DNA of 64,000 nt from contig NZ_JAETXX010000005.1 in NCBI RefSeq assembly GCF_021764745.1, positions 124,001-188,000 of the forward strand, in the 5' to 3' direction. Of the stretch, positions 1-64,000 are shown piece by piece. Position 1 is the first letter of the stretch. Each line of letters starts with the position of its first letter. The stretch comes from Joostella atrarenae. Lineage in GTDB: Bacteria; Bacteroidota; Bacteroidia; Flavobacteriales; Flavobacteriaceae. The notes beneath the pieces are model-generated. The model saw only the letters and a program-made list of their open reading frames with translations. It had not been told where the DNA came from and did not search any database. A program made the position numbers and the translations under genes.

Positions 1-507
1 TCTAACGGAATTAACAATAAACTGTTTTAAATACGCTTGTAAGAGATCGTATTGTCCTGTATTTTCACTTTTTAGTTCATCTAATAAGCTGTCGATTATA
101 AACTGAAGCTTTTTATTCTCTTCTTCTGACGGACTTACAAAAGGTGTTTCGTATAGATTATTAAATAAAACACCATTACAAGAGACTTCTTTGTCGTGCG
201 TTTGGATACAATAAAAATCTCTTTTAAAAGAGAGCTTATAAGCTGTTTTTATTTTTTCATTATCAACACTGAATATTTGACCAGGAGAAAGAAAGAAAAT
301 CACACTTTTATCTATAGCGTACGTTTTGAAATCTATATTGTAGTCGGCCTTACCTTCTTTGATCCAATAGATGGTATATGTATTTAGTTGACCAGATTCA
401 TTTATGAGGCAAGCTTTGTCGAAGTCAACAATGCTTATATTGAAAATATCATTAAAACCATATGTTATAATATCTTGTACAGCCACTTTCCGTTTTTTGG
501 TAGTCAA
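1..507 (-). CDS. AraC-family transcriptional regulator, N-terminal part (truncated by window edge)
   Basis: The reading frame runs open for 169 codons to the window edge. The visible part resembles the cupin-like sensor half of flavobacterial AraC regulators: a stretch around YTIYWIKEG, then FLSPGQ near the middle, a SFKRDFYCI strand and a helical segment with LLQAYLKQFI at the edge. The AraC helix-turn-helix half would lie outside the window, so the family call is an inference from the sensor half only. A TAA codon lies directly before TTG at 505-507, and no early in-frame ATG exists, so TTG is the likely start. A TACTTTTG element on the minus strand at 524-531 lies 17 bases upstream, and two copies of TTTAATCGA follow further out. 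Confidence 0.75.
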   Translation of the reverse strand, partial: MTTKKRKVAVQDIITYGFNDIFNISIVDFDKACLINESGQLNTYTIYWIKEGKADYNIDFKTYAIDKSVIFFLSPGQIFSVDNEKIKTAYKLSFKRDFYCIQTHDKEVSCNGVLFNNLYETPFVSPSEEENKKLQFIIDSLLDELKSENTGQYDLLQAYLKQFIVNSVR

Positions 508-523
508 TTAATCTGATGACTAT

Positions 524-531
524 CAAAAGTA
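524..531 (-). promoter_or_regulatory. -7 promoter element (TACTTTTG) for the AraC-type gene
   Basis: The minus strand reads TACTTTTG, which fits the Bacteroidetes -7 consensus TAnnTTTG. It is 17 bases before the TTG start. I see no TTG -33 element at the usual 17-23 base spacing; the place is occupied by a direct repeat instead, as expected for an activated promoter. Confidence 0.45.
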
Positions 532-539
532 AAGAAAAT

Positions 540-563
540 TTTAATCGATTATAGTTTAATCGA
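540..563. repeat. Direct repeat TTTAATCGA x2, possible AraC-type binding site
   Basis: TTTAATCGA occurs at 540-548 and again at 555-563, a period of 15 bases, with no mismatch. The repeat begins 9 bases beyond the -7 element of the AraC-type gene. AraC-family proteins often bind tandem direct repeats next to the promoter, so autoregulation is possible. Nothing shows binding directly. Confidence 0.35.
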
Positions 564-650
564 ATAATAATGTAGAATATAAGTAGTGATAAGGTTGGAG
601 ATTTTTTCGGCTTATGTTTGAGGTTGTTACGTTCTCAAAATATAGTGAAT

Positions 651-683
651 AAAAAAAAGCCTGGCGGAGCCACCACCAGGCTT
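651..683 (-). terminator. Rho-independent terminator of the PII-AmtB-porin unit
   Basis: On the minus strand AAGCCTGG pairs with CCAGGCTT (arms 676-683 and 657-664, 11-base loop) and runs into eight T residues. It lies about 140 bases after the porin stop codon, with two further palindromes in between. Confidence 0.85.
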
Positions 684-825
684 CGTAACCCTAGGGTTAC
701 ACTTAGAACGAGTAAACGGCTAATTTTAAATTTCTTTAGTCTTTAAAGACTTTTATTCTTTGGCTATTTATTTTATTAATCGTTTAGGGATTATTTTATT
801 ATAACCTAAGAATATTTTTGGTTGA

Positions 826-1884
826 TTAGAAAGAATAAACTGCCGCTACTAAGAATGATGCTAGACTTCCAGTGGCTTCATCGTCATTATTTAAAAAGAT
901 GTCTTCAGAAGCACTATCAATTCTTAATTCTGGTTTTATAGTTAAATCACTTATTTTATAATTTCCTGTCAGTGTAAATTCAAAAACATCAGCATCGCTA
1001 TCTGGAGCTAATCCGAAAACACCTACACCGCCATCAAATTCTTTAAAGTATTCCCCACGTAGTCCAATAGAGAATTTTTCAGAAGTGTCATATTGCGGAT
1101 ATAGTGCGAAACCGTAGAATCCAGAGTCATCAGTAGTATTATAAGTTGTATTTATTCCTAAGTAAAAAGCATCAGATAAATCAAATCCACCTGTATAATC
1201 TACTTGGAAAGTCTTTCCTGGTAATCCTGTCTGCGCTCCATAGATAAAGTTTAAATATTGACCTTTATATCCTAATTGAGCACCAGCTGTATAGCTTCCG
1301 TCTAAATTAATTTCTGTAAAGTCTGTACTGTTCATAACAGCTAACATTAAAGAGAAATCATCAGATAATGTAAAGTCTGCTTTAATTCCTGTATGTGAGA
1401 ATGGTCCGTACGAGAACATATAAGAAGTTGAATAGTTGAAGTTACCTACAGGAGAGATTACTTCATACCCTAAAAATGTATTAAAGTTACCCATAGTAAG
1501 TCTTACTTTCTCGCTTACATTCCAGTATACGTATAATTGATTAACAATATTTGCAGATCCTGTAGATAAGAATACAGCGTCTTCCCCACGAGGTCCAAAT
1601 ACTAAATCGGCTACAAATCCTACCTTTTCACCTTCGTATGATGCTATTAGATTTGCCATTCCAAGGGCGAAACCGCTTCTATTGGCAAATGAAGTAGGAG
1701 GAGTGTTGAACATTCCGTCTTCATCAGCTTCATTAGTACCAGTAAAATTAGTTTTCCAATACACATCTGCAGAACCGCTAAAAGAGAACTTTTTGTCTTC
1801 TTGGGCAAATGTGCTAAAGCTAGCGAAAGATACTGCTAGGATAAATATATTTTTTACGATATTTGTTTTTGTAATCGCTTTCAT
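826..1884 (-). CDS. Outer-membrane beta-barrel porin (BBP2/OmpL-like)
   Basis: The 352-residue product has a signal peptide (charged start, hydrophobic core to about residue 27, cleavage before Gln in FSTFA-Q). The mature part is made of alternating amphipathic strands rich in Tyr, Phe, Gly and Asn and ends in AAVYSF, the terminal aromatic residue that outer-membrane barrels use for assembly. It resembles the porin family often found beside amtB in Flavobacteria. The same-strand position behind PII and AmtB suggests a channel for ammonium or another small nitrogen compound; this role is inferred. A hairpin separates it from amtB, so its level may be set separately from the transporter. Confidence 0.75.
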   Translation of the reverse strand: MKAITKTNIVKNIFILAVSFASFSTFAQEDKKFSFSGSADVYWKTNFTGTNEADEDGMFNTPPTSFANRSGFALGMANLIASYEGEKVGFVADLVFGPRGEDAVFLSTGSANIVNQLYVYWNVSEKVRLTMGNFNTFLGYEVISPVGNFNYSTSYMFSYGPFSHTGIKADFTLSDDFSLMLAVMNSTDFTEINLDGSYTAGAQLGYKGQYLNFIYGAQTGLPGKTFQVDYTGGFDLSDAFYLGINTTYNTTDDSGFYGFALYPQYDTSEKFSIGLRGEYFKEFDGGVGVFGLAPDSDADVFEFTLTGNYKISDLTIKPELRIDSASEDIFLNNDDEATGSLASFLVAAVYSF

Positions 1885-1964
1885 AATTCTATAGTTAATA
1901 GTTGTTTGGTTTATGTGTTTAATGAATCAAATAATAATTGTTAGCTATGTGAAAGTGGGTGCAG

Positions 1965-1995
1965 AACGGAGCGTACCGCCAAATACCGCTCCGTT
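1965..1995 (-). promoter_or_regulatory. Hairpin between amtB and the porin gene
   Basis: AACGGAGCG at 1965-1973 and CGCTCCGTT at 1987-1995 form a perfect 9-bp inverted repeat with a 13-base loop. No T-run follows on the minus strand, so it is not a standard intrinsic terminator. It could be an RNA stability or processing element between the two cistrons. Confidence 0.5.
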
Positions 1996-2022
1996 CATTT
2001 CCCTTAATTAAAAACTAACTAA

Positions 2023-3252
2023 CTAACGATCTATAGTGAAATCTGGATATGCAGCACCATCGTGCTCATGCATATCTAATCCTTCTATTTCTTCTTCTTT
2101 TGTAACTCTTAATCCTAATGTTTTCTTCAGAATGAATAATACAATAAATGAGGTGATTAATGCCCATGCACCAATTCCTACAACTCCAATAGCTTGAACT
2201 CCAAGTTGACCGAATCCTCCTCCGTAAAGAAGTCCTCCATCAGTAGCGAAAACACCTACTAGTAAAGTTCCAAGAGCTCCACATACACCGTGTACAGAAA
2301 TTGCTCCAACTGGATCATCTATTTTTAGAGTTTTATCAATAAATTCTATAGAGAAAACAACTGTTAAGCCAGAAAGGACACCAATAATAGCAGCGCCTCC
2401 AGGACTTACTGCAGCACATCCTGCCGTGATTCCAACAAGACCAGCCAAAGCACCGTTAAGAGTCATAGATACCTCTGGTTTTCCGTAGCGAATCCATGTT
2501 AGCGCTAGTGCAGTAACTGCACCTGCTGCTGCTGCAAGGTTTGTAGTGATGATAATTCCTGCTGCGTTGAATGAGCTTTCTCCGCTAATTGCTAACTCAG
2601 ATCCAGCATTAAATCCAAACCATCCTAGCCAAAGGATAAATACTCCAAGTGCTCCAAACATCATATTGTGTCCTGGGATAGCATTTGATTTTCCTTCTGT
2701 ATATTTTCCTATTCTTGGTCCTACTAGAATTGCTCCCACCAAAGCAGCCCATCCTCCAACGGAGTGTACAACTGTTGATCCAGCAAAATCTATAAAACCT
2801 AGTTTTGTTAACCATCCGTCTCCTTGCCAAACCCAATGGCCAGAGATAGGATAGATTAGTGTTGTCATTATTAAAGAAAAGATTACATATGTAGTAAACT
2901 TAGTTCTTTCTGCAACAGCTCCAGAAACTATGGTAGCTGCCGTTGCACAGAATACTGTTTGAAAGAATAAGTTGTGCATATCTTCTCTTACATTGTAGAA
3001 TAATGAAGGAGTACCGATAAAGCTACCGATAGACTCTCCATACATTAATGTGTAACCAATAAACCAAAAAGCTAATGAACCTACAGCGAGATCCACAAAG
3101 TTTTTCATTACTATATTGATTACGTTTTTAGATCTTGTGAAACCAGATTCTACAAGTGTAAAACCTGATTGCATAAAAAACACGAGGATTCCCGCGATCA
3201 TTATCCACATTATATCTAGAACTGCGTTCACTTCTATAACGTTTGTTTCCAT
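2023..3252 (-). CDS. amtB: Ammonium transporter AmtB
   Basis: This 409-residue polytopic membrane protein (about 11 transmembrane helices) belongs to the Amt/Rh family and conducts ammonium or ammonia across the inner membrane. The twin pore histidines are visible as His163 (VVHSVGG) and His321 (ISVHGVCG), and the Amt signature region with NAAGIIITTNLAAAAGA lies near residue 230. The length is usual for the family once a signal peptide is absent, as here. The PII gene ends 29 bases upstream of the ATG; PII proteins plug AmtB when nitrogen is plentiful, so the pair forms a standard ammonium uptake and control module. Confidence 0.95.
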   Translation of the reverse strand: METNVIEVNAVLDIMWIMIAGILVFFMQSGFTLVESGFTRSKNVINIVMKNFVDLAVGSLAFWFIGYTLMYGESIGSFIGTPSLFYNVREDMHNLFFQTVFCATAATIVSGAVAERTKFTTYVIFSLIMTTLIYPISGHWVWQGDGWLTKLGFIDFAGSTVVHSVGGWAALVGAILVGPRIGKYTEGKSNAIPGHNMMFGALGVFILWLGWFGFNAGSELAISGESSFNAAGIIITTNLAAAAGAVTALALTWIRYGKPEVSMTLNGALAGLVGITAGCAAVSPGGAAIIGVLSGLTVVFSIEFIDKTLKIDDPVGAISVHGVCGALGTLLVGVFATDGGLLYGGGFGQLGVQAIGVVGIGAWALITSFIVLFILKKTLGLRVTKEEEIEGLDMHEHDGAAYPDFTIDR

Positions 3253-3281
3253 AAAGAGTTTTTTTAATTAGTTTAGTTGGT

Positions 3282-3620
3282 TTATTTTAATGATTCTTTG
3301 CCTTTTTCTCTCGTTCTAATGCGATAGGCTTCTTCTACAGGAGATACTATAACTTTACCGTCACCAACATTTCCTGAATATGCTGATTTAAGGATTGCTT
3401 CAATCGTTCGTTCAGCAAATTCATCTGAAACAATGATTGATAAATACCGTCTTTGGATGTCGGCTGTACTGTAACTTACCCCACGATATACATGGCCTTT
3501 TTTCTCGTTACCTACTCCCGTAACATCCCAGTAACTAAAAAAGTTTACTTCTACTTGATGTAACGCATCTCTAACGTCATCAAATTTTGATTTACGAATA
3601 ATGGCTTCAATTTTCTTCAT
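3282..3620 (-). CDS. glnK: Nitrogen regulatory protein PII
   Basis: The 112-residue product aligns along its length with GlnB/GlnK. MKKIEAIIRKSKFDDVRDAL matches the first strand and helix, the T-loop carries YRGVSY with Tyr50 at the uridylylation position, and VGDGKVIV plus YRIRTREKG are the nucleotide-binding B- and C-loop signatures. PII trimers sense ATP/ADP and 2-oxoglutarate and inhibit AmtB. It is the first gene of the amtB-porin unit; linkage to amtB suggests the GlnK type rather than GlnB. The upstream region carries repeated TAGGGG motifs but no clear TAnnTTTG promoter. Confidence 0.93.
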   Translation of the reverse strand: MKKIEAIIRKSKFDDVRDALHQVEVNFFSYWDVTGVGNEKKGHVYRGVSYSTADIQRRYLSIIVSDEFAERTIEAILKSAYSGNVGDGKVIVSPVEEAYRIRTREKGKESLK

Positions 3621-3676
3621 ATTTAAATGATTTGTTTGCTTAAAACTATGTTAAAAAATTGTTATGGGAAAAAAAA

Positions 3677-3737
3677 TAGGGGGTATTCGTTTAATTTTTA
3701 TTGAATTATTAATAACACCCCTATTAAAATTAGGGGT
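3677..3737. promoter_or_regulatory. Candidate operator upstream of PII: TAGGGG-type motifs
   Basis: ACCCCTA at 3717-3723 and TAGGGGT at 3731-3737 form a perfect 7-bp inverted repeat with a 7-base spacer. A related TAGGGGGTA sits at 3677-3685 and a further TTTAGGGGC lies near 3781-3789. G-runs like these stand out in a very AT-rich promoter region. The bound factor is unknown. Confidence 0.4.
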
Positions 3738-4098
3738 AAATATAATATTGATGTTATTTTTAAATTTTTAAACGCTTAATTTTTAGGGGCAATTAAAAAA
3801 TGATGAAGTTTTAGTGTAGTTAATTCGGATTTTTTGAAATGAATTATAATTGCCACAAAGACTGAAGGTAATTCTTACTAAATAATAGTTTATGACTTTC
3901 TTCTTATACAATAGTTGTAGATGATTTTACTGCATTCAGAAGAAGAGGGGAGTTGAGAGAAAGGGTAACTTACTAAGGTGTGCTCGTAACAAGGGGAGAG
4001 ATAGTTGTCATAATATTTTTGACAACAATCTGATAACAGCTTAATCGGATGATTATTTTATGAGTCATATAGAAGATGCTCAAAATTCTTGTAAATAA

Positions 4099-4128
4099 TA
4101 AAGGAGTGATGTAATTATCACTCCTTAT
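4099..4128 (-). terminator. Probable terminator of the SRPBCC/GyrI-like gene
   Basis: ATAAGGAGTGAT and ATCACTCCTTAT form a perfect 12-bp stem with a six-base loop (4111-4116). The minus-strand continuation is TATTATTT, a poor T-run, so efficiency is uncertain. Confidence 0.55.
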
Positions 4129-4160
4129 ATATAGATGTTGTTATTTAGTTGATTGAATAT

Positions 4161-5231
4161 CTAATATTGTTCAGTATTAATTACTGAAGATGTATTTACA
4201 GATGATAGTATTGGAATATAAACCTCAGTTAAATGATCAGCTGGATTAGGATATTCCTTTGAAGTTCTAATGTGTGTTTCAAATGGGTATTTAGTAGGAT
4301 CTGGTTCTAGGTTTTGCTGTTTCATTGCTTCTCTAGCCTTGATCCATGTTTCATTAATGTTGCTATAATCACCTTTTAATACTGTTTTAAAATAGTTGCC
4401 TGGTTCAATAAAATCACATAGTATAGTGCTTCCAGGTGGTGTGCCTATTCTTTCTTTAATAGGAATACTAGCAGAAAAGATGGCAGTTTCGTTATTATCG
4501 TTCATCTGTTGAAATAAGATGAACTCATTTCCAGCTGCAGTTACATAACTATTTTCCATAAAAGATTTAATCTCAGGAAAAATTCTTTTAGTAGCAATAT
4601 CAATTTCGTTTTGTTTGGCGCTAGCTGTTTGGTATAAGTAGTAGCCTCCTCCGTATGCAGTTTCTCCAATGATAGAAATACTGTATTTTTTCATGTCTGA
4701 TATAATCAGGCTATCTAACTTTTGTAGTCCTCTATTAAAGTCTTTTGTTAAATCAGCTTCCATGTCGCCTTTTAGTAGAATCATAGCTTTCTCTGTAAAG
4801 CTGAGTTTTCCTTCCATCCCCCAAGTTACCACTGTTTCTTTTTGTTTTTCAACAGGAGAGAGTGTCCAGAAAATTTTTGAAGTAGATTCGTAAGGGGTTA
4901 TAAAATTAATAGTTTGGTTTATGGAATCTTTTTTACTGTAATTGGTTTTAATAGTACCTTCTCCCATGGTCTCTCCATTCCAAGAATAAGATGCGTCTTG
5001 TCCTTTAGAGACTTCTCCAAAAGAAACAGAAGCATTTTTATCCTTTTCATGCCATGGACTCCATTTTGGCCATTCTTTTAAATCGTTAATGTAGTTGTAT
5101 ATTACTGGTTGAGGTGCTTGTATGGTAGCGTTTGTTGAAACCTTGTAATTGTCAGGTTGTATTGCTACATAGATAGCTACCCCTATAGCAGTTATAAGGA
5201 GTAAGAAGATAAGGTATTTTAAAATTCTCAT
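4161..5231 (-). CDS. SRPBCC domain protein with C-terminal GyrI-like effector-binding domain
   Basis: The 356-residue product starts with one transmembrane helix (about residues 5-25). Residues 30-175 resemble the SRPBCC/polyketide-cyclase fold (IQAPQPVIYNYINDLKEWPKWSPW, with the usual P-x-x-V-W/Y region). Residues 185-350 resemble the GyrI-like or AraC effector-binding fold (GYYLY near 195, CDFIEPGNYFKTVLKGDYSNI, then TEVYIPI). Both are hydrophobic ligand-binding folds without known catalytic residues, so binding of a small ligand at the membrane is the most that can be said. It is transcribed alone, with a possible terminator after it. Confidence 0.7.
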   Translation of the reverse strand: MRILKYLIFLLLITAIGVAIYVAIQPDNYKVSTNATIQAPQPVIYNYINDLKEWPKWSPWHEKDKNASVSFGEVSKGQDASYSWNGETMGEGTIKTNYSKKDSINQTINFITPYESTSKIFWTLSPVEKQKETVVTWGMEGKLSFTEKAMILLKGDMEADLTKDFNRGLQKLDSLIISDMKKYSISIIGETAYGGGYYLYQTASAKQNEIDIATKRIFPEIKSFMENSYVTAAGNEFILFQQMNDNNETAIFSASIPIKERIGTPPGSTILCDFIEPGNYFKTVLKGDYSNINETWIKAREAMKQQNLEPDPTKYPFETHIRTSKEYPNPADHLTEVYIPILSSVNTSSVINTEQY

Positions 5232-5322
5232 AAAAAAGTGTATATGTTATACCCAATGTACAAAAAATGTACGTTTCTATAAAGATTTTTTAAATACATT
5301 AAATGTCAATAATTTTGGTGTA

Positions 5323-5550
5323 TTATATGGCTTCTTTTAAAACCACTTCATGTTCGTTGCTAGAAACCTCTTTCTCAGCTTTTAAACCTTTACTATGTTG
5401 CGTATTGTAAATAGCAGCAGTTTTGGTTTTTGCTTTTGGAAGTTTATTAACACTGAATAATAATAGTACCACATTAATTATTAACAGGCTGAATAAGATT
5501 GTAAAGAAAATTATAACATAAAATCTCATATCGAGCACTAAAATTAACAT
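5323..5550 (-). CDS. Small membrane protein, unknown
   Basis: The 75-residue frame has one strongly hydrophobic helix near the N terminus (IIFFTILFSLLIINVVLLLF) followed by a Lys/Glu-rich tail. I do not recognise it. The start may be the Met at residue 8 (5529), which gives a more usual short N-terminal segment before the helix. It is followed upstream by another tiny membrane protein on the same strand. Coding support is moderate: the frame is compositionally like a membrane protein and fills the gap between two genes. Confidence 0.5.
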   Translation of the reverse strand: MLILVLDMRFYVIIFFTILFSLLIINVVLLLFSVNKLPKAKTKTAAIYNTQHSKGLKAEKEVSSNEHEVVLKEAI

Positions 5551-5586
5551 TAAGGCGCTAAATATGAGGTTACTCTGTTTTAAATG

Positions 5587-5775
5587 TTAGTTTTTTGTTA
5601 AATACTTAATAAAAGCTATGCTAAATATGAAAATGATAAAAAATATAAGAACCCATATAGTGCCTTTATATTGTTTTTTATGTGTTTTGTTATCTCTTTT
5701 GTAGCTAATTATCATTATAATGACGAAAATAACAACAAATAATCCGGCAAACATTAGTTGACCACTGCTAAACAT
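5587..5775 (-). CDS. Small two-helix membrane protein, unknown
   Basis: The 62-residue product has two hydrophobic helices (about residues 6-24 and 40-58) separated by a basic loop, YKRDNKTHKKQYKG, which predicts a cytoplasmic hairpin connection with both ends outside. I do not recognise the family. It lies 97 bases from the divergent MazG-like gene and 36 bases before the other small membrane protein, with which it may form a transcript. Confidence 0.6.
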   Translation of the reverse strand: MFSSGQLMFAGLFVVIFVIIMIISYKRDNKTHKKQYKGTIWVLIFFIIFIFSIAFIKYLTKN

Positions 5776-5871
5776 ATATTTTTAATTTTCGGCAAAATTA
5801 ATCAAATTAGCTGTAGTAAAAACCATTTATAAAAAACTTCTTTTTAAATAAAAATTAAACATATTCAATAG

Positions 5872-6258
5872 ATGAAAAATAAATTAGCAGCAGTAGAGAA
5901 ATTCCATAATGCATTCGGTTTAGGGGTTTCTGATGTTCTTAGAGCACAATTAGAAGATGAGAAAATAGCTTTACGTCATAATTTAATGGCAGAAGAAAAT
6001 GATGAATATTTAGAGGCCGCCAAAAATAATGACTTAGTGGAAGTTGCAGATGCATTGGGGGATATGTTGTACATTCTTTGTGGAACAATTTTAGAACATG
6101 GAATGCAGCATGTAATCGAAGATGTGTTTAATGAAATTCAATTAAGTAACATGAGTAAGCTAGGAGCAGACGGCAAACCTATTTATAGGGAAGATGGAAA
6201 AGTTTTAAAAGGGCCAGATTATTTCAAGCCTGCTATAGCTAAAGTATTAGATCAGTAG
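5872..6258 (+). CDS. MazG-like nucleoside triphosphate pyrophosphohydrolase
   Basis: The 128-residue all-helical protein carries the EExxE...ExxD metal-binding pattern of the MazG/phosphoribosyl-ATP pyrophosphohydrolase superfamily: Glu42-x-x-Glu45 in EENDEY and Glu57-x-x-Asp60 in LVEVADALGD. Members hydrolyse NTPs or dNTPs to the monophosphate and pyrophosphate, often as house-cleaning enzymes; the substrate here is not known. The C-terminal GADGKPIYREDGKVLKGP segment matches the conserved tail of phage and bacterial members. It is followed directly by a strong two-way terminator shared with ilvE. Confidence 0.8.
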   Translation: MKNKLAAVEKFHNAFGLGVSDVLRAQLEDEKIALRHNLMAEENDEYLEAAKNNDLVEVADALGDMLYILCGTILEHGMQHVIEDVFNEIQLSNMSKLGADGKPIYREDGKVLKGPDYFKPAIAKVLDQ

Positions 6259-6259
6259 C

Positions 6260-6308
6260 AAAAAAAGGCATTAAAAAAGTTGAAGAACTTTTTTAATGCC
6301 TTTTTTTT
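6260..6308. terminator. Bidirectional terminator between the MazG-like gene and ilvE
   Basis: A perfect 22-bp stem (arms 6260-6281 and 6286-6307) with a GAAG loop is flanked by A and T runs, so it works for both convergent genes. Confidence 0.95.
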
Positions 6309-6329
6309 GAAAAATAAACTTCGTTTATT

Positions 6330-7397
6330 TTAAACTTTTACTCTCCATCCAAATTTATCTTCAACAGTATTATATTGAATATCCATAATGGCTTGTTTTA
6401 TTTTTGCTGCATATGTGTTTTCTGTCTTAGGAAGCTCCCATTTGTCTCCTTTGTAGCCAAAACCAGCTATCGGATTTATAACTGCAGCTGTACCACTACC
6501 AAAGATCTCTTTAAGTTCTCCTTTGTTTACAGCCTCAATTATTTCGGACACTTTAATTGGACGAACTTCTACATCGATACCCATGTCTTCCGCCATAGTA
6601 ATAACACTTCTTCTGGTAATACCATCCAAAATTCTATCACTAATAGGACAAGTAACGAGTTTATTTCCAATTCTAAAGAAGATATTCATAGTACCAGCTT
6701 CCTCTAAATACTCATGGTGCTCAGAATCTGTCCATATAATTTGTTGAAAACCTTCTTCGTTTGCAATACTTGTAGGGAAGAATTGCCCAGCGTAATTTCC
6801 TGCAGCTTTCGCAAATCCGAATCCGCCACTAGCAGCTCTACTGTAGTGATCAGCTATTTTTACTCTAACTTCACCGCCATAATAAGACTGTGCAGGAGAG
6901 CAAATAATCATGAATTTATATTTTTTTGCTGGTGAAGCAGATACACCTGGTTCTGTAGCAATTACAAAAGGACGGATGTATAAACTATTTCCAAATCCTT
7001 TTTTAATCCAATCCTTTTCTAGTTTTAGTAATTCTGTTAGTCCCTCAAAGAAATATTCTTTAGGGAATTCTGGCATTGCTAATCTATGAGAAGATTTATT
7101 GATACGATTAAAATTCTCTTCTGGTCTGAAAAGCCAAATATCATCGTGCTCATCTTTATATGCTTTCATTCCTTCAAAAACCGCTTGTCCGTAATGAAAA
7201 ACTCTTGCAGAAGGATCTAGTGTAAGTGGTTGGTATGGAGTGATTTTAGGGGTTTGCCAAGCTCCATCTTCAAAATCACATACAAACATATGGTCAGTGA
7301 AAATATTTCCAAACACTAAGTTGTTAAAATCTACTTCATTAATTTTTGAAGTAGTTGCTTTCTCAATTTCAATTTTTGTAACTGTTTCCTTGCTCAT
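6330..7397 (-). CDS. ilvE: Branched-chain amino acid aminotransferase
   Basis: The 355-residue product is a fold-type IV PLP enzyme that transfers the amino group between Leu/Ile/Val and 2-oxoglutarate. The PLP lysine is Lys197 in GFGFAKAAGNYAG, the substrate-side motif HYGQAVFEGMKAY lies at 68-80, and EEAGTMNIFF is the conserved cofactor-binding stretch. The length fits the 350-residue BCAT group (as in IlvE of Firmicutes and Bacteroidetes). It is transcribed alone and diverges from the DUF4920 gene; a TATTTTTG element on the minus strand at 7458-7465 is a possible -7 box. Confidence 0.95.
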   Translation of the reverse strand: MSKETVTKIEIEKATTSKINEVDFNNLVFGNIFTDHMFVCDFEDGAWQTPKITPYQPLTLDPSARVFHYGQAVFEGMKAYKDEHDDIWLFRPEENFNRINKSSHRLAMPEFPKEYFFEGLTELLKLEKDWIKKGFGNSLYIRPFVIATEPGVSASPAKKYKFMIICSPAQSYYGGEVRVKIADHYSRAASGGFGFAKAAGNYAGQFFPTSIANEEGFQQIIWTDSEHHEYLEEAGTMNIFFRIGNKLVTCPISDRILDGITRRSVITMAEDMGIDVEVRPIKVSEIIEAVNKGELKEIFGSGTAAVINPIAGFGYKGDKWELPKTENTYAAKIKQAIMDIQYNTVEDKFGWRVKV

Positions 7398-7504
7398 AAC
7401 TCATCTTTAATTCTGCTAAATTAGAAAATATTCTAGCAAAACATGTATTATTTAATGCAAAAATAAGTTATTTTGTGTTCACTTTACATTAAAAAATAAT
7501 TGAT

Positions 7505-7996
7505 ATGAAAATAAAATTAATCGTCATAGTTCTAGCAGGTTTACTAGCTTCTTGTACAGGAAATAAACGCGATAACAATAAAGAGATTGCAGAAAACTAT
7601 AATGTTTATGGAGATACTATTATGTTGAATAATAGTATCGATACGGAACAACTCCTTAGTAAATATCATTCTATAGAAGTAGGAGATTCTACTACAGTTG
7701 TAGTTAAAGCGGAAGTTGTGGAGGTCTGCCAGAAGAAAGGATGTTGGATGAAACTCGATTTACCAGATGGAGAGTTGGCAATGGTGAAATTTAAAGATTA
7801 TGGTTTTTTTGTTCCTAAAGATATCGCTGGAAAAGAAGTAATTTTAAAAGGGAATGCTTTTGTAGATGAAGTTTCTGTAAGTGATCTAAAACATTATGCT
7901 CAAGATGCTGGGAAGACAGAAGAGGAAATTGCGGCGATAACAGCTCCAGAGCGTACCTTTGCCTTTGAAGCAAATGGGGTGCTACTAAAAAAATAG
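7505..7996 (+). CDS. DUF4920 lipoprotein
   Basis: The 163-residue product has a lipoprotein signal ending in LLASC (Cys17). The mature part matches the DUF4920 pattern: VVVKAEVVEVCQKKGCWMKL around residues 63-82, with the two cysteines of CQKKGCW, then MVKFKDYGFFVPKDIAGK. This is an OB-like fold of unknown function common in Bacteroidetes. It is predicted to be anchored in the cell envelope facing the periplasm. The next gene begins two bases after its stop, so the two are translationally coupled. Confidence 0.85.
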   Translation: MKIKLIVIVLAGLLASCTGNKRDNNKEIAENYNVYGDTIMLNNSIDTEQLLSKYHSIEVGDSTTVVVKAEVVEVCQKKGCWMKLDLPDGELAMVKFKDYGFFVPKDIAGKEVILKGNAFVDEVSVSDLKHYAQDAGKTEEEIAAITAPERTFAFEANGVLLKK

Positions 7997-7998
7997 AT

Positions 7999-8676
7999 TT
8001 GAAGAGAAAAATAATACAAACTTCCGACGGTTCGTCTACCATATATATTGAAGAGTTAGATGAACATTATCATTCCAAACACGGAGCAATCCAAGAGGCT
8101 TACCACGTATTTATAAAAAGTGGTTTTTATCCATTTCTGAAAGAAAATAGCAGTACTGAACTCTCTATACTTGAGATTGGATTCGGAACAGGACTTAATA
8201 GCTTCATAACCTTTATTGAAGCAGAGAAAACAGGTGTGAGAGTTACTTATGACGGAGTAGAAGCTTATCCTGTGTCTTTAGAAGAGGTGAAGCACCTTAA
8301 TTATGTAGCAGAGCTTAAAGCTATAAACAAGGCTGATGTTTTTGATAAGATGCATCAGATAACTTGGGGGGATTATCATGAGTTATCAGAGTCTTTTCAG
8401 TTAAAAAAGAGAAAGATATTCTTTAATGAGATTTCAGATAAAAATATTTTTGATATCATTTATTTTGATGCTTTTGGAGCTCGCGTACAACCAGAATTAT
8501 GGGAAGTATCTATTTTTAAAAAAATGTATGACGCTTTAAAAAGTAATGGAATGTTAGTTACTTATGCCGCAAAAGGTAGCGTTCGTAGAGCGATGCAAGA
8601 AGTTGGTTTTGAAGTAGAAAGACTTCCGGGGCCTCCTGGTAAGCGAGAAATGTTAAGGGCTGTTAAGAGAGGATAA
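7999..8676 (+). CDS. mnmD: tRNA mnm5U methyltransferase MnmD (MnmC N-terminal domain type)
   Basis: The 225-residue product corresponds to the methyltransferase half of MnmC (DUF752), which makes mnm5(s2)U at the tRNA wobble position from the aminomethyl intermediate using S-adenosylmethionine. Visible signatures are ILEIGFGTGLNSF (motif I, about residues 54-66), IIYFDAFGARVQPELW (DAF motif) and GMLVTYAAKGSVRRAM plus RLPGPPGKREMLRA at the end. The oxidase half of MnmC is absent, as in many Bacteroidetes and Gram-positive species. The start is TTG at 7999, two bases after the previous stop; no closer ATG fits the N-terminal homology. Confidence 0.85.
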   Translation: MKRKIIQTSDGSSTIYIEELDEHYHSKHGAIQEAYHVFIKSGFYPFLKENSSTELSILEIGFGTGLNSFITFIEAEKTGVRVTYDGVEAYPVSLEEVKHLNYVAELKAINKADVFDKMHQITWGDYHELSESFQLKKRKIFFNEISDKNIFDIIYFDAFGARVQPELWEVSIFKKMYDALKSNGMLVTYAAKGSVRRAMQEVGFEVERLPGPPGKREMLRAVKRG

Positions 8677-8781
8677 GAAAATTCTTTAAATACGTTAAAA
8701 ACTTATAACTAGAGTGTTAAAGGTAAATTAATTACTGCTAGCTGATAGATTAATTTCCCTATTTTTATCAAAAATCAAGGT

Positions 8782-9720
8782 ATGAGGATTTTAATTGCAG
8801 GGGCGACAGGTTTAATAGGAGAGGAAATTGTGCGCGTATGCCATAATAGGAAATATGCTGTAAATTATCTTTCTACTAGCAAATCTAAGATTGAGAATAG
8901 AGAAAATTATAAAGGCTTTTATTGGAATCCCAGTAAAGGGAAAATTGATTTGACTTGTTTTGAAGGTGTTGATGCTATAATTAATTTAGCTGGCGTTAGT
9001 ATTTCTAAGCGCTGGACACCTATGAATAAAAAGAAAATATTAAATAGCAGGGTAGATTCACTTCAATTACTCAACGATTCATTATCCAAAATAGATCATA
9101 ATATTAAATCTATAGTTTCTGCTTCTGCAATAGGTATTTACCCAGATTCTTATACCAATTACTACGAAGAGGATACTACTACAATAGACGATTCTTTTTT
9201 AGGGGAAGTAGTTTCTAAATGGGAAGCTGCTGCCGACCAATTAAAAGTTCATGAGGTTCCAGTAGCAAAAATTCGAACAGGGTTAGTTTTATCCTCGGAT
9301 GGAGGAGCTTTACCAAAAATGGCAAAGCCTATTCGTTATTATGCGGGAACCGTTTTTGGAAGTGGAGAGCAATGGCAAAGTTGGATTCATGTTTCTGATA
9401 TTGCTAGGATTTATCTACATGTAATAGAAAACAGGTTAGAGGGCGTTTATAATGGCGTAGCTCCAAATCCAGTAACTAATACGAAACTAACACACGAAAT
9501 AGCTAGTGTTTATAATAAACCAATAGTGTTGCCAAATGCTCCAAAGGCATTGTTGAAATTGGCTCTAGGGGAAATGGCTTATATTTTATACGCGAGTCAG
9601 CGGGTAAGTTCTAAGAAAATTGAAGAATCAGGTTATAATTTTAACTTCTCTAATGTTTGTTTGGCACTTAAAGATATTATAAATGAAAAAAGCCAATTCC
9701 GTGAAGAATTGGCCTCATAA
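8782..9720 (+). CDS. TIGR01777 family NAD-dependent epimerase-like protein
   Basis: The 312-residue product is an extended-SDR Rossmann protein. It starts with the nucleotide motif IAGATGLIGEEI (GxxGxxG), has the family hallmarks NLAGVSISKRW near residue 70, SASAIGIYP near 112, RTGLVLSSDGGALPKM near 165 and SWIHVSDIARI near 205, and ends with the DUF1731-type C-terminal part. The group (E. coli YfcH) has no firmly proven substrate. Its last codons contain the terminator of the convergent YceI gene, so the C-terminal sequence is shaped by an RNA hairpin. Confidence 0.85.
   Translation: MRILIAGATGLIGEEIVRVCHNRKYAVNYLSTSKSKIENRENYKGFYWNPSKGKIDLTCFEGVDAIINLAGVSISKRWTPMNKKKILNSRVDSLQLLNDSLSKIDHNIKSIVSASAIGIYPDSYTNYYEEDTTTIDDSFLGEVVSKWEAAADQLKVHEVPVAKIRTGLVLSSDGGALPKMAKPIRYYAGTVFGSGEQWQSWIHVSDIARIYLHVIENRLEGVYNGVAPNPVTNTKLTHEIASVYNKPIVLPNAPKALLKLALGEMAYILYASQRVSSKKIEESGYNFNFSNVCLALKDIINEKSQFREELAS
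9685..9713 (-). terminator. Terminator of the YceI gene, embedded in the end of the convergent gene
   Basis: GCCAATTC (9692-9699) and GAATTGGC (9706-9713) form a perfect 8-bp stem with a six-base loop. On the minus strand it is followed by a run of T residues. It lies inside the last 12 codons of the plus-strand TIGR01777 gene. Confidence 0.85.
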
Positions 9721-9743
9721 GCTTTAATTTTTTCTGAAATAAA

Positions 9744-10412
9744 TTATGCTTTATTAGCTTTTATAGAAACTTTTAGTTCTATATCATCATTGATAAACTT
9801 ATCTCCTAAATCTCCAAAAACAGATTTTGAACCATAGTTTACTTCCCATTGTGTTCTGTCAATAGTAAAAGCTTCACTAGCTAATAATATTGTATCTCCA
9901 TTTTCTGTTAGCGTAACAGGAATAGAAATATTTCTTTTAATCCCCTTAACAGCTAAATTTCCTTTTATAAAAGTTTTCCCATTATTAACTTCAGTTCCTG
10001 TAATTTCGAAATAAGCAGTAGGGTGATCTTTTACATTAAAGAAATGATCTTCCTTACCTTCAACAGTTCCTTTTAAATGCGCTTCTAGGTTTTCTTTTTT
10101 GTCACCTTCAAGATCAGTAACAGTAATAGAATTCATGTCTATTAAAAAGTTCCCACTTTCTACAGCACCATCCTTTACAGCAATAACACCAGACTCAATA
10201 GCTATTGTTCCTGTATGTTCTCCTGTAGGTTTAGCTCCTTTCCAATCGATAGTACTTTCAGCAGGAATAGCTTTAAATTTAGTAGCCGTAGCGCTTACTT
10301 CTTTAGCAGCTTCCGCTTCAGATGGAGTTGTTTCGTTTTTCTTGTCATCTTTACAAGCTGTAAAAATTGTAAGACATGCTATCAATGAGATTGATAAGAT
10401 ATTCTTTTTCAT
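9744..10412 (-). CDS. YceI-family lipoprotein
   Basis: The 222-residue product has a lipobox ending in FTAC (Cys20), a Glu/Ala-rich linker to about residue 45, then a YceI-like lipocalin domain: STIDWKGAKPTGEHTGTIAI, VESGNFLIDMNSITV, HPTAYFEITG, and GNLAVKGIKRNISIPV. YceI proteins bind isoprenoid or other lipid-like ligands in the periplasm; the ligand here is unknown. It is transcribed alone and convergent with the TIGR01777 gene, whose coding end carries its terminator. Confidence 0.9.
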   Translation of the reverse strand: MKKNILSISLIACLTIFTACKDDKKNETTPSEAEAAKEVSATATKFKAIPAESTIDWKGAKPTGEHTGTIAIESGVIAVKDGAVESGNFLIDMNSITVTDLEGDKKENLEAHLKGTVEGKEDHFFNVKDHPTAYFEITGTEVNNGKTFIKGNLAVKGIKRNISIPVTLTENGDTILLASEAFTIDRTQWEVNYGSKSVFGDLGDKFINDDIELKVSIKANKA

Positions 10413-10500
10413 TTGAATTATTTTTTTTGATTAGTCTTCAAAAATATAAATAACCTCGGATAACTATATTAAATATTTAATAATTTTTTTTGGTGACATT

Positions 10501-10532
10501 TTGACATTTTAGAATAAATGGCAATACTTTTG
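10501..10532 (+). promoter_or_regulatory. Promoter of grpE-dnaJ (TTG-N21-TACTTTTG)
   Basis: TTG at 10501-10503 and TACTTTTG at 10525-10532 match the Bacteroidetes -33 and -7 elements with a 21-base spacer. Transcription would start near 10538, leaving a leader of about 100 bases before the grpE ATG. No CIRCE repeat is visible. Confidence 0.7.
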
Positions 10533-10637
10533 CCTCCTGTTATTGAGTTTAAAGAAAGTTAGGAAAATAGTGTCTTGACAGATAGTGTTTTCAATAAAAT
10601 ATACAGGCAGATAGCTGTCAATAAAAACAACAAACGT

Positions 10638-11186
10638 ATGTCTAAGGAAGAAGAAAAAAATAAAGAGGTAGCTGCAGAAGAGAATATGGCAACAGAGCAA
10701 ACAGCAGAAGAAACTACTGAAACTGTTGAAGAAGTTAGCAACGAAGAGAAGTTAGAGAACGATTTGGCAGTAGAAAAAGATAAATTTTTACGCCTATTTG
10801 CTGAGTTTGAAAATTACAAAAGACGTACATCTAAAGAGCGTGTTGAGTTATTTAAAACTGCGGGTCAGGATATTATGGTTTCAATGTTACCAGTATTAGA
10901 TGATTTTGATCGTGCATTGAATGAGATTTCTAAAACGGAAGATAAAGAGCTTTTTAAAGGAGTAGAACTTATAAATAATAAGTTAAGAAATACATTGCAA
11001 GGCAAAGGATTAGAGGCGGTTGAAGCTAAAGCAGGAGATGTTTTTGATGCAGATTTGCATGAAGCTATTACGCAAATACCAGCGCCATCAGACGATTTAA
11101 AAGGAAAAATAGTAGACGTTATCGAAAAGGGATATAAACTTGGAGAGAGAGTAATTCGTCATCCAAAAGTTATTGTCGGACAATAA
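10638..11186 (+). CDS. grpE: Nucleotide exchange factor GrpE
   Basis: The product (182 residues from the ATG at 10638) has an acidic, Glu-rich disordered start, a long coiled coil (about 40-85) with KFLRLFAEFENYKRRTSKER, and a beta domain with GKGLEAVEAKAGDVFDADLHEA and the terminal KLGERVIRHPKVIVGQ motif. GrpE releases ADP from DnaK. The frame is open upstream to a TTG at 10575, but that region lies within the mRNA leader and lacks homology, so the ATG is preferred. dnaJ follows 122 bases downstream; dnaK is not in the window. Confidence 0.93.
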   Translation: MSKEEEKNKEVAAEENMATEQTAEETTETVEEVSNEEKLENDLAVEKDKFLRLFAEFENYKRRTSKERVELFKTAGQDIMVSMLPVLDDFDRALNEISKTEDKELFKGVELINNKLRNTLQGKGLEAVEAKAGDVFDADLHEAITQIPAPSDDLKGKIVDVIEKGYKLGERVIRHPKVIVGQ

Positions 11187-11308
11187 ACTTGTAGACGTTT
11201 TGTCATAACAAGAAAATCAAAGAATTTTTATATTCTAGAGACCAATTTTTAAGTCTTAATTAAATAAAAATAAATAAATCGAAGGGAATACCTTTCTAAG
11301 ATATTTAC

Positions 11309-12448
11309 ATGAAGGAAGATTATTACGAAATACTAGGAATTGATAAGAATGCATCGGCTGCAGAGATAAAGAAAGCATATCGTAAGAAGGCCATACAGTA
11401 TCACCCTGATAAAAATCCAGGAGATACTGAGGCGGAAGGTATGTTTAAAAAAGCTGCAGAAGCATATGAGGTTTTAAGTGACCCTAATAAAAAACAGCGT
11501 TATGACCAATATGGGCATGCTGCTTTTGATGGTGCTGGTGGTTTTGGTGGCGGTAGTGGCCATATGAACATGGATGATATTTTTAGTCAGTTTGGAGATA
11601 TTTTTGGCGGTGCCTTTGGCGGCGGCGGTGGCGGATTCAGCGGTTTTGGTGGATTCGGTGGCGGTGGCGGAAGAGCTAGAGTTAAAGGTAGCAACCTCCG
11701 TATTCGTGTGAAGCTTACTTTGGAAGAAATAGCCAAAGGTGTTGAGAAAAAAGTAAAAGTTAAGAGAAAAATCCAATCTAAGGATGTAACTTATAAAACA
11801 TGTCCTACATGTAACGGTAGCGGGCAAATGATGCGTGTTACGAATACTATTTTAGGGCGTATGCAAACAGCTACTACTTGTAATTCTTGTGGTGGAGCAG
11901 GAGAAGTAATCGATAAACGATCTTCTGAAGCAGATGCTCAAGGACTTGTGGTAAAAGAGGAAACAGTTTCTATAAAAATACCACCAGGAGTTGTTGAAGG
12001 TATGCAGCTTAAAGTAACTGGTAAAGGGAATGAAGCTCCAGGAAACAATGGAATGCCAGGTGATTTATTAGTTGCCATTGAAGAGTTGGTGCATGATACA
12101 CTTAAAAGAGAAGGGGATAACCTTCATTATGATCTATATGTGAGTATTGCAGAGGCTGTGTTAGGAACTTCTAAAGAAATAGATACCGTATCTGGTAAAG
12201 TGCGTATAAAACTTGAGGAAGGAATTCAGTCAGGGAAAATTTTACGCCTTAAAGGAAAAGGTATTTCTAGTATAAATGGTTATGGCCAAGGTGATCTTTT
12301 AGTGCATATTAACGTATGGACACCAAAAACACTGAATAAAGAACAAAGAGAATTTTTTGAAAAAATGGTAGGAGATGATAATTTTTCTCCTAATCCAGAG
12401 AAAAGTGATAAATCGTTTTTTGAAAAAGTAAAAGATATGTTTTCATAA
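11309..12448 (+). CDS. dnaJ: Molecular chaperone DnaJ, two-CxxCxGxG form
   Basis: The 379-residue product has a J domain (1-70) with His32-Pro33-Asp34, a Gly/Phe-rich region (about 75-125), a cysteine region and the two C-terminal substrate-binding domains ([10 protein letters not shown] onward). The cysteine region has only two motifs, CPTCNGSG and CNSCGGAG, separated by a 22-residue stretch, where classical type I DnaJ has four. It can therefore form only one zinc site. I believe this is typical of Flavobacteriaceae DnaJ. The protein stimulates DnaK ATPase and delivers unfolded substrates. It follows grpE and is likely co-transcribed. Confidence 0.95.
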
Positions 12449-12456
12449 TTTAACTT

Positions 12457-12484
12457 TTGTGTTATATAAAAAAATATATCTTTG
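12457..12484 (+). promoter_or_regulatory. Promoter directly behind dnaJ (TTG-N17-TATCTTTG)
   Basis: TTG at 12457-12459 and TATCTTTG at 12477-12484 have a 17-base spacer and fit the Bacteroidetes consensus. The predicted start near 12490 is the first base of a hairpin. Confidence 0.5.
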
Positions 12485-12488
12485 TGAA

Positions 12489-12519
12489 GACACTAGTTCT
12501 AACCTAGTGTCAATTTTTT
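12489..12519 (+). terminator. First terminator behind dnaJ
   Basis: GACACTAG (12489-12496) and CTAGTGTC (12504-12511) form an 8-bp stem with a 7-base loop, followed by six T residues at 12514-12519. Confidence 0.8.
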
Positions 12520-12573
12520 CTTTTTCATAGCAATTTTTTCCCATCCTTGATATTTTTTTAAGGGTGGGTTTTT
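12490..12573 (+). ncRNA. Candidate small RNA of about 30 or 84 nt between dnaJ and the ABC exporter genes
   Basis: A promoter-like element (TATCTTTG) is followed at once by hairpin GACACTAG/CTAGTGTC with a T-run, then a second hairpin CCCATCCTT/AAGGGTGGG with a T-run. CAATTTTTTC occurs twice (12511-12520 and 12531-12540). There is no start codon in the unit. It may be a short stable RNA ending at either terminator, or only the dnaJ terminators with a chance promoter match. Confidence 0.35.
12540..12573 (+). terminator. Second terminator behind dnaJ
   Basis: CCCATCCTT (12540-12548) pairs with AAGGGTGGG (12560-12568), with one G-U pair, and runs into five T residues. Confidence 0.8.
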
Positions 12574-12657
12574 ATTTAAGAGATATGATAAACTATAATT
12601 GCGTTTGGCTTTTATAGTATATCAATATCCAATATATTTGGAAAAATCAATTTATAT

Positions 12658-13584
12658 ATGGCGAATCTATTAGTTGCTCAGAATGTTTCCAAGAGTTTTG
12701 GAGCTTATAAAGCACTAAATAATGTTTCTTTAGAGATTCCTGAAGGAACTATTTTCGGACTCCTAGGCCCTAATGGGGCTGGTAAAACTACTTTTATAAG
12801 AATCATCAATCAAATAACATATCCAGATGTAGGGAAAGTTATTTTTAATGGTGAAGATTTAAAACCAGAACATGTTAAAATGATCGGGTATTTGCCAGAA
12901 GAACGTGGACTTTATAAGAGTATGAAGGTAGGAGAGCAAGCATTATATTTAGCTCAACTTAAGGGAATGAGTAAGAGTGATGCGCAGAAGAAGCTTAAAT
13001 ATTGGTTTGAGCGTCTCGAAATTGGCGATTGGTGGAATAAAAAAGTGCAAGAACTATCAAAAGGGATGGCACAAAAGATTCAATTCGTTGTTACAGTACT
13101 TCATGAGCCTAAACTCTTAATTTTTGATGAGCCTTTTAGTGGATTCGATCCTATAAATGCAAATCTTATTAAAGATGAAATTCTACGTTTAAAGGAAAAT
13201 GGATCTACAGTTATTTTTTCTACACACCGAATGGAATCCGTAGAAGAATTATGTGATCATATAGCATTAATAAATAAGTCGAATAAAATTCTCGACGGGA
13301 AGCTAATAGATATAAAACGCGAGTTTAGAAATGGAACTTATGAAGTTGGTATAGAAACCAATCAACCGGAAGTTTTAAGACAAACGTTAGAGGCGAAGCA
13401 TATAATTACCAAGGCTCAATTTAAATCTTTAGGAAACGAGTTGCAGTTAAGAATTCAGCTTACAGATGGAAATACAGCCAACGATCTTCTTTTATATCTC
13501 ACTACTCAAGGTACAGTAACACATTTTGTAGAGGTAATACCAACAGCAAACGAAATTTTTATTGAAACGGTAAAACGTAATTAA
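12658..13584 (+). CDS. ABC exporter ATP-binding protein (NatA-like)
   Basis: The 308-residue product has one ABC ATPase domain: Walker A GLLGPNGAGKTTF near residue 34-46, a signature ELSKGMAQK that differs from LSGGQ, Walker B LLIFDEPFSG, and the switch His in FSTHRM. The C-terminal part after residue 215 resembles the DUF4162 extension of NatA/CcmA-like ATPases. It powers an ABC-2 type exporter with the permease encoded by the next gene, whose ATG follows the stop codon with no gap. The substrate is unknown; NatAB-type systems export sodium or other small molecules. Confidence 0.9.
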   Translation: MANLLVAQNVSKSFGAYKALNNVSLEIPEGTIFGLLGPNGAGKTTFIRIINQITYPDVGKVIFNGEDLKPEHVKMIGYLPEERGLYKSMKVGEQALYLAQLKGMSKSDAQKKLKYWFERLEIGDWWNKKVQELSKGMAQKIQFVVTVLHEPKLLIFDEPFSGFDPINANLIKDEILRLKENGSTVIFSTHRMESVEELCDHIALINKSNKILDGKLIDIKREFRNGTYEVGIETNQPEVLRQTLEAKHIITKAQFKSLGNELQLRIQLTDGNTANDLLLYLTTQGTVTHFVEVIPTANEIFIETVKRN

Positions 13585-14925
13585 ATGGATAAATTATTAC
13601 TTATAATTAAGCGCGAATATATGGCGAAAGTAAGAAACAAGTCTTTTATTGTTCTTACTGTTTTAAGTCCTATTATTATCGTTGCAATGATTGCTTTAGT
13701 GGTTTATTTAGCTAAAGTAAACGCAGATGAAAAGAGAGTAATTGCTGTTTTAGATGAAAGCCCATATTTTAGTCACCAGTTTACGGAAGGTGTAGAGGCT
13801 TCTTATATCGATTTTGCTAATATTTCTTTGGATAAAGCTATAGACTCTGTAAATGCAGCAGGCTATTATGGATTATTACATATTCCTGAAGGGGAAGAAA
13901 TAGATAAAGTAGCTCAAAAGATTCAGTTTTACACTAAAGAGTCGCCAAGCCTTGATATTCTTGGCAGTATAGAAGGGAAAATAGAACATAAAGTTCGTGA
14001 GCATAAGTTAGCGGAATTAAACATTTCTCCAGAAGTATTAAAAGATTTGGAGAATAATTATGAGATGAGTATCGTAAACTTTAGTGGCGAGAAAAATCTA
14101 AAGGGTATAAGCGAACTTAAAGTTTTTATTGGCGGTGGTTTTGGATACTTAATAATGATGTTTATTATTATTTATGGAGCCTTTGTCATGAGAAGTGTAA
14201 TTGAGGAAAAAACTACTAGAATTATAGAGGTAATAATATCTTCGGTACGTCCTTTTCAATTAATGCTAGGTAAAATTTTGGGTACTTCTTTGGCGGGAAT
14301 TACTCAATTTGTAATTTGGATTATTTCTGCGGGTGTCTTAACATATGTGGTATTATCATTTATGGGAATAGAGATTGATGCGATGCATTATAAAGCAAAT
14401 ATCTCTCCTGAAGCCATGCAGACACTTAATGAAGCTGCGGGTTCTCAAGATACTATTCAATTATATGTAAATGAACTGGTGAAAATCCCATGGGGAACAT
14501 TGATTATAAGCTTTTTATTATATTTCTCTTTAGGATACTTAATTTATAGCTCTATTTATGCTGCAATAGGAGCTGCTGTAGATAATGAAACAGATACACA
14601 GCAATTCATGTTCCCAGTAATTACACCTTTAATGTTAGGTATTTATGTAGGTTTTTTCTCGGTATTTGAGAATCCAAATGGTCCTATAGCCGTCGCCTTT
14701 TCTTTATTTCCTCTAACATCTCCAATAGTTATGATGATGCGTTTACCAAATGGGGTTGGTGGAGCTGGAGTGCCATGGTGGCAACTTATTACGTCTATTT
14801 TATTTTTAATTATTACCTTTCTATTAATAGTATGGCTAGCTGCTAAGATTTATAGAGTAGGTATTTTAATGTATGGAAAAAAACCTAGTTATAAAGAAAT
14901 TTATAAATGGTTAAAATATAAATAG
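13585..14925 (+). CDS. ABC-2 type exporter permease (NatB-like)
   Basis: The 446-residue product has an N-terminal membrane helix (about residues 22-44), an extracytoplasmic domain to about 185 and then a group of five or six helices, with VIEEKTTRIIEVIISSVRPFQLMLGKILG in the first loop. This layout and the RSVIEEK...EVIISSV motif are the hallmark of ABC-2 permeases of the NatB/YhaP group. It forms the membrane half of the exporter with the preceding ATPase. The MscS gene follows after 42 bases. Confidence 0.88.
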   Translation: MDKLLLIIKREYMAKVRNKSFIVLTVLSPIIIVAMIALVVYLAKVNADEKRVIAVLDESPYFSHQFTEGVEASYIDFANISLDKAIDSVNAAGYYGLLHIPEGEEIDKVAQKIQFYTKESPSLDILGSIEGKIEHKVREHKLAELNISPEVLKDLENNYEMSIVNFSGEKNLKGISELKVFIGGGFGYLIMMFIIIYGAFVMRSVIEEKTTRIIEVIISSVRPFQLMLGKILGTSLAGITQFVIWIISAGVLTYVVLSFMGIEIDAMHYKANISPEAMQTLNEAAGSQDTIQLYVNELVKIPWGTLIISFLLYFSLGYLIYSSIYAAIGAAVDNETDTQQFMFPVITPLMLGIYVGFFSVFENPNGPIAVAFSLFPLTSPIVMMMRLPNGVGGAGVPWWQLITSILFLIITFLLIVWLAAKIYRVGILMYGKKPSYKEIYKWLKYK

Positions 14926-14967
14926 ATAATATTCTATATTGCATCTAGTTTTGGAACATTAATTGAG

Positions 14968-15816
14968 ATGAAAGAAATTATAAGCAGTATAATCAGCAAT
15001 ATAAAGGAATTCTTTTCTTATCCCTTGTATAAAGGGGATAGCTCTACTATAACAATAGGAACCATTTTAGCTATTGTTTTTAGTTGTGTCTTAGCATATT
15101 ATTTGTTAAAACTTATAAGAAAGCTTGTAACAGATAAACTCCCTTTGGATGATAAAAGAAAATTTGTAAGCATTTTTAAGTTTACAAATTATATAGTTTA
15201 CATTCTAGTTGTTATTACGGTGTTAAATTCTTCGGGGGTCGATTTAACTGTGCTTTTAACAGCTTCAGCAGCTTTATTTGTAGGTTTAGGGTTTGCATTA
15301 CAAAATTTATTTCAAGATATTATTTCAGGAATATTAATCATTTTGGATCAATCGCTTCACGTTGGTGATGTTATAGAGATAAATGGAAAAGTAGGAAAAG
15401 TTCTAGATATTAAATTAAGAACTACGCGTGCAATAACCAGAGATGATAAAGTAATTATTATTCCAAATCATATATTTTTAGCTGAAGTTGTATATAACTT
15501 CACACAAAACCATAAAACTACCAGAGAAACAGTTACCGTTGGAGTAGCTTATGGAAGTGACACAAGACTTGTAGAAAAGTTGTTGCTGCAAAGTGTTGCC
15601 GAGCAAACGGGAGTTTTAAAAAGTCCTAAGCCTACAGTGGTTTTTAAAGACTTTGGAGATTCTGCATTGATATTTGATGTCAATTTTTTTATAAACGACA
15701 GTTTTTCAGACCCAAGAATTAAAAGCGAAGTACGTTTTAGAATTGATAAACTATTTAGAGAACATAAAATTAGCATTCCTTTTCCTCAGAGAGATGTTCA
15801 TATTTTTAATAAATAA
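14968..15816 (+). CDS. Small-conductance mechanosensitive channel (MscS family)
   Basis: The 282-residue product has three membrane helices (about 23-45, 65-85, 90-125). The third is the Gly/Ala-rich pore helix with TASAALFVGLGFALQNLF, followed by DIISGILIILDQSLHVGDVI of the beta domain and a C-terminal alpha/beta domain ending FPQRDVHIF. It opens under membrane tension to relieve osmotic downshock. The length is that of the compact E. coli MscS. It stands in a run of same-strand genes with the ABC exporter upstream and an outer-membrane barrel downstream, hinting at envelope homeostasis. Confidence 0.92.
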   Translation: MKEIISSIISNIKEFFSYPLYKGDSSTITIGTILAIVFSCVLAYYLLKLIRKLVTDKLPLDDKRKFVSIFKFTNYIVYILVVITVLNSSGVDLTVLLTASAALFVGLGFALQNLFQDIISGILIILDQSLHVGDVIEINGKVGKVLDIKLRTTRAITRDDKVIIIPNHIFLAEVVYNFTQNHKTTRETVTVGVAYGSDTRLVEKLLLQSVAEQTGVLKSPKPTVVFKDFGDSALIFDVNFFINDSFSDPRIKSEVRFRIDKLFREHKISIPFPQRDVHIFNK

Positions 15817-15839
15817 TTACATCTTGAAAAATAAAGTGA

Positions 15840-16733
15840 ATGAGATATCTAAATAATTATTTAAGAATATCATTAATATTGTTTGTTGTGTTTGCTAGTT
15901 CATTAGAAGCAAAAGCACAACTAACAGATCTTGCTAGGATAGAATACACTTATTTTCCACAGGCGTCTTCAGAGAACTCCTTTAAACGTTTTAAAACGTT
16001 GCTTAATTTTCCATGGAAAGTTGGAAAGGATAAATACATTGTAACGGGAGTAGAGTATTCTAATGTTAACATGGAACTTAAAGATGGGTATCCTTTTGTG
16101 GCTAGTGATTTTGAGAGGTTGCAAAGTTTTAAGTTTACACTTGGTTATACATTTCGTTTTAGTGAGCGTTGGCGTTTTGGTGCTGTTGTTAATCCACAAT
16201 TAGCTTCTAATTTTGAAGATGGTATTATAGGAGATGATTTTTTATTGAACGCCGCTATATATTTTATTCGAGAAAGAAGAAATAAAGCTAAAGATAGTAG
16301 AGAAGGACGTCTTATATTGGGAATTCAATACAATACAGTTTCTGGTATTCCTTTACCTCTCCCGTATGTTAATTATCATAAAGAAATTAATGATACATGG
16401 GCATATACATTGGGAGTTCCTAAAACAAACCTTAAGTATAAAATAAATAATAGCAACGTTTTACAAGCATTTGTTACACTAGATGGTTTTTATTCCAATA
16501 TTCAAAAAGAGGTCGCAATAGAGAATAATATAGCAGAAAGTATATCGATGACCACAATTTTATCAGGAATAGGTTACGAACATTTTTTTAATGAGCATAT
16601 ATTGTTTTATTTTTATTCCGGATACACGCTAATGAATAACATCAGATTACGTGATGCAGATTTAGATGACGTGTATACAATAAATGATACAAATACCCTT
16701 TATATTAGAGGGGGAATAAAATTTAAGATATAA
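15840..16733 (+). CDS. DUF6268-like outer-membrane beta-barrel protein
   Basis: The 297-residue product has a signal peptide (about residues 1-26, ending in EAKAQ) and a mature part of alternating strands: LARIEYTYFP, FKTLLNFPWKVG, YIVTGVEYSNV, FKFTLGYTFRFSERWRFGAVVNPQ, and so on, ending GGIKFKI. The opening ARIEYTYFPQ and the F-x-N-F-P pattern match a Bacteroidetes outer-membrane family annotated as DUF6268. The function is unknown. Its last base is shared with the ATG of the following regulator gene (TAATG), so the two are translationally coupled. Confidence 0.7.
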   Translation: MRYLNNYLRISLILFVVFASSLEAKAQLTDLARIEYTYFPQASSENSFKRFKTLLNFPWKVGKDKYIVTGVEYSNVNMELKDGYPFVASDFERLQSFKFTLGYTFRFSERWRFGAVVNPQLASNFEDGIIGDDFLLNAAIYFIRERRNKAKDSREGRLILGIQYNTVSGIPLPLPYVNYHKEINDTWAYTLGVPKTNLKYKINNSNVLQAFVTLDGFYSNIQKEVAIENNIAESISMTTILSGIGYEHFFNEHILFYFYSGYTLMNNIRLRDADLDDVYTINDTNTLYIRGGIKFKI

Positions 16734-17896
16734 TGGCAAAAATTCTTGTTATAGAAGATGAAGCAGCTATTAGGCGAGTGCTTGTAAAAATCCTTTCTGA
16801 AGAAAATAAAGATTACCAATTAGAAGAAGCAAATGATGGTTTAGAAGGCATTGAAGCTATAAAAAAGAACGACTACGATTTGGTTTTATGCGATATAAAA
16901 ATGCCAAAAATGGATGGTGTTGAGGTTTTGCAGGCTGGGAAAAAAATAAAACCAGAACTTCCTTTCGTGATGATTTCTGGACACGGAGATTTAGAAACAG
17001 CGGTGAATACAATGCGAATGGGGGCTTATGATTATATTTCGAAGCCACCAGACTTAAATCGTTTGTTAAATACCGTTAGAAATGCTCTAGATAAGCAGCA
17101 ATTAGTTGTGGAAAACAAACTTCTAAAGAAAAAGGTAGGGAAGAATTATGAAATGATTGGAGAGAGCGAAAACATTTCTATTATTAAAGAAATGATAGAA
17201 AAAGTAGCTCCTACAGACGCTCGTGTTATGATTACTGGTCCTAATGGAACAGGGAAAGAGTTGGTTGCTCATTGGATTCATCAGAAGAGCGATCGTTCCA
17301 AAGCTCCTATGGTCGAAGTTAATTGTGCTGCTATTCCTTCTGAGCTTATAGAAAGTGAACTTTTCGGACATGTAAAAGGAGCTTTTACTTCAGCAGTAAA
17401 AGATAGAGCAGGAAAATTTGAAGCTGCTAATGGAGGAACTATTTTTTTAGATGAAATAGGAGATATGAGCCTTTCTGCGCAAGCAAAAGTATTACGTGCA
17501 TTACAAGAAAACAAGATTTCACGTGTAGGTAGTGATAAAGACATAAAAGTAGACGTTCGTGTAGTTGCAGCAACAAATAAAGATCTTAAAAAAGAAATCG
17601 AAGAGGGAAATTTCCGAGAGGATTTATACCACCGTTTGGCAGTTATTTTAATAAATGTACCTGCTTTAAACGATCGTCGTGATGATATACCGTTGCTTAT
17701 TGAGCATTTTACAAGTAAGATAGCAAAAGAACACGGAGATACAAAAAAGGAGTTTTCTGATAAAGCTATTAAGCTGCTACAAGAATATGATTGGACAGGA
17801 AATGTAAGGGAATTACGAAATGTAATTGAAAGATTGATTATTCTTGGGAATGCAGAAGTAAGTGAAGAAGATGTAAAACTTTTTGCTAGTAAATAG
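16733..17896 (+). CDS. Sigma-54-dependent response regulator without DNA-binding domain
   Basis: The 387-residue product has a receiver domain (1-120; acidic Glu8/Asp9, phosphoacceptor Asp54, Lys104) and a sigma-54 AAA+ domain (about 138-380; Walker A GPNGTGKE at 169-176, GAFTSA at 216-221 in place of GAFTGA, Walker B GGTIFLDEIGD at 234-244, arginine-finger region YHRL...NVPALNDRRDDI). It stops at NVRELRNVIERLIILG plus 20 residues, so the Fis-type helix-turn-helix of NtrC proteins is missing. GAFTSA and the intact ATPase argue that it still remodels sigma-54 polymerase, presumably without enhancer binding. It ends the plus-strand gene run; the partner kinase is not in the window. Confidence 0.9.
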   Translation: MAKILVIEDEAAIRRVLVKILSEENKDYQLEEANDGLEGIEAIKKNDYDLVLCDIKMPKMDGVEVLQAGKKIKPELPFVMISGHGDLETAVNTMRMGAYDYISKPPDLNRLLNTVRNALDKQQLVVENKLLKKKVGKNYEMIGESENISIIKEMIEKVAPTDARVMITGPNGTGKELVAHWIHQKSDRSKAPMVEVNCAAIPSELIESELFGHVKGAFTSAVKDRAGKFEAANGGTIFLDEIGDMSLSAQAKVLRALQENKISRVGSDKDIKVDVRVVAATNKDLKKEIEEGNFREDLYHRLAVILINVPALNDRRDDIPLLIEHFTSKIAKEHGDTKKEFSDKAIKLLQEYDWTGNVRELRNVIERLIILGNAEVSEEDVKLFASK

Positions 17897-17914
17897 CAAG
17901 GAATGATATATTAT

Positions 17915-17957
17915 AAAAAAAGCTGTCTAATTATAATATGTATTAGACAGCTTTTTT
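17915..17957. terminator. Bidirectional terminator after the sigma-54 regulator gene
   Basis: AAAAAAAGCTGTCTAAT (17915-17931) pairs with ATTAGACAGCTTTTTT (17942-17957) around a 10-base loop; A/T flanks serve both the regulator gene and the convergent coiled-coil gene. Confidence 0.92.
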
Positions 17958-17962
17958 ATGTT

Positions 17963-18811
17963 CTATTTTGAAGAGCAGTTTTTTAATGCGTCTTGTATTT
18001 TTTGTTGAGTTTCTAAGGTTAAGTTGAGGTAATAAGAACGAGTTTCTGCTAACGACTCGTTATTTAGAACATTATCTTCTCTAGCATAACCTCCTTGTAA
18101 GATAGCAGATGTATTTTTACAGCTTAGTAATGATGTAAGCTCTTTAAAATTATTTTCCATTTCAAATAATGCTTGCTCAGCTAGATGTTTTAATTTTAAT
18201 TGCTCCTCTAGCTCTAATTGTCGATTTATTCGAGCTTCCTCAGCCAATTGTTTTTGTCTTTGTATTTTTTCTTCTAAAAGACGCTGTTGTTCTATCAATT
18301 TTTGTTTTTCTAGCTCTAGCTGCTCTTGCTGCGATTGTAAACTATTATCAGTTTTTACTGTAGAAGATACAGATGGCGTACTAGTAGGTGGCGTGTTGGT
18401 ATTTTTAGAATTGGTGTTAGGGGTTTCAACAGCATAGTTAATGCTAGAACCGCTACTGGTACAAACATCCATTTTGTTCATTAATGTTTGTAGGTGTTCA
18501 TACCCATGCTTAGCGTAAAAGCGACCAGCCTCCCAATCTACAGGGTCTTCAGCTTGGGTTAAATTATCGAGCGCATCAAGAATAGGACTTACTGCTTCTT
18601 TACAACCACAGCTTTCAACTAAAGATTTTGTCTTGTTTAGTGCGTCTATAGCTCTACCAGCATAATATTTTTGATGATCAAAATTATCGGAGCTTAAAGA
18701 TTTCTTTGTGTGGGCTAAAGCATAACTTGCTTGAGAATACGCAGAATTACATTGTGAAAATGCATAACTAGAAAGTAGAAAACATAACAAGATGAGTGTA
18801 GGATTCTTCAT
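17963..18811 (-). CDS. Secreted coiled-coil protein, unknown
   Basis: The 282-residue product has a signal peptide (residues 1-19, SSYAFS-Q). Residues 20-118 are helical and contain five cysteines (Cys21, the CGC near 68-70, and CTS near 117). A Ser/Thr/Asn-rich linker follows, then a long Gln/Glu/Lys coiled coil (about 155-245, EKQKLIEQQRLLEEKIQRQK) and a helical tail ending with LKNCSSK. I do not recognise the family. It may act in the periplasm as a structural or scaffold protein. It is transcribed alone. Confidence 0.75.
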   Translation of the reverse strand: MKNPTLILLCFLLSSYAFSQCNSAYSQASYALAHTKKSLSSDNFDHQKYYAGRAIDALNKTKSLVESCGCKEAVSPILDALDNLTQAEDPVDWEAGRFYAKHGYEHLQTLMNKMDVCTSSGSSINYAVETPNTNSKNTNTPPTSTPSVSSTVKTDNSLQSQQEQLELEKQKLIEQQRLLEEKIQRQKQLAEEARINRQLELEEQLKLKHLAEQALFEMENNFKELTSLLSCKNTSAILQGGYAREDNVLNNESLAETRSYYLNLTLETQQKIQDALKNCSSK

Positions 18812-18934
18812 GAAATTTGGGTTTATTTATTTGGGCAAAGCAATATTACAATATAAATTGTATTTTTAAAAAACTTTGTGGTGAACTTATTCATAGAATA
18901 TGTGTACCCTTCATTTTTTATTAAAAAAAGATAT

Positions 18935-19813
18935 ATGGATTCAATAAAAACATCAGATTATAGAATTGATGAAAAAGCTACACTAGCAAACATTCCAACA
19001 CTTAATAATCTTAATGCTTCCGATGATAAATTAAAGGATCGATTAAAGCATACAAGAAAGAAATTAGGGAAGCTGCAAGATGTTATTTATGCACACGGAA
19101 AATATAGTGTGCTAATTTGTTTACAGGGAATAGATACTGCAGGGAAAGATAGTTTGGTTAGAGAAGTTTTTAAAGATTTTAATTCAAGGGGTGTATTGGT
19201 TCATAGTTTTAAAGTTCCAACTGAATTAGAGCGTAAGCATGATTATCTATGGAGGCATTATATAGCCCTTCCAGGAAGGGGTAAGTTTGGAGTCTTTAAC
19301 CGTACGCATTATGAAAATGTATTGGTTACACGTGTGCATCCAGAATATGTTCTAGGAGAAAATATCCCAGGGATAGATTCAGTAGAAGATATAACAGATG
19401 CTTTTTGGGATAAGCGGTTTGAAGAAATAAAAAACTTTGAAAAGCATATATCGGATAACGGAACTATAATTTTTAAATTTTTCCTTCATTTGTCGAAAGG
19501 AGAACAAAAGAACCGACTTTTAAGGAGATTGAATCTCGAAGAAAAGAATTGGAAATTCTCACCTTCAGATTTAAAAGAACGTGCTTTATGGGATAATTAT
19601 CAAGTTTATTACGAAGAAGCAATAAATAAAACTACAACTCCATATGCTCCATGGTATGTGGTTCCTGCTGATAATAAAAAGGCTGCTAGAGCTATAGTTG
19701 CAGATATTTTATATGATGAATTGAAAGAGTATAAAGATATTGCTTATCCTGAATTGGATCCTGCTATTAAGGAACATTTGAGTAAATATCGTGAACAATT
19801 AAATAATGAATAA
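18935..19813 (+). CDS. ppk2: Polyphosphate kinase 2 family protein
   Basis: From the ATG at 18935 the product has 292 residues. It shows the PPK2 nucleotide kinase signatures: Walker A-like LQGIDTAGKDSLVREVF, the lid stretch LPGRGKFGVFNRTHYENVL, and IFKFFLHLSKGEQKNRLLRR with KNWKFSPSDLKER. PPK2 enzymes use polyphosphate to phosphorylate NDPs or NMPs; the class cannot be decided by eye, though the short single-domain form is typical of class III/ADP-AMP enzymes. A GTG frame extends upstream to 18878, but that part (VNLFIEYVYPS) does not resemble the family, so the inner ATG is preferred. The M28 peptidase gene follows after 11 bases. Confidence 0.85.
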   Translation: MDSIKTSDYRIDEKATLANIPTLNNLNASDDKLKDRLKHTRKKLGKLQDVIYAHGKYSVLICLQGIDTAGKDSLVREVFKDFNSRGVLVHSFKVPTELERKHDYLWRHYIALPGRGKFGVFNRTHYENVLVTRVHPEYVLGENIPGIDSVEDITDAFWDKRFEEIKNFEKHISDNGTIIFKFFLHLSKGEQKNRLLRRLNLEEKNWKFSPSDLKERALWDNYQVYYEEAINKTTTPYAPWYVVPADNKKAARAIVADILYDELKEYKDIAYPELDPAIKEHLSKYREQLNNE

Positions 19814-19824
19814 ACTTATAATTA

Positions 19825-21225
19825 ATGATTAATAAAAGTTACCTAATCTTACTAATATTAGTTCCTCTGTTAGGGATTTCTCAAACAGAAGATGAAAAGC
19901 AATTAAAAGAAATATATACTTCCTCATTAACAGAAGGGAAAAGTTATAGCTGGTTAGACTATTTATCGAATAAAATAGGAGGGCGTTTGTCTGGTTCTTT
20001 TAATGCGGAACAGGCCGTTGAGTATACAAAAAACGAGTTAGAATCGCTTGACTTAGATCGTGTTTGGTTGCAACCAGTAATGGTGCCTAAATGGACACGA
20101 GGAATAAAAGAATACGCTTACATTGAAAATGCTCCTGGAAATACAAATGCCGTAAATGTATGTGCTTTGGGAGGTTCGATTGCTACTCCAGAGGGAGGAT
20201 TAAAAGCAAATGTAATCGAGGTTCAAGGCTTGGAAGAATTAAAAGAATTAGGAGAAGAAAAGATAAAAGGAAAGATTGTTTTTTACAACCGACCAATGCA
20301 GGTGGATGTAATTCAGACTTTTGAAGCTTATGGAGGTTGTGTGGATCAACGATATTCAGGTGCTGAAGAAGCTGCAAAATATGGAGCGGTTGGTGTAATA
20401 GTACGTTCCATGAATTTACGTTTAGACGAGTTTCCACACACCGGAAGTATGAGTTATGGAGATTTACCAGTAAATAAAAGAATACCTGCTGCAGCCATAA
20501 GTACTAAAGGAGCAGAATTGTTAAGTAGTCTTTTAGCTCTTAATAATGACCTTAAGTTTTATTTCCGTCAAACTTGTAAAGTGTTTCCAGATGTTAAATC
20601 GTATAATGTTATAGGGGAAGTTAAAGGGTCTACTTTTCCAAATGAGATTATTACTGTTGGCGGACATTTAGATTCTTGGGATTTAGGTGATGGCTCTCAT
20701 GATGACGGTGCTGGATGTGTACAGAGTATGGAAGTTTTAAGATTATTAAAACAAACGGGTTATAAGCCAAAACGGACGATACGTGTAGTTTTATTTATGA
20801 ATGAAGAGAATGGTTTACGAGGAGCTAATAAATATGCAGAGGTAGCCAAAGAAAAAGGAGAGAATCATATTTTTGCTTTAGAAAGTGATGCTGGTGGTTT
20901 TACTCCAAGAGGATTTTCTTTTGACTGTGATGATGCTAATTTTTCACAGATTACTTCTTGGAAACCCTTATTTAAGCCTTATCTGATTCATTTCTTTGAA
21001 AAAGGAGGAAGTGGTGCCGATGTTGGTCCTTTAAAAGGGGATGGAACTGTATTAGCTGGGTTGCGACCAGATTCTCAACGTTATTTTGATCATCATCATG
21101 CGGAAAATGATACTTTTGAACATGTAAATAAACGTGAGTTAGAACTTGGAGCAGCAACAATGACTTCTTTGATATATCTTATTGATAAATATGGAACGAT
21201 TAATACTTCAAAAATAAAAGGGTAG
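19825..21225 (+). CDS. M28-family zinc metallopeptidase (carboxypeptidase Q-like)
   Basis: The 466-residue product has a signal peptide (1-19), an inserted PA domain (about 125-235) and an M28 catalytic core. Zinc ligands are visible in GGHLDSWDLGDGSHDDGAG (His281, Asp293), the NEENG motif (Glu327 general base, Glu328 ligand) and the C-terminal FDHHHAENDTFEHV. The GGHLDSWD form and the PA insertion match plasma glutamate carboxypeptidase (CPQ). It should degrade small peptides in the periplasm or outside the cell. It follows the PPK2 gene closely. Confidence 0.88.
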   Translation: MINKSYLILLILVPLLGISQTEDEKQLKEIYTSSLTEGKSYSWLDYLSNKIGGRLSGSFNAEQAVEYTKNELESLDLDRVWLQPVMVPKWTRGIKEYAYIENAPGNTNAVNVCALGGSIATPEGGLKANVIEVQGLEELKELGEEKIKGKIVFYNRPMQVDVIQTFEAYGGCVDQRYSGAEEAAKYGAVGVIVRSMNLRLDEFPHTGSMSYGDLPVNKRIPAAAISTKGAELLSSLLALNNDLKFYFRQTCKVFPDVKSYNVIGEVKGSTFPNEIITVGGHLDSWDLGDGSHDDGAGCVQSMEVLRLLKQTGYKPKRTIRVVLFMNEENGLRGANKYAEVAKEKGENHIFALESDAGGFTPRGFSFDCDDANFSQITSWKPLFKPYLIHFFEKGGSGADVGPLKGDGTVLAGLRPDSQRYFDHHHAENDTFEHVNKRELELGAATMTSLIYLIDKYGTINTSKIKG

Positions 21226-21280
21226 TTAGTTTTTAAAGTATAACATAGTAATTACAGGAGGGAGCTCAAACTTCTTTTTT

Positions 21281-21347
21281 GTTAGCCATATAGAAGTCCC
21301 TTAACCATATATTTTTATATTTGTGCAGTGGCGTTTATATGGCTAAC
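21281..21347. promoter_or_regulatory. Inverted repeat bracketing the sulfatase promoter
   Basis: GTTAGCCATATA (21281-21292) and TATATGGCTAAC (21336-21347) are perfect 12-bp inverted repeats 43 bases apart. Between them lies TATATTTG (21316-21323), a -7 element for the downstream sulfatase gene. The arms could be two operator half-sites or pair as a long-loop structure. Confidence 0.45.
21316..21323 (+). promoter_or_regulatory. -7 element (TATATTTG) of the sulfatase gene
   Basis: TATATTTG fits TAnnTTTG. No TTG occurs 17-23 bases upstream, so the promoter may need an activator. The leader to the ATG at 21425 would be about 95 bases. Confidence 0.5.
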
Positions 21348-21424
21348 AGTATTTTTAAAAATAAATGCAAGCTATTATCTATTCCACCTACCATTATTAT
21401 AATTAAAACCAATCTATATAAATA

Positions 21425-22930
21425 ATGAAAATTGTATACCCTACACTATCTAAAATGCAACTACAATCGATTGTATTTAGTATTGTAACTTCTTTTTTAT
21501 ATTCCTGTGCTGAAAAAAAGGAAGAAGTGAAAGTAGAGAAACCTAATGTTGTATTTATTGCTGTAGATGATTTACGTCCAGACTTAGGATGTTATGGTAA
21601 TGAGGTTGTAAAATCTCCTAATATAGATAAACTGGCTTCTGAAGGGGTGGTGTTTAAAAATCACTTTGTAAACGTTCCTACATGCGGAGCTTCACGTCAA
21701 TGTTTGATTACAGGAATACGTCCTTCATCTAATGAATATTTAAGAAATAGTATTACAGAAAAAGTAATTTCTAATAAACCAGAAGGGGAGGAGCCTGAAT
21801 CTTTTATACATCAGTTAAGACGAAATGGTTATCATACAGTAGGTATTGGTAAAATAACACATTCTGTTGATGGTTACTTATATGGTTATGAAGAGGAAGT
21901 TTCCGATAAGAAGGAGCTTCCTTATAGTTGGGACGAATTGTTATTTAATTCTGGAAAATGGGGAACTGGTTGGAATGCTTTTTTTGGATATGAAAATGGA
22001 GAAAACCGACAGAGTTTAAACCGACAAGTGAAACCATACGAAAAAGGAGCTGTAAGTGATACAGGTTATGTAGACGGACTTACAGCTCAATTGGCTGTTT
22101 CTAAGTTGAAGGATTTAAAGGAGAGTTCAAAGCCTTTTTTTATGGGGGTAGGTTTATTCAAGCCACATTTACCTTTTAATTCTCCTGAAAAGTATTGGAA
22201 TTTATATGATCGTGATTCTATTCCAACTTCTGAAAACCCTTTGGTGCCTGAAAATGTAAACCTAGCAAGTATCTTTAGGAGTGGGGAATTTAATGGGTAT
22301 AAATTAGGAGATGAAAAAGCTACATTAGATCATCCTATGTCTCCAGAATATTCAAGAAAACTTAGACATGCATACTATGCTTGTGTAAGCTACATAGATC
22401 AGCAGATAGGAAATATTGTTGACGAAATTAAGGCACAGGGATTAGATAAAAATACAATTATTGTAATTTGGGGTGATCACGGGTGGCATCTTGGAGATCA
22501 ACAAATATGGGGAAAGCATACAATTTTTGAAAATGCATTGAAGAGTCCGTTGATAATAAAAGTTCCTGGAGCATTCCAAAATCAAGAAGTTACTCCAATT
22601 GTAGAAACAGTAGATATTTATCCAAGTCTTTTAGAATTATGTGGCGTTAAAATGCCTCATAAAGTTGATGGAGAGAGTTTTGTTGAGGTTTTAAAAGGAA
22701 GTAATGCCCAAGATGATAATGTTGCGTACAGCTACTTTAGAAAAGGAATTACGATGCGAACTCAAAGATACCGCCTCACAAAATATTACAGAGAGCAACA
22801 ACCAGCCATAGAGCTATACGATCATAAAGAGGATCCATTAGAGTCTGTAAATGTTGCAGCAGAACATCCTGATATTGTAGCAGATTTAATGCCGTTATTA
22901 GAAAAAGGAAACAGTGGAATTTATAAATAA
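21425..22930 (+). CDS. Type I sulfatase (iduronate-2-sulfatase-like) lipoprotein
   Basis: The 501-residue product has a lipobox ending LYSC (Cys28). The alkaline-phosphatase-like core begins PNVVFIAVDDLRPDLGCYG, whose paired aspartates bind calcium. The formylglycine site is Cys87 in CGASR, fitting [C/S]-x-[P/A]-S-R, so an anaerobic-independent FGE-type maturase would be needed; none is in the window. FKPHLPFNSP, WGDHGWHLGDQQIWGKHT and the order of motifs match iduronate-2-sulfatase-like S1_7 enzymes. It should remove sulfate esters from polysaccharide in the envelope. No SusC/SusD or glycoside hydrolase stands beside it. Confidence 0.9.
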   Translation: MKIVYPTLSKMQLQSIVFSIVTSFLYSCAEKKEEVKVEKPNVVFIAVDDLRPDLGCYGNEVVKSPNIDKLASEGVVFKNHFVNVPTCGASRQCLITGIRPSSNEYLRNSITEKVISNKPEGEEPESFIHQLRRNGYHTVGIGKITHSVDGYLYGYEEEVSDKKELPYSWDELLFNSGKWGTGWNAFFGYENGENRQSLNRQVKPYEKGAVSDTGYVDGLTAQLAVSKLKDLKESSKPFFMGVGLFKPHLPFNSPEKYWNLYDRDSIPTSENPLVPENVNLASIFRSGEFNGYKLGDEKATLDHPMSPEYSRKLRHAYYACVSYIDQQIGNIVDEIKAQGLDKNTIIVIWGDHGWHLGDQQIWGKHTIFENALKSPLIIKVPGAFQNQEVTPIVETVDIYPSLLELCGVKMPHKVDGESFVEVLKGSNAQDDNVAYSYFRKGITMRTQRYRLTKYYREQQPAIELYDHKEDPLESVNVAAEHPDIVADLMPLLEKGNSGIYK

Positions 22931-22970
22931 CGTATGTTTTTGTTTTATTCAGTTGAAATAAAATAGTAGA

Positions 22971-23016
22971 AAATCAAAAAAGGGTCAGATTTAAATTCTG
23001 ACCCCTTTTTGATTTT
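22971..23016. terminator. Bidirectional terminator between the sulfatase gene and secA
   Basis: The stem AAAATCAAAAAAGGGTCAGA pairs with TCTGACCCCTTTTTGATTTT with one mismatch around a 7-base loop, with A/T flanks for both convergent genes. Confidence 0.9.
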
Positions 23017-23033
23017 TGAAAATATATTTCTTC

Positions 23034-26000
23034 CTATTCTTCAACAATAACCCATTCTCCTTTTGTAAGTAATGGTTCTGCTTGTTTGAATTTAATAGTT
23101 TTATTCTCTCCAGACATTACATTTTTAATAGTTACTTTATCGTTTCTTCCAATTTTTGGACGATCTCTTACGATAGTTTCTGTAACCTGCGGTCTTTGTT
23201 GTGTTTGTCCAGCAGCTCTATTTTGAGCGGCTAACTCATCACTATTTGGAATTTCTTCTTTTGAAGTCTGTAGGTTTTCTTTTCTCTTAACCTCTCTAGC
23301 TTCTTGGATATTTCCAGATTCTTCTGTTGGAAGCTCTCCTTTAAATAAGAAAGAAATTACCTCTCTGTTAACTTTATCGATCATTACTTTAAAAAGTTCG
23401 AAAGCTTCAAACTTATAAATAAGTAATGGATCTTTTTGCTCATGAACAGCAAGTTGCACAGACTGCTTTAACTCATCCATTTTTCTTAAATGGGTTTTCC
23501 AAGCATCATCTATAATAGCAAGTGTAATATTTTTCTCGAAATCTGCAATTAATTTCTTTCCTTCTGAGTCGTATGCTTCTTTAAGATTGGTAACAACTTT
23601 AAGTGTTTTTATTCCATCAGTAAATGGAACTACAATACGCTCAAATTTATTGTTTTCATTCTCATATACATTTCTAATTACAGGAAAAGCTGTTTTTGCA
23701 TTTCGCTCAATCTTATTTTGGTAATAGTTTAGCGCCTCCTTATAAACGATCCCTGTAAGCTCTTTAGAAGACTTGCTTTTAAACTCATCTTCAGAAACAG
23801 GAGGAACGATTGAAAAGAATTTTATTAATTCAAATTCTAAATTCTTGTAATCATTTGCTGCTTTATTATTTTCTACAATATCTTCACAGGTATCATATAC
23901 CATGTTTGCGATATCTAGTTTTAAACGCTCTCCTTCTAATGCGTGTCTTCTTCTTTTATAAACAACTTCACGCTGAGCATTCATCACATCATCATATTCT
24001 AATAGACGCTTACGAACTCCAAAGTTATTTTCTTCTACTTTTTTCTGAGCACGTTCTATAGATTTAGTCATCATAGAATGCTGAATAACCTCTCCATCTT
24101 CAAGTCCCATCTTATCCATCATTTTGGCTACTCTTTCAGAACCAAAAAGACGCATTAAGTTATCTTCTAAAGAAACATAGAATTGTGAGCTACCTGGATC
24201 TCCTTGACGTCCAGCACGACCTCTCAACTGACGGTCAACACGTCTGGAGTCATGACGCTCTGTACCTATAATTGCTAAACCTCCAGCTTCTTTTACTTCT
24301 TTTTTAAGCTTAATATCTGTACCACGACCTGCCATGTTGGTAGCAATAGTTACAATACCTGGATTACCAGCTTCTGCAACGATGTCCGCCTCTTTCTTAT
24401 GTAACTTAGCGTTTAATACGTTGTGTTTTATTTTTCTTATTGATAACATTTTAGAGAGTAACTCAGAAATTTCAACAGAAGTAGTACCCACAAGAACAGG
24501 GCGACCTTCGTTTACTAACTTTTCAATGTCTTCAATTACAGCGTTGTATTTCTCTCTCTTAGTTTTATAAATAAGATCTTGTCTGTCATCTCTAGCGATT
24601 GGGCGATTAGTAGGAATCTCCATAACATCTAATTCATAGATTTCTAAGAATTCCCCAGCTTCTGTAATGGCAGTACCTGTCATACCAGAAAGCTTTCTGT
24701 ACATTCTAAAGTAATTTTGTAGCGTTACAGATGCGAATGTTTGTGTAGCAGCTTCAATTTTTACACTTTCTTTAGCTTCAATTGCTTGGTGTAATCCATC
24801 TGAATATCTACGACCGTCCATAATACGACCCGTCTGCTCATCAACAATCATAACTTTATTATCCATCACCACATACTCTACATCTTTTTCGAATAGGGTG
24901 TAAGCTTTTAAAAGCTGATTCATAGTATGGATACGCTCACTTTTTACAGAGAAATCTTTAAAAAGATCCTCTTTAAGTACAGCTTCTTCTTCTGCTCCTA
25001 ATCCTTGTTTTTCAATCTGAGCAATTTCAGTACCTATATCTGGCATCACGAAGAAATCTGGATCTGTATCACCAGATAAGTACTCAATTCCTTTATCTGT
25101 TAGCTCAATCTGATTTCCTTTTTCATCAATAACAAACCATAGCGCCTCATCTATTTTAGGCATCTCACGGTTGTTATCTTGCATATAATGGTTTTCTGTT
25201 TTTTGAAGTAATTGCTTAATTCCTTCTTCACTTAAAAACTTAATTAATGCTTTATTTTTAGGTAAACCACGGTGAACTCTTAATAATTGAAAAGCTCCCT
25301 CTTTAGTGTCTCCTTCTGCAATTAGTTTTTTAGCTTCTGCTAAAACACCCGTTAAGTACTGACGTTGTTTAGTAACAATATCACTAACTTGAGGTTTTAG
25401 TGCATCAAATTCATGAATATCTCCCTGCGGTACCGGGCCAGAAATAATAAGTGGAGTTCTCGCATCATCAATAAGTACAGAATCGACCTCATCTACAATA
25501 GCATAGTTTTGAGGGCGTTGTACTAAGTCTTCTGGAGTGTGTGACATATTATCACGTAGGTAATCAAAACCAAACTCGTTATTTGTACCGTAAGTAATGT
25601 CTGCTAGATATGCTTTTCTACGTCCTACAGATCCTGGTTGGTGATTATCGATACAGTCTATAGAAAGACCGTGAAACTCAAAAAGTGGTCCCATCCAAGC
25701 ACTATCACGACGTGCCAAGTAGTTATTTACTGTAACAAGGTGTACTCCATTTCCAGTTAATGCATTTAGGTAAACTGGTAAAGTTGCTACCAATGTTTTT
25801 CCCTCTCCTGTGTGCATCTCAGCAATTTTACCTTGGTGCATAGCAATACCACCTATAAGCTGTACATCGTAATGTATCATGTCCCAAGTAACTTCTTTTC
25901 CTGCCGCATCCCAAGAATTTTTCCAAATTGCTTTGTCATCTTGTAGCGTAACGTAGTCATTATTTCCAGAGATTTCTCTGTCAAAAGTTGAAGCTGTAAC

Positions 26001-26390
26001 AGTAATTGTTTCGTTATTGGCAAAGCGTTTTGCAGTTTCTTTAACGACTGCATATGCTTCAGGAAGGATTTCGTTAAGTGTTTTTTCGGTATTCTCGTAT
26101 ACCTTTTCTTTAAGCGCATCAATTTCAGTATAAATATCTTCATTCCTGTCGATATCGTTAGATGCTTCTGCTTCTGTTTTAAGCGCTTGTATTTTTTCTT
26201 CTAAAGACGCGCAAGATGCCTTTATTTTATCTTTAAACTCCTGTGTTTTAGAGCGTAGTTCGTCGTTGGAGAGTTGAGATAGTTTTTCTTCGAAAGATTT
26301 TATTTGGTCTACAATAGGTTGTAAGGCCTTTACATCTTTCTTCGCCTTATCTCCTACGAAAACTTTTAAAACTGAATTGAGTAAACTCAT
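23034..26390 (-). CDS. secA: Preprotein translocase ATPase SecA
   Basis: The 1118-residue product drives Sec export. The Walker A motif HTGEGKTL is at 193-200, about 90 residues later than in E. coli, owing to a charged helical insertion between about 55 and 110. [20 protein letters not shown], the [16 protein letters not shown] stretch, [11 protein letters not shown] and [11 protein letters not shown] follow in order. The tail ([19 protein letters not shown]... WVIVEE) lacks the CxCxSGxxxxxCHG zinc motif that binds SecB, as usual in Bacteroidetes. A TAATTTTG element on the minus strand at 26413-26420 is a possible promoter. It is transcribed alone. Confidence 0.97.
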   Translation of the reverse strand: [1118 protein letters not shown]

Positions 26391-26420
26391 GTCTGTATGT
26401 GTGTTTATATTTCAAAATTA

Positions 26421-26456
26421 AGCAAAAAAAAAGCCTCGACAGAGACTTTTTTGCTT
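26421..26456 (-). terminator. Terminator of the DUF2795 gene
   Basis: On the minus strand AAGTCTC pairs with GAGGCTT (one G-U) around a 4-base loop and runs into nine T residues. It lies just upstream of secA. Confidence 0.85.
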
Positions 26457-26475
26457 TATAATGTTAATGTGTTTG

Positions 26476-26697
26476 TTAATATTCATCCTCGTTCCAGAGG
26501 TAATCCTCTTCAGTTGGATAGTCCGGCCAAATCTCTTCAATGGATTCATACATATCACCTTCGTCTTCCATTGCTTGTAAGTTTTCTACAACTTCTAATG
26601 GAGCGCCAGTTCTAATAGCATAGTCAATTAATTCATCTTTTGTTGCTGGCCAAGGCGCATCGTCTAAATATGATGCTAATTCTAAAGTCCAATACAT
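26476..26697 (-). CDS. DUF2795 domain protein
   Basis: The 73-residue acidic protein starts MYWTLELASYLDDAPWPATKDELIDYAIRTGAP and contains LEVVENLQAMEDEG, the DUF2795 pattern of a small helical fold. Its C-terminal part (YESIEEIWPDYPTEEDYLWNEDEY) is rich in Trp, Tyr and acidic residues and is conserved in Flavobacteria. The function is unknown. It has its own terminator and is separated from secA, so a shared role is not indicated. Confidence 0.85.
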   Translation of the reverse strand: MYWTLELASYLDDAPWPATKDELIDYAIRTGAPLEVVENLQAMEDEGDMYESIEEIWPDYPTEEDYLWNEDEY

Positions 26698-26833
26698 CTG
26701 CTATTGATTTTTAATTTTGTGCAAAAATAAATTTTTATAGTAAAAAGTCAAGTAAAATTTATATTATTTACATATTATTTCTAAGAACGTAGTTTTTAGG
26801 GCGTTATATTGAATATAAATCAATAAATTGATG

Positions 26834-27418
26834 CTATTGATTCGATGTTTTCCTATTTGGAATCCATTTTACCTCATCTGCCTTCAAATCAGAAGTCAAC
26901 TTTCGTGCCAATACAAATAAATAGTCTGACAAACGATTTAGATAGTTAAGAACTAATACGTCAAAAGGTTCATTCTCATATAAATAAGTGGCTTTTCGTT
27001 CTGCTCTTCTACAGATAGTTCTCGCTATGTGACAATATGACACTGTTGTATGTCCTCCTGGAAGAACGAAATGTGTCATTGGCGGAAGTGAACCATCCAT
27101 TTTATCGATTTCATTTTCTAATAGTGAGATATCGTTAGCCGATATTACGGGGATATCTAAACGCTTTTTTCCATTCTTTAGGAACTCTTTTTCAGGAGGT
27201 GTTGCTAGAATAGCGCCAACTGTAAAGAGGCGGTCTTGAATTTCGATTAAAACAGATTTATAACTTTCTTCGATTTCTTGATCTCGAATAAGTCCAATCC
27301 ATGAGTTCAGCTCATCTACAGTTCCATATCCTTCAATACGAATATGGTGCTTAGGAACTCTCGTTCCTCCATACAATGCTGTAGTTCCTTTGTCTCCGGT
27401 CTTAGTGTAAATCTTCAA
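26834..27418 (-). CDS. Cob(I)yrinic acid a,c-diamide adenosyltransferase (PduO type)
   Basis: The 194-residue product has the PduO/MMAB ATP-binding start MKIYTKTGDKGTTALYGGTRVPKHH, the stretch GTVDELNSWIGLIRD and the C-terminal HIARTICRRAERKATYL with NYLNRLSDYLFVLAR, all signature elements. It adenosylates cob(I)alamin to make the coenzyme B12 used by enzymes such as methylmalonyl-CoA mutase. A 48-codon small membrane-protein gene ends 6 bases upstream of its ATG, so they are probably on one transcript. Confidence 0.93.
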   Translation of the reverse strand: MKIYTKTGDKGTTALYGGTRVPKHHIRIEGYGTVDELNSWIGLIRDQEIEESYKSVLIEIQDRLFTVGAILATPPEKEFLKNGKKRLDIPVISANDISLLENEIDKMDGSLPPMTHFVLPGGHTTVSYCHIARTICRRAERKATYLYENEPFDVLVLNYLNRLSDYLFVLARKLTSDLKADEVKWIPNRKTSNQ

Positions 27419-27424
27419 ATTATG

Positions 27425-27571
27425 TTATTTTATGTTTTTTTCTGAGGAAAACCGATCGCCAAATCGGTATGCTTTTCTTTGTTTCCTCTTTTTCATATTC
27501 CGTTTGTTGTTCAATAAAACGAAGATACAGAGGATAGCTAAAATAACAATCCAAATAATATGAGTTTCCAT
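27425..27571 (-). CDS. 48-residue single-helix membrane protein, unknown
   Basis: The frame runs from ATG at 27569-27571 to TAA at 27425-27427. The product begins METHIIWIVILAILCIFVLL, one membrane helix, followed by a very basic segment (NNKRNMKKRKQRKAYRFGDR) that predicts the C terminus in the cytoplasm. It ends 6 bases before the ATG of the PduO-type adenosyltransferase. Such tight spacing and the classic small-membrane-protein layout support a real gene. I do not recognise a family. Confidence 0.6.
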   Translation of the reverse strand: METHIIWIVILAILCIFVLLNNKRNMKKRKQRKAYRFGDRFSSEKNIK

Positions 27572-27675
27572 ATTAAATTACTTTTAACTTCAAAAGGTAG
27601 TTAAACGATATTATATTCGAAAAACTAACTCTAATTTACTCGTTGGATTTTCCAACTAATATATAAAATAACAAA

Positions 27676-28164
27676 TTATATCCGAATACAAAAATCTTCT
27701 TTTGCTTGTCCGTTTTTAATGAATAAAAAACCAATATTATAAAAATCGATGGATACATCAAACGCAGCTTTTGCTTTTAATTGTTGCCAACGGTTTTTAG
27801 CCTCGAAACTGTTGTTTATATGATCTATTATAAAAAATGAAAATTCGTTCTTAGCATCTAGAATATCTTCAAGAGAACTGTTTTTTAATGAAAAATAGGT
27901 TGTTTTGTTACTGCTGAAGGCATTTTCGTGTTCAGAAGAAAAAGAGCTGTTATTGAAATATGTCAACGCTCTATTGATGATTTTTTCTTTCCTAGGATCG
28001 AATGAAACTTCCTTTTTCCAATTTTCAAGCAGCATATTTGTCGTTAAATCTGACTTTTTATAAAGTGCTTTTGTAGCCAAGCAATACACAAAAGGGGAGT
28101 GCACCCCGTGTTGATTGGTCGATTGAAATAAATATTTTATGTATGATAATCTTAAGTACAACAA
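27676..28164 (-). CDS. Degenerate SAM-methyltransferase-like protein
   Basis: The 162-residue product opens with YLFQSTNQHGVHSPFVYCLATKALY, the N-terminal hallmark of a flavobacterial class I SAM methyltransferase family normally near 230-250 residues, and closes with FYNIGFLFIKNGQAKEDFCIRI, its usual end. Between them the family's SAM motif (an ILEIGTxxG-type stretch) and much of the Rossmann core are missing: only about 70 residues link the RINRLIRYF-like helix (IINRALTYF) to the FIIDH strand. The frame is intact, so this is a shortened protein and probably not active as a methyltransferase. It could be decaying or could have a non-catalytic role. Confidence 0.6.
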   Translation of the reverse strand: MLYLRLSYIKYLFQSTNQHGVHSPFVYCLATKALYKKSDLTTNMLLENWKKEVSFDPRKEKIINRALTYFNNSSFSSEHENAFSSNKTTYFSLKNSSLEDILDAKNEFSFFIIDHINNSFEAKNRWQQLKAKAAFDVSIDFYNIGFLFIKNGQAKEDFCIRI

Positions 28165-28245
28165 TTTTAAGGTTGAAAATAGCTATTATGTTTAATCTAA
28201 ATTGTTATTTCTAAAGGAACAACTTCTATGCTTTTATGCAAACTA

Positions 28246-30111
28246 TTATTCTTCCATTTTCATGGAAAGCTCAAACCAAGCTTCTGTTTTGTCTTCGAGC
28301 TCTTGAATTATTTCCTGTAGTTTAATCGACTGCTTATCGATCTCTTCACCTTCTAATTCTCCTGAAGCGAATACATTTTCAGCTTCTTTTTTCTTCTCTT
28401 CAAGCTTCTTTATATCACGCTCCAGTTTTTTAAACTCCTTCTGTTCTTCATAGCTTAAAGTAGCATTGCTATCTTTTTTCCATGCTTTTTTAGAAGTATC
28501 TTCAGTTACAACTTTAGTCTCTTTTTGAGGTTCACTACTGTCATAAGCTCTATAATCGGTATAATTACCAGGAAAGTCTTCGACAATACCAGCTCCTTTA
28601 AAAATGAATAAATGATCTACAATCTTATCCATAAAATAACGGTCGTGAGAAACAACCAACAGGCAACCAGGGAAATCTAACAGAAAATCTTCTAGTACAT
28701 TTAAGGTTACAATGTCTAAGTCGTTTGTAGGCTCATCGAGAATTAAGAAGTTGGGATTCTGAATAAGAACCGTACATAAATACAAACGCTTTAATTCTCC
28801 ACCACTTAATTTTTCTACAAAATCGTACTGCTTCTTTCTGTCGAATAAAAAGCGTTCTAAAAGTTGTGCAGCAGAGATTTGTCGTCCTTTTGTGAGCGGA
28901 ATGTACTCTCCATACTCTTTTATAATATCTATAACTTTTTGCTCAGGCTTAGGATTAATACCACTTTGGGTGTAATATCCAAACTTTATAGTTTCTCCTA
29001 CAATAACTTTCCCTCCGTCTGGTTCTATTCTTCCAGTAAGGATATTTAAAAAAGTAGATTTTCCAGTACCATTTTTACCGATAATACCAATACGTTCTCC
29101 TTTTTGGAAGTTATATTCGAATTTATCGAGGATACTTTTATTCTGAAAGCTTTTAGATACTTTATGGAACTCTACAATCTTACTCCCCAAGCGCTCCATA
29201 TTAATCTCCAATTGGATTTTATGGTCTTGTCTACGTTGGCTAGCTTTTTCTTTGATTTTATAGAAATCATCAATTCTAGACTTAGATTTTGTAGTACGTG
29301 CTTTTGGTTGTCTACGCATCCAGTCTAGTTCTTTTGTAAATAAATTCTTTGCTTTATCTACAGAAGCCTTTTCTGCTTGTATTCTCGCTTCCTTTTTCTC
29401 TAAATAGTAAGAATAATTCCCTTTATACTGATATATTTTACCGTGGTCTAATTCTACAATTTCATTACAAACACGCTCAAGAAAATAACGGTCGTGAGTA
29501 ACCATAAAAAGAGTAATGTTTTCTTTAGCAAAATACTGCTCCAACCATTCAATCATTTCTAAATCCAAATGGTTAGTAGGCTCATCGAGAATTAATAAAT
29601 CAGGAGAATTTAATAATATCGTAGCTAGTGCTAAACGCTTTTTTTGTCCTCCAGAAAGATTACTTACTTTTTTATCGAGATCGTCTAATTTTAGTTGAAA
29701 TAAAATCTGCTTGTATTGCGTTTCAAAATCCCAAGCATTTTTAATATCCATTTGCTCGAATGCCTTTTGATACGTTTCTGTATCGTCTAGGTTTTCTAAT
29801 GCTTTTTCGTAATAGTGAATTGTTTTTAAAACATCATTATCAGAAGCAAAAATAGTTTCTTCGATTGTTAGGTTTGGATCTAAATCTGGCTCCTGAGAAA
29901 GGAAAGATATCTTAATACCATTTCTAGAAACTACTTGTCCGTCATCGGGAGCATCGTTTCCAGTTATAATATTCAATAAAGAAGTTTTTCCAGAACCATT
30001 TTTAGCAATGAATGCTATTTTTTGGTCCTTATTTATTCCGAAAGAAACATCTTTAAATAAAACTCTCTCTCCGAACGATTTTGCTATATTTTCTACTGAT
30101 AAGTAATTCAC
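28246..30111 (-). CDS. ABC-F family ATPase (Uup-like)
   Basis: The 621-residue soluble protein has two ABC ATPase domains and no membrane segments. The first has Walker A AKNGSGKTS near 37-45, LSGGQKKRLAL and LLILDEPTNHLDL; the second has GKNGTGKST near 343-351, LSGGELKRLYL and FLILDEPTNDLDI. The linker with RRQPKARTTKSKSRIDDFY and a C-terminal charged coiled coil (about 545-621) match Uup. ABC-F proteins act on the ribosome, resolving stalled translation. It is transcribed alone. Confidence 0.93.
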   Translation of the reverse strand: MNYLSVENIAKSFGERVLFKDVSFGINKDQKIAFIAKNGSGKTSLLNIITGNDAPDDGQVVSRNGIKISFLSQEPDLDPNLTIEETIFASDNDVLKTIHYYEKALENLDDTETYQKAFEQMDIKNAWDFETQYKQILFQLKLDDLDKKVSNLSGGQKKRLALATILLNSPDLLILDEPTNHLDLEMIEWLEQYFAKENITLFMVTHDRYFLERVCNEIVELDHGKIYQYKGNYSYYLEKKEARIQAEKASVDKAKNLFTKELDWMRRQPKARTTKSKSRIDDFYKIKEKASQRRQDHKIQLEINMERLGSKIVEFHKVSKSFQNKSILDKFEYNFQKGERIGIIGKNGTGKSTFLNILTGRIEPDGGKVIVGETIKFGYYTQSGINPKPEQKVIDIIKEYGEYIPLTKGRQISAAQLLERFLFDRKKQYDFVEKLSGGELKRLYLCTVLIQNPNFLILDEPTNDLDIVTLNVLEDFLLDFPGCLLVVSHDRYFMDKIVDHLFIFKGAGIVEDFPGNYTDYRAYDSSEPQKETKVVTEDTSKKAWKKDSNATLSYEEQKEFKKLERDIKKLEEKKKEAENVFASGELEGEEIDKQSIKLQEIIQELEDKTEAWFELSMKMEE

Positions 30112-30201
30112 TAAAACATTTTTTGCAAATTAACGCAATTTAGATTTGTGAAGCGATAAAAATAGAAGGAACTAAAAAATAATAATTATGGAGTAGCTTT
30201 T

Positions 30202-31089
30202 CTAATTAGTAACGCTTAAAGGAAGGAAACTTTCTTTTTCTCTTTTTATAAAAGTAGCCAGTTTAGTAGGTGTTTTACTAGTTAGTTTTTTATGCCAATT
30301 ACTAATTTTTGGTTCTTTTTGAAATCGTGGTAAGAAATGAAGCAGAAGCATAACAATTATAAACTCACTAGGAATCCCTTCTTTCCTTTTTACAAAATAG
30401 AACTTAATAGGGTTTACGCTATTATATAATATCGGAATTCCAGCCTCTTCGTCGATCAGTTTTGTTACCTCATAGAAATTAAGATTTTCAGAACCTGTAA
30501 TTTCTAGCGCTTGGTTTTTATAAACTGAAAAATCATTGATTAAAACCGCAGCAGCTTCTCCAATATTTTTTACATCTATCCAATTAAATTTGGCTTTTCC
30601 CGAAGGAAGGGTAATTTTTTGTTTTGATTTTATTTCTGATAAAAGGGTAGTGGTAAGGTTTTGCATGAAATAACTTGGACGAATAAAGATAAACTCAAAG
30701 TCTAAATTCTTTATCAATATTTCAATTTTATGATGTGGTATTGCCTTACTTCTTTCTACGCCTTGAACAGATAGAAATACTATTTTAGTGATGTTAGCCT
30801 TTTTTGCGGCTTCTAACAGGGGTTTAAAATATTTGTTTACTTCTGATATCTCTGGCGGGCGCAATAAAAATAGAATGTCTACAGCATGAAGTGCTTTGGT
30901 AAAAGTACTTTTATCTTTAAAATCGAATGTTCTGTAGCTTATGTCTTGAGAAGTAGCAAAGGTAGTTTTTGCTTTAGATATATCTCTTACAGCCGCAATT
31001 ATACGACTATTGTTTTCTAATGTATTTAGGTAGTAAATTACTTCCTTGCCAATGTTTCCAGTAGCTCCTGTTATAAGTATATTTTTCAT
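30202..31089 (-). CDS. NmrA-like NAD(P)-binding protein
   Basis: The 295-residue product starts with ITGATGNIGKEVIYYL (GxxGxxG NAD(P) motif), followed by RIIAAVRD, VDILFLLRPPE and KIVFLSVQGVERSK, the pattern of the NmrA/atypical SDR group. No Tyr-x-x-x-Lys active site is evident; the equivalent region is FIRPSYFMQNL. Members act as redox sensors or quinone/NAD(P)H oxidoreductases (as QorB). The substrate is unknown. Confidence 0.85.
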   Translation of the reverse strand: MKNILITGATGNIGKEVIYYLNTLENNSRIIAAVRDISKAKTTFATSQDISYRTFDFKDKSTFTKALHAVDILFLLRPPEISEVNKYFKPLLEAAKKANITKIVFLSVQGVERSKAIPHHKIEILIKNLDFEFIFIRPSYFMQNLTTTLLSEIKSKQKITLPSGKAKFNWIDVKNIGEAAAVLINDFSVYKNQALEITGSENLNFYEVTKLIDEEAGIPILYNSVNPIKFYFVKRKEGIPSEFIIVMLLLHFLPRFQKEPKISNWHKKLTSKTPTKLATFIKREKESFLPLSVTN

Positions 31090-31151
31090 TTGTTACAAGA
31101 AAGTGAAATGTGAGATTAATAGCCTTTTAAGGACTATAAATTTAAGGAGAT

Positions 31152-31580
31152 TTAGTTTTTATTACAAATTCCTACAGCCCATTTGTTTTGTAAATGACCA
31201 AATTTTTTAACCTCTTTACGCAGCAAGCTTAAAAACTCTTTACCTTGCCCGTGGCTTAGCTCTAACTTTTCACAGTAGTGAAGTAAAGCTACAGTTGTTT
31301 TTTCTAGTGAAGATACAGACTCTAATTTGATGGATGGATCTGCAGAAGCTTCAGCCATTGCTATTTTTGGGGCCAATCCCAAAGATGCCATTACCAATTT
31401 GTCAGAAAACTGATCCGCAATAATTTTAGAAGAATGAAGTTCTAATATAGACTTATCTCCTCTTATATATTCTACAACTTGCCTACTTAACTTAAAGATA
31501 TAGAGCGCCTTTTTGTAAACCGGTAATTTGGTTACATTGCGCCTCCTATAGCTATAGCGTGAATAATTCTTTTTCATCAT
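31152..31580 (-). CDS. Four-helix-bundle protein (S23/Avd-like)
   Basis: The 142-residue basic, helical protein begins with a Lys/Arg/Tyr-rich tail (KKNYSRYSYRRRNVTK) and then LPVYKKALYIFKLSRQVVEYI, the pattern that opens the small four-helix-bundle proteins related to 23S-rRNA intervening-sequence protein and Avd. Three more amphipathic helices follow. The match is by pattern only. No diversity-generating retroelement or rRNA lies nearby. It diverges from an Lrp-type regulator gene with about 110 bases between, and the first Met of the pair could also be the second codon. Confidence 0.5.
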   Translation of the reverse strand: MMKKNYSRYSYRRRNVTKLPVYKKALYIFKLSRQVVEYIRGDKSILELHSSKIIADQFSDKLVMASLGLAPKIAMAEASADPSIKLESVSSLEKTTVALLHYCEKLELSHGQGKEFLSLLRKEVKKFGHLQNKWAVGICNKN

Positions 31581-31691
31581 TGCAACTTTATTACAAAATT
31601 ACTCCGTAAATCAAAAAGTATTATTTCGAATTTAAAGTAAAATACGTATTTTGCAATAAAATCAAAGGTATTAATAGTAATTTCATTTAAA

Positions 31692-32135
31692 ATGAAAATA
31701 GACGAGCTTAACTGGGCGATTTTAAGGCTTTTGCAGCAAAATGCACGCTTTACAAATGCAGAGATTGGAAGACAAATAGGACTCTCTTCTCCAGCCGTTG
31801 CAGAACGCATAAAAAAATTAGAAGACCTTGGAGTAATAGGTGGATACAGAGCAGAAGTAAATCATATAGAAACGGGATATCAGCTAAAAGCCTTTGTAAC
31901 ATTAAGAGCTTTTATGGGGAAGTTAAAACCGTTTTTAGAGAAAGTAAAAGAATTTAAGGAAGTCTTAAATTGCTATAGAATTACAGGAAACGAAAATTTA
32001 GTGATGGAAGTAGTGTTGTATGACCAATTTCATTTAGAAGAATTTATAGATAAGCTCATTACCTATGGAGAAGTGAGAACCTCTATAGTTTTATCAAATG
32101 TAGTAGAAAATCAACCTATAGGAAGAAATAGATAG
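31692..32135 (+). CDS. Lrp/AsnC-family transcriptional regulator
   Basis: The 147-residue product has the AsnC-type helix-turn-helix (residues 3-60; LNWAILRLLQQNARFTNAEIGRQIGLSSPAVAERIKKLED) and the RAM ligand-binding domain (about 65-142; AFVTLRAFMGKL, CYRITGNENLVMEVVLYD). Such regulators form octamers and respond to amino acids. It diverges from the four-helix-bundle gene and converges with the DUF1543 gene, 15 bases from its stop. Target genes cannot be read from the window. Confidence 0.92.
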   Translation: MKIDELNWAILRLLQQNARFTNAEIGRQIGLSSPAVAERIKKLEDLGVIGGYRAEVNHIETGYQLKAFVTLRAFMGKLKPFLEKVKEFKEVLNCYRITGNENLVMEVVLYDQFHLEEFIDKLITYGEVRTSIVLSNVVENQPIGRNR

Positions 32136-32150
32136 CCAAAAAAATATGCG

Positions 32151-32711
32151 CTATAAACTCGCAATTTTCACGTATCCAATATGTAGTTGGTCCTCGTTTA
32201 ATTGTGGTGCTTCGGTATATTTTAATTGATACTTTTCCTTGAAAATAGCAGGCAGCATTTCTTCTATATTATAAATGTCGTCTACATCAATTCCATATTT
32301 ATCATCAATATGAGATTCTGCACCTTTAAATCCGCAGTGTTTATAAAAGGTAGTTTGTTTAGACTCCTTAATAGCAGCAGTTTTTGTTTTAGCTACTGAT
32401 ACTATTTTATAATGATATTCTTCAAACTCATTTTCCTTATAGCCTCCAAGATTAATAAAGAATAATTGGACATCATTCTTTACTAAATCTTTTTTTTCTT
32501 CTACAGTAATATTAAAATTCCCTACTGTAGTGACTTCTCGCCAAGCGTCAATATGAATTTGTCCTTTTGCTTCTGGCCAAAATGCTTTCATGTGAGGAAT
32601 TAAGTCTTTCAAAGAAGTTCCTATTCCAAAAAAAATATCATGTTGCTCTGTAAATCTACCTTCGGGTTTACAGCCTAACATCACCATAAAAAGTTTTAAT
32701 TCTGAAGTCAT
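32151..32711 (-). CDS. DUF1543 domain protein
   Basis: The 186-residue product opens KLFMVMLGCKPEGRFTEQHDIFFGIG, the DUF1543 signature (LGxxxxGxxxE.HD..F), with HIDAWREVTTV shortly after. A related second half, QLFFINLGGYKENEFEEYHYKIVSVA, looks like a repeat of the same motif, which agrees with the two-copy arrangement seen in longer members. The function is unknown. It is predicted to be cytoplasmic. Confidence 0.8.
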   Translation of the reverse strand: MTSELKLFMVMLGCKPEGRFTEQHDIFFGIGTSLKDLIPHMKAFWPEAKGQIHIDAWREVTTVGNFNITVEEKKDLVKNDVQLFFINLGGYKENEFEEYHYKIVSVAKTKTAAIKESKQTTFYKHCGFKGAESHIDDKYGIDVDDIYNIEEMLPAIFKEKYQLKYTEAPQLNEDQLHIGYVKIASL

Positions 32712-32881
32712 TTAAGAAGTCTTAATATTGAGGTCAAAGATATATTTTTTACTAGAGAATTAGAATAGAGTTACAGCTATTCTTAGTGTTTTAATATTTT
32801 TTTAATTAGATTACTCAAACTCTATTAATTTCAATAAATTTATAAACAAATTTTGGCTAGATTTTTGATAGATTTAGATTT

Positions 32882-34267
32882 ATGAGAAAAATATTATTAC
32901 TTCTTTTATTAAGCACTATAGGATTTGCTCAAGAGAAAGAGATAACCTTAGGAGTTGTTCAAGATTCCCTTAAAATAAATAATACAAAAGACACATATGC
33001 AGTCTACCTTCCTTCTAATTATGATAAGGAAAAGGAGTGGCCAGTAATTATGTTATTTGATCCCTCTGGAAGGGGAAAAGTTGCAGTTGAAAATTTTGTA
33101 GAAGCTGCAGATAAGTACGGTTATATAATAGCTGGATCTAATGGGGTTGAAAATACTACATATCAAGAAAGTCTTGGTGATGCAAGAGTTTTTTATAGTG
33201 AAGTTTTAAGACGTTTTAATATTGATGAGAGTAAAATTTATCTAGGAGGCTTTTCCGGCGGCGCTAGGTTAGCAGTTTCTGTTGCTGTCATTGCTAAAAA
33301 GATAAAAGGAGTGATTGCCTGTGGCGGTTCTTTTGCAAGTGTAGATGCATATACTCCTAAAAAGAATAGTTTTTTATATGTTGGAATAGTTGGGGATGAG
33401 GATTTTAATTATAGAGAAATGAAAAACTCACATTCTTACCTTACTAGATTAAAATTCGATCCAGATCTTCTTTTATTTTCGGGGGAACATGTATGGCCTC
33501 CTAAAGAATATATTACCAAAGGGGTTAGGTTACTAACTTTAAAATCAATGACTCGTAATATTATTCCTAAAGACCAAAATAGAATAAAAGAATTTTATGC
33601 TGAAGATTTAGAATTTAACGATAAGTTGGTTGGCAAATTGGAATTGCTCCGTGCGTATAACGATTTGGATGAAATGATGGAGAATTATCGTTTTTATTTT
33701 GATGATGATACTATGAAAGAGCGTCAAAAAGAAATCAGAAAAAATAAAATATATAGAACTCAACGTAATAATGAATATGAAGTAGATGAAATTGAGTCTA
33801 ATTTTTATGTGGATTACTTAACATATTTACCAAAAGATATTGCTGCTGGAGACTTAGGTTCTTTAATTTATTGGGAAGATGAGTTGAAATCAATTAATAA
33901 AGATTTTATAAATAGCTCAAGTGAAGCAAAGCGAAAAATGGGGAAGAGAGTTCTTAATTTTTTGAGTGTGCTGCCAAATGAGTTGTCGTCTTCATATAAC
34001 GAGACCGAAGCACTTGATAACCTCTTGTATATTAATATATTTGAAACACTTGTTAATCCAAAAGCATATGATGCCTATCTCTCTGTTCTAAAATATACTG
34101 TGAAACGAGGGGATTATGGAGTCGCATTATATTATCTTGAAAAGATGTTAGATAATGGGTTTACAGATACTGATAAATTGAACACCCAACAAGGAATTAC
34201 ACTTTTAAGAATTCAGCCAGAATATAATGACTTGCTAGAAGCATATGGTTTAGAAGCTATGTACTAA
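32882..34267 (+). CDS. Exported esterase-like protein with helical C-terminal domain
   Basis: The 461-residue product has a signal peptide (1-17, TIGFAQ). Residues 30-215 look like an alpha/beta hydrolase: YAVYLPSNYDKEKEWPVIMLFDPSG, then the nucleophile elbow GGFSGGAR (GxSxG) and GGSFAS. From about 230 to the end the protein is helical and charged, with a possible TPR-like pattern (YLEKMLDNGFTDTDKLNTQ near the end). The hydrolase substrate is unknown. Catalytic Asp and His cannot be assigned with confidence, although HVWPPKE is a candidate His site. A strong terminator follows. Confidence 0.65.
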   Translation: MRKILLLLLLSTIGFAQEKEITLGVVQDSLKINNTKDTYAVYLPSNYDKEKEWPVIMLFDPSGRGKVAVENFVEAADKYGYIIAGSNGVENTTYQESLGDARVFYSEVLRRFNIDESKIYLGGFSGGARLAVSVAVIAKKIKGVIACGGSFASVDAYTPKKNSFLYVGIVGDEDFNYREMKNSHSYLTRLKFDPDLLLFSGEHVWPPKEYITKGVRLLTLKSMTRNIIPKDQNRIKEFYAEDLEFNDKLVGKLELLRAYNDLDEMMENYRFYFDDDTMKERQKEIRKNKIYRTQRNNEYEVDEIESNFYVDYLTYLPKDIAAGDLGSLIYWEDELKSINKDFINSSSEAKRKMGKRVLNFLSVLPNELSSSYNETEALDNLLYINIFETLVNPKAYDAYLSVLKYTVKRGDYGVALYYLEKMLDNGFTDTDKLNTQQGITLLRIQPEYNDLLEAYGLEAMY

Positions 34268-34286
34268 CTATTTATCATAATATAAA

Positions 34287-34327
34287 AAACGACAAATAGA
34301 CTCCTTTTTAGAGTCTATTTGTCGTTT
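34287..34327. terminator. Bidirectional terminator between the esterase-like gene and the MFS gene
   Basis: AAACGACAAATAGACTC (34287-34303) pairs perfectly with GAGTCTATTTGTCGTTT (34311-34327), a 17-bp stem with a 7-base loop. Confidence 0.85.
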
Positions 34328-34378
34328 ACATGGAATAAGTCTTTAAAGAATTAATGAATATTAGCTTTAACTAGGACA

Positions 34379-35587
34379 TCATTCATTTATATTTTTGGTA
34401 ATTCTATGTTTTAAATAATACAATAGCACACATGCTATAATTCCAAGGAAAGTCATAATTCCCCAAGTAAATTCATACCCAAAAGAATCTATTAAATGAA
34501 ATCCAGAGTTATGACCTAGGATGTGCGAAAAAGAAAAAGCAATGCTGTAAAGAGCTAGGTATTCACCTTGGTTTCCACGTTTAGCACGGTTTAATGCAAA
34601 AGCATTCGAAAAAGGAAATACAAGCATTTCTCCAAAACTCATTAATATCATTCCGATCACGAGAACACCAATCCACGATGAAATATTAAGCACTAAAAAA
34701 CTTAAAAGTGTTAATACACATCCAATGATTACGTTTGTTATAGAACCCCAAGATTTTCTCTCAAAATACTGAACTAAAGGCATTTCGAAAAGAAAGATTA
34801 AAAACCCATTGAAGCCTAATAACAAGCCAATATCACTTTCAGTTAAATAAAATAATTCTTTATAAAACAACGGTACTGTAGAAAAATATTGCAAGAATAT
34901 AAATCCGAATAATATCATTGCGACAAAGAAAATCCAATATGGAACATCCTTGTATGCTGATTCTGGAGCCTCATTTTTAGAATCGTCTAATACCTTAGCT
35001 TTTTTAGGATTTAATACATTTAAAAGAAGAATTCCTGCAAAGAAGCAAGTAATTCCATCTACCCAAAAAAGTCCACCATAGCTCATGTTAGTAATAATGA
35101 GTCCGCCAATAGCTGGGCCAGCAGAGAACCCTAAATTAATAGCTAAACGAATAAGAGTTACAGATCTTGTTTTATTTTCAGGCTTACTATAGGCACTTAG
35201 TGCCACAAATACCGCAGGACGAAACATATCTGCAACTAATATGACTATAAAAATTCCTATACAAATACTCCAAAATGTCTGTAAAAATTGAAGCGCAATA
35301 AAGCATACAGCTGAGCATAGCAAGCTAAAGGTCATTATTTTATAATATCCAATCTTGTCGGTAAGTTTTCCTCCAATCCAAGAGCCAACTACAGAACCCA
35401 AACCAAAGAATGTCATAATCCAGCCAACGTCACCTAAAGTGAAATTTAGTTTTTGGGTTAGATATAATGAAAGGAAGGGGATTACCATAGTTCCTGCTCT
35501 ATTAATTAATGTAATTAGAGCAAGCCACCATACCTCTTTAGAGAGTCCTTGAAAAGATGAAATGTACCCTGAGTATAGTTTTCTCAT
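34379..35587 (-). CDS. MFS transporter preceded by a leader-peptide attenuator
   Basis: The 402-residue product has 12 predicted membrane helices, with the MFS loop 2-3 motif GSWIGGKLTDKIGYYK and a central charged loop (PKKAKVLDDSKNEAPES) between helices 6 and 7. The group is typical of drug or metabolite exporters in Flavobacteria; the substrate is not known. Its mRNA leader is unusual: a 25-codon Cys-rich ORF and an intrinsic terminator stand before the ATG, 23 bases after the terminator. That points to control by cysteine (or Cys-tRNA) supply, and therefore perhaps to a sulfur-related substrate. This link is inference. Confidence 0.88.
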   Translation of the reverse strand: MRKLYSGYISSFQGLSKEVWWLALITLINRAGTMVIPFLSLYLTQKLNFTLGDVGWIMTFFGLGSVVGSWIGGKLTDKIGYYKIMTFSLLCSAVCFIALQFLQTFWSICIGIFIVILVADMFRPAVFVALSAYSKPENKTRSVTLIRLAINLGFSAGPAIGGLIITNMSYGGLFWVDGITCFFAGILLLNVLNPKKAKVLDDSKNEAPESAYKDVPYWIFFVAMILFGFIFLQYFSTVPLFYKELFYLTESDIGLLLGFNGFLIFLFEMPLVQYFERKSWGSITNVIIGCVLTLLSFLVLNISSWIGVLVIGMILMSFGEMLVFPFSNAFALNRAKRGNQGEYLALYSIAFSFSHILGHNSGFHLIDSFGYEFTWGIMTFLGIIACVLLYYLKHRITKNINE

Positions 35588-35610
35588 CGGTTGATAGTTT
35601 TAGTGGTTAT

Positions 35611-35643
35611 AAAAAAAGCCCAACGTTTTGGCGTTGGGCTTTT
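35611..35643 (-). terminator. Intrinsic terminator in the MFS mRNA leader (candidate attenuator)
   Basis: On the minus strand AAAAGCCCAACG pairs with CGTTTTGGGC-side arm CGTTGGGCTTTT in mirrored order (arms 35632-35643 and 35614-35625; loop 35626-35631), followed by seven T residues. No other minus-strand gene lies upstream except the 25-codon leader ORF, so this terminator can only act on the MFS leader transcript. Confidence 0.85.
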
Positions 35644-35667
35644 ATAAAATAGTAATGAAATTACATA

Positions 35668-35745
35668 TTACATCATACAAAAGCACCTACAGCGTAGCTT
35701 TGAGCACACCGAAATATTAGTATATGTTGTAATAAGTCGCATCAT
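35668..35745 (-). CDS. 25-residue Cys-rich leader peptide
   Basis: The frame runs from tandem ATG codons (35740-35745) to TAA (35668-35670). The peptide starts MMRLITTYTNISVCSK and continues with LRCRCFCMM; cysteines fall at positions 14, 19, 21 and 23, i.e. four in the last 12 residues, with Arg codons between. A TAGCTTTG promoter element lies 16 bases upstream and an intrinsic terminator 25 bases downstream. This is the arrangement of a translation-coupled attenuator. No similar peptide family is named here because none could be searched. Confidence 0.6.
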   Translation of the reverse strand: MMRLITTYTNISVCSKLRCRCFCMM

Positions 35746-35761
35746 TTTTAATTTATATCAA

Positions 35762-35769
35762 CAAAGCTA
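35762..35769 (-). promoter_or_regulatory. -7 element (TAGCTTTG) of the leader/MFS transcript
   Basis: The minus strand reads TAGCTTTG, a TAnnTTTG match; the start of transcription would fall about 10 bases before the leader ATG. No TTG -33 element is seen at the right distance. Confidence 0.5.
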
Positions 35770-35789
35770 CTTAAAATAGCTATAAGTTG

Positions 35790-35797
35790 TATTTTTG
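35790..35797 (+). promoter_or_regulatory. -7 element (TATTTTTG) of the DUF1684 gene
   Basis: TATTTTTG fits TAnnTTTG and lies 33 bases before the ATG. It diverges from the MFS leader promoter. Confidence 0.5.
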
Positions 35798-35830
35798 TTT
35801 TTTGAAAAAATTCAATAAAAATAAACACAG

Positions 35831-36499
35831 ATGAGATTATCTTACATTTTTACATTAGCCTTCCTAATATTATTTATGTCTTGTAAGGATGATAAAAAAT
35901 ATCATGATGATAAAGATGTTGTTGAGGTTGCAAAAAAAGAAAAAGATACAATTTTAACGGCTCAGCAATCAATATTGAATTTTCAAGAAGAGATCAATAA
36001 AGAGTTTTCTGATGCTGAGAAAACACCACTTACAAAAGAAGATTTTGCAGGCTTTAAGAGTTTAGAGTTTTTTCCAATAGATACTAGTTTTAATCTAGTT
36101 GCAAAATTAGAACGTACTCCAAACGAACAACCTTTCTTAATGCCAACAACAACAGAAAGAAAATCTAAAGAGGTTTTGTACGGTGTTTTATACTTTGAAT
36201 TGCAAGGAGAAAAATTTTCATTGAATGTATACCAGAATCAAGAGTTAAAGGAAACTTTAGAATACAGAGATTATTTGTTTTTACCATTTTCTGATAAAAC
36301 TAATGGAAAAGAAACCTATGGAGGTGGGCGGTATTTAGATCTTCGAATTCCAGAAGGAGATTCTATAACTATAGACTTTAATAAAGCATATAATCCATAT
36401 TGCGCATACAACAAGAAATTTTCTTGTCCTATTGTTCCAGAAGAAAATACTTTAGATATTGCTGTTACTGCGGGAGTTAAAAAGTTTAATCATAAATAG
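35831..36499 (+). CDS. DUF1684 lipoprotein
   Basis: The 222-residue product has a lipobox ending FMSC (Cys19) and a Lys/Asp-rich linker. The DUF1684 hallmarks are present near the end: LFLPFSDKTNGKETYGGGRYLDL, then the NPYCAYNKKFSCPIVPEEN segment with its Asn-Pro-x-Cys-Ala-Tyr motif. The family is frequent in Bacteroidetes and its function is unknown. Lipidation predicts a periplasm-facing envelope protein. It is divergent from the MFS leader region. Confidence 0.88.
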   Translation: MRLSYIFTLAFLILFMSCKDDKKYHDDKDVVEVAKKEKDTILTAQQSILNFQEEINKEFSDAEKTPLTKEDFAGFKSLEFFPIDTSFNLVAKLERTPNEQPFLMPTTTERKSKEVLYGVLYFELQGEKFSLNVYQNQELKETLEYRDYLFLPFSDKTNGKETYGGGRYLDLRIPEGDSITIDFNKAYNPYCAYNKKFSCPIVPEENTLDIAVTAGVKKFNHK

Positions 36500-36563
36500 T
36501 CAAAAACATTTTAGAAATAGACTTTAAGAATCCATTATTAGCAACTAATGATGCTTCCTAATA

Positions 36564-38153
36564 TTATACCTTTTTCTTTCTAGCGATAGCATATAATAAT
36601 ATCATAACTGTAAAAAGTACCGCTATACGGGCTATATAATCTCCGTATTTAACGTAAATCGTTTCTTTATTATTAACAGTAATTTCACCAGATAAACTTC
36701 CCTTAGAATTAAAAGCGAGTGTCTTAGTAATTTCTCCTTTTTCATTTATAAAAGCAGAAATTCCAGTATTCGCACTTCTAGCAACACTTTTTCTTGTTTC
36801 TATGGCGCGTAATCTAGCGTAGCTTAAATGTTGTTTGTGTCCTTGAGTATCGTCCCACCAAGCATCATTTGTAATTATGGCCAAGAAATTGGCTCCTTTT
36901 TTTACGTAACCTGTAACAAACTCACCATAAATAGATTCGTAACAAATAATTGGTGCAGCGCTAAATGCATTATCATTAGATTTAAAAACAGAACGCTCTT
37001 CTTGAGTTGCTCGCATGGCAACCGTTCCGCCTAAATCGAGCATTACATCTCCTAAAAGCGGCTCTAAAACAGTCTTGAATGGGAAATTTTCCACTCCAAC
37101 AACAAGCTTAGATTTTATGTATTTTTCTGAAGTATTACTTTTATTTATCTGAACAGCAGCATTATAGAAGTCAAACCATCCATTTCTCCCATAAAAATTT
37201 GCTGTTATAGTTGGCTTCTCTTTTTGTGGGTAATGACGGTAAAAATCTACTCCTGTAATAAATTGCATGTTAGGAAATTGATTCACATAATCTTGTAGCA
37301 TTACTTTTTCAGTACTATCATCAAATTGATCTATAGAAGAGCCTTTTGCTAGCGCCGTTTCAGGAGCTATGATATAATTTGTATTCTGATTGATATCTTG
37401 TTTTGCAAGGGCAATAAGATTTTTTGCCATTTGAATGTTTGAGATATCATATTTTTGTGAGTAGGGATCTACGTTTGGTTGTAACAATGTTATCTGTGCT
37501 TTTTTTGTTCCTTCCTCATAATTATTCAGTAGAAATAAAGAGAAGATAATAGGAATTGCAATTAATAATACATTTCTCGCAACTCCTTTAGTCAAGATAC
37601 TTCTGTTTCCGTTATTTTTATAGTTGACAACGGTTTTATATATTCCAATATTAATAATCCATATCCAAAGTGCACCCCCAAATACTCCTGTATATTCGTA
37701 CCATTGGATCCATGTAGTATATTCAGAAAAAACATTTCCGAGGTTAAGCCAAGGCCAAGAGAAATCCCAATTGAGGTGGAATTTTTCAAAAGCCATCCAA
37801 ATCGCAGGAAGGAAAATAAGGTGAATTTTGGCAGGTAATCTTTTAGCAACAAAATGGTATAGCGAAAATACAATTGCCATTAAAAGTGAGTTTACTGCTA
37901 AAGCGAAAAACATACCAAAAGGGGTGGAATACCAAATCCACCATGTGGTGATGGAATTCCATATGATAAAAGTGACGTAAGAAACTAAAAATACTTTCCC
38001 TCCCTTTCTTTTATATGAAGATTCACGAATATGCTTTTCTGCTAAAAGTAGTGGAACAAAACCTATAAAAGCAAGTATCGGAATGCCATATGTAGGCCAT
38101 GCTAACGCTAATAATAAACCTGAAAGTATGGCAAGGAAGTATGAATTTCTCAT
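36564..38153 (-). CDS. lnt: Apolipoprotein N-acyltransferase
   Basis: The 529-residue product adds the third acyl chain to lipoproteins in the inner membrane. It has about six N-terminal membrane helices (to about 210), a periplasmic nitrilase-like domain (218-500) and a last helix. The catalytic triad is visible as Glu265 (IIAPETA), Lys349 (in KYIKSKLVVG) and Cys404 (PIICYESIYG). NAWWDDTQGHKQHLSYARLRAIETRKSVARSANTG matches the conserved tail region. Many predicted lipoproteins in this window would be its substrates. It diverges from pssA. Confidence 0.92.
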   Translation of the reverse strand: MRNSYFLAILSGLLLALAWPTYGIPILAFIGFVPLLLAEKHIRESSYKRKGGKVFLVSYVTFIIWNSITTWWIWYSTPFGMFFALAVNSLLMAIVFSLYHFVAKRLPAKIHLIFLPAIWMAFEKFHLNWDFSWPWLNLGNVFSEYTTWIQWYEYTGVFGGALWIWIINIGIYKTVVNYKNNGNRSILTKGVARNVLLIAIPIIFSLFLLNNYEEGTKKAQITLLQPNVDPYSQKYDISNIQMAKNLIALAKQDINQNTNYIIAPETALAKGSSIDQFDDSTEKVMLQDYVNQFPNMQFITGVDFYRHYPQKEKPTITANFYGRNGWFDFYNAAVQINKSNTSEKYIKSKLVVGVENFPFKTVLEPLLGDVMLDLGGTVAMRATQEERSVFKSNDNAFSAAPIICYESIYGEFVTGYVKKGANFLAIITNDAWWDDTQGHKQHLSYARLRAIETRKSVARSANTGISAFINEKGEITKTLAFNSKGSLSGEITVNNKETIYVKYGDYIARIAVLFTVMILLYAIARKKKV

Positions 38154-38304
38154 GTAATAATTTTAATACTGCTAATATCTTAATAATATTTGATAGCACC
38201 ACAAGAAGCTAAAAGAGATAAGTGTAATTATTGGATTTTTAAAAAATATCTGATTCTGATGAATTTTAAAAGTAGTAATTTTACACAACTGAAATTTTAA
38301 ACTA

Positions 38305-39069
38305 ATGAAGAAATTTATTCCCAACGGATTAACATTATTAAACCTTTTATGTGGTACGATTGCTGTGATTTTAGCTGTACAAGGAAATTTAATATTTGCC
38401 GCTTACTTTGTTTTTGCAGGAATCTTTTTTGACTTTTTCGATGGATTGGCAGCTAGGCTATTAGATGCTCAAAGTGAATTGGGTTTACAGTTAGACTCCT
38501 TGGCAGATATGGTTACTTCTGGAGTAGTTCCTGGAATTGTAATGTTCCAGTTGTTCAATATGAGTGAAGGGAATTATACTTGGGGAAATCATGAAACGGT
38601 CGCATCGGTAATGCAAATAGAAGGACTTAATTTCTCACCAATAGCATTATTCGGTATATTGATAACCTTGGGATCTGCTTATCGTTTAGCAAAGTTTAAT
38701 ATTGATGAAGAGCAGACAACCTCTTTTATAGGGCTACCAACACCCGCAAACGCATTATTTATACTTTCTTTGCCTTTAATATTAGAGTTTCAAAATAGTA
38801 GTTTTTTAGATGCTATTATTTTAAATAAATGGTTTTTAGTAATTGTTACAATATTAAGTACCTATATGTTAAATGCCAGAGTACCATTATTCGCATTAAA
38901 ATTTAAAACATGGGGATTTAAAGAAAATAGTATTAGATATGTGTTTTTAATATTGAGCGCTATTTTATTAGTGGCTCTTCAATTTGCAGCAATTCCATTA
39001 ATAATTGTGTTCTATGTGTTACTCTCTTTAGGTTACAGTTTCCAAGAGAAAAGTAGAGCCAACATTTAA
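38305..39069 (+). CDS. pssA: CDP-diacylglycerol-serine O-phosphatidyltransferase
   Basis: The 254-residue membrane protein carries the complete CDP-alcohol phosphatidyltransferase motif DG(x2)AR(x8)G(x3)D(x3)D: Asp46, Gly47, Ala50, Arg51, Gly60, Asp64, Asp68. It makes phosphatidylserine, the precursor of phosphatidylethanolamine. The start MKKFIPNGLTLLNLLCGTIAV is typical of the Bacteroidetes/Gram-positive integral-membrane type, with about seven to eight helices. It is followed by a strong terminator. Confidence 0.95.
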   Translation: MKKFIPNGLTLLNLLCGTIAVILAVQGNLIFAAYFVFAGIFFDFFDGLAARLLDAQSELGLQLDSLADMVTSGVVPGIVMFQLFNMSEGNYTWGNHETVASVMQIEGLNFSPIALFGILITLGSAYRLAKFNIDEEQTTSFIGLPTPANALFILSLPLILEFQNSSFLDAIILNKWFLVIVTILSTYMLNARVPLFALKFKTWGFKENSIRYVFLILSAILLVALQFAAIPLIIVFYVLLSLGYSFQEKSRANI

Positions 39070-39116
39070 ATAATTATATTATACAGCGGGGTTTAGTTAC
39101 TGCTTTATAGATAGAC

Positions 39117-39150
39117 AAAAAGCTTCCTAGAATTTACTAGGAAGCTTTTT
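39117..39150. terminator. Bidirectional terminator between pssA and the TRAP operon
   Basis: AAAAAGCTTCCTAG (39117-39130) pairs with CTAGGAAGCTTTTT (39137-39150) around a 6-base loop, with T-runs in both directions. Confidence 0.93.
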
Positions 39151-39193
39151 TAGTTTATAAAAAATATTTTCTTCTGAATGATTTTATATCTAT

Positions 39194-40489
39194 CTACAAT
39201 TCGAATAAGCTAGGTAGCCATAGCGTAAGTTGTGGGAAATACGTTACTAAGAATAATGCAAAGATCATGGCTAAAAATAGTGGTAATAGCGGCTTTACAA
39301 CCTTCTGAATGCTTGTTTTAGCAACACCAACACCCACAAAGAGGACGGAGCCGACCGGTGGGGTGCAAAGACCAATACATAAGTTAAGCACCATTATGAT
39401 TCCAAATTGAACAGGATCCATACCTAGTTTTGTCACTACTGGTAAAAATATAGGTGTAAATATGAGTACCGCAGGTGTAATATCCATGAAAATCCCAACA
39501 AAAAGCAATATTAGATTGATAATCAAAAGGATGATAATAGGATTATCGCTAAGTCCTAATAATAAGCTACTGATATTTTGAGGAATGTTTTCATAAGACA
39601 TCACCCAAGACATACTCATAGAAGCTCCAATTAATAGCATAACAATAGCCGTTGTAGAAGCCGAATTAAGCAATACTTCAGGTAAGTTTTTAAATGAAAT
39701 CTCTTTGTATATAAAACCTAGAATTAGAGTGTAGAGTACAGCAATGGCAGATGCTTCTGTAGCTGTAAAAATTCCAACGACAATACCACCAATTACAATA
39801 ACTAACAAAAGAAGACTCGGAACAGCATCTATAAATGTTCTAAAAACTTGTTTTAAAGTACTTCTTTTTCCTACTTTATATTTTTTCTTTTTAGCCCAAA
39901 TAGAGGCAACAATCATTAAAAATAAACCTGTTAGAATACCAGGGATGTAACCTGCTAGAAAAAGTGCAGCAATAGAAACACCTCCACTAGCAAGGGAGTA
40001 AACAATAAGAACATTACTTGGAGGGATGATAAGTCCAGTTGTAGAAGATGTAATATTTACAGCAACTCCAAACTCTTTAGAATAGCCTTCTTTTTCCATT
40101 TCTGGACCTAAAATACTTCCCATGGCAGATGCAGAAGCCATTGCAGAGCCTGCAATAGCTCCCATTAACATGGCTGCAATAACGTTGATAAGTGCTAATC
40201 CTCCAGGAAGAGCGCCTACCAGTGTTTTAGCAAAAGCAATGAGTCGGTGTGCTATTCCTCCCTTATTCATGAGTTCCCCAGAGAGAACAAAAAAGGGAAT
40301 GGCAAGCAGTGCAAAGCTATCCAAACCGGTAGCCATCCGTTGGGAAACTGTTGTAAAAGCTGGCATCGCAGGAATCGTAACGAGCATGGTTAGTAATGAT
40401 GAAATGGTAATACTCCACGCCACTGGAGTTCCTATTGCCAAAAGGCATAAAAAGCTTATTATTAATATGAGTACGGGAATGTATTCCAT
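39194..40489 (-). CDS. dctM: TRAP transporter large permease (DctM)
   Basis: The 431-residue product has about 12 membrane helices and the DctM-type features: GTPVAWSITISSLL, LLAIPFFVLSGELMNKGGIAHRLI, GSAMASASAMGSILGPEMEKEGY and GLIIPPSNVLIVYS. It forms the ion-coupled translocation unit of a tripartite ATP-independent periplasmic transporter. It is the last gene of the hexuronate operon, 3 bases behind dctQ. The context suggests uptake of glucuronate or a related sugar acid. Confidence 0.94.
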   Translation of the reverse strand: MEYIPVLILIISFLCLLAIGTPVAWSITISSLLTMLVTIPAMPAFTTVSQRMATGLDSFALLAIPFFVLSGELMNKGGIAHRLIAFAKTLVGALPGGLALINVIAAMLMGAIAGSAMASASAMGSILGPEMEKEGYSKEFGVAVNITSSTTGLIIPPSNVLIVYSLASGGVSIAALFLAGYIPGILTGLFLMIVASIWAKKKKYKVGKRSTLKQVFRTFIDAVPSLLLLVIVIGGIVVGIFTATEASAIAVLYTLILGFIYKEISFKNLPEVLLNSASTTAIVMLLIGASMSMSWVMSYENIPQNISSLLLGLSDNPIIILLIINLILLFVGIFMDITPAVLIFTPIFLPVVTKLGMDPVQFGIIMVLNLCIGLCTPPVGSVLFVGVGVAKTSIQKVVKPLLPLFLAMIFALFLVTYFPQLTLWLPSLFEL

Positions 40490-40492
40490 AAT

Positions 40493-40951
40493 TTATTTTT
40501 TTAAGAGGTCTGAGGTTTTGTAGTAAATGATAAGTAATCCACTAATAGGGATTACCAGATAGACAGCAGATAACGGCATGTTTAATGCTGGAGAATGTTG
40601 TCCTAAAATGTAACTTATATAAACCAATCGAAGTCCACCGATTACAAAAGCCAAAAACGAAAAGGTAATGATCAATATATTTACAATAGTGGCCATTCTT
40701 TTCTGAGCTTTCGGACTAGATTTTGACGGCAGTACATCGATAGCTACATGCATATTTCTTCCAGAAACATACGCAGCGCCCAATATTCCCACCCAAATCA
40801 TAAGATAACGAGCTAATTCGTCTGTAAATGAGCTAGGAGAACCTGTAATGTATCTTGTAAATACTTGCCACAATACATTAATTACCATTATTGCCATTAT
40901 AAAAATTAGCACCCTGCTTAGTATCAGATCTACTTTTTTTCTAAAATTCAT
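40493..40951 (-). CDS. dctQ: TRAP transporter small permease (DctQ)
   Basis: The 152-residue product has four membrane helices and the DctQ features LWQVFTRYITGSPSSFTDELARYLMIWVGILGAAYVSGRNMHVAIDVL in order. It pairs with DctM. It lies one base after the dctP stop and 3 bases before dctM, so the three TRAP genes are cotranscribed. Confidence 0.93.
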   Translation of the reverse strand: MNFRKKVDLILSRVLIFIMAIMVINVLWQVFTRYITGSPSSFTDELARYLMIWVGILGAAYVSGRNMHVAIDVLPSKSSPKAQKRMATIVNILIITFSFLAFVIGGLRLVYISYILGQHSPALNMPLSAVYLVIPISGLLIIYYKTSDLLKK

Positions 40952-40952
40952 C

Positions 40953-41933
40953 TTATTTAGTATTTCTTATTTCTTGAATTATCGAGTACATTTCTTTATC
41001 CTCTTTATAGGTATCATAAATACTTTGTACTTGCTTAGCAAAAGGTTCTTTGTCTGGATAGATAATTTCAACTCCTTCTTTTTGTACAGCTTCTAAAGCT
41101 TCTTTTTCTGAAGCTGCCCATAGCTTACGCTGATTTTTCACCGATCTATCTGCAGCTTCCTGAAGCCACTTTTGCTCTTGCTTGTTTAAGCTATTCCATA
41201 AATGAGTTCCCACAACCAAAACATCTGGCAATACTGTGTGCTCGTCTAAAGAATAGAATTTACAAACCTCGTAGTGTTTTGATAAGTAGAAACTAGGTGG
41301 GTTGTTCTCGGCACCATCTACCACACCTTGCTGTAAAGAGGTGTAAAGTTCTCCCCAAGAAATTGGCGTTGGAGAGCCTCCTAGACTACGTACCATATTC
41401 ATGGCTGTAACACTTTCCATAACTCTAATTTTCATCCCCTCTAAATCTTCAGGAGAATTTACAGGACGTTCTTTTGTGTAAAAACTTCTGCTTCCAGCAT
41501 CATAATAGCAGAGTCCTTTTAACCAAAACTGAGTCCCTTCATTAAGAAGTGATTTTCCAATTGGTCCATCTAGTACATTAAAAGAATGTTGCTTGTTTTT
41601 AAAGAGAAATGGCAGTCCTAATACTTTCATTTTAGGGGCAAAATTTTCCATCACTCCCACAGATACCTTTGTCATATCTAAGCTTCCAATCTGAAGTAAT
41701 TCCAAACACTCGCGCTCAGAGCCTAATTGCTGATTCGGATAAATTTTAATATCCATTTTTCCACCAGAGATCTCTTCCAAATCTTTTCCCATTTGTAGCA
41801 TCGCCTTGTGTACAGAATGGCTAACATCCAGCCCGTGAGCAAGCTTGAGTGTTTTATGCTCGCTTATTTGATTACAAGAAATAAGAGATAATAGGGCTAT
41901 AATAGTGAAGCTTAATTTTAAATAAATCTTCAT
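40953..41933 (-). CDS. dctP: TRAP transporter substrate-binding protein (DctP), lipoprotein form
   Basis: The 326-residue product has a lipobox ending LISC (Cys20) where many DctP proteins have a cleavable signal. The fold markers are present: LAHGLDVSHSVHKAMLQMGKDLEE, GSERECLELLQIGSLDMTKVS, LPFLFKNKQHSFNVLDG, the ligand Arg stretch GMKIRVMESVTAMNMVRSLGGSPTPISWGELYTSLQQGVVDGAENNP. That DGxExxP motif is the TRAP hallmark. It probably binds a hexuronate at the outer face of the inner membrane. Its ATG overlaps the eda stop by 4 bases. Confidence 0.93.
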   Translation of the reverse strand: MKIYLKLSFTIIALLSLISCNQISEHKTLKLAHGLDVSHSVHKAMLQMGKDLEEISGGKMDIKIYPNQQLGSERECLELLQIGSLDMTKVSVGVMENFAPKMKVLGLPFLFKNKQHSFNVLDGPIGKSLLNEGTQFWLKGLCYYDAGSRSFYTKERPVNSPEDLEGMKIRVMESVTAMNMVRSLGGSPTPISWGELYTSLQQGVVDGAENNPPSFYLSKHYEVCKFYSLDEHTVLPDVLVVGTHLWNSLNKQEQKWLQEAADRSVKNQRKLWAASEKEALEAVQKEGVEIIYPDKEPFAKQVQSIYDTYKEDKEMYSIIQEIRNTK

Positions 41934-42598
41934 CCTTTTATAGATTTTATAATATTAATGGCATTTTGAACATTGGCAGTAAGTAGCTTAAAATCTTTGT
42001 TTTTTATAAGCTCTTTTGTGATTAGTTTAGATCCCATTCCTACACAAGTTACCCCTGCATGAAACCAAGCAGTGATATTCTCTTCTGTAGGTTCTACTCC
42101 TCCAGTAGGCATAATACTTGTCCATGGACAAGGCCCTTTTATCGCTTTAACAAAACCGGGACCATAGATATCTCCAGGAAATAATTTTACAATTTCGCAA
42201 CCTAATTCTTCGGCTTTAGAAATCTCTGTAAGGGTACCACAACCGGGAGACCACAATACTTTTCTGCGATTACAAACGATTGCAATATCTTCTCTAAAAA
42301 CAGGAGTAACAATAAATTGTGCTCCCATTTGCATGTATAGCGAAGCTGCGGCAGCATCGGTAACAGATCCTACCCCGAGAATCATCTCTGGACAATGCTC
42401 TGAACAAAATTTTCTTAATTCTGAAAATACTTCGTGGGCAAAGGCTCCTCTTGCAGTAAATTCAAAGAGTCTTGCGCCGCCATCATAACAGGCTTTTACA
42501 ACCTGACTCACAATCTCGGCATCTTCATGATAAAATAGTGGCACTAAGCCAGTATCTTTCATGGTATTTGCGACTTCAATTCTTGTAAATGTTTTCAT
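41930..42598 (-). CDS. eda: KDPG/KHG aldolase
   Basis: The 222-residue (beta/alpha)8-barrel class I aldolase splits 2-keto-3-deoxy-6-phosphogluconate into pyruvate and glyceraldehyde 3-phosphate. The Schiff-base lysine lies in CEIVKLFPGD; LEFTARG carries the conserved Glu and Arg region, and SIMPTGGVEPTEENI closes the phosphate site. It is the final step of the glucuronate pathway encoded here and sits 47 bases after kdgK. Confidence 0.93.
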   Translation of the reverse strand: MKTFTRIEVANTMKDTGLVPLFYHEDAEIVSQVVKACYDGGARLFEFTARGAFAHEVFSELRKFCSEHCPEMILGVGSVTDAAAASLYMQMGAQFIVTPVFREDIAIVCNRRKVLWSPGCGTLTEISKAEELGCEIVKLFPGDIYGPGFVKAIKGPCPWTSIMPTGGVEPTEENITAWFHAGVTCVGMGSKLITKELIKNKDFKLLTANVQNAINIIKSIKG

Positions 42599-42645
42599 TA
42601 CTATGTTTTATAAACTATTAGTATCAGTTGGTATTTAATTCTTTA

Positions 42646-43656
42646 CTATCTGCTTACCCTTCCAGTGGCATCTCCTGCCATGAGTTGTGCTACATCTTCT
42701 TTAGAAACTAAGTTAGCATCTCCATAAATGGTGTGTTTTAAACAAGAGGCAGCAACGGCGAAGTCGAGGGCTTTTTGATCGTCATAATTATTAAGTCCGT
42801 AAATTAATGCACCCATAAAGCTATCTCCAGCACCAATTCTATCTACAATATCTGTAATATCATAAGATTTAGAGCTAAGCATTTTGGTACCGTCATATAA
42901 AACAGCGGACCAAATATTATGCATTGCACTGATGTTCTTTCTATTGGTAATAATAATTTTATCACTGCTTGGAAAACGCGCTCTTAGTTTTTTGCAAAGT
43001 GATTCCTGAAGCTCCACTTCGGTAGTTCCATCCGCAGTAATATCAAAATATTGCTTGGAGGCATAATCTCCAGCTAAGATAATATGACATTTGGCCACCA
43101 TTTTCTCCATGACTTCTCCAGGAGTTTTTCCGTAGTTCCATAAATTAGCACGGTAATTAAAATCTGTAGAAATGGTAAGCCCCATTTGCGAAGCTACTTC
43201 GATGGCTTCCATACACACATCGGCTGCTCCTTGAGAAACGCCAGGTGTTATTCCCGACCAATGAAACCATGTGGCATCTTTAAAAACCGACTTCCAATCG
43301 ATCATTCCTTTTTCTATATTAGCAAAGGAAGAATATGCCCGATCGTAGATAATTTTGCTTCCCCTTGCCGAGGCACCTTTTTCTAAGAAATAAAGTCCTA
43401 GTCGGTCTCCACCTTTTACAATATGGCTAGTTCCTACATTGTACTTACGCATTTGCATAAGTGCCGTTGTAGCGATATCGTTTGCGGGTAAGCGCGTAAC
43501 CATTTCAGACTGCATCCCAAAATTAGACAATCCAGTGAGTACATTTAACTCACTCCCTCCATAATCGGCATTCATCTCTATGGCTTGTGAGAATTTTAAG
43601 TGATCTTTTGTAGATAATCTTAATAAAACTTCTCCTAATGCTACTACTTTTTTCAA
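42646..43656 (-). CDS. kdgK: 2-keto-3-deoxygluconate kinase
   Basis: The 336-residue PfkB/ribokinase-family product phosphorylates 2-keto-3-deoxygluconate. The start VVALGEVLLRLSTKDHLKF and the sugar-binding NADYGGSELNVLTGLSNFG are typical; the catalytic DRIGAGDSFMGALIYG (anion hole and Asp base) lies near residue 285. The place between uxaC and eda in the operon fits the third-last step of the Ashwell pathway. Confidence 0.92.
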   Translation of the reverse strand: MKKVVALGEVLLRLSTKDHLKFSQAIEMNADYGGSELNVLTGLSNFGMQSEMVTRLPANDIATTALMQMRKYNVGTSHIVKGGDRLGLYFLEKGASARGSKIIYDRAYSSFANIEKGMIDWKSVFKDATWFHWSGITPGVSQGAADVCMEAIEVASQMGLTISTDFNYRANLWNYGKTPGEVMEKMVAKCHIILAGDYASKQYFDITADGTTEVELQESLCKKLRARFPSSDKIIITNRKNISAMHNIWSAVLYDGTKMLSSKSYDITDIVDRIGAGDSFMGALIYGLNNYDDQKALDFAVAASCLKHTIYGDANLVSKEDVAQLMAGDATGRVSR

Positions 43657-43681
43657 TATCTAAAGTTTTGTTATGGTATGA

Positions 43682-45085
43682 TTAAAATTTAAAATATTCG
43701 TTTGCGTTGTTGTATGAAATATCTTCCACAAGTTTCCCTATCCATTCCATTTCGTTTGGAAGTTCACCATTTTCAATCTCTTCACCAAGGAGATTACATA
43801 AAATACGTCTAAAATATTCATGCCTAGGATAAGAAAGAAAACTACGAGAATCTGTAAGCATTCCTATAAAACAACTAATTAGTCCCATGTTTGAAAGAGC
43901 ATTTAATTGCTTGGTCATTCCATCTTTTTGGTCTAAAAACCACCATCCGGAACCAAATTGTACTTTTCCTTTAACCGAGCCGTCATTAAAATTACCGATC
44001 ATAGTTGCAATAACTTCATTATCGGCAGGATTTAGATTGTATATAATGGTTTTGGTTAGTTTATTTTTACTGTCTAGACTGTTTAGAAATTTAGAAAGAC
44101 TTTCAGCCTGAGAATAATCGCCAATAGAATCCCACCCTGTGTCTGGACCTAATTTGTCTAACATACGAGTGTTATTATTTCTAAGTGCTCCTAAATGAAA
44201 CTGTTGCACCCAACCTAAAGAATGGTATTGCTCTGATAAAAATTGTAATACAGCGCTTTCAAATTTTAAGATTTCATCTTTTGAAAGCGTTTCATTTTTT
44301 AATTTCCTTTTCAGAATATTATTTACTTCTACCTCCGTATGATTTGTATATGGGATGGAACTTAATCCGTGGTCAGATACTTTGCATCCATTGTCATTAA
44401 AATATTGAATTCTATTTACCAATGCATCTTGTAGATCTTGGTAGGAGTTAATAGAAATCTCAGCAGCTTTTTCAAGCTTAGCGATGTATTGTAAAAAACC
44501 ATCATTCCCTATAGTAATTGCCTTGTCTGGTCTAAAAGAAGTACTTATATGTGTGTTAAAATCACTTTTTGCCAGTTTTTGATGATGTTCTAAAGAGTCT
44601 GTAGGATCTTCTGTTGTGCATACCACTTTTACATTCATTTTAGAAAGTAATTGTTGAGTGCTAAAAGAACCACTGTTTAATTTTTCTGTAGTTTGGTGAT
44701 AAATTTTTTCAGCATTCTTTTCATTTAAAAGCTCATAAATATCAAAATAGCGAGCAAGCTCCAATTGTGTCCAATGGAATAATGGATTACGCATTGTGTA
44801 TGGAACCGCTTTTGCCCATTGCTTAAATTTATCTTGATCAGAAGCGTCTCCAGTAATAAACTTTTCGTTAATCCCTAGAGCTCGCATACCTCTCCATTTA
44901 TAGTGATCGCCATCTAGCCATGCTTTAGTTATATTCTCAAAAACTCTATTATCGGCAATATCTTTAGGAGATAAATGACAGTGATAATCTATAATGGGCA
45001 TTTTACTCGCATAGTTATGATACAGCTCCTCTGCATATTTATTATGAAGTAAAAAATTATCGTATATAAAGTTGGTATGTTTCAT
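43682..45085 (-). CDS. uxaC: Uronate isomerase
   Basis: The 467-residue product isomerises D-glucuronate to D-fructuronate (and galacturonate to tagaturonate). It is a TIM-barrel amidohydrolase with the metal motif IDYHCHLSPKDIADN near residue 33, the conserved AKAVPYTMRNPLFHWTQLEL, CTTEDPTDSLEHH and FRPDKA. HLGALRNNNTRMLDKLGPDTGWDSIGD and LTDSRSFLSYPRHEYFRRILC are further hallmarks. No uxaA/uxaB stands in the cluster, so the glucuronate branch is served. Confidence 0.95.
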   Translation of the reverse strand: MKHTNFIYDNFLLHNKYAEELYHNYASKMPIIDYHCHLSPKDIADNRVFENITKAWLDGDHYKWRGMRALGINEKFITGDASDQDKFKQWAKAVPYTMRNPLFHWTQLELARYFDIYELLNEKNAEKIYHQTTEKLNSGSFSTQQLLSKMNVKVVCTTEDPTDSLEHHQKLAKSDFNTHISTSFRPDKAITIGNDGFLQYIAKLEKAAEISINSYQDLQDALVNRIQYFNDNGCKVSDHGLSSIPYTNHTEVEVNNILKRKLKNETLSKDEILKFESAVLQFLSEQYHSLGWVQQFHLGALRNNNTRMLDKLGPDTGWDSIGDYSQAESLSKFLNSLDSKNKLTKTIIYNLNPADNEVIATMIGNFNDGSVKGKVQFGSGWWFLDQKDGMTKQLNALSNMGLISCFIGMLTDSRSFLSYPRHEYFRRILCNLLGEEIENGELPNEMEWIGKLVEDISYNNANEYFKF

Positions 45086-45150
45086 TACGTTATCTTCTTT
45101 AATTAGTCTTTTTGATAGTAGCTTAAATCTTTTCTTTTAAGAAAAAACAG

Positions 45151-46341
45151 CTAGTATAAGGACTTTCTAATACCTAGTTCTAATCCTCTAAGCTCTGCTA
45201 GGCCTCTAAGTCTACCTATTGCAGAATAGCCTGGATTTGTTTTTTTATTAAGATCATCGAGCATTTTATGTCCATGATCAGGACGAAAAGGCATTCTAAT
45301 ATCTTTGCGCCCTTCAGATTTTCTTTTCTTCTGTTCAGCAATTAAAGCCTTCATTACTCCAAACATATCTACATCTCCTTCTAAGTGATTTGCCTCATAG
45401 AAATTTCCTGTAGCATCTCTTTTGGTACTTCTTAAGTGGATAAAGTGAATCCGCTTTCCGAGTGTTTCCACCATTTTTACTAAATCATTATCACTTCTTA
45501 CACCAAAGGATCCCGTACAAAATGTGAGTCCATTATTTGGACTATCTACAGCTTTATAAAGATCTAGAATATCTTGTTCTGTACTTACAACCCTTGGAAG
45601 ACCAAGAATAGGGTAGGGAGGGTCATCTGGATGGATACACATATTTACACCTGCTTTTTCTGTTGAAGGAATTATATGTTCCAAAAAGCTAAAAAGATTC
45701 TGTTGAAGCTTTTTAGCATCTATGTTATTATAAGTAGCGAGAATCTCATTAAACTCTTCTAAAGTATATCCTTCTTCGGCACCTGGAAGCCCAGCAATAA
45801 TATTATTTATCAATAGAGATTTATCTTCTGAAGTCATTTTTTCAATAAGAGCTTCGGCTGATGCAATCTCACTATCTGAATACTGATCTTTTGCTCCAGG
45901 TCTTTTCAAAAGGAATAATTCGAATGCAGCAAAAGCTATTTTATCAAACCGTAAAGCTGTAGAGCCGTCTTCCATAGAAAAATTTAAATCGGTACGTGTC
46001 CAATCCAAAACAGGCATAAAGTTATAGCAAATAGTATCAATTCCGCAGCTCCCTAAATTTGTTATAGTTTGCTTATAGTTTTCAATATATTTTTTATAAT
46101 CTCCGCTTTGAGTTTTTATATTTTCATGAATAGGAACACTTTCTACAACAGACCAAGTTAGACCGTTAGCTTCTATAGTATCTTTTCTTTTTTTAATCTC
46201 CTCAATAGACCAAATTTCTCCGTTTGGGATATGATGTAACGCTGTGACAATACCAGTAGCTCCAGCTTGTTTTATATCAGCTAAAGAAACCGTATCGTTT
46301 GGGCCGTACCAACGCCATGTATTTTCTAATTGTAACTCCAT
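45151..46341 (-). CDS. uxuA: Mannonate dehydratase
   Basis: The 396-residue product dehydrates D-mannonate to 2-keto-3-deoxygluconate. It begins [42 protein letters not shown], the UxuA hallmark, with [27 protein letters not shown] and, for metal and substrate binding, [17 protein letters not shown] and HFIHLRS. The last segment [12 protein letters not shown] is also diagnostic. It follows the reductase gene by 9 bases. Confidence 0.96.
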
Positions 46342-46350
46342 TTTCTCTTT

Positions 46351-47157
46351 TTAAACTCCACTGAATGCACTAAATCCACCATCTACAGGCACCACTATAC
46401 CAGTTACAAAGGAAGCGTCATCTCCAGCAAGCCAATTTGCTACTCCTTGTAACTCTTCTGCTTCACCAAAGCGTTTCATTGGTGTTTGTGTAACAATAGT
46501 TTGCCCTCGTTGGGTAAGAGTACCATCAGGATTAAGTAATAGTGCTCTATTTTGTTCTCCTATAAAAAAGCCCGGAGCGATTGCGTTTACACGAATACCA
46601 TCTCCATATTTTAAAGCCATTTCTACGGATAACCATTTTGTGAAATTGTCTACAGCAGCTTTACTAGCGCTGTAGCCTACAACTCTTGTAATAGCTTGTT
46701 GAGCAGCCATAGAAGAAATATTAATAATGCTGCCTTTTTTATTATCAGCCATAACCTTTCCAAAAATAAAACTAGGTAAAACGGTGCCCTTAAAATTAAG
46801 ATCGTTTACTTTTCCGAAATCCTCTAACGAAAGATCAAAGAAAGTTTCATCTGGAGCTATAGTTGCCCCTTTTCTATTTCCACCAGCTGCATTTACAAGA
46901 ATATCAATACTCCCCCAAGTGTCTATAACTTTCGTTTTTGCTGTTTCTAAAGATTCTTTATCTAATACATCAGCAACGAGAGCAATTGCCTCTCCGCCAT
47001 TATTGTTTATTTCTTGTACTCTTTGATTAACAGTTTCTTCTGTTCTTCCAAGCACCGCAATTTTAACCTTCTGCAAAGCAAGACCTTTAGCTATAGCGCC
47101 ACCTAAAATTCCATTTCCACCAGTAATTATAGCTACTTTATCTTTCAAATTATTCAT
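46351..47157 (-). CDS. SDR oxidoreductase, probable fructuronate reductase
   Basis: The 268-residue classical SDR has the cofactor motif ITGGNGILGGAIA (TGxxxGxG), NAAG, the catalytic Ser region INISSMAAQQ and Tyr-x-x-x-Lys in YSASKAAVD. In this operon it fills the step from fructuronate to mannonate, which E. coli does with the unrelated polyol-dehydrogenase-family UxuB. No UxuB of that type is present. The assignment therefore rests on pathway context. It is the first gene of the catabolic/TRAP unit. Confidence 0.82.
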   Translation of the reverse strand: MNNLKDKVAIITGGNGILGGAIAKGLALQKVKIAVLGRTEETVNQRVQEINNNGGEAIALVADVLDKESLETAKTKVIDTWGSIDILVNAAGGNRKGATIAPDETFFDLSLEDFGKVNDLNFKGTVLPSFIFGKVMADNKKGSIINISSMAAQQAITRVVGYSASKAAVDNFTKWLSVEMALKYGDGIRVNAIAPGFFIGEQNRALLLNPDGTLTQRGQTIVTQTPMKRFGEAEELQGVANWLAGDDASFVTGIVVPVDGGFSAFSGV

Positions 47158-47325
47158 TCTAAAATTTTTTATGAAACAATTATGTGTTTATCAGTTGTTG
47201 CTGAAATCTCCTCGAATTGGATTGATAGCATCGATTAAAATGCTTGATCCTATAGTTTTCTAAGTATTCAATTTTTAAAAAAAGAATAGAGGAGCGTGTA
47301 GGTTTATAGATTGAATGATAAAAGG

Positions 47326-47365
47326 ACTTTCAAAGTAGTGATTCTACAATCACTACTTTGAAAGT
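47326..47365 (-). terminator. Terminator of the Gfo/DUF1080 unit
   Basis: ACTTTCAAAGTAGTGATT (47326-47343) pairs perfectly with AATCACTACTTTGAAAGT (47348-47365) around a CTAC loop; the minus strand continues CCTTTTATC. It separates the two-gene unit from the uxu/TRAP operon. Confidence 0.8.
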
Positions 47366-47373
47366 TTATATAT

Positions 47374-48714
47374 TTATATGGTTGGTTCCCATCCTTTTTC
47401 ATATTCTCTACCCCATAACTTCATTGCTTCAGGATCTAACATTTTTCCATTATTGTCATCTATTCTGAAGCCTTTTCCTGTTCGGTAAGCAACATTAGCA
47501 TAATGAACCATTGCCATACTAATACTAGCATCAGCAATAGGGGCATTTAAGGTGCCTTTTCCACGAATAGCGTCGAAAAAGTTAACCATATGGTCCGTTG
47601 AAATATCACCACCACCACCAAGAGCAGTTCCAGCTTCTTGAGAGTCGGCTGTAACTTCTTTGATAAGTTTACCAGCTCTATCCATCAACATATATTTACC
47701 TCTATTTACAAAAACGGTACCTTCAGAACCATAAATTACAGTCCCACGGCCACCGCCATATGTGCTGTATCCGTTTCTACTTTTTCCGTCCCATTGGATA
47801 ATTTTCTTATCAGCGAATTTAAAAGTAGCTTCCATAGTATCGTACATTTCCCAACCATCGTTAAGGAAGTGTCTTTTTTCAGCTTCAACTTCAGCATATT
47901 GAGGGAAATCTACTTGTAGTGCCCAACGAGCAATATCTAATTCGTGAGTAGCATTATTTCCAGCTTCAGCAGTTCCGTAATTCCATCCGTACCAGTGCCA
48001 GTTATAATCCCATGTATTATCTGTATACTCACGATGTACAGCTGGTCCCTGCCATAACTTCCAATCTAATCCTTCAGGAACAGCAGCTTTCTTTTGTACA
48101 GGAACTTCACCTCTTTGATTGTTATAAAAAGCAACAGCTTTGAATGGAGTTCCTATAATACCATTATGTATTTCGTTTATGATTTGAATTGTATGGGGAG
48201 CAGAACGTTGCTGATTTCCCATTTGAACAACTTTGTTGTATTTTTTTGAAGCAGCAACTAAAAGCTCATTTTCGTTCATATTATGACTACATGGTTTCTC
48301 AACATAAACATGTTGTCCTGCTTTCATAGCCATAATTGATCCTGGTGTATGCCAATGGTCTGGAGTAGCGTTAACGAGAACATCTACATCTTTATCATCA
48401 ATTACTTTTCTGATATCATTTTCTAATTTCGGTTTGTAATCGATGCGTTCAGCGAAGTTTTTCATGGCTCTTGCACGCTGACTTTCCATTACGTCACACA
48501 GATACATTAAGTTTACATTACTGGATTTTCTAGAAATAGGCTCATAATAAGCGCCAAGTCTTCTTCCTAAACCAGCAACTGCTACGTTTAATCTTTCGTT
48601 AGAACCTATAATTCTACGGTAACTACTTGCTGGCATTCCCATAACGGAGCTACCTACAGCAATAGCTGTACTGCTTAAAACGGTATTTTTTATAAAGTTT
48701 CTTCTAGTTGTCAT
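47374..48714 (-). CDS. Exported Gfo/Idh/MocA-family oxidoreductase
   Basis: The 446-residue product has a twin-arginine signal (TTRRNFIKNTVLSSTAIAVG), so it should be exported folded with its NAD(P) cofactor. The Rossmann part includes VAVAGLGRRLGAYYEP and VLVNATPDHWHTPGSI, followed by the EKPCSHNMNE motif typical of the family; the C-terminal domain has ATHELDIARWAL. Related exported enzymes oxidise sugars at C3, partnering DUF1080 hydrolases. The DUF1080 gene stands 12 bases upstream in the same unit. The actual substrate is not shown. Confidence 0.88.
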   Translation of the reverse strand: MTTRRNFIKNTVLSSTAIAVGSSVMGMPASSYRRIIGSNERLNVAVAGLGRRLGAYYEPISRKSSNVNLMYLCDVMESQRARAMKNFAERIDYKPKLENDIRKVIDDKDVDVLVNATPDHWHTPGSIMAMKAGQHVYVEKPCSHNMNENELLVAASKKYNKVVQMGNQQRSAPHTIQIINEIHNGIIGTPFKAVAFYNNQRGEVPVQKKAAVPEGLDWKLWQGPAVHREYTDNTWDYNWHWYGWNYGTAEAGNNATHELDIARWALQVDFPQYAEVEAEKRHFLNDGWEMYDTMEATFKFADKKIIQWDGKSRNGYSTYGGGRGTVIYGSEGTVFVNRGKYMLMDRAGKLIKEVTADSQEAGTALGGGGDISTDHMVNFFDAIRGKGTLNAPIADASISMAMVHYANVAYRTGKGFRIDDNNGKMLDPEAMKLWGREYEKGWEPTI

Positions 48715-48726
48715 AATTTTGTTGGT

Positions 48727-50109
48727 TTAAAGGGATTTTATTTTGATGTTTTTGAATGAAACACGGTTACCATGATCTTGTAAAAGAATACTTCCTTTTT
48801 CAAGCTCTCCGAAGTTTGGCCATTTTTCATACTTACTTTCGGAAACAAGTTTTAGGAACTCATCACTTCCTCTTTCATATTCAAGAACTTTCATTCCGTT
48901 TAACCAATGCTCAACATGATTATCTTTAGATATAATTTTTGCTGTATTCCATTCTCCAATTGCATTCATTGGTTTTTTTGGATCAGCTTGTATAAGGTCA
49001 TATAAAGAAGCAGCTGTTCTACTACCGTCATGATTTCCTAGTTTAGCATCAGGATGTCTTTCATCATCTAAAATTTGATATTCTAATCCAATAGAAGAAC
49101 CAGGACCTTTATTTATTTCTGTATCTACATAATACTTTATTCCGCTATTAGCACCTTCAGTTATTTTGAAATCTACTGTAAGCATAAAATCTTTATATAG
49201 TTCTTTTGTAACGATATCTCCACCAGCAGCAGATTCTTCACCATTAGATTCTAAAACTGTAAGGATACCATCTTCAATAACCCAACCTTTTTCTGGGAAT
49301 TCTTCTAATTTAGCACCTCTCCAACCGTTAGTCGATTTACCATCCCAAAGCATTTTCCAACCATTATCTTTTTCTCCAACTGTCAGGTTGTTTTTAGTAA
49401 CTATTGGCTTAAGTGGAGTTTTCTTGCTGTACTTTTGAAGATCTTCGGTAAGGATATTCACGTTTCTCCACATGATTTCAGTACCTGCTTTTTTCTTTTT
49501 ACCAATGCTGTGTACTTGTAAAGCAATAAATCCTGAAGCAGTTTTTCCGTCGATAAGATGAGCGGCAGGAACCCCATTGATCCATGTTTTTAAAGTATCT
49601 CCAATAGCTTCAATTCGGTAGTGATTCCACTCTCCTTGCTTGAAAGCTTTTTGAGCATCAGGATTATCCTTTAAGGGAACCAACCATCCACGTCTTCCTT
49701 CGTCATAAATACCAGCGCTCCAAGCACGGTCTGAAGGGTCAATTTCAATTTGATATCCATGTACACGACCATTTTGATATTGAGGTATGCTATTACTACG
49801 AATTTGAATACCAGAGTTCATCGTAGAATCTACTTTATAATCAAGCTCTAAAATAAAATCACCATACATTTTATCTGTTGTCATGAAAGAATTAGGTGTA
49901 TCGTGAACGGTGCTCCCAATGACTTTTTTATCTTCAACACGATAATTTGCTTTTCCTCCTTTTTGCGTCCATCCGTTAAGGTTTTCTCCGTTGAATAGGG
50001 GAGTCCATGGGGTGTCATCTTTAGGAGTAGTTTCTTGACAACTTGTAGCCAACACTAGGGAAAAGACTGTGAAAGCTTGTAGTGTGTAATTTCGAAGTTT
50101 TGAATTCAT
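48727..50109 (-). CDS. Two-domain DUF1080 (3-keto-disaccharide hydrolase) lipoprotein
   Basis: The 460-residue product has a lipobox ending LATSC (Cys24). Two DUF1080 jelly-roll copies follow: the first (about 33-215) starts [13 protein letters not shown] and has [23 protein letters not shown]; the second (about 246-458) starts [15 protein letters not shown] and has [26 protein letters not shown]1080 proteins cleave 3-keto-glycosides or bind glycans. A LacI-type operator candidate lies 54 bases upstream of its ATG. It heads the unit with the Gfo/Idh/MocA gene. Confidence 0.88.
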
Positions 50110-50162
50110 AAGTTTAAGGTGATTTTTGTTATGTTATAATTTATTTGTTTTTCTTTTGATTG

Positions 50163-50182
50163 AAATGTGTACGTGCACATTT
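50163..50182. promoter_or_regulatory. Candidate LacI-type operator
   Basis: AAATGTGTACGTGCACATTT is a 20-bp palindrome with a CG centre and one mismatched pair. Even length and central CG are typical of LacI-family operators. It lies upstream of the DUF1080 gene and about 190 bases beyond the LacI-type regulator gene's stop codon. I did not find a second copy in front of the uxu/TRAP operon. Confidence 0.65.
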
Positions 50183-50369
50183 TATAATAAATTTTTTTAA
50201 AAATATATAATTTTCAGCTTATAGTAAAAGTATTTATCACAAAAAAAATAAATCATGGAAATAAGGAATGTTTATTTTAAAGTGTTAAATAAAGATAGAT
50301 TCTGATTTTTTCATCTAATTAGTTGTTTATTAGGAGTTTTTCATAGTTTAAATTTGTTAGATTTTAAAT

Positions 50370-51437
50370 TTAACTGTGGGGTAGGTTGTTTAGGTTAGTA
50401 TCATAGTACATGAGGTTTTCTTGAGTGATAATGTCTATGGGAAGAAACTTTTCAGAATCTATTTTTTTATTTAGTACTAAGTGGTTGTAAAAGCTTTCGA
50501 GAGCTAAATATCCCTGCGTTTTAGGTCTCTGTCCTAAAAGATAAGTGATAGTTTCCTTTTCTAAATATTCTACATTTTTACTTATTAAATCGTTTCCAAT
50601 TAGTTTTACTTTATTAGATAAGGCTGAACTTTCAATATGCTTCGCTAGATAGTGAATTAAAGAGCTTGGTACATAGATTCCCACAGTATCATTATTAGGA
50701 TTACAAGCAGACTTTAATTGCTCATCAAAATCTTTACTCCCCAAATTAATGTTACTTTCTACTAAGGTGATATCATTAATAAAAGGTCTACTATATAAAT
50801 ATTCCTTAAATCCTTCTATTCTTTGCTGAAGTGTCCTGTTGTGATTTTCATTGTTCTTAACTGAGATTATAGAAATCGTGCCCTTAGGTTTAATCTCTGC
50901 ACATAGGAGTTTTGCAGCTAATTTTCCGCTTTGAAAGGCATCTTGCCCTATAAACTTTAAACATCCGCTATTCTTAATATTTGAATCTATTAGTGTAAAA
51001 GGAATAGAGGCTTCATTAAGTTTCTTTGTTAGTTTTACAGCTTCAAAATTTATTACAGGAGCTATGATAGCTCCATCAACATTCATTTTTAAGAGTTCTT
51101 CTGCCTTCTTATTGAAAGACATTGCAGAATTTTGGTCGAATTCTAAAATGGTTAATTTAATACCAAACTGACTAAAGTTTTTAGCTGCCATTTCTATACC
51201 TTTTGAAGGAATCTCCCAATACTCTCCCTTGGAGTAAGAGGGTACTAGTGCGGCAACTTGGTAGGATTTGTTCAAAACAAGTCCTCTAGCATAGATGTTA
51301 GGTTGATAATTAACCTTTTCTATGATATCAAGAATCTTTTTCTCCGTTTTTTTAGAAACCTTCCCTCTTTTATGGATAACTCTGTCTACCGTTCCTAGAG
51401 AGACATTTGCCAACTTTGCTATTTCTTTAATTGTCAA
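50370..51437 (-). CDS. LacI-family transcriptional regulator
   Basis: The 355-residue product has a LacI helix-turn-helix (residues 1-22, MTIKEIAKLANVSLGTVDRVIH), a hinge region with VNYQPNIYARGLVLNKSY and a periplasmic-binding-protein-like sugar domain (about 60-340). The effector domain resembles the D-ribose/D-xylose-binding type (VDGAIIAPVINFEA, FIGQDAFQSGKLAAKLL). The hinge lacks the usual NxxAR(x)L, having YARGL. It probably controls the adjacent hexuronate genes through the palindrome at 50163; the inducer is unknown but may be a hexuronate or ketodeoxygluconate. Confidence 0.88.
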   Translation of the reverse strand: MTIKEIAKLANVSLGTVDRVIHKRGKVSKKTEKKILDIIEKVNYQPNIYARGLVLNKSYQVAALVPSYSKGEYWEIPSKGIEMAAKNFSQFGIKLTILEFDQNSAMSFNKKAEELLKMNVDGAIIAPVINFEAVKLTKKLNEASIPFTLIDSNIKNSGCLKFIGQDAFQSGKLAAKLLCAEIKPKGTISIISVKNNENHNRTLQQRIEGFKEYLYSRPFINDITLVESNINLGSKDFDEQLKSACNPNNDTVGIYVPSSLIHYLAKHIESSALSNKVKLIGNDLISKNVEYLEKETITYLLGQRPKTQGYLALESFYNHLVLNKKIDSEKFLPIDIITQENLMYYDTNLNNLPHS

Positions 51438-51522
51438 AATTCAAGTTTTAGAAATACTAATATAGTAAATCTACTTAAAATAAGGTACGTTAACGCTCAA
51501 TATATTTCTTCTAAATTGTTTA

Positions 51523-52707
51523 TTATGCTTTTTCGCAATGAAGTACTATTTTATCATTTCTATGATTAGTACAAAAGAAAAGATATGTATTCCCTCCATC
51601 TTGGATTTTTGTTTTTTTACGGATTTGAGCTACTGTTTCAGGAAAGTTTCTTGTTGTTATATTAGCCTTATTATTTGTGAGGACTTTCTTTAGCTCTATT
51701 TTGTTATAAGATAGAATGTTTTTAATAATAAAGGTACGCCCAGGGAAATCTGCAACAAGTTCATTACTGGTGTATAGGTGAGTGTTGGGATGCAGCTTAG
51801 AAAGGTTTAATTTGTCCGCTATTATGTTAAAGCCTCCACTTTTTAAAATAGCTGCATTAGGTTCATATAAAAAATCTAATGGAGCAGAGAAATTAGCTAC
51901 AGATGAACTTTCATCATTCATTTCGAACTCGAATACCTCTTTCTTGCTTTTAGATATATTTATTGTTTTTATGATTCTTCTTTGAAGAACGTTACTTTTT
52001 AAAAGCCAAAGGAGTTCTTTTACTTCGTTATTAACGGCTACAATATGTATTTCAGCTACTTTATTTAATTCTTCGATACCTTTTGATAAATCTAACAATG
52101 GGGAAGTTTTAACCAAAATGATTTTTGCTTTTTTAAATAGAGTGGGCAGTACAAGACGCATGTTAGGAGCACAGTCTTGTAATAGAAAAACTTTATTTTT
52201 TGTGCTATCTCTTCTTGAAGGATCTACAAAAATACAATCGAAAGTCTCTTTGGAGTTCTCGATAAATACAATCCCATCTTCAGCTTTAGAATGGATGTTA
52301 CCTTTTTTGAGTGCTTTAAAGTTATGAGTTGCAATCTTTGATAAGTCGCTATTTATTTCGCAATGATATACCTCTTCAAAGCTATTAGAAAAGTGATAGC
52401 TATCTACACCAAAACCTCCAGTAGCGTCTATGATTTTTTTACCACTAACTAAGCTAGCTTTGTATTCGGCTGTTATCTCAGATGACGTTTGCTCAATATT
52501 AAGTTTATTAGGGTAGTAAATACCTTCAGTTTTATACCATGAGGGAAGCTTCTTTTTAGTTTTATTTTTTGCTTCAATCTGTGTTACAACCTCTTTTGTA
52601 GATACCCCATCAAGATTTATTCCTTTTAGTAATAAAGAAGAAACATCTTTATCCAGATTTTGGTTTATAAATTCTTGTACTTCAGTATTTAAAATATTTT
52701 TGTTCAA
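51523..52707 (-). CDS. PG_1098-like class I SAM methyltransferase
   Basis: The 394-residue product has an N-terminal helical domain (1-70), a SAM-binding core with IDATGGFGVDSYHFS (motif I near 91-105), EINSDLS, and IFVDPSRRDSTKNKVFLL, and a C-terminal ferredoxin-like/THUMP-like part ending in IQDGGNTYLFFCTNH. The order matches the Bacteroidetes PG_1098 family. The DPSRR motif resembles N-MTase DPPY-like catalytic loops, suggesting an RNA or nucleic-acid substrate, but this is not established. It follows the AI-2E family gene by 7 bases. Confidence 0.8.
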   Translation of the reverse strand: MNKNILNTEVQEFINQNLDKDVSSLLLKGINLDGVSTKEVVTQIEAKNKTKKKLPSWYKTEGIYYPNKLNIEQTSSEITAEYKASLVSGKKIIDATGGFGVDSYHFSNSFEEVYHCEINSDLSKIATHNFKALKKGNIHSKAEDGIVFIENSKETFDCIFVDPSRRDSTKNKVFLLQDCAPNMRLVLPTLFKKAKIILVKTSPLLDLSKGIEELNKVAEIHIVAVNNEVKELLWLLKSNVLQRRIIKTINISKSKKEVFEFEMNDESSSVANFSAPLDFLYEPNAAILKSGGFNIIADKLNLSKLHPNTHLYTSNELVADFPGRTFIIKNILSYNKIELKKVLTNNKANITTRNFPETVAQIRKKTKIQDGGNTYLFFCTNHRNDKIVLHCEKA

Positions 52708-52714
52708 AATGAAG

Positions 52715-53815
52715 TTATAGGTTTCTAGTAAGCTTTATAACTATTTTATTTTCTGATAGGAACTCTTTTAAAACAACCTTAATTGCGGTGTATAAAGGTA
52801 CTGCTACAACCATACCTAAAGGTCCAAATACGATTCCTGCTATAATTATGACTAAAAATATTTCTAGTGGATGTGATTTTACACTATTAGAAAAAATTAG
52901 CGGTTGACTAAAGAAATTGTCTACTAGCTGGCCAACCATAAATCCTATTAGGACATAAATAGCTTTTGGTAAAACTACGGTACTAAAATCTGCACCTAGA
53001 TTACTAGACATTGTTAAAGATACCATGAGTACTCCTCCTATCAGTGGGCCTATATACGGGACTAAGTTTAATAACGCACACATAAATGCTATGACAACAG
53101 CATTGTCTATTCCTAAGATTATTAATACTGCTGTATAAATAACGAAAAGGATTCCTATTTGGAGTAATAACCCAATAAAATACCTTGATAATAGATTTTT
53201 AATAGTTTCTAGAGAGTTAATTACTCTTTGCTCGTTCTGAGGAGGGATGAATGTTAGGAGTCCATTTTGAAACAAACGACTATCTTTCAGAAAGAAAAAA
53301 GAAATAAAAATAACAGTAAATAAGGCTACACTAAGGGAGCCTATTCCTCCAATTATGTATTTAAACATATTGGGAATTGCAGATAAATCTAAATTTGAAA
53401 TAAACTCGGAGGTCTTAATAGATTCTTCAATAGATTGTTCTACTTTATATCGACTTACAGAAAAGTAATCTGAAATTTCACGATACACATCTTGTAGGCT
53501 CATTTTAAGATTATCTATATTTAATAACGATAGATTTTTTCCTTGTTCTACAATTAGCGGAACAAATAGTCTTAATACTCCCGCAATAAAAATAATCATT
53601 ATAGCCATGGTTAATACAACGGCTACGTTATCGTTAAATTTGCATTTTTTTCTTAAAAATCTAACAATAGGTCTCCCTATCAAGGAAATTACAAGTGCGA
53701 TAATAATGTAAGCTATAACGGCTTGTATTTTGTAGAGTAGGATAAGAAGTAAAGCTATTCCAACAAGTGTTGCGATAGCTCTTAATATACCATCCGAGAT
53801 TGTTTTTGAATCCAT
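52715..53815 (-). CDS. AI-2E family transporter (PerM/YdiK-like)
   Basis: The 366-residue product has about eight membrane helices in the AI-2E transporter layout: two helix pairs at the N terminus, an amphipathic segment (ISDYFSVSRYKVEQSIEE), then IFISFFFLKD and NLVPYIGPLIGGVLMV, and ending with LGMVVAVPLYTAIKVVL. Members have been linked to signal export or Na+/H+ antiport, so no substrate is assigned. It lies between the TrmH-type gene (10 bases) and the methyltransferase gene (7 bases), likely in one transcript. Confidence 0.9.
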   Translation of the reverse strand: MDSKTISDGILRAIATLVGIALLLILLYKIQAVIAYIIIALVISLIGRPIVRFLRKKCKFNDNVAVVLTMAIMIIFIAGVLRLFVPLIVEQGKNLSLLNIDNLKMSLQDVYREISDYFSVSRYKVEQSIEESIKTSEFISNLDLSAIPNMFKYIIGGIGSLSVALFTVIFISFFFLKDSRLFQNGLLTFIPPQNEQRVINSLETIKNLLSRYFIGLLLQIGILFVIYTAVLIILGIDNAVVIAFMCALLNLVPYIGPLIGGVLMVSLTMSSNLGADFSTVVLPKAIYVLIGFMVGQLVDNFFSQPLIFSNSVKSHPLEIFLVIIIAGIVFGPLGMVVAVPLYTAIKVVLKEFLSENKIVIKLTRNL

Positions 53816-53825
53816 TTTATTAAAA

Positions 53826-54371
53826 TTAATTAAGTAAAATTAAATAAAAAGCCCATATGAACACCATTCGATAGCGATTAGTTATTTCATATAAAGAAAT
53901 GGCAGTGGCTTGCGCCAAATTCATGCTGCTATTTTTTCCAAACATTTCTATGTGATGCACATGATCAGCTATGGAAAGTAATTTTTCGGATACCCCGTAA
54001 TTTTCATTTCCAATAAGTAGTGCAGTTTTATTTTGTAATGGAATTTTTAGATTTTCAATTGCTTTGCTATTGTTTGTTATTTCTAAAGCAATGATAGTGT
54101 AGTTTTCTTCTTTTAAATGTGCGATATATTCCTCTTCATTTTCAATGTACTCATAGGGAATAAATTTATGCGTAGCTCGAGCTGTTTTTTCAACTCTTCT
54201 AGAAAAAACGGGTTCTACACCAATAAAAATAATTTTTTCTACTCCAAAAGCATCAGCGAGTCTAAAAATAGAACCAATATTAGAGGCACTAGTTACATGG
54301 TCACAAATTATAGTGACTGGAAAACTCCTTTCTTTAAAGGTATTGTTGTCATGATTTAATTGTTCTACCAT
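53826..54371 (-). CDS. TrmH/SpoU-family RNA methyltransferase
   Basis: From the ATG at 54371 the product has 181 residues. SPOUT signatures are visible: VTIICDHVTSASNIGSIFRLADAFGVEKI (motif 1 with the NxGxIxR arginine), ALLIGNENYGVSEKLL (motif 2) and IEMFGKNSSMNLAQATAISLYEI (motif 3 with the trefoil knot). It methylates a ribose 2'-OH in tRNA or rRNA. An upstream in-frame ATG at 54383 would overlap the DUF4159 gene by 11 bases; the inner Met is preferred because the two genes then sit 1-2 bases apart. Confidence 0.9.
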   Translation of the reverse strand: MVEQLNHDNNTFKERSFPVTIICDHVTSASNIGSIFRLADAFGVEKIIFIGVEPVFSRRVEKTARATHKFIPYEYIENEEEYIAHLKEENYTIIALEITNNSKAIENLKIPLQNKTALLIGNENYGVSEKLLSIADHVHHIEMFGKNSSMNLAQATAISLYEITNRYRMVFIWAFYLILLN

Positions 54372-54372
54372 A

Positions 54373-55014
54373 TTAATTTTCAAAGGCGTATTGTATAATG
54401 TTTGCTCCCATTTGTAGTGCTTTTTGTCTTACATTATCGGGGTCGTTATGAACTTCAGGATCTTCCCATCCGTCTCCAAGATCACTTTCAAACGTAAAAA
54501 GTAAAACCAGTCTATTATCATTAAAAATACCTAATGCTTGCGGTCGCTTTCCGTCGTGTTCATGTATTTTTGGAAGTCCGTTTGAAAAGGTATACGTTTC
54601 ATTAAAAATAGGATGGCTTGTAGGGATTTCTTTGAGTTCCTTGTCAGGAAATATTTTAGGAATCTCTTTTTTTAAATATGGAGCCATTCCGTAGTTGTCA
54701 TCAATGTGTAAAAAACCTCCTGAGAGCAAGTAATTTCTTAAGTTTTCTGCATCTTTATCAGAAAAAAAAACGTTTCCATGTCCCGTCATGTGGATAAATG
54801 GATACAGAAAAATATCTGTGCTACCAGCCTCAACAGTAACTGGTTTTGGACTTATTGTTGTGTGTATATTATTGTTGCAAAATGAAATTAAATTAACAAG
54901 TGCCGTGGGGTTGGCGTACCAATCGCCGCCACCACTATATTTTAATAATGCAATTTCTTGGGCATTACCGTAGAAACCAATACATAAAATAATAAATAAC
55001 AATTGTTTAGCCAT
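54373..55014 (-). CDS. DUF4159 domain exported protein
   Basis: The 213-residue product has a signal peptide (1-18, GFYGNAQ). The DUF4159 features are GGGDWYANPTALVNLISFCN, FLYPFIHMTGHGNVFFSD, LLSGGFLHIDDNYG and the late VLLFTFESDLGDGWEDPEVHNDP. The fold is like glutamine amidotransferase or GATase1, but catalytic residues are not evident. In Bacteroidetes it is usually a single-domain periplasmic protein of unknown function. It precedes the trmH-type gene with coupled spacing. Confidence 0.85.
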   Translation of the reverse strand: MAKQLLFIILCIGFYGNAQEIALLKYSGGGDWYANPTALVNLISFCNNNIHTTISPKPVTVEAGSTDIFLYPFIHMTGHGNVFFSDKDAENLRNYLLSGGFLHIDDNYGMAPYLKKEIPKIFPDKELKEIPTSHPIFNETYTFSNGLPKIHEHDGKRPQALGIFNDNRLVLLFTFESDLGDGWEDPEVHNDPDNVRQKALQMGANIIQYAFEN

Positions 55015-55080
55015 CTAATTTGGATTGTGTTGAGGCAAATTTACAGTATTTAAGAGAACAATAAATGAAAATTTGTTTTC

Positions 55081-55785
55081 TTAAAAAATCTCGAAATTAT
55101 AGCCAGACTGTATTAGATCCTCATATTTTTCATGATCAAACATATAATAGAAAGCTCCTCTTTTAGAAGAACTTTTATCTTTCACATCTAATTTTTTCAA
55201 AACCTTTAGAGATAATACCTTTTTTCTGAAATTTCCAGGATCTAATTTTCGTTGAAAAATAGCTTCGTATAAACTTTGCAATTGTGGAATCGTAAATTTT
55301 TCTGGAAGTAGCTCGAAACCAATTGGTTGGTGTTTTGCTCTTCTTCTTAATTTGGAAAGAGCATCTATAACCATTTGATCATGATCTAACACAAGTGAAG
55401 GCAAATCTTCTAATTTATACCAATAAGCTCCATGCTTTTCTGTGAGCTCTCTATCGTATTCATCAATACGAATAAGAGCAAATTGCGCTATGGAAATACA
55501 GCGGGCACCTTCATCTCTAGAGGCTTTTCCGTATGCAATTGATTGCTCAAAGAATACATTGTCTAATCCTGTAATTTCTTTGAGAACCCTTCTGGCTGCA
55601 TTATCTACATCCTCTTCAGGCTTTACAAAGCTACCTATTAAAGACCATTCACCACGTTTTGGTTCTACTCTTCTTTTAAAAATTAAGAGCTTTAGTTCTC
55701 CATCATCAAATCCAAAAACAATACAGTCTGTAGCAACAAACATTTTCGATTCTTCCTTATAGTAACCTCCTGAATTTAATTCCAT
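55081..55785 (-). CDS. NrtR-type regulator (Nudix domain plus winged helix)
   Basis: The 234-residue product has a Nudix domain (about 15-150) and a winged-helix DNA-binding domain (about 155-230; FTIPQLQSLYEAIFQRKLDPGNFRKKVL). The Nudix box GSFVKPEEDVDNAARRVLKE is degenerate: the catalytic REUxEExGU becomes RVLKEITGL, losing at least one metal-binding Glu, which fits an effector-binding rather than hydrolytic role. AraR of Bacteroides has this architecture. It diverges from galK-galT across a near-ideal palindrome, so it is probably a galactose-responsive repressor of this locus. Confidence 0.88.
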   Translation of the reverse strand: MELNSGGYYKEESKMFVATDCIVFGFDDGELKLLIFKRRVEPKRGEWSLIGSFVKPEEDVDNAARRVLKEITGLDNVFFEQSIAYGKASRDEGARCISIAQFALIRIDEYDRELTEKHGAYWYKLEDLPSLVLDHDQMVIDALSKLRRRAKHQPIGFELLPEKFTIPQLQSLYEAIFQRKLDPGNFRKKVLSLKVLKKLDVKDKSSSKRGAFYYMFDHEKYEDLIQSGYNFEIF

Positions 55786-55805
55786 TTTTAAATTTAATGT
55801 TTAAT

Positions 55806-55832
55806 TAATAAAAGTGATAGTCACTTTTATTA
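55806..55832. promoter_or_regulatory. Operator between the NrtR-type gene and galK
   Basis: TAATAAAAGTGA and TCACTTTTATTA form a perfect palindrome with a TAG centre (12-bp arms, 27 bases overall). It abuts the galK -7 element and lies 20 bases from the regulator's ATG, so binding would occlude galK and probably the regulator's own promoter. Confidence 0.75.
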
Positions 55833-55838
55833 TATTTG
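55831..55838 (+). promoter_or_regulatory. -7 element (TATATTTG) of galK-galT
   Basis: TATATTTG fits TAnnTTTG and overlaps the last two bases of the palindromic operator. The start of transcription would be near 55845, with a leader of about 17 bases. Confidence 0.65.
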
Positions 55839-55861
55839 TTTTTTAAAGAAACAGCTAAGGT

Positions 55862-57028
55862 TTGAAAAATACAACGCAATCTGCTAATAGGCAAGAAAAC
55901 TTTTTGAATTTAAATGAATTTAAAAGTGAGGTAATTATTGATTCTCCAGGAAGAATTAATTTAATTGGTGAGCATATCGATTACAATGGAGGTCATGTTT
56001 TACCGGCAGCTATAGATAAAAAGATAAGAATATATCTTAAGAAGAGTAATACTGATACTTGTACAATTTGGTCTGAAAATTACAGTACTGGTTTTAGTTT
56101 TGATATTAATGATGTGAAATCTGGAGCTGTAGAGTGGCAAAACTATATCTTAGGAGTTGTTCATTATATAGGAACAATAAAAGGAGGCTTTGTAAAAGGG
56201 TTCGATTGTATTATTCATAGTGAATTACCAATGGGATCTGGATTAAGTTCTTCTGCTGCATTAGAATGTGGATTGGCAAAAGGCTTAGATGAATTATTCA
56301 AAATAGGGTTATCTTCTGATGAAATAATTACGCTTTCTAGAGATGCAGAGCACAATTTTGTAGGAACAAAGTGTGGTATCATGGATCAGTTTTCTGTAGT
56401 TCGTGGAAAAAAGAATCACTTAATTCTCCTTGATTGTCAGAGTCTTAAATATGAGTTGATTAAATCAGATTTAGACCCTTATAAACTGGTGCTTTTAAAT
56501 TCTAATGTTTCTCATAATCTAGCGAGTAGTGAGTATAATACAAGAAGACAAGAATGTGAGGATGCTTTAGCTGCGATTAATAACAAGTATCCATCATATG
56601 AGTATTTGGTAGATGTGCCTGAAGAGATTGTAAAGGAATTTAAAGAGGAACTTCCAGAGAAAACATTTAACAGAGCTATATATGTTACTCAAGAAAATAA
56701 AAGGACATTGATGGCTTCAAATGCGCTTGAAGATGATCTATTTGAAGTATTTGGATCTTTGTTATATCAATCTCATAAGGGGTTGAGTGAATTATATGAA
56801 GTTAGCTGTGATGAATTAGATTTTATGGTAGACTTTTCTAAAGAATTTGATTTTGTTCTCGGTTCTAGAATGATGGGTGGTGGTTTTGGAGGTTGTACAA
56901 TAAATCTAGTACATGAAGATCATGTTAGCGATTACATTGAAAATATATCGGAAGCATACAAGAAAAAATTTAATATTGAATTAAGCCCAATTGGGGTAAA
57001 CATAAGTAATGGGGTTTCAAAAATATAA
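55862..57028 (+). CDS. galK: Galactokinase
   Basis: The 388-residue GHMP kinase phosphorylates galactose at C1. It has the galactokinase signature GRINLIGEHIDYNGGHVLPA (residues about 30-49), the ATP motif LPMGSGLSSSAALECG near 122 and the C-terminal GSRMMGGGFGGCTIN. The start is TTG at 55862-55864: no ATG occurs before the conserved region, and the promoter spacing supports it. galT follows after 2 bases. galE and galM are not in the window. Confidence 0.95.
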   Translation: MKNTTQSANRQENFLNLNEFKSEVIIDSPGRINLIGEHIDYNGGHVLPAAIDKKIRIYLKKSNTDTCTIWSENYSTGFSFDINDVKSGAVEWQNYILGVVHYIGTIKGGFVKGFDCIIHSELPMGSGLSSSAALECGLAKGLDELFKIGLSSDEIITLSRDAEHNFVGTKCGIMDQFSVVRGKKNHLILLDCQSLKYELIKSDLDPYKLVLLNSNVSHNLASSEYNTRRQECEDALAAINNKYPSYEYLVDVPEEIVKEFKEELPEKTFNRAIYVTQENKRTLMASNALEDDLFEVFGSLLYQSHKGLSELYEVSCDELDFMVDFSKEFDFVLGSRMMGGGFGGCTINLVHEDHVSDYIENISEAYKKKFNIELSPIGVNISNGVSKI

Positions 57029-57030
57029 GC

Positions 57031-58071
57031 ATGGAAAATACAATAAATAACAAACCGCATAGAAGATATAATATTTTAACTGGGGAATGGATTTTAGTTT
57101 CTCCTCATCGTACAAAAAGACCTTGGCAAGGAAAAAAAGATCAGAAGAGTGAATTGCAAAAAGAAACTTATGATCCTAAATGTTATTTGTGTCCAACAAA
57201 CGAAAGGGCTAGTGGAGATACTAACCCAGATTATGAAGGAACTTATGCTTTTACGAATGACTTTGCAGCATTATTACCAAATGTAGAAGCAGAGGAGTAC
57301 AGTAACGGACTTTTAAAGGCAGAAACAGAGATGGGGATTTGTAAAGTTGTTTGTTTTTCGCCAAACCACTCGCTTACACTTCCGCTGATGAAGGTTGAAG
57401 AGATTACTAATGTTGTAAAACTTTGGAAAAAGGAATACAAAGAATTAGGTGAGAAGTCAGAAATCAATCATGTGCAAATCTTTGAGAATAAAGGAGCGAT
57501 TATGGGGTGTAGTAATCCGCATCCACATGGGCAGATATGGTCGCAGTCTTCAATCCCTCAGGAAGTTTTAAAGAAGCAAAAACATCAAAAGGCTTATTGG
57601 GAAACTAATAAAAGGAGTTTGTTACAAGATTATTTAAAACAAGAATTAGAGCTTAAAGAGCGTATTTTAGTAGAAAATGATCACTTTGTAGCGTTGATAC
57701 CTTATTGGGCAGTATGGCCATATGAGGCGATGATAGTTCCGAAAAAGCACTATCAAGACATAAGTCAGTTAAATGAAGAAGAAGAGATAGCTTTTGCTTC
57801 CATAATAAAAAAACTGACAATAATGTTTGATAATCTTTTTGAAACTTCGTTTCCGTACTCTTCAGGGATCCACCAACGTCCTACAGATGGTGAAGAGCAT
57901 CCAGAATGGCACTTTCATATGTCTTTTTATCCACCTTTATTACGTTCTGCTGAAGTAAAAAAGTTTATGGTAGGTTACGAGATGTTTGCTAACCCACAAA
58001 GAGATATTACTGCTGAATCTGCTGCGAATAATCTCCGACAGCTTTCAGAAGTACATTATAGTAAGCAATAA
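57031..58071 (+). CDS. galT: Galactose-1-phosphate uridylyltransferase
   Basis: The 346-residue HIT-superfamily product exchanges UMP between UDP-glucose and galactose 1-phosphate. The start HRRYNILTGEWILVSPHRTKRPWQG is typical; CYLCPTNER is the zinc-binding pair and the nucleophilic His lies in NPHPHGQIWS. HQRPTDGEEHPEWHFHMSFYPPLLRS holds the second HIT-like site. It is cotranscribed with galK and ends in a terminator with a UUCG loop. Confidence 0.95.
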   Translation: MENTINNKPHRRYNILTGEWILVSPHRTKRPWQGKKDQKSELQKETYDPKCYLCPTNERASGDTNPDYEGTYAFTNDFAALLPNVEAEEYSNGLLKAETEMGICKVVCFSPNHSLTLPLMKVEEITNVVKLWKKEYKELGEKSEINHVQIFENKGAIMGCSNPHPHGQIWSQSSIPQEVLKKQKHQKAYWETNKRSLLQDYLKQELELKERILVENDHFVALIPYWAVWPYEAMIVPKKHYQDISQLNEEEEIAFASIIKKLTIMFDNLFETSFPYSSGIHQRPTDGEEHPEWHFHMSFYPPLLRSAEVKKFMVGYEMFANPQRDITAESAANNLRQLSEVHYSKQ

Positions 58072-58080
58072 TGAATATAG

Positions 58081-58102
58081 GTCCTCTTCGGAGGACTTTT
58101 TT
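58081..58102 (+). terminator. Terminator of galK-galT
   Basis: GTCCTC and GAGGAC enclose a TTCG tetraloop and run into six T residues. The last bases overlap the stop codon of the convergent small lipocalin-like gene. Confidence 0.93.
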
Positions 58103-58544
58103 ATTTTAAACGTTTATAGTTTTCAGAAAACAAAGGATTCCCTTCACCATCTAAAGTGATCTGACTAAAAGAGTTTTTTGCAACCTCCAATTTAAAAGTG
58201 AATACGCGCATGGTGTCTATAATGTTCATCATAGATTCAGACCCATATTCTAAACGTTCAACTAAAGAATTATCGGTAATATAATAAGATCCATATCCAA
58301 ACCATTCCACAGAATCTTTTGGCACGAATCGTGTCCACATCACTTTATCATTTTGGTACATTTTTATTTGACGATAGCCATCACTATTTTTGATAGTGTC
58401 TATAACTATATTTCCGTCGTAAGAATACCTGCTTTCAAGTTCCCAAGTACCTTGTAGAGAATCTTTGATAATTATTTTTTCTGGACTTCCAGAAAGAAAT
58501 ATCATTGCTAATAGAAAAACGAAAGGAAAGAGTAGTGTTTTCAT
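58101..58544 (-). CDS. Exported lipocalin-like small protein, unknown
   Basis: The 147-residue product has a signal peptide (about 1-20, FLLAMIFLSGS). The mature part begins KDSLQGTWELESRYSYDGN, then alternating strands with DGYRQIKMYQNDKVMWTRF, and ends GEGNPLFSENYKRLK. The GTWEL...YK pattern is common in lipocalin-like envelope proteins of Bacteroidetes. No catalytic motif is visible. The function is unknown. It converges with galT; its coding end overlaps the galT terminator. Confidence 0.65.
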   Translation of the reverse strand: MKTLLFPFVFLLAMIFLSGSPEKIIIKDSLQGTWELESRYSYDGNIVIDTIKNSDGYRQIKMYQNDKVMWTRFVPKDSVEWFGYGSYYITDNSLVERLEYGSESMMNIIDTMRVFTFKLEVAKNSFSQITLDGEGNPLFSENYKRLK

Positions 58545-58736
58545 GACAGCTAGAATTTAGAAGTTAGTAAATATGTTACTGTTAATTTACGAATAATCAG
58601 TTAATTATGGAAATAATTCGGATTGTATTATTAGTTGTGTAAACAGATTTTCAATATATTTGATAATTACATCTATTCATATTAGGAGCTAGTATCAGTT
58701 TTGTTTATTGTTTGATAATAACTTTTCATAGATTAG

Positions 58737-58768
58737 TTGTAAGCTTTTTACTAAAAAAGCTACTTTTG
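58737..58768 (+). promoter_or_regulatory. Promoter of trxB (TTG-N21-TACTTTTG)
   Basis: TTG at 58737-58739 and TACTTTTG at 58761-58768 match the Bacteroidetes -33/-7 elements with a 21-base spacer. The match argues that the trxB start lies downstream at 58799. Confidence 0.75.
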
Positions 58769-58798
58769 TTATGTAATTATATTAGAAAGGATAAAACG

Positions 58799-59767
58799 AT
58801 GTCTGAAAAAATAGAAAGAATAAAATGTTTAATTATTGGTTCAGGGCCTGCAGGTTATACAGCAGCAATTTATGCAGCTAGAGCAGATATGAAACCAGTA
58901 ATTTATACCGGTTTAGAACCTGGAGGACAATTAACAACTACTACAGAAGTAGATAATTTTCCTGGATACCCAGAAGGTATTGATGGACCTTCTATGATGA
59001 TGCAGTTACAACAGCAAGCAGAACGTTTTAGTACGGAAGTAAGAATTGGAATGATTACTTCTATAGAGTTGAGTGATGAAGTAGGAGGAATACACAAAGC
59101 TGTTGTAGATAGTACAACAAATATAGAAGCTGAAACTGTGATTATTTCTACTGGAGCTACTGCAAAATACTTAGGATTACCTAGTGAGCAACGTCTTAGA
59201 GGTGGAGGAGTTTCCGCATGTGCAGTTTGTGATGGATTTTTCTTTAAAAATCAAGAAGTAGCAATCGTTGGAGGTGGAGATACTGCTGCTGAGGAAGCTA
59301 CTTATTTAGCAAATATCTGTAAAAAGGTTACGCTATTGGTTAGAAAAGGGGAGATGAGAGCGTCTAAAGCAATGCAACATCGTGTTAATAATACTGCTAA
59401 TTTAGTTGTAAAATACTTTACAGAAATAGAAGAAGTATTAGGAGAGCAGGTAGTTGAAGGAATTCGTGTAGTAAATAATCAAACAGGAGCCAAAGAGCAA
59501 ATAGATGTTACTGGGTTATTTATAGCTATAGGTCATAAACCAAATACAGACATCTTTAAGAATCAAGTTAAGATGGACGATACTGGCTATATAATCACAG
59601 AAGGTAAGTCTACTAAAACAAACAAACCAGGAGTATTTGCTTGTGGAGATGTTCAAGATAAAGAATATCGTCAAGCAATTACAGCTGCAGGAACTGGATG
59701 TATGGCTGCCTTAGATGCAGAGCGTTATCTAGCAACTGTAGAAAGTAGTGAAGAAGTAGAAGCTTAA
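58799..59767 (+). CDS. trxB: Thioredoxin-disulfide reductase
   Basis: From the ATG at 58799 the product has 322 residues. It contains FAD-binding IIGSGPAGYTAAIYAARA, TTEVDNFPGYPEGIDG, the redox pair in SACAVCDGFFF (CxxC) and NADPH-binding VGGGDTAAEEATYL, with VFACGDVQDKEYRQAITAAGTGCMAA at the FAD end. It reduces thioredoxin with NADPH. An in-frame ATG at 58712 would add 29 residues upstream, but a promoter sits inside that stretch, so the later start is preferred. It is transcribed alone. Confidence 0.96.
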   Translation: MSEKIERIKCLIIGSGPAGYTAAIYAARADMKPVIYTGLEPGGQLTTTTEVDNFPGYPEGIDGPSMMMQLQQQAERFSTEVRIGMITSIELSDEVGGIHKAVVDSTTNIEAETVIISTGATAKYLGLPSEQRLRGGGVSACAVCDGFFFKNQEVAIVGGGDTAAEEATYLANICKKVTLLVRKGEMRASKAMQHRVNNTANLVVKYFTEIEEVLGEQVVEGIRVVNNQTGAKEQIDVTGLFIAIGHKPNTDIFKNQVKMDDTGYIITEGKSTKTNKPGVFACGDVQDKEYRQAITAAGTGCMAALDAERYLATVESSEEVEA

Positions 59768-59793
59768 TAAGCTATAATAATATAAGTGTAGTT

Positions 59794-59830
59794 AAGGTGA
59801 AATCTATAAAATAGATTTCACCTTTTTTTT
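59794..59830 (+). terminator. Terminator of trxB
   Basis: AAGGTGAAATCTA (59794-59806) pairs with TAGATTTCACCTT (59812-59824) around a 5-base loop and runs into a T-run of eight. Confidence 0.93.
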
Positions 59831-59971
59831 GTATATACATCATCTATTTGTTAATAATTTCATCTTTTCACCACCCCTTTTGTGTTTCTGTTATTACATT
59901 CTCTATTTATTAAGATTTACTAGAAAGTAAGGGATAATCATCACGTTTTATTTATAACAATAACTACTTTA

Positions 59972-59982
59972 TTTAGACTAAA
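59972..59982. promoter_or_regulatory. TTTAGACTAAA palindrome upstream of the TonB receptor
   Basis: TTTAG and CTAAA flank a single A; AGTCTAAA recurs at 60031-60038, just past the -7 element. Such TTTAG/CTAAA half-sites near an iron-type receptor could be a metalloregulator site, but this is a guess. Confidence 0.35.
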
Positions 59983-59995
59983 AATAAATAACATT

Positions 59996-60029
59996 TTGTT
60001 TTTATTAAATCTAAATAAGTATATATTTG
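59996..60029 (+). promoter_or_regulatory. Promoter of the TonB receptor gene (TTG-N23-TATATTTG)
   Basis: TTG at 59996-59998 and TATATTTG at 60022-60029 match the Bacteroidetes elements with a 23-base spacer. The ATG lies 17 bases beyond. Confidence 0.6.
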
Positions 60030-60046
60030 CAGTCTAAACGTAGAAA

Positions 60047-62470
60047 ATGTTCGTGAATAAAGAGTTTTTATTAGTATTGTTTTTAATGTCTGAATTCTTT
60101 GTGTTTGCTCAAAACGGAGTGCTCAAAGGGAATATTAAACATGAAGACAATACCGTTGCTTCAGGTGTTTATCTAATATTAAAGGGGAATGGAATACAAA
60201 AGGATGCAGCAACAAATTCAAAAGGGAATTATATATTTAAAGAAATTTCATACGGGGATTATACGTTAGAAATTCATTCTATAGATGCAAAGACTAAAAT
60301 CTTAGATGTATTTGTCAATTCAGAAGTAAAGGAGCTTGATATAAACTTAGAAAGTTCGGATATGCATGAGTTAGATGAGGTAATGTTACATGGGAAATCA
60401 CAAAAATCTAAAATAGAAACTGAAGGTTTCGCTGTAAATGTTATAGATACAAAGGAAGCGGGACTTCGTAATTTTCAAACCAACGAATTGCTAAATACTA
60501 CAGTTGGAGTTAAAATCCGTCAAAATGGTGGGTTAGGATCTGAAGTTCAGTATAGTTTAAATGGATTGTCTGGAAATGCAGTGCGTATTTTTATTGATGG
60601 TATTCCAATTTCAATTTATGGTTCTTCATTTAGCTTGAATAGTATTCCGCCATCAATGATAAAAAGGATAGAGGTTTTTAAGGGTGTTGTGCCAGGTTAT
60701 TTAGCAGATGATGCCTTAGGTGGAGCAATTAATATAGTACTTCATAAAGGATCGAAAACTAATCTTAATGCTTCTGTCTCTTATGGATCGTTTAATACAC
60801 TACAAACCAATTTAAATGGTTTATACAGGTTTAAAAAATCTGGATTCACTGTAAAAGGTTCTTTTTTTCATAACTATTCTGATAATGATTACGAAGTTTC
60901 TGGGCGAAGTGTCGTAGTTACAGGGTTAGGAGGTGTGCAAACCCCAGTTACAGCAAAAAGATTTAATGACGCTTATAGGTCTACTGGAGGAATTGCGGAA
61001 GTTGGTTTTACAGATGTTAAATGGGCAGACCAATTTTTTGTTGGAATTACAGCTTCCGATGACTATAAAGAGATTCAACATGGTGCTTTCATGACTATTA
61101 TGCCTTATAAAGGGAGGTTTATGGAGTCGGATGCAACCTTAGGAAATATAACCTATCAAAAGAAAGATCTTTTCACAAAAGGTTTAGATGTAAATGTACA
61201 TGGTTTATATGGAAACAGAAATCGTATGGTAAACGATACTGTTGCGTGGGCTTATAATTGGTTAGGAGAAAGAGCTATTGATTACAAAGGTGATGAATTT
61301 AAATATTCATGGGGTTCTCAACAAGAAGGAGGGCCTACACTTGCCAAAATAAAAAGAAAAGTTGCATCAATTCGTACAGGGATTTCATATGAGATAAATG
61401 AGAACCATAAGGTATTGTTTAATCATGTATATAGTAGTATTGATAGAGAAGATAGTGATGAGTTAAGGTCGGTTTTGGAAAACACATTTGTTGGAACAAG
61501 AGACTTAAGTAAAAATATTCTTTCTTTTACTTATGAGCTTAATGCTTTTGATGAGAAGATGAAAGCTAGCTTATTTGGAAAATTGTATCAGCAAAAAACA
61601 GTAAATATCGATCCTGAAATTGATACTGATTCTAACGGGAATCAAATAATAGTTGATGATATAGTCAGTAGTAATAATACTAATAATGGATATGGTTTTG
61701 CATTATCTTATGCTATTTTGAGAAATATTACATTATTAGCATCTGCGGAGAAAGCAATTCGTTTACCAAATGAAACAGAAGTTTTTGGTAACGATGGAGA
61801 TAATGTCGTTGCAAACCCGAGCATTCAACCAGAAAGTAGTAACAATTTTAATCTAGGATTTAAATTAGGAACTTTCAGGATGAAGAAGCATGACTTCTCA
61901 ATTTCTACAAATTTTTTTACACGAAACATTAAAGATCGAATAGGTTTACCTATAGAAAATTCATTAAATGTAGACGACGAAACTATACTTTATGTAAATC
62001 AAGGGCACGCAACATCTAAAGGTATTGATGCTCAATTAACCTATTCATACAATAATAATTTTGGATTTAATTTTAATGTTTCTCGTTTTGATTTAATGGT
62101 AGAAAATAGAGGTGTAGAAATTGATGTTCCAAATACTCCATTTTTAACAATGAATGGAGGTTTACGCTATTCATTAAAAGACCTTTTCCAAGAAAGTGCA
62201 CAGTTGAATCTATTTTATAATATATATTTTACTGATGACTTTTCTTACTTACCTCCGCAAGGAGAAAATACTGTTGGAGATGAATTTTTTAAAGTACCAG
62301 AACAATTAGTACAAGATTTTGGGCTTAGTTATACTTTCCCTAATAACAATTTTGTAATGAGTTTTGATGTTAAAAATATATTTGATAAACCGGTGTATGA
62401 CAACTTATCTGTACAAAAACCGGGAAGAGCTTTTTATCTAAAATTAAACTATTTTATTAATAAATTTTAA
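60047..62470 (+). CDS. TonB-dependent receptor with carboxypeptidase-like N-terminal domain
   Basis: The 807-residue product has a signal peptide (1-22, FVFAQ), a carboxypeptidase-regulatory-like beta-sandwich (24-105; GVLKGNIKHEDNTVASGVYLILKG), a plug domain (about 115-235; GVKIRQNGGLGSEVQYSLNGLSGNAVRIFIDGIPI, then GYLADDALGGAINIV) and a barrel to the end, closing KPGRAFYLKLNYFINKF. The length and single-chain layout are those of siderophore or cobalamin receptors rather than the larger SusC type. The partner downstream is a DUF4374-like lipoprotein 10 bases away, a pairing I associate with iron uptake; substrate not proven. Confidence 0.9.
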   Translation: MFVNKEFLLVLFLMSEFFVFAQNGVLKGNIKHEDNTVASGVYLILKGNGIQKDAATNSKGNYIFKEISYGDYTLEIHSIDAKTKILDVFVNSEVKELDINLESSDMHELDEVMLHGKSQKSKIETEGFAVNVIDTKEAGLRNFQTNELLNTTVGVKIRQNGGLGSEVQYSLNGLSGNAVRIFIDGIPISIYGSSFSLNSIPPSMIKRIEVFKGVVPGYLADDALGGAINIVLHKGSKTNLNASVSYGSFNTLQTNLNGLYRFKKSGFTVKGSFFHNYSDNDYEVSGRSVVVTGLGGVQTPVTAKRFNDAYRSTGGIAEVGFTDVKWADQFFVGITASDDYKEIQHGAFMTIMPYKGRFMESDATLGNITYQKKDLFTKGLDVNVHGLYGNRNRMVNDTVAWAYNWLGERAIDYKGDEFKYSWGSQQEGGPTLAKIKRKVASIRTGISYEINENHKVLFNHVYSSIDREDSDELRSVLENTFVGTRDLSKNILSFTYELNAFDEKMKASLFGKLYQQKTVNIDPEIDTDSNGNQIIVDDIVSSNNTNNGYGFALSYAILRNITLLASAEKAIRLPNETEVFGNDGDNVVANPSIQPESSNNFNLGFKLGTFRMKKHDFSISTNFFTRNIKDRIGLPIENSLNVDDETILYVNQGHATSKGIDAQLTYSYNNNFGFNFNVSRFDLMVENRGVEIDVPNTPFLTMNGGLRYSLKDLFQESAQLNLFYNIYFTDDFSYLPPQGENTVGDEFFKVPEQLVQDFGLSYTFPNNNFVMSFDVKNIFDKPVYDNLSVQKPGRAFYLKLNYFINKF

Positions 62471-62480
62471 ATATAATCTA

Positions 62481-63821
62481 ATGAAGAATCAATTCTTAAA
62501 CCTTAGAACATTAGCGCTAGCATTTGGTGTTTTGTCTCTTGCAGTGAGCTGTAGTGATGATGATACTAGTGATATCATCGAGGAAAATAATGAAGACAAT
62601 AGTAGATGGATTACTGTTGCAGCAGCTAAAATGGGAGACAACCCAGGAGACGGAAATGGAGGAACTTTAATATACTCTGTAAGTAGTGAAGATGCTAAAG
62701 ACCCTAACAAAGTAGTAGCACCATTCGATAATGGATTTATAGTACCTTCTAACAGAACTGCTAGATTGCAATCTTCTGAAGATGGAAATACGATTTTTAA
62801 TATTAGTTATGCTGGAGATACAGGTGGTAATTATACCAAATATACTGTAAATGGAGGCCAAGATTTTGAAAAAACAGGTTCAGAAGTTAGTATAGCTCCT
62901 TATGTAGGAAATGCTCCTAGATGGATAAAATTATTTGATGGAGATCAAACTGGAGCTGCAGTATATGTGTCTACAGAAAATGAATTTGATGAAGAAGATA
63001 ATTATACTCGTACAAATGCAAAAATTGGAGTAGTAACTTTAGATTTAGTTAATTCTTTAATTAAAAAATTCGAGGAGCATGACGTAGCATTAAGTGCTGA
63101 AGAAGAGGCTAATGGATATTATATTTCAAGAATAGATATGCCTGTTTTAAATGCTGCTGGAGATAAATTATATATTGGAGCTCGTTTAAGCAAGGTTGAC
63201 CCTACTACAGCAGAGAGTGATAGTGATTATGAGATTTTAGGATCTAAAACAATTGTTTTAGATTACCCATCTTTATTAAATCCAACAATAATTACATCTA
63301 CAGTAGGTTATGGAAATACAAACGGGTACCGTAGTATTAATGCTTTCTTAGCTGAAGATAATAGTGTTTACCAAGCAAATCAGTCAGATCCAAATGGTTC
63401 TCATATTTTAAAAATCGGTTCAAACAACCAATATGATAATTCTTATGAGTTTAGTTTAGATGATGCTCTTGGGGTTCAGGATTCTTATATTCTTGCTTGG
63501 AGATATGTAGGTAATGGAAAAGCTGTAATAGCTTATCGTCATGCAGGTTCTGCTGAAGGTGTAGCAGGAGCTCAAGGGTTCTTTGCTTTGGCTGATTTAA
63601 ATGCAAGAACTGCACAGAGAATTGATGATATTCCTTATAACCCTGATTTCTATTTATTCCAATACCAAGGGTTTGCTGTAGACGGATCTGAAGTTTATGT
63701 TACTGAAGCACCAGTTGGTCAAGACGGAAATATCTACGTAATTGATACCGAAACAGGAGCTGTTACTAAGGGAGCTCAATTGCAAAATATTGATGGAAGT
63801 CACTTTATAGGAACTTTCTAA
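62481..63821 (+). CDS. DUF4374-like lipoprotein partner of the TonB receptor
   Basis: The 446-residue product has a lipobox ending AVSC (Cys24) and an acidic linker (SDDDTSDIIEENNEDN). The rest has repeated beta-rich segments, with RWITVAAAKMG, GGTLIYSVSSEDA, APYVGNAPRWIKLFDGDQTG, ADLNARTAQRIDDIPYNPDF and VYVTEAPVGQDGNIYVIDTETG, suggesting a beta-propeller surface lipoprotein of the DUF4374 type. The call rests on pattern and context. It should sit at the outer membrane next to the receptor and may capture the ligand. Confidence 0.6.
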   Translation: MKNQFLNLRTLALAFGVLSLAVSCSDDDTSDIIEENNEDNSRWITVAAAKMGDNPGDGNGGTLIYSVSSEDAKDPNKVVAPFDNGFIVPSNRTARLQSSEDGNTIFNISYAGDTGGNYTKYTVNGGQDFEKTGSEVSIAPYVGNAPRWIKLFDGDQTGAAVYVSTENEFDEEDNYTRTNAKIGVVTLDLVNSLIKKFEEHDVALSAEEEANGYYISRIDMPVLNAAGDKLYIGARLSKVDPTTAESDSDYEILGSKTIVLDYPSLLNPTIITSTVGYGNTNGYRSINAFLAEDNSVYQANQSDPNGSHILKIGSNNQYDNSYEFSLDDALGVQDSYILAWRYVGNGKAVIAYRHAGSAEGVAGAQGFFALADLNARTAQRIDDIPYNPDFYLFQYQGFAVDGSEVYVTEAPVGQDGNIYVIDTETGAVTKGAQLQNIDGSHFIGTF

Positions 63822-63844
63822 AGTTTAAAAAGTAATTATTAATT

Positions 63845-63890
63845 AGAAAGCCGTCTAGGAATTAATTCCTAGACGGCTTTCTTTTTTTTA
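63845..63890 (+). terminator. Terminator of the TonB receptor unit
   Basis: AGAAAGCCGTCTAGGAATT and its complement AATTCCTAGACGGCTTTCT make a 38-base perfect palindrome (63845-63882) followed by T residues to 63890. It may also serve the convergent GIN-domain gene. Confidence 0.93.
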
Positions 63891-63910
63891 AAAACTAAGT
63901 TAGTTCGATT

Positions 63911-64000
63911 TTATCCCCTAGAAACATCACCAGAGCCAGATACCTTACTATCTTCTTTGGTTGGATTTCCGTAATATTCTACATCACCAGAACCAGAAAC
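63911..64000 (-). CDS. GIN-domain (DUF2807) protein, C-terminal end only
   Basis: The last 29 codons of a minus-strand gene are visible, ending in TAA at 63911-63913. VSGSGDVEYYGNP and KVSGSGDVSRG are two GSGDV repeats, the hallmark of the head GIN domain, a right-handed beta-helix-like putative auto-transporter adhesin found in Bacteroidetes. The rest lies beyond the window edge. It converges with the TonB receptor unit. Confidence 0.8.
   Translation of the reverse strand, partial: VSGSGDVEYYGNPTKEDSKVSGSGDVSRG

Follow-up and report, generated by a model that had tools for sequence, protein, structure and literature searches.

A probable ribosome-mediated transcription attenuator with a drifting leader peptide upstream of an MFS exporter gene in Joostella atrarenae and its relatives

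In a 64,000-nt stretch of the Joostella atrarenae genome, hereafter the window, the interval 35588-35830 separates a gene for an MFS transporter from a divergent DUF1684 gene, and its minus strand carries a leader that raises the question of what this RNA senses and how it might set the transcription of the transporter. An earlier note had read the leader as a candidate Cys attenuator. The elements that it named (promoter box, 25-codon ORF, four Cys codons, terminator, MFS start and antiterminator) are all present in the sequence, and the reading as a leader-ORF transcription attenuator is well supported by comparison with relatives, whereas its specificity for Cys is unsupported. The features of the locus, with the evidence for each, are as follows.

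35762..35769, minus strand: promoter box TAGCTTTG of the TAnnTTTG type (sequence; the box is also common in related leaders)
35668..35745, minus strand: leader ORF, 25 codons plus TAA (translation; ORF retained in 124 of 136 distinct leaders)
35721..35737, minus strand: arm 1 of the ORF-long hairpin (single-sequence fold; swap test, 111 of 124)
35663..35679, minus strand: arm 2 of the ORF-long hairpin, including the stop codon (fold; swap test; pair counts)
35679..35690, minus strand: antiterminator core GTAGGTGCTTTT (pairing fold; swap test, 115 of 124; pair counts)
35611..35643, minus strand: intrinsic terminator (sequence and fold)
34379..35587, minus strand: MFS transporter of 402 aa, a probable drug exporter (domain, family and solved-protein matches)

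The box at 35762..35769 is presumably of the Bacteroidetes -7 type. The leader ORF starts with a tandem ATG at 35745, encodes the 25-codon peptide MMRLITTYTNISVCSKLRCRCFCMM with Cys at codons 14, 19, 21 and 23, and ends with its TAA at 35668. Three competing pairings are seen in this RNA, namely the hairpin of arm 1 with arm 2, the pairing of the antiterminator core with the 5' arm of the terminator, and the terminator itself. The terminator arms (35643-35632 and 35625-35614) form 12 bp around a loop of 6 and are followed by a T run to 35611, the end of which lies 23 bases from the MFS ATG (35587); a simple terminator scan omitted the 35643-35614 terminator, and folding recovers it. The antiterminator GTAGGTGCTTTT lies within the ORF and pairs with the 5' arm of the terminator with one bulged base inside GGTGC (-9.6 kcal/mol; L014). 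The 158-nt leader (35762-35605) folds at -46.9 kcal/mol, as compared with -25.5 (sd 3.19) for shuffles (z -6.71), and its best fold is a single long hairpin over the ORF followed by the terminator. In this fold the antiterminator is held mainly by 35716-35712 (codons 10-12) and not by the AAAGC of codons 15-17, with which the earlier note had said it can also pair.

Two observations concern the flanks of this unit. The DUF1684 gene (35831-36499, plus strand), which diverges from the MFS leader, has its own TATTTTTG box, also of the TAnnTTTG type, at 35790-35797 on the plus strand, and the divergent promoter pair looks conserved because a CAAAAATACAAC-like block also stands upstream of many relatives' leaders. 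At the other end of the transporter gene, a terminator-like palindrome with an 18-bp stem (34287-34327) lies in the gap where the MFS gene and the gene at 32882-34267 converge, and is perhaps a two-way terminator common to both.

Of 299 genomes in the family, 173 have an MFS orthologue with an E-value of 1e-80 or lower, and six of the seven genomes of the genus have one at 1e-60. A terminator is recognized by rule in 137 of the 153 MFS upstream regions examined (149 from the family search and four more from the genus search), and 136 distinct leaders form the comparison set. An ATG-to-stop ORF occurs at the corresponding place in 124 of these 136, as compared with 5.9% in dinucleotide shuffles, the ORF windows having been chosen post hoc after inspection of the leaders; the later counts use these 124. 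The ORF spans 22-28 codons in 119 of them and ends in TGA (81), TAA (32) or TAG (11). In addition, 105 of 124 leaders carry a TAnnTTTG box no more than 45 nt 5' of their ATG, with a median gap of 20 nt, as compared with 2.9% of shuffles, and the other two frames are open across the ORF span in 39 and 19 of 124, frame 0 being open by construction. Among 28 loci lacking a terminator or an ORF by rule, six score above 45 bits with a covariance model.

Within the J. atrarenae genome, covariance model R1 finds one strong place at 55.7 bits, and the next of the 15 places listed reaches 33.3. R1 matches at E <=0.001 occur in 75 of 149 relatives, some of the searched genomes having also contributed sequences to the model, and the weaker matches are probably plain terminators. 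There are 44 R1 places above 50 bits, of which 38 were examined, all of them directly upstream of an MFS orthologue. The pattern is uneven further away: among 28 more distant orthologues (six from the same family and 22 from other families of the class), box, ORF and terminator occur together in two (L189, from the same family, and L195, from family f20), a terminator-like site occurs without the full set in six, and no terminator was found within 330 nt in the other 20. Terminator and gene lie 17-130 nt apart in those 31 leaders for which the distance was measured, and in one genome (G005, with leaders L003 and L015) about 300 nt of extra sequence lies between the leader terminator and the MFS gene; these distances fit transcriptional rather than translational control. 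Comparison of the leaders shows that the predicted elements (promoter box, start, stop and length of the ORF, hairpin, antiterminator and terminator) are kept while most residues of the peptide drift.

The competing pairings were assessed by a swap test, in which each leader's own partners are compared with partners taken from dissimilar leaders. For the ORF-long hairpin the own partner is better in 111 of 124 leaders (p 1e-18), and for the antiterminator in 115 of them (p 1e-20), with p-values that count related leaders as independent, a relatedness that weakens every test. The rival pairing that the earlier note had drawn between GTAGGTGCTTTT and the 5' arm of the terminator is conserved in this comparison, with covariation. 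Three control pairings (arm 1 with the terminator arm, spacer with the terminator arm, and arm 1 with the spacer) are null in the same test over the 124 leaders. In 43 aligned leaders, the named pairs of the hairpin and the antiterminator form in 86.0% and 86.6% of cells, respectively, as compared with 19-61% and 32-46% when the same pairs are slid, and the cells with changes on both sides beat shuffles, being reached by 2 and 0 of 500. The number of pairs with two-sided changes is reached in 10 of 500 shuffles for the antiterminator, which is exceptional, and in 59 of 500 for the hairpin, which is not. Since the RNAalifold consensus returned the terminator alone, the hairpin and the antiterminator rest on single-sequence folds, swap tests and counts of the named structures. 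A further pairing, between arm 2 and the spacer from the stop to the terminator, forms in 83% of cells in 43 similar leaders and is not claimed, since the swap test lends it little support (66 of 124, p 0.01).

The effect of a translating ribosome was modelled at equilibrium only, by folding the leader up to the terminator loop with 31 nt around the P site kept unpaired, a footprint size that we assume. Over the 124 leaders, a P site at codons 1-13 gives a mean modelled capture of the terminator 5' arm of 0.71-0.79, which falls to 0.53 at codon 14, 0.34 at codon 15 and 0.13-0.25 at codons 16-21, and stands at 0.30 once the stop codon occupies the A site; capture under an early stall exceeds capture under a finished ribosome in 116 of 124 leaders. 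In the window's own leader, modelled capture is 0.00 without a ribosome, 0.64-0.88 at codons 1-13, 0.73 at codon 14, 0.27 at codon 15, 0.00 at codons 16-20 and 0.21 at codons 21-22. By this model, a finishing ribosome should favour termination and a ribosome held early should favour read-through. The free leader RNA has a mean capture of 0.64 in the same model, and a stall lifts capture by more than 0.2 above the free RNA in just 33 of 124 leaders, which does not sit well with a strict three-state model; in many species the ORF-long hairpin may be unable to prevent read-through when the leader is not translated.

We propose that this leader is probably a ribosome-mediated transcription attenuator in front of the MFS exporter gene, with failed translation in general as its signal. 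A ribosome completing the ORF would cover the antiterminator, so that the terminator forms, transcription stops and the pump stays off. A ribosome stalled within roughly the first 13 codons would leave the antiterminator free to capture the 5' arm of the terminator, so that transcription continues and the pump is made. The signal is taken to be a general failure to finish translation because no residue is strictly kept. Such a mechanism, if it holds, would explain how a widespread exporter gene is kept silent for as long as translation runs normally.

The nature of the transporter bears on the likely inducers. Its domain is MFS_1, its top-ranking NCBIfam hit, which falls short of the cut-off, is a multidrug-resistance superfamily, its nearest solved protein by sequence is NorA, and it contains GFSAGPAIGG, which we take to resemble the antiporter motif found in drug-exporting pumps. 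The likeliest reading of these matches is a drug exporter that translation inhibitors would induce. As the gene resembles drug exporters, translation inhibitors are likely inducers, and the likeliest natural ones would be ribosome-targeting compounds, some of them possibly exported by the pump.

The substitution pattern addresses the role of the peptide. The 232 substitutions counted across 21 independent close pairs include 63 synonymous ones (27.2%, as compared with 24.5% expected; p 0.36), the changes at codon positions 1, 2 and 3 number 79, 65 and 88, and the changes in the leader peptide look neutral overall. No residue besides the start is invariant over the 124 leaders. Some constraint on residues may nonetheless exist, since changed Lys codons (0.35, as compared with 0.18 expected) and Gln codons (0.38, as compared with 0.20) show an excess of synonymous changes. 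One codon in the antiterminator reads TGG, CGG or AGG in 43 aligned leaders (first base T in 29, C in 11 and A in 3), and G is retained at the next two bases in 43 and 42 of 43; since the first base varies and both G are retained, it is the bases and not the residue that are kept. Leader codons are slightly rarer than in shuffles in 88 of 124 leaders, a small effect. Acidic residues are scarce in the ORF frame (1.65%, as compared with 5.3% and 8.5% in the other frames), which is not read as selection on the peptide because the 5' arm is G-poor and the leaders share ancestry. Codons 2-13 of the 124 leaders also show a marked composition, with Ala, Gly, Asp and Glu together at 1.5%, as compared with 26% in 42 ORFs of the window, and an overuse of ACC and GTC; this bias is probably a side effect of the pairing between one arm rich in A and C and another rich in G and U.

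A more far-reaching version of our proposal, to which we give an even chance, is that the leader ORF is a translatable track only, with start, stop and length selected and residues left to drift, which gauges completion of the ORF whatever the cause of failure and is wired to one exporter in much of the family. If this is true, Bacteroidota would have in it a natural sensor that responds to a broad range of translation inhibitors.

Other readings of the leader were weighed against the same data. A drug-specific arrest peptide, by which one class of inhibitor would stall the ribosome at a particular residue context, is unlikely. Such an arrangement is known for several antibiotic-inducible leaders (PMC4335068; PMC12121999), and the excess of synonymous changes at Lys and Gln codons is in its favour. 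However, the overall synonymous fraction is not above expectation, and the start is the sole invariant position.

Sensing of another amino acid, for which Thr is the best candidate, is decidedly unlikely. Thr occurs within codons 2-14 in 120 of 124 leaders (at least twice in 92), and ACN codons make up 15.8% in the ORF frame, as compared with 5.5% and 5.0% in the other frames. The Thr operon leader also gave the lowest E (0.012) in a relaxed Rfam search of 35560-35830, but at 24.4 bits, under the gathering score of 55, and this match is most likely driven by the terminator. Against Thr sensing, Lys and Val, each present in 116 of 124 leaders, are almost as frequent, and changed Thr codons are synonymous in a neutral-like fraction of 0.31, as compared with 0.33 expected, in independent pairs (0.41 in all pairs). 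Furthermore, the third base of the Thr codons depends on position in a way that suggests RNA pairing: at codon 6, 40 of 55 Thr codons end in A, whereas at codon 13, 56 of 59 end in C or T. The early Thr, whose presence in 120 of 124 leaders had prompted this reading, is judged to be mostly, though perhaps not wholly, RNA-driven.

A ligand-binding riboswitch or a protein-bound leader, with the ORF incidental, would account for the strong and conserved structure and is quite improbable given that 124 of 136 leaders retain the ORF and between them use all three stop codons, that the other two frames are open in 39 and 19 of the 124, and that Rfam 15 gives no match at the gathering score in the 64,000-nt window.

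The Cys attenuator of the earlier note, in which the ribosome would pause where Cys codons are decoded slowly and so allow transcription of the exporter, is very improbable as the general mechanism. The window leader has four Cys, Cys reaches 2.0 times its shuffled expectation over the 124 leaders with at least one anywhere in 110, and a ribosome paused at Cys 14 falls within the modelled read-through zone. Conserved Cys codons in relatives, which the note had said would support its reading, are however not seen: 14 of 124 leaders have no Cys and 58 have one, and codons 2-14 hold at least one in 69 and at least two in just one. Cys changes are mostly non-synonymous (4 of 34 synonymous in independent pairs; 0.18 expected). 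Cys 14 is the sole Cys codon 5' of the antiterminator and has no counterpart there in the five other leaders of the genus, and Cys 19, 21 and 23 of the window leader overlap the antiterminator. The codon counts and the substitution pattern lead us to reject Cys specificity. In the window species, as the fold model has it, a Cys shortage could still act through a stall at Cys 14, as would a shortage of any early residue.

An independent small RNA that precedes the MFS gene by chance, with the MFS start site downstream of the terminator, is compatible with the sequence and with the complete promoter-to-terminator unit, but is hardly credible, given that a plain small RNA would not need the conserved, covarying pairing of antiterminator and terminator arm and that the strong R1 places examined stand directly upstream of MFS orthologues.

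The general attenuator thus remains our preferred reading, and it describes an RNA switch conserved among many Flavobacteriaceae-type genomes. Leader attenuators are usually spotted by conserved control codons or an arrest peptide, and since neither is clear here, searches based on the peptide would miss such leaders. If the mechanism holds, the leader also offers a ready reporter for ribosome-targeting compounds in Bacteroidota. A literature search, with most subscription papers outside its scope, showed no report of an attenuator upstream of an MFS gene in this phylum.

The mechanisms that come nearest, bmrB-bmrCD, mef(E)/mel and toiL, are all from outside Bacteroidota. In bmrB-bmrCD of Bacillus subtilis, an exporter is controlled through a short ORF that is translated, stem-loops that compete and a terminator, ribosome-targeting antibiotics induce it, and induction stays intact after codon optimisation (PMC4191407). 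The window leader resembles it in placing an exporter behind these same parts. By comparison, the bmrB ORF has 53 codons with the terminator inside, whereas the terminator of the window leader follows the ORF, and bmrCD is an ABC transporter of a Gram-positive bacterium, whereas the window system serves an MFS pump and has residues that drift across a bacterial family. Mef is an MFS pump. In mef(E)/mel of Streptococcus pneumoniae, a leader peptide, stem-loops and a Rho-independent terminator precede the Mef efflux gene, the 8-residue leader peptide MTASMRLR is needed for macrolide induction, and the system is carried on mobile elements (PMC4335068). The likeness lies in the efflux gene behind a leader peptide, stem-loops and a terminator, and the difference in the required 8-residue peptide and the mobile elements. 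In the toiL uORF of Escherichia coli, pairing spans the ORF, so stalls anywhere can act and several antibiotic classes are sensed (PMC12121999). The window leader shares such ORF-long pairing; toiL, however, acts on topAI translation and Rho-dependent termination, in contrast to the intrinsic terminator and antiterminator seen here.

Closer in lineage, leader-peptide attenuation before amino-acid biosynthesis operons is reported for Flavobacterium psychrophilum, for which 64 structured 5' regions are also listed (PMC9723704), and leaders of the window type could be among the 64. These leaders share the attenuation principle and the bacterial family with the window leader, but precede amino-acid operons, whereas the window leader precedes an exporter and has no fixed control codon. 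Short ORFs reminiscent of leader peptides are likewise reported in 5' UTRs of Bacteroides thetaiotaomicron (PMC7366714). The logic of the switch is therefore already known, and it is the unconserved leader peptide that is unusual.
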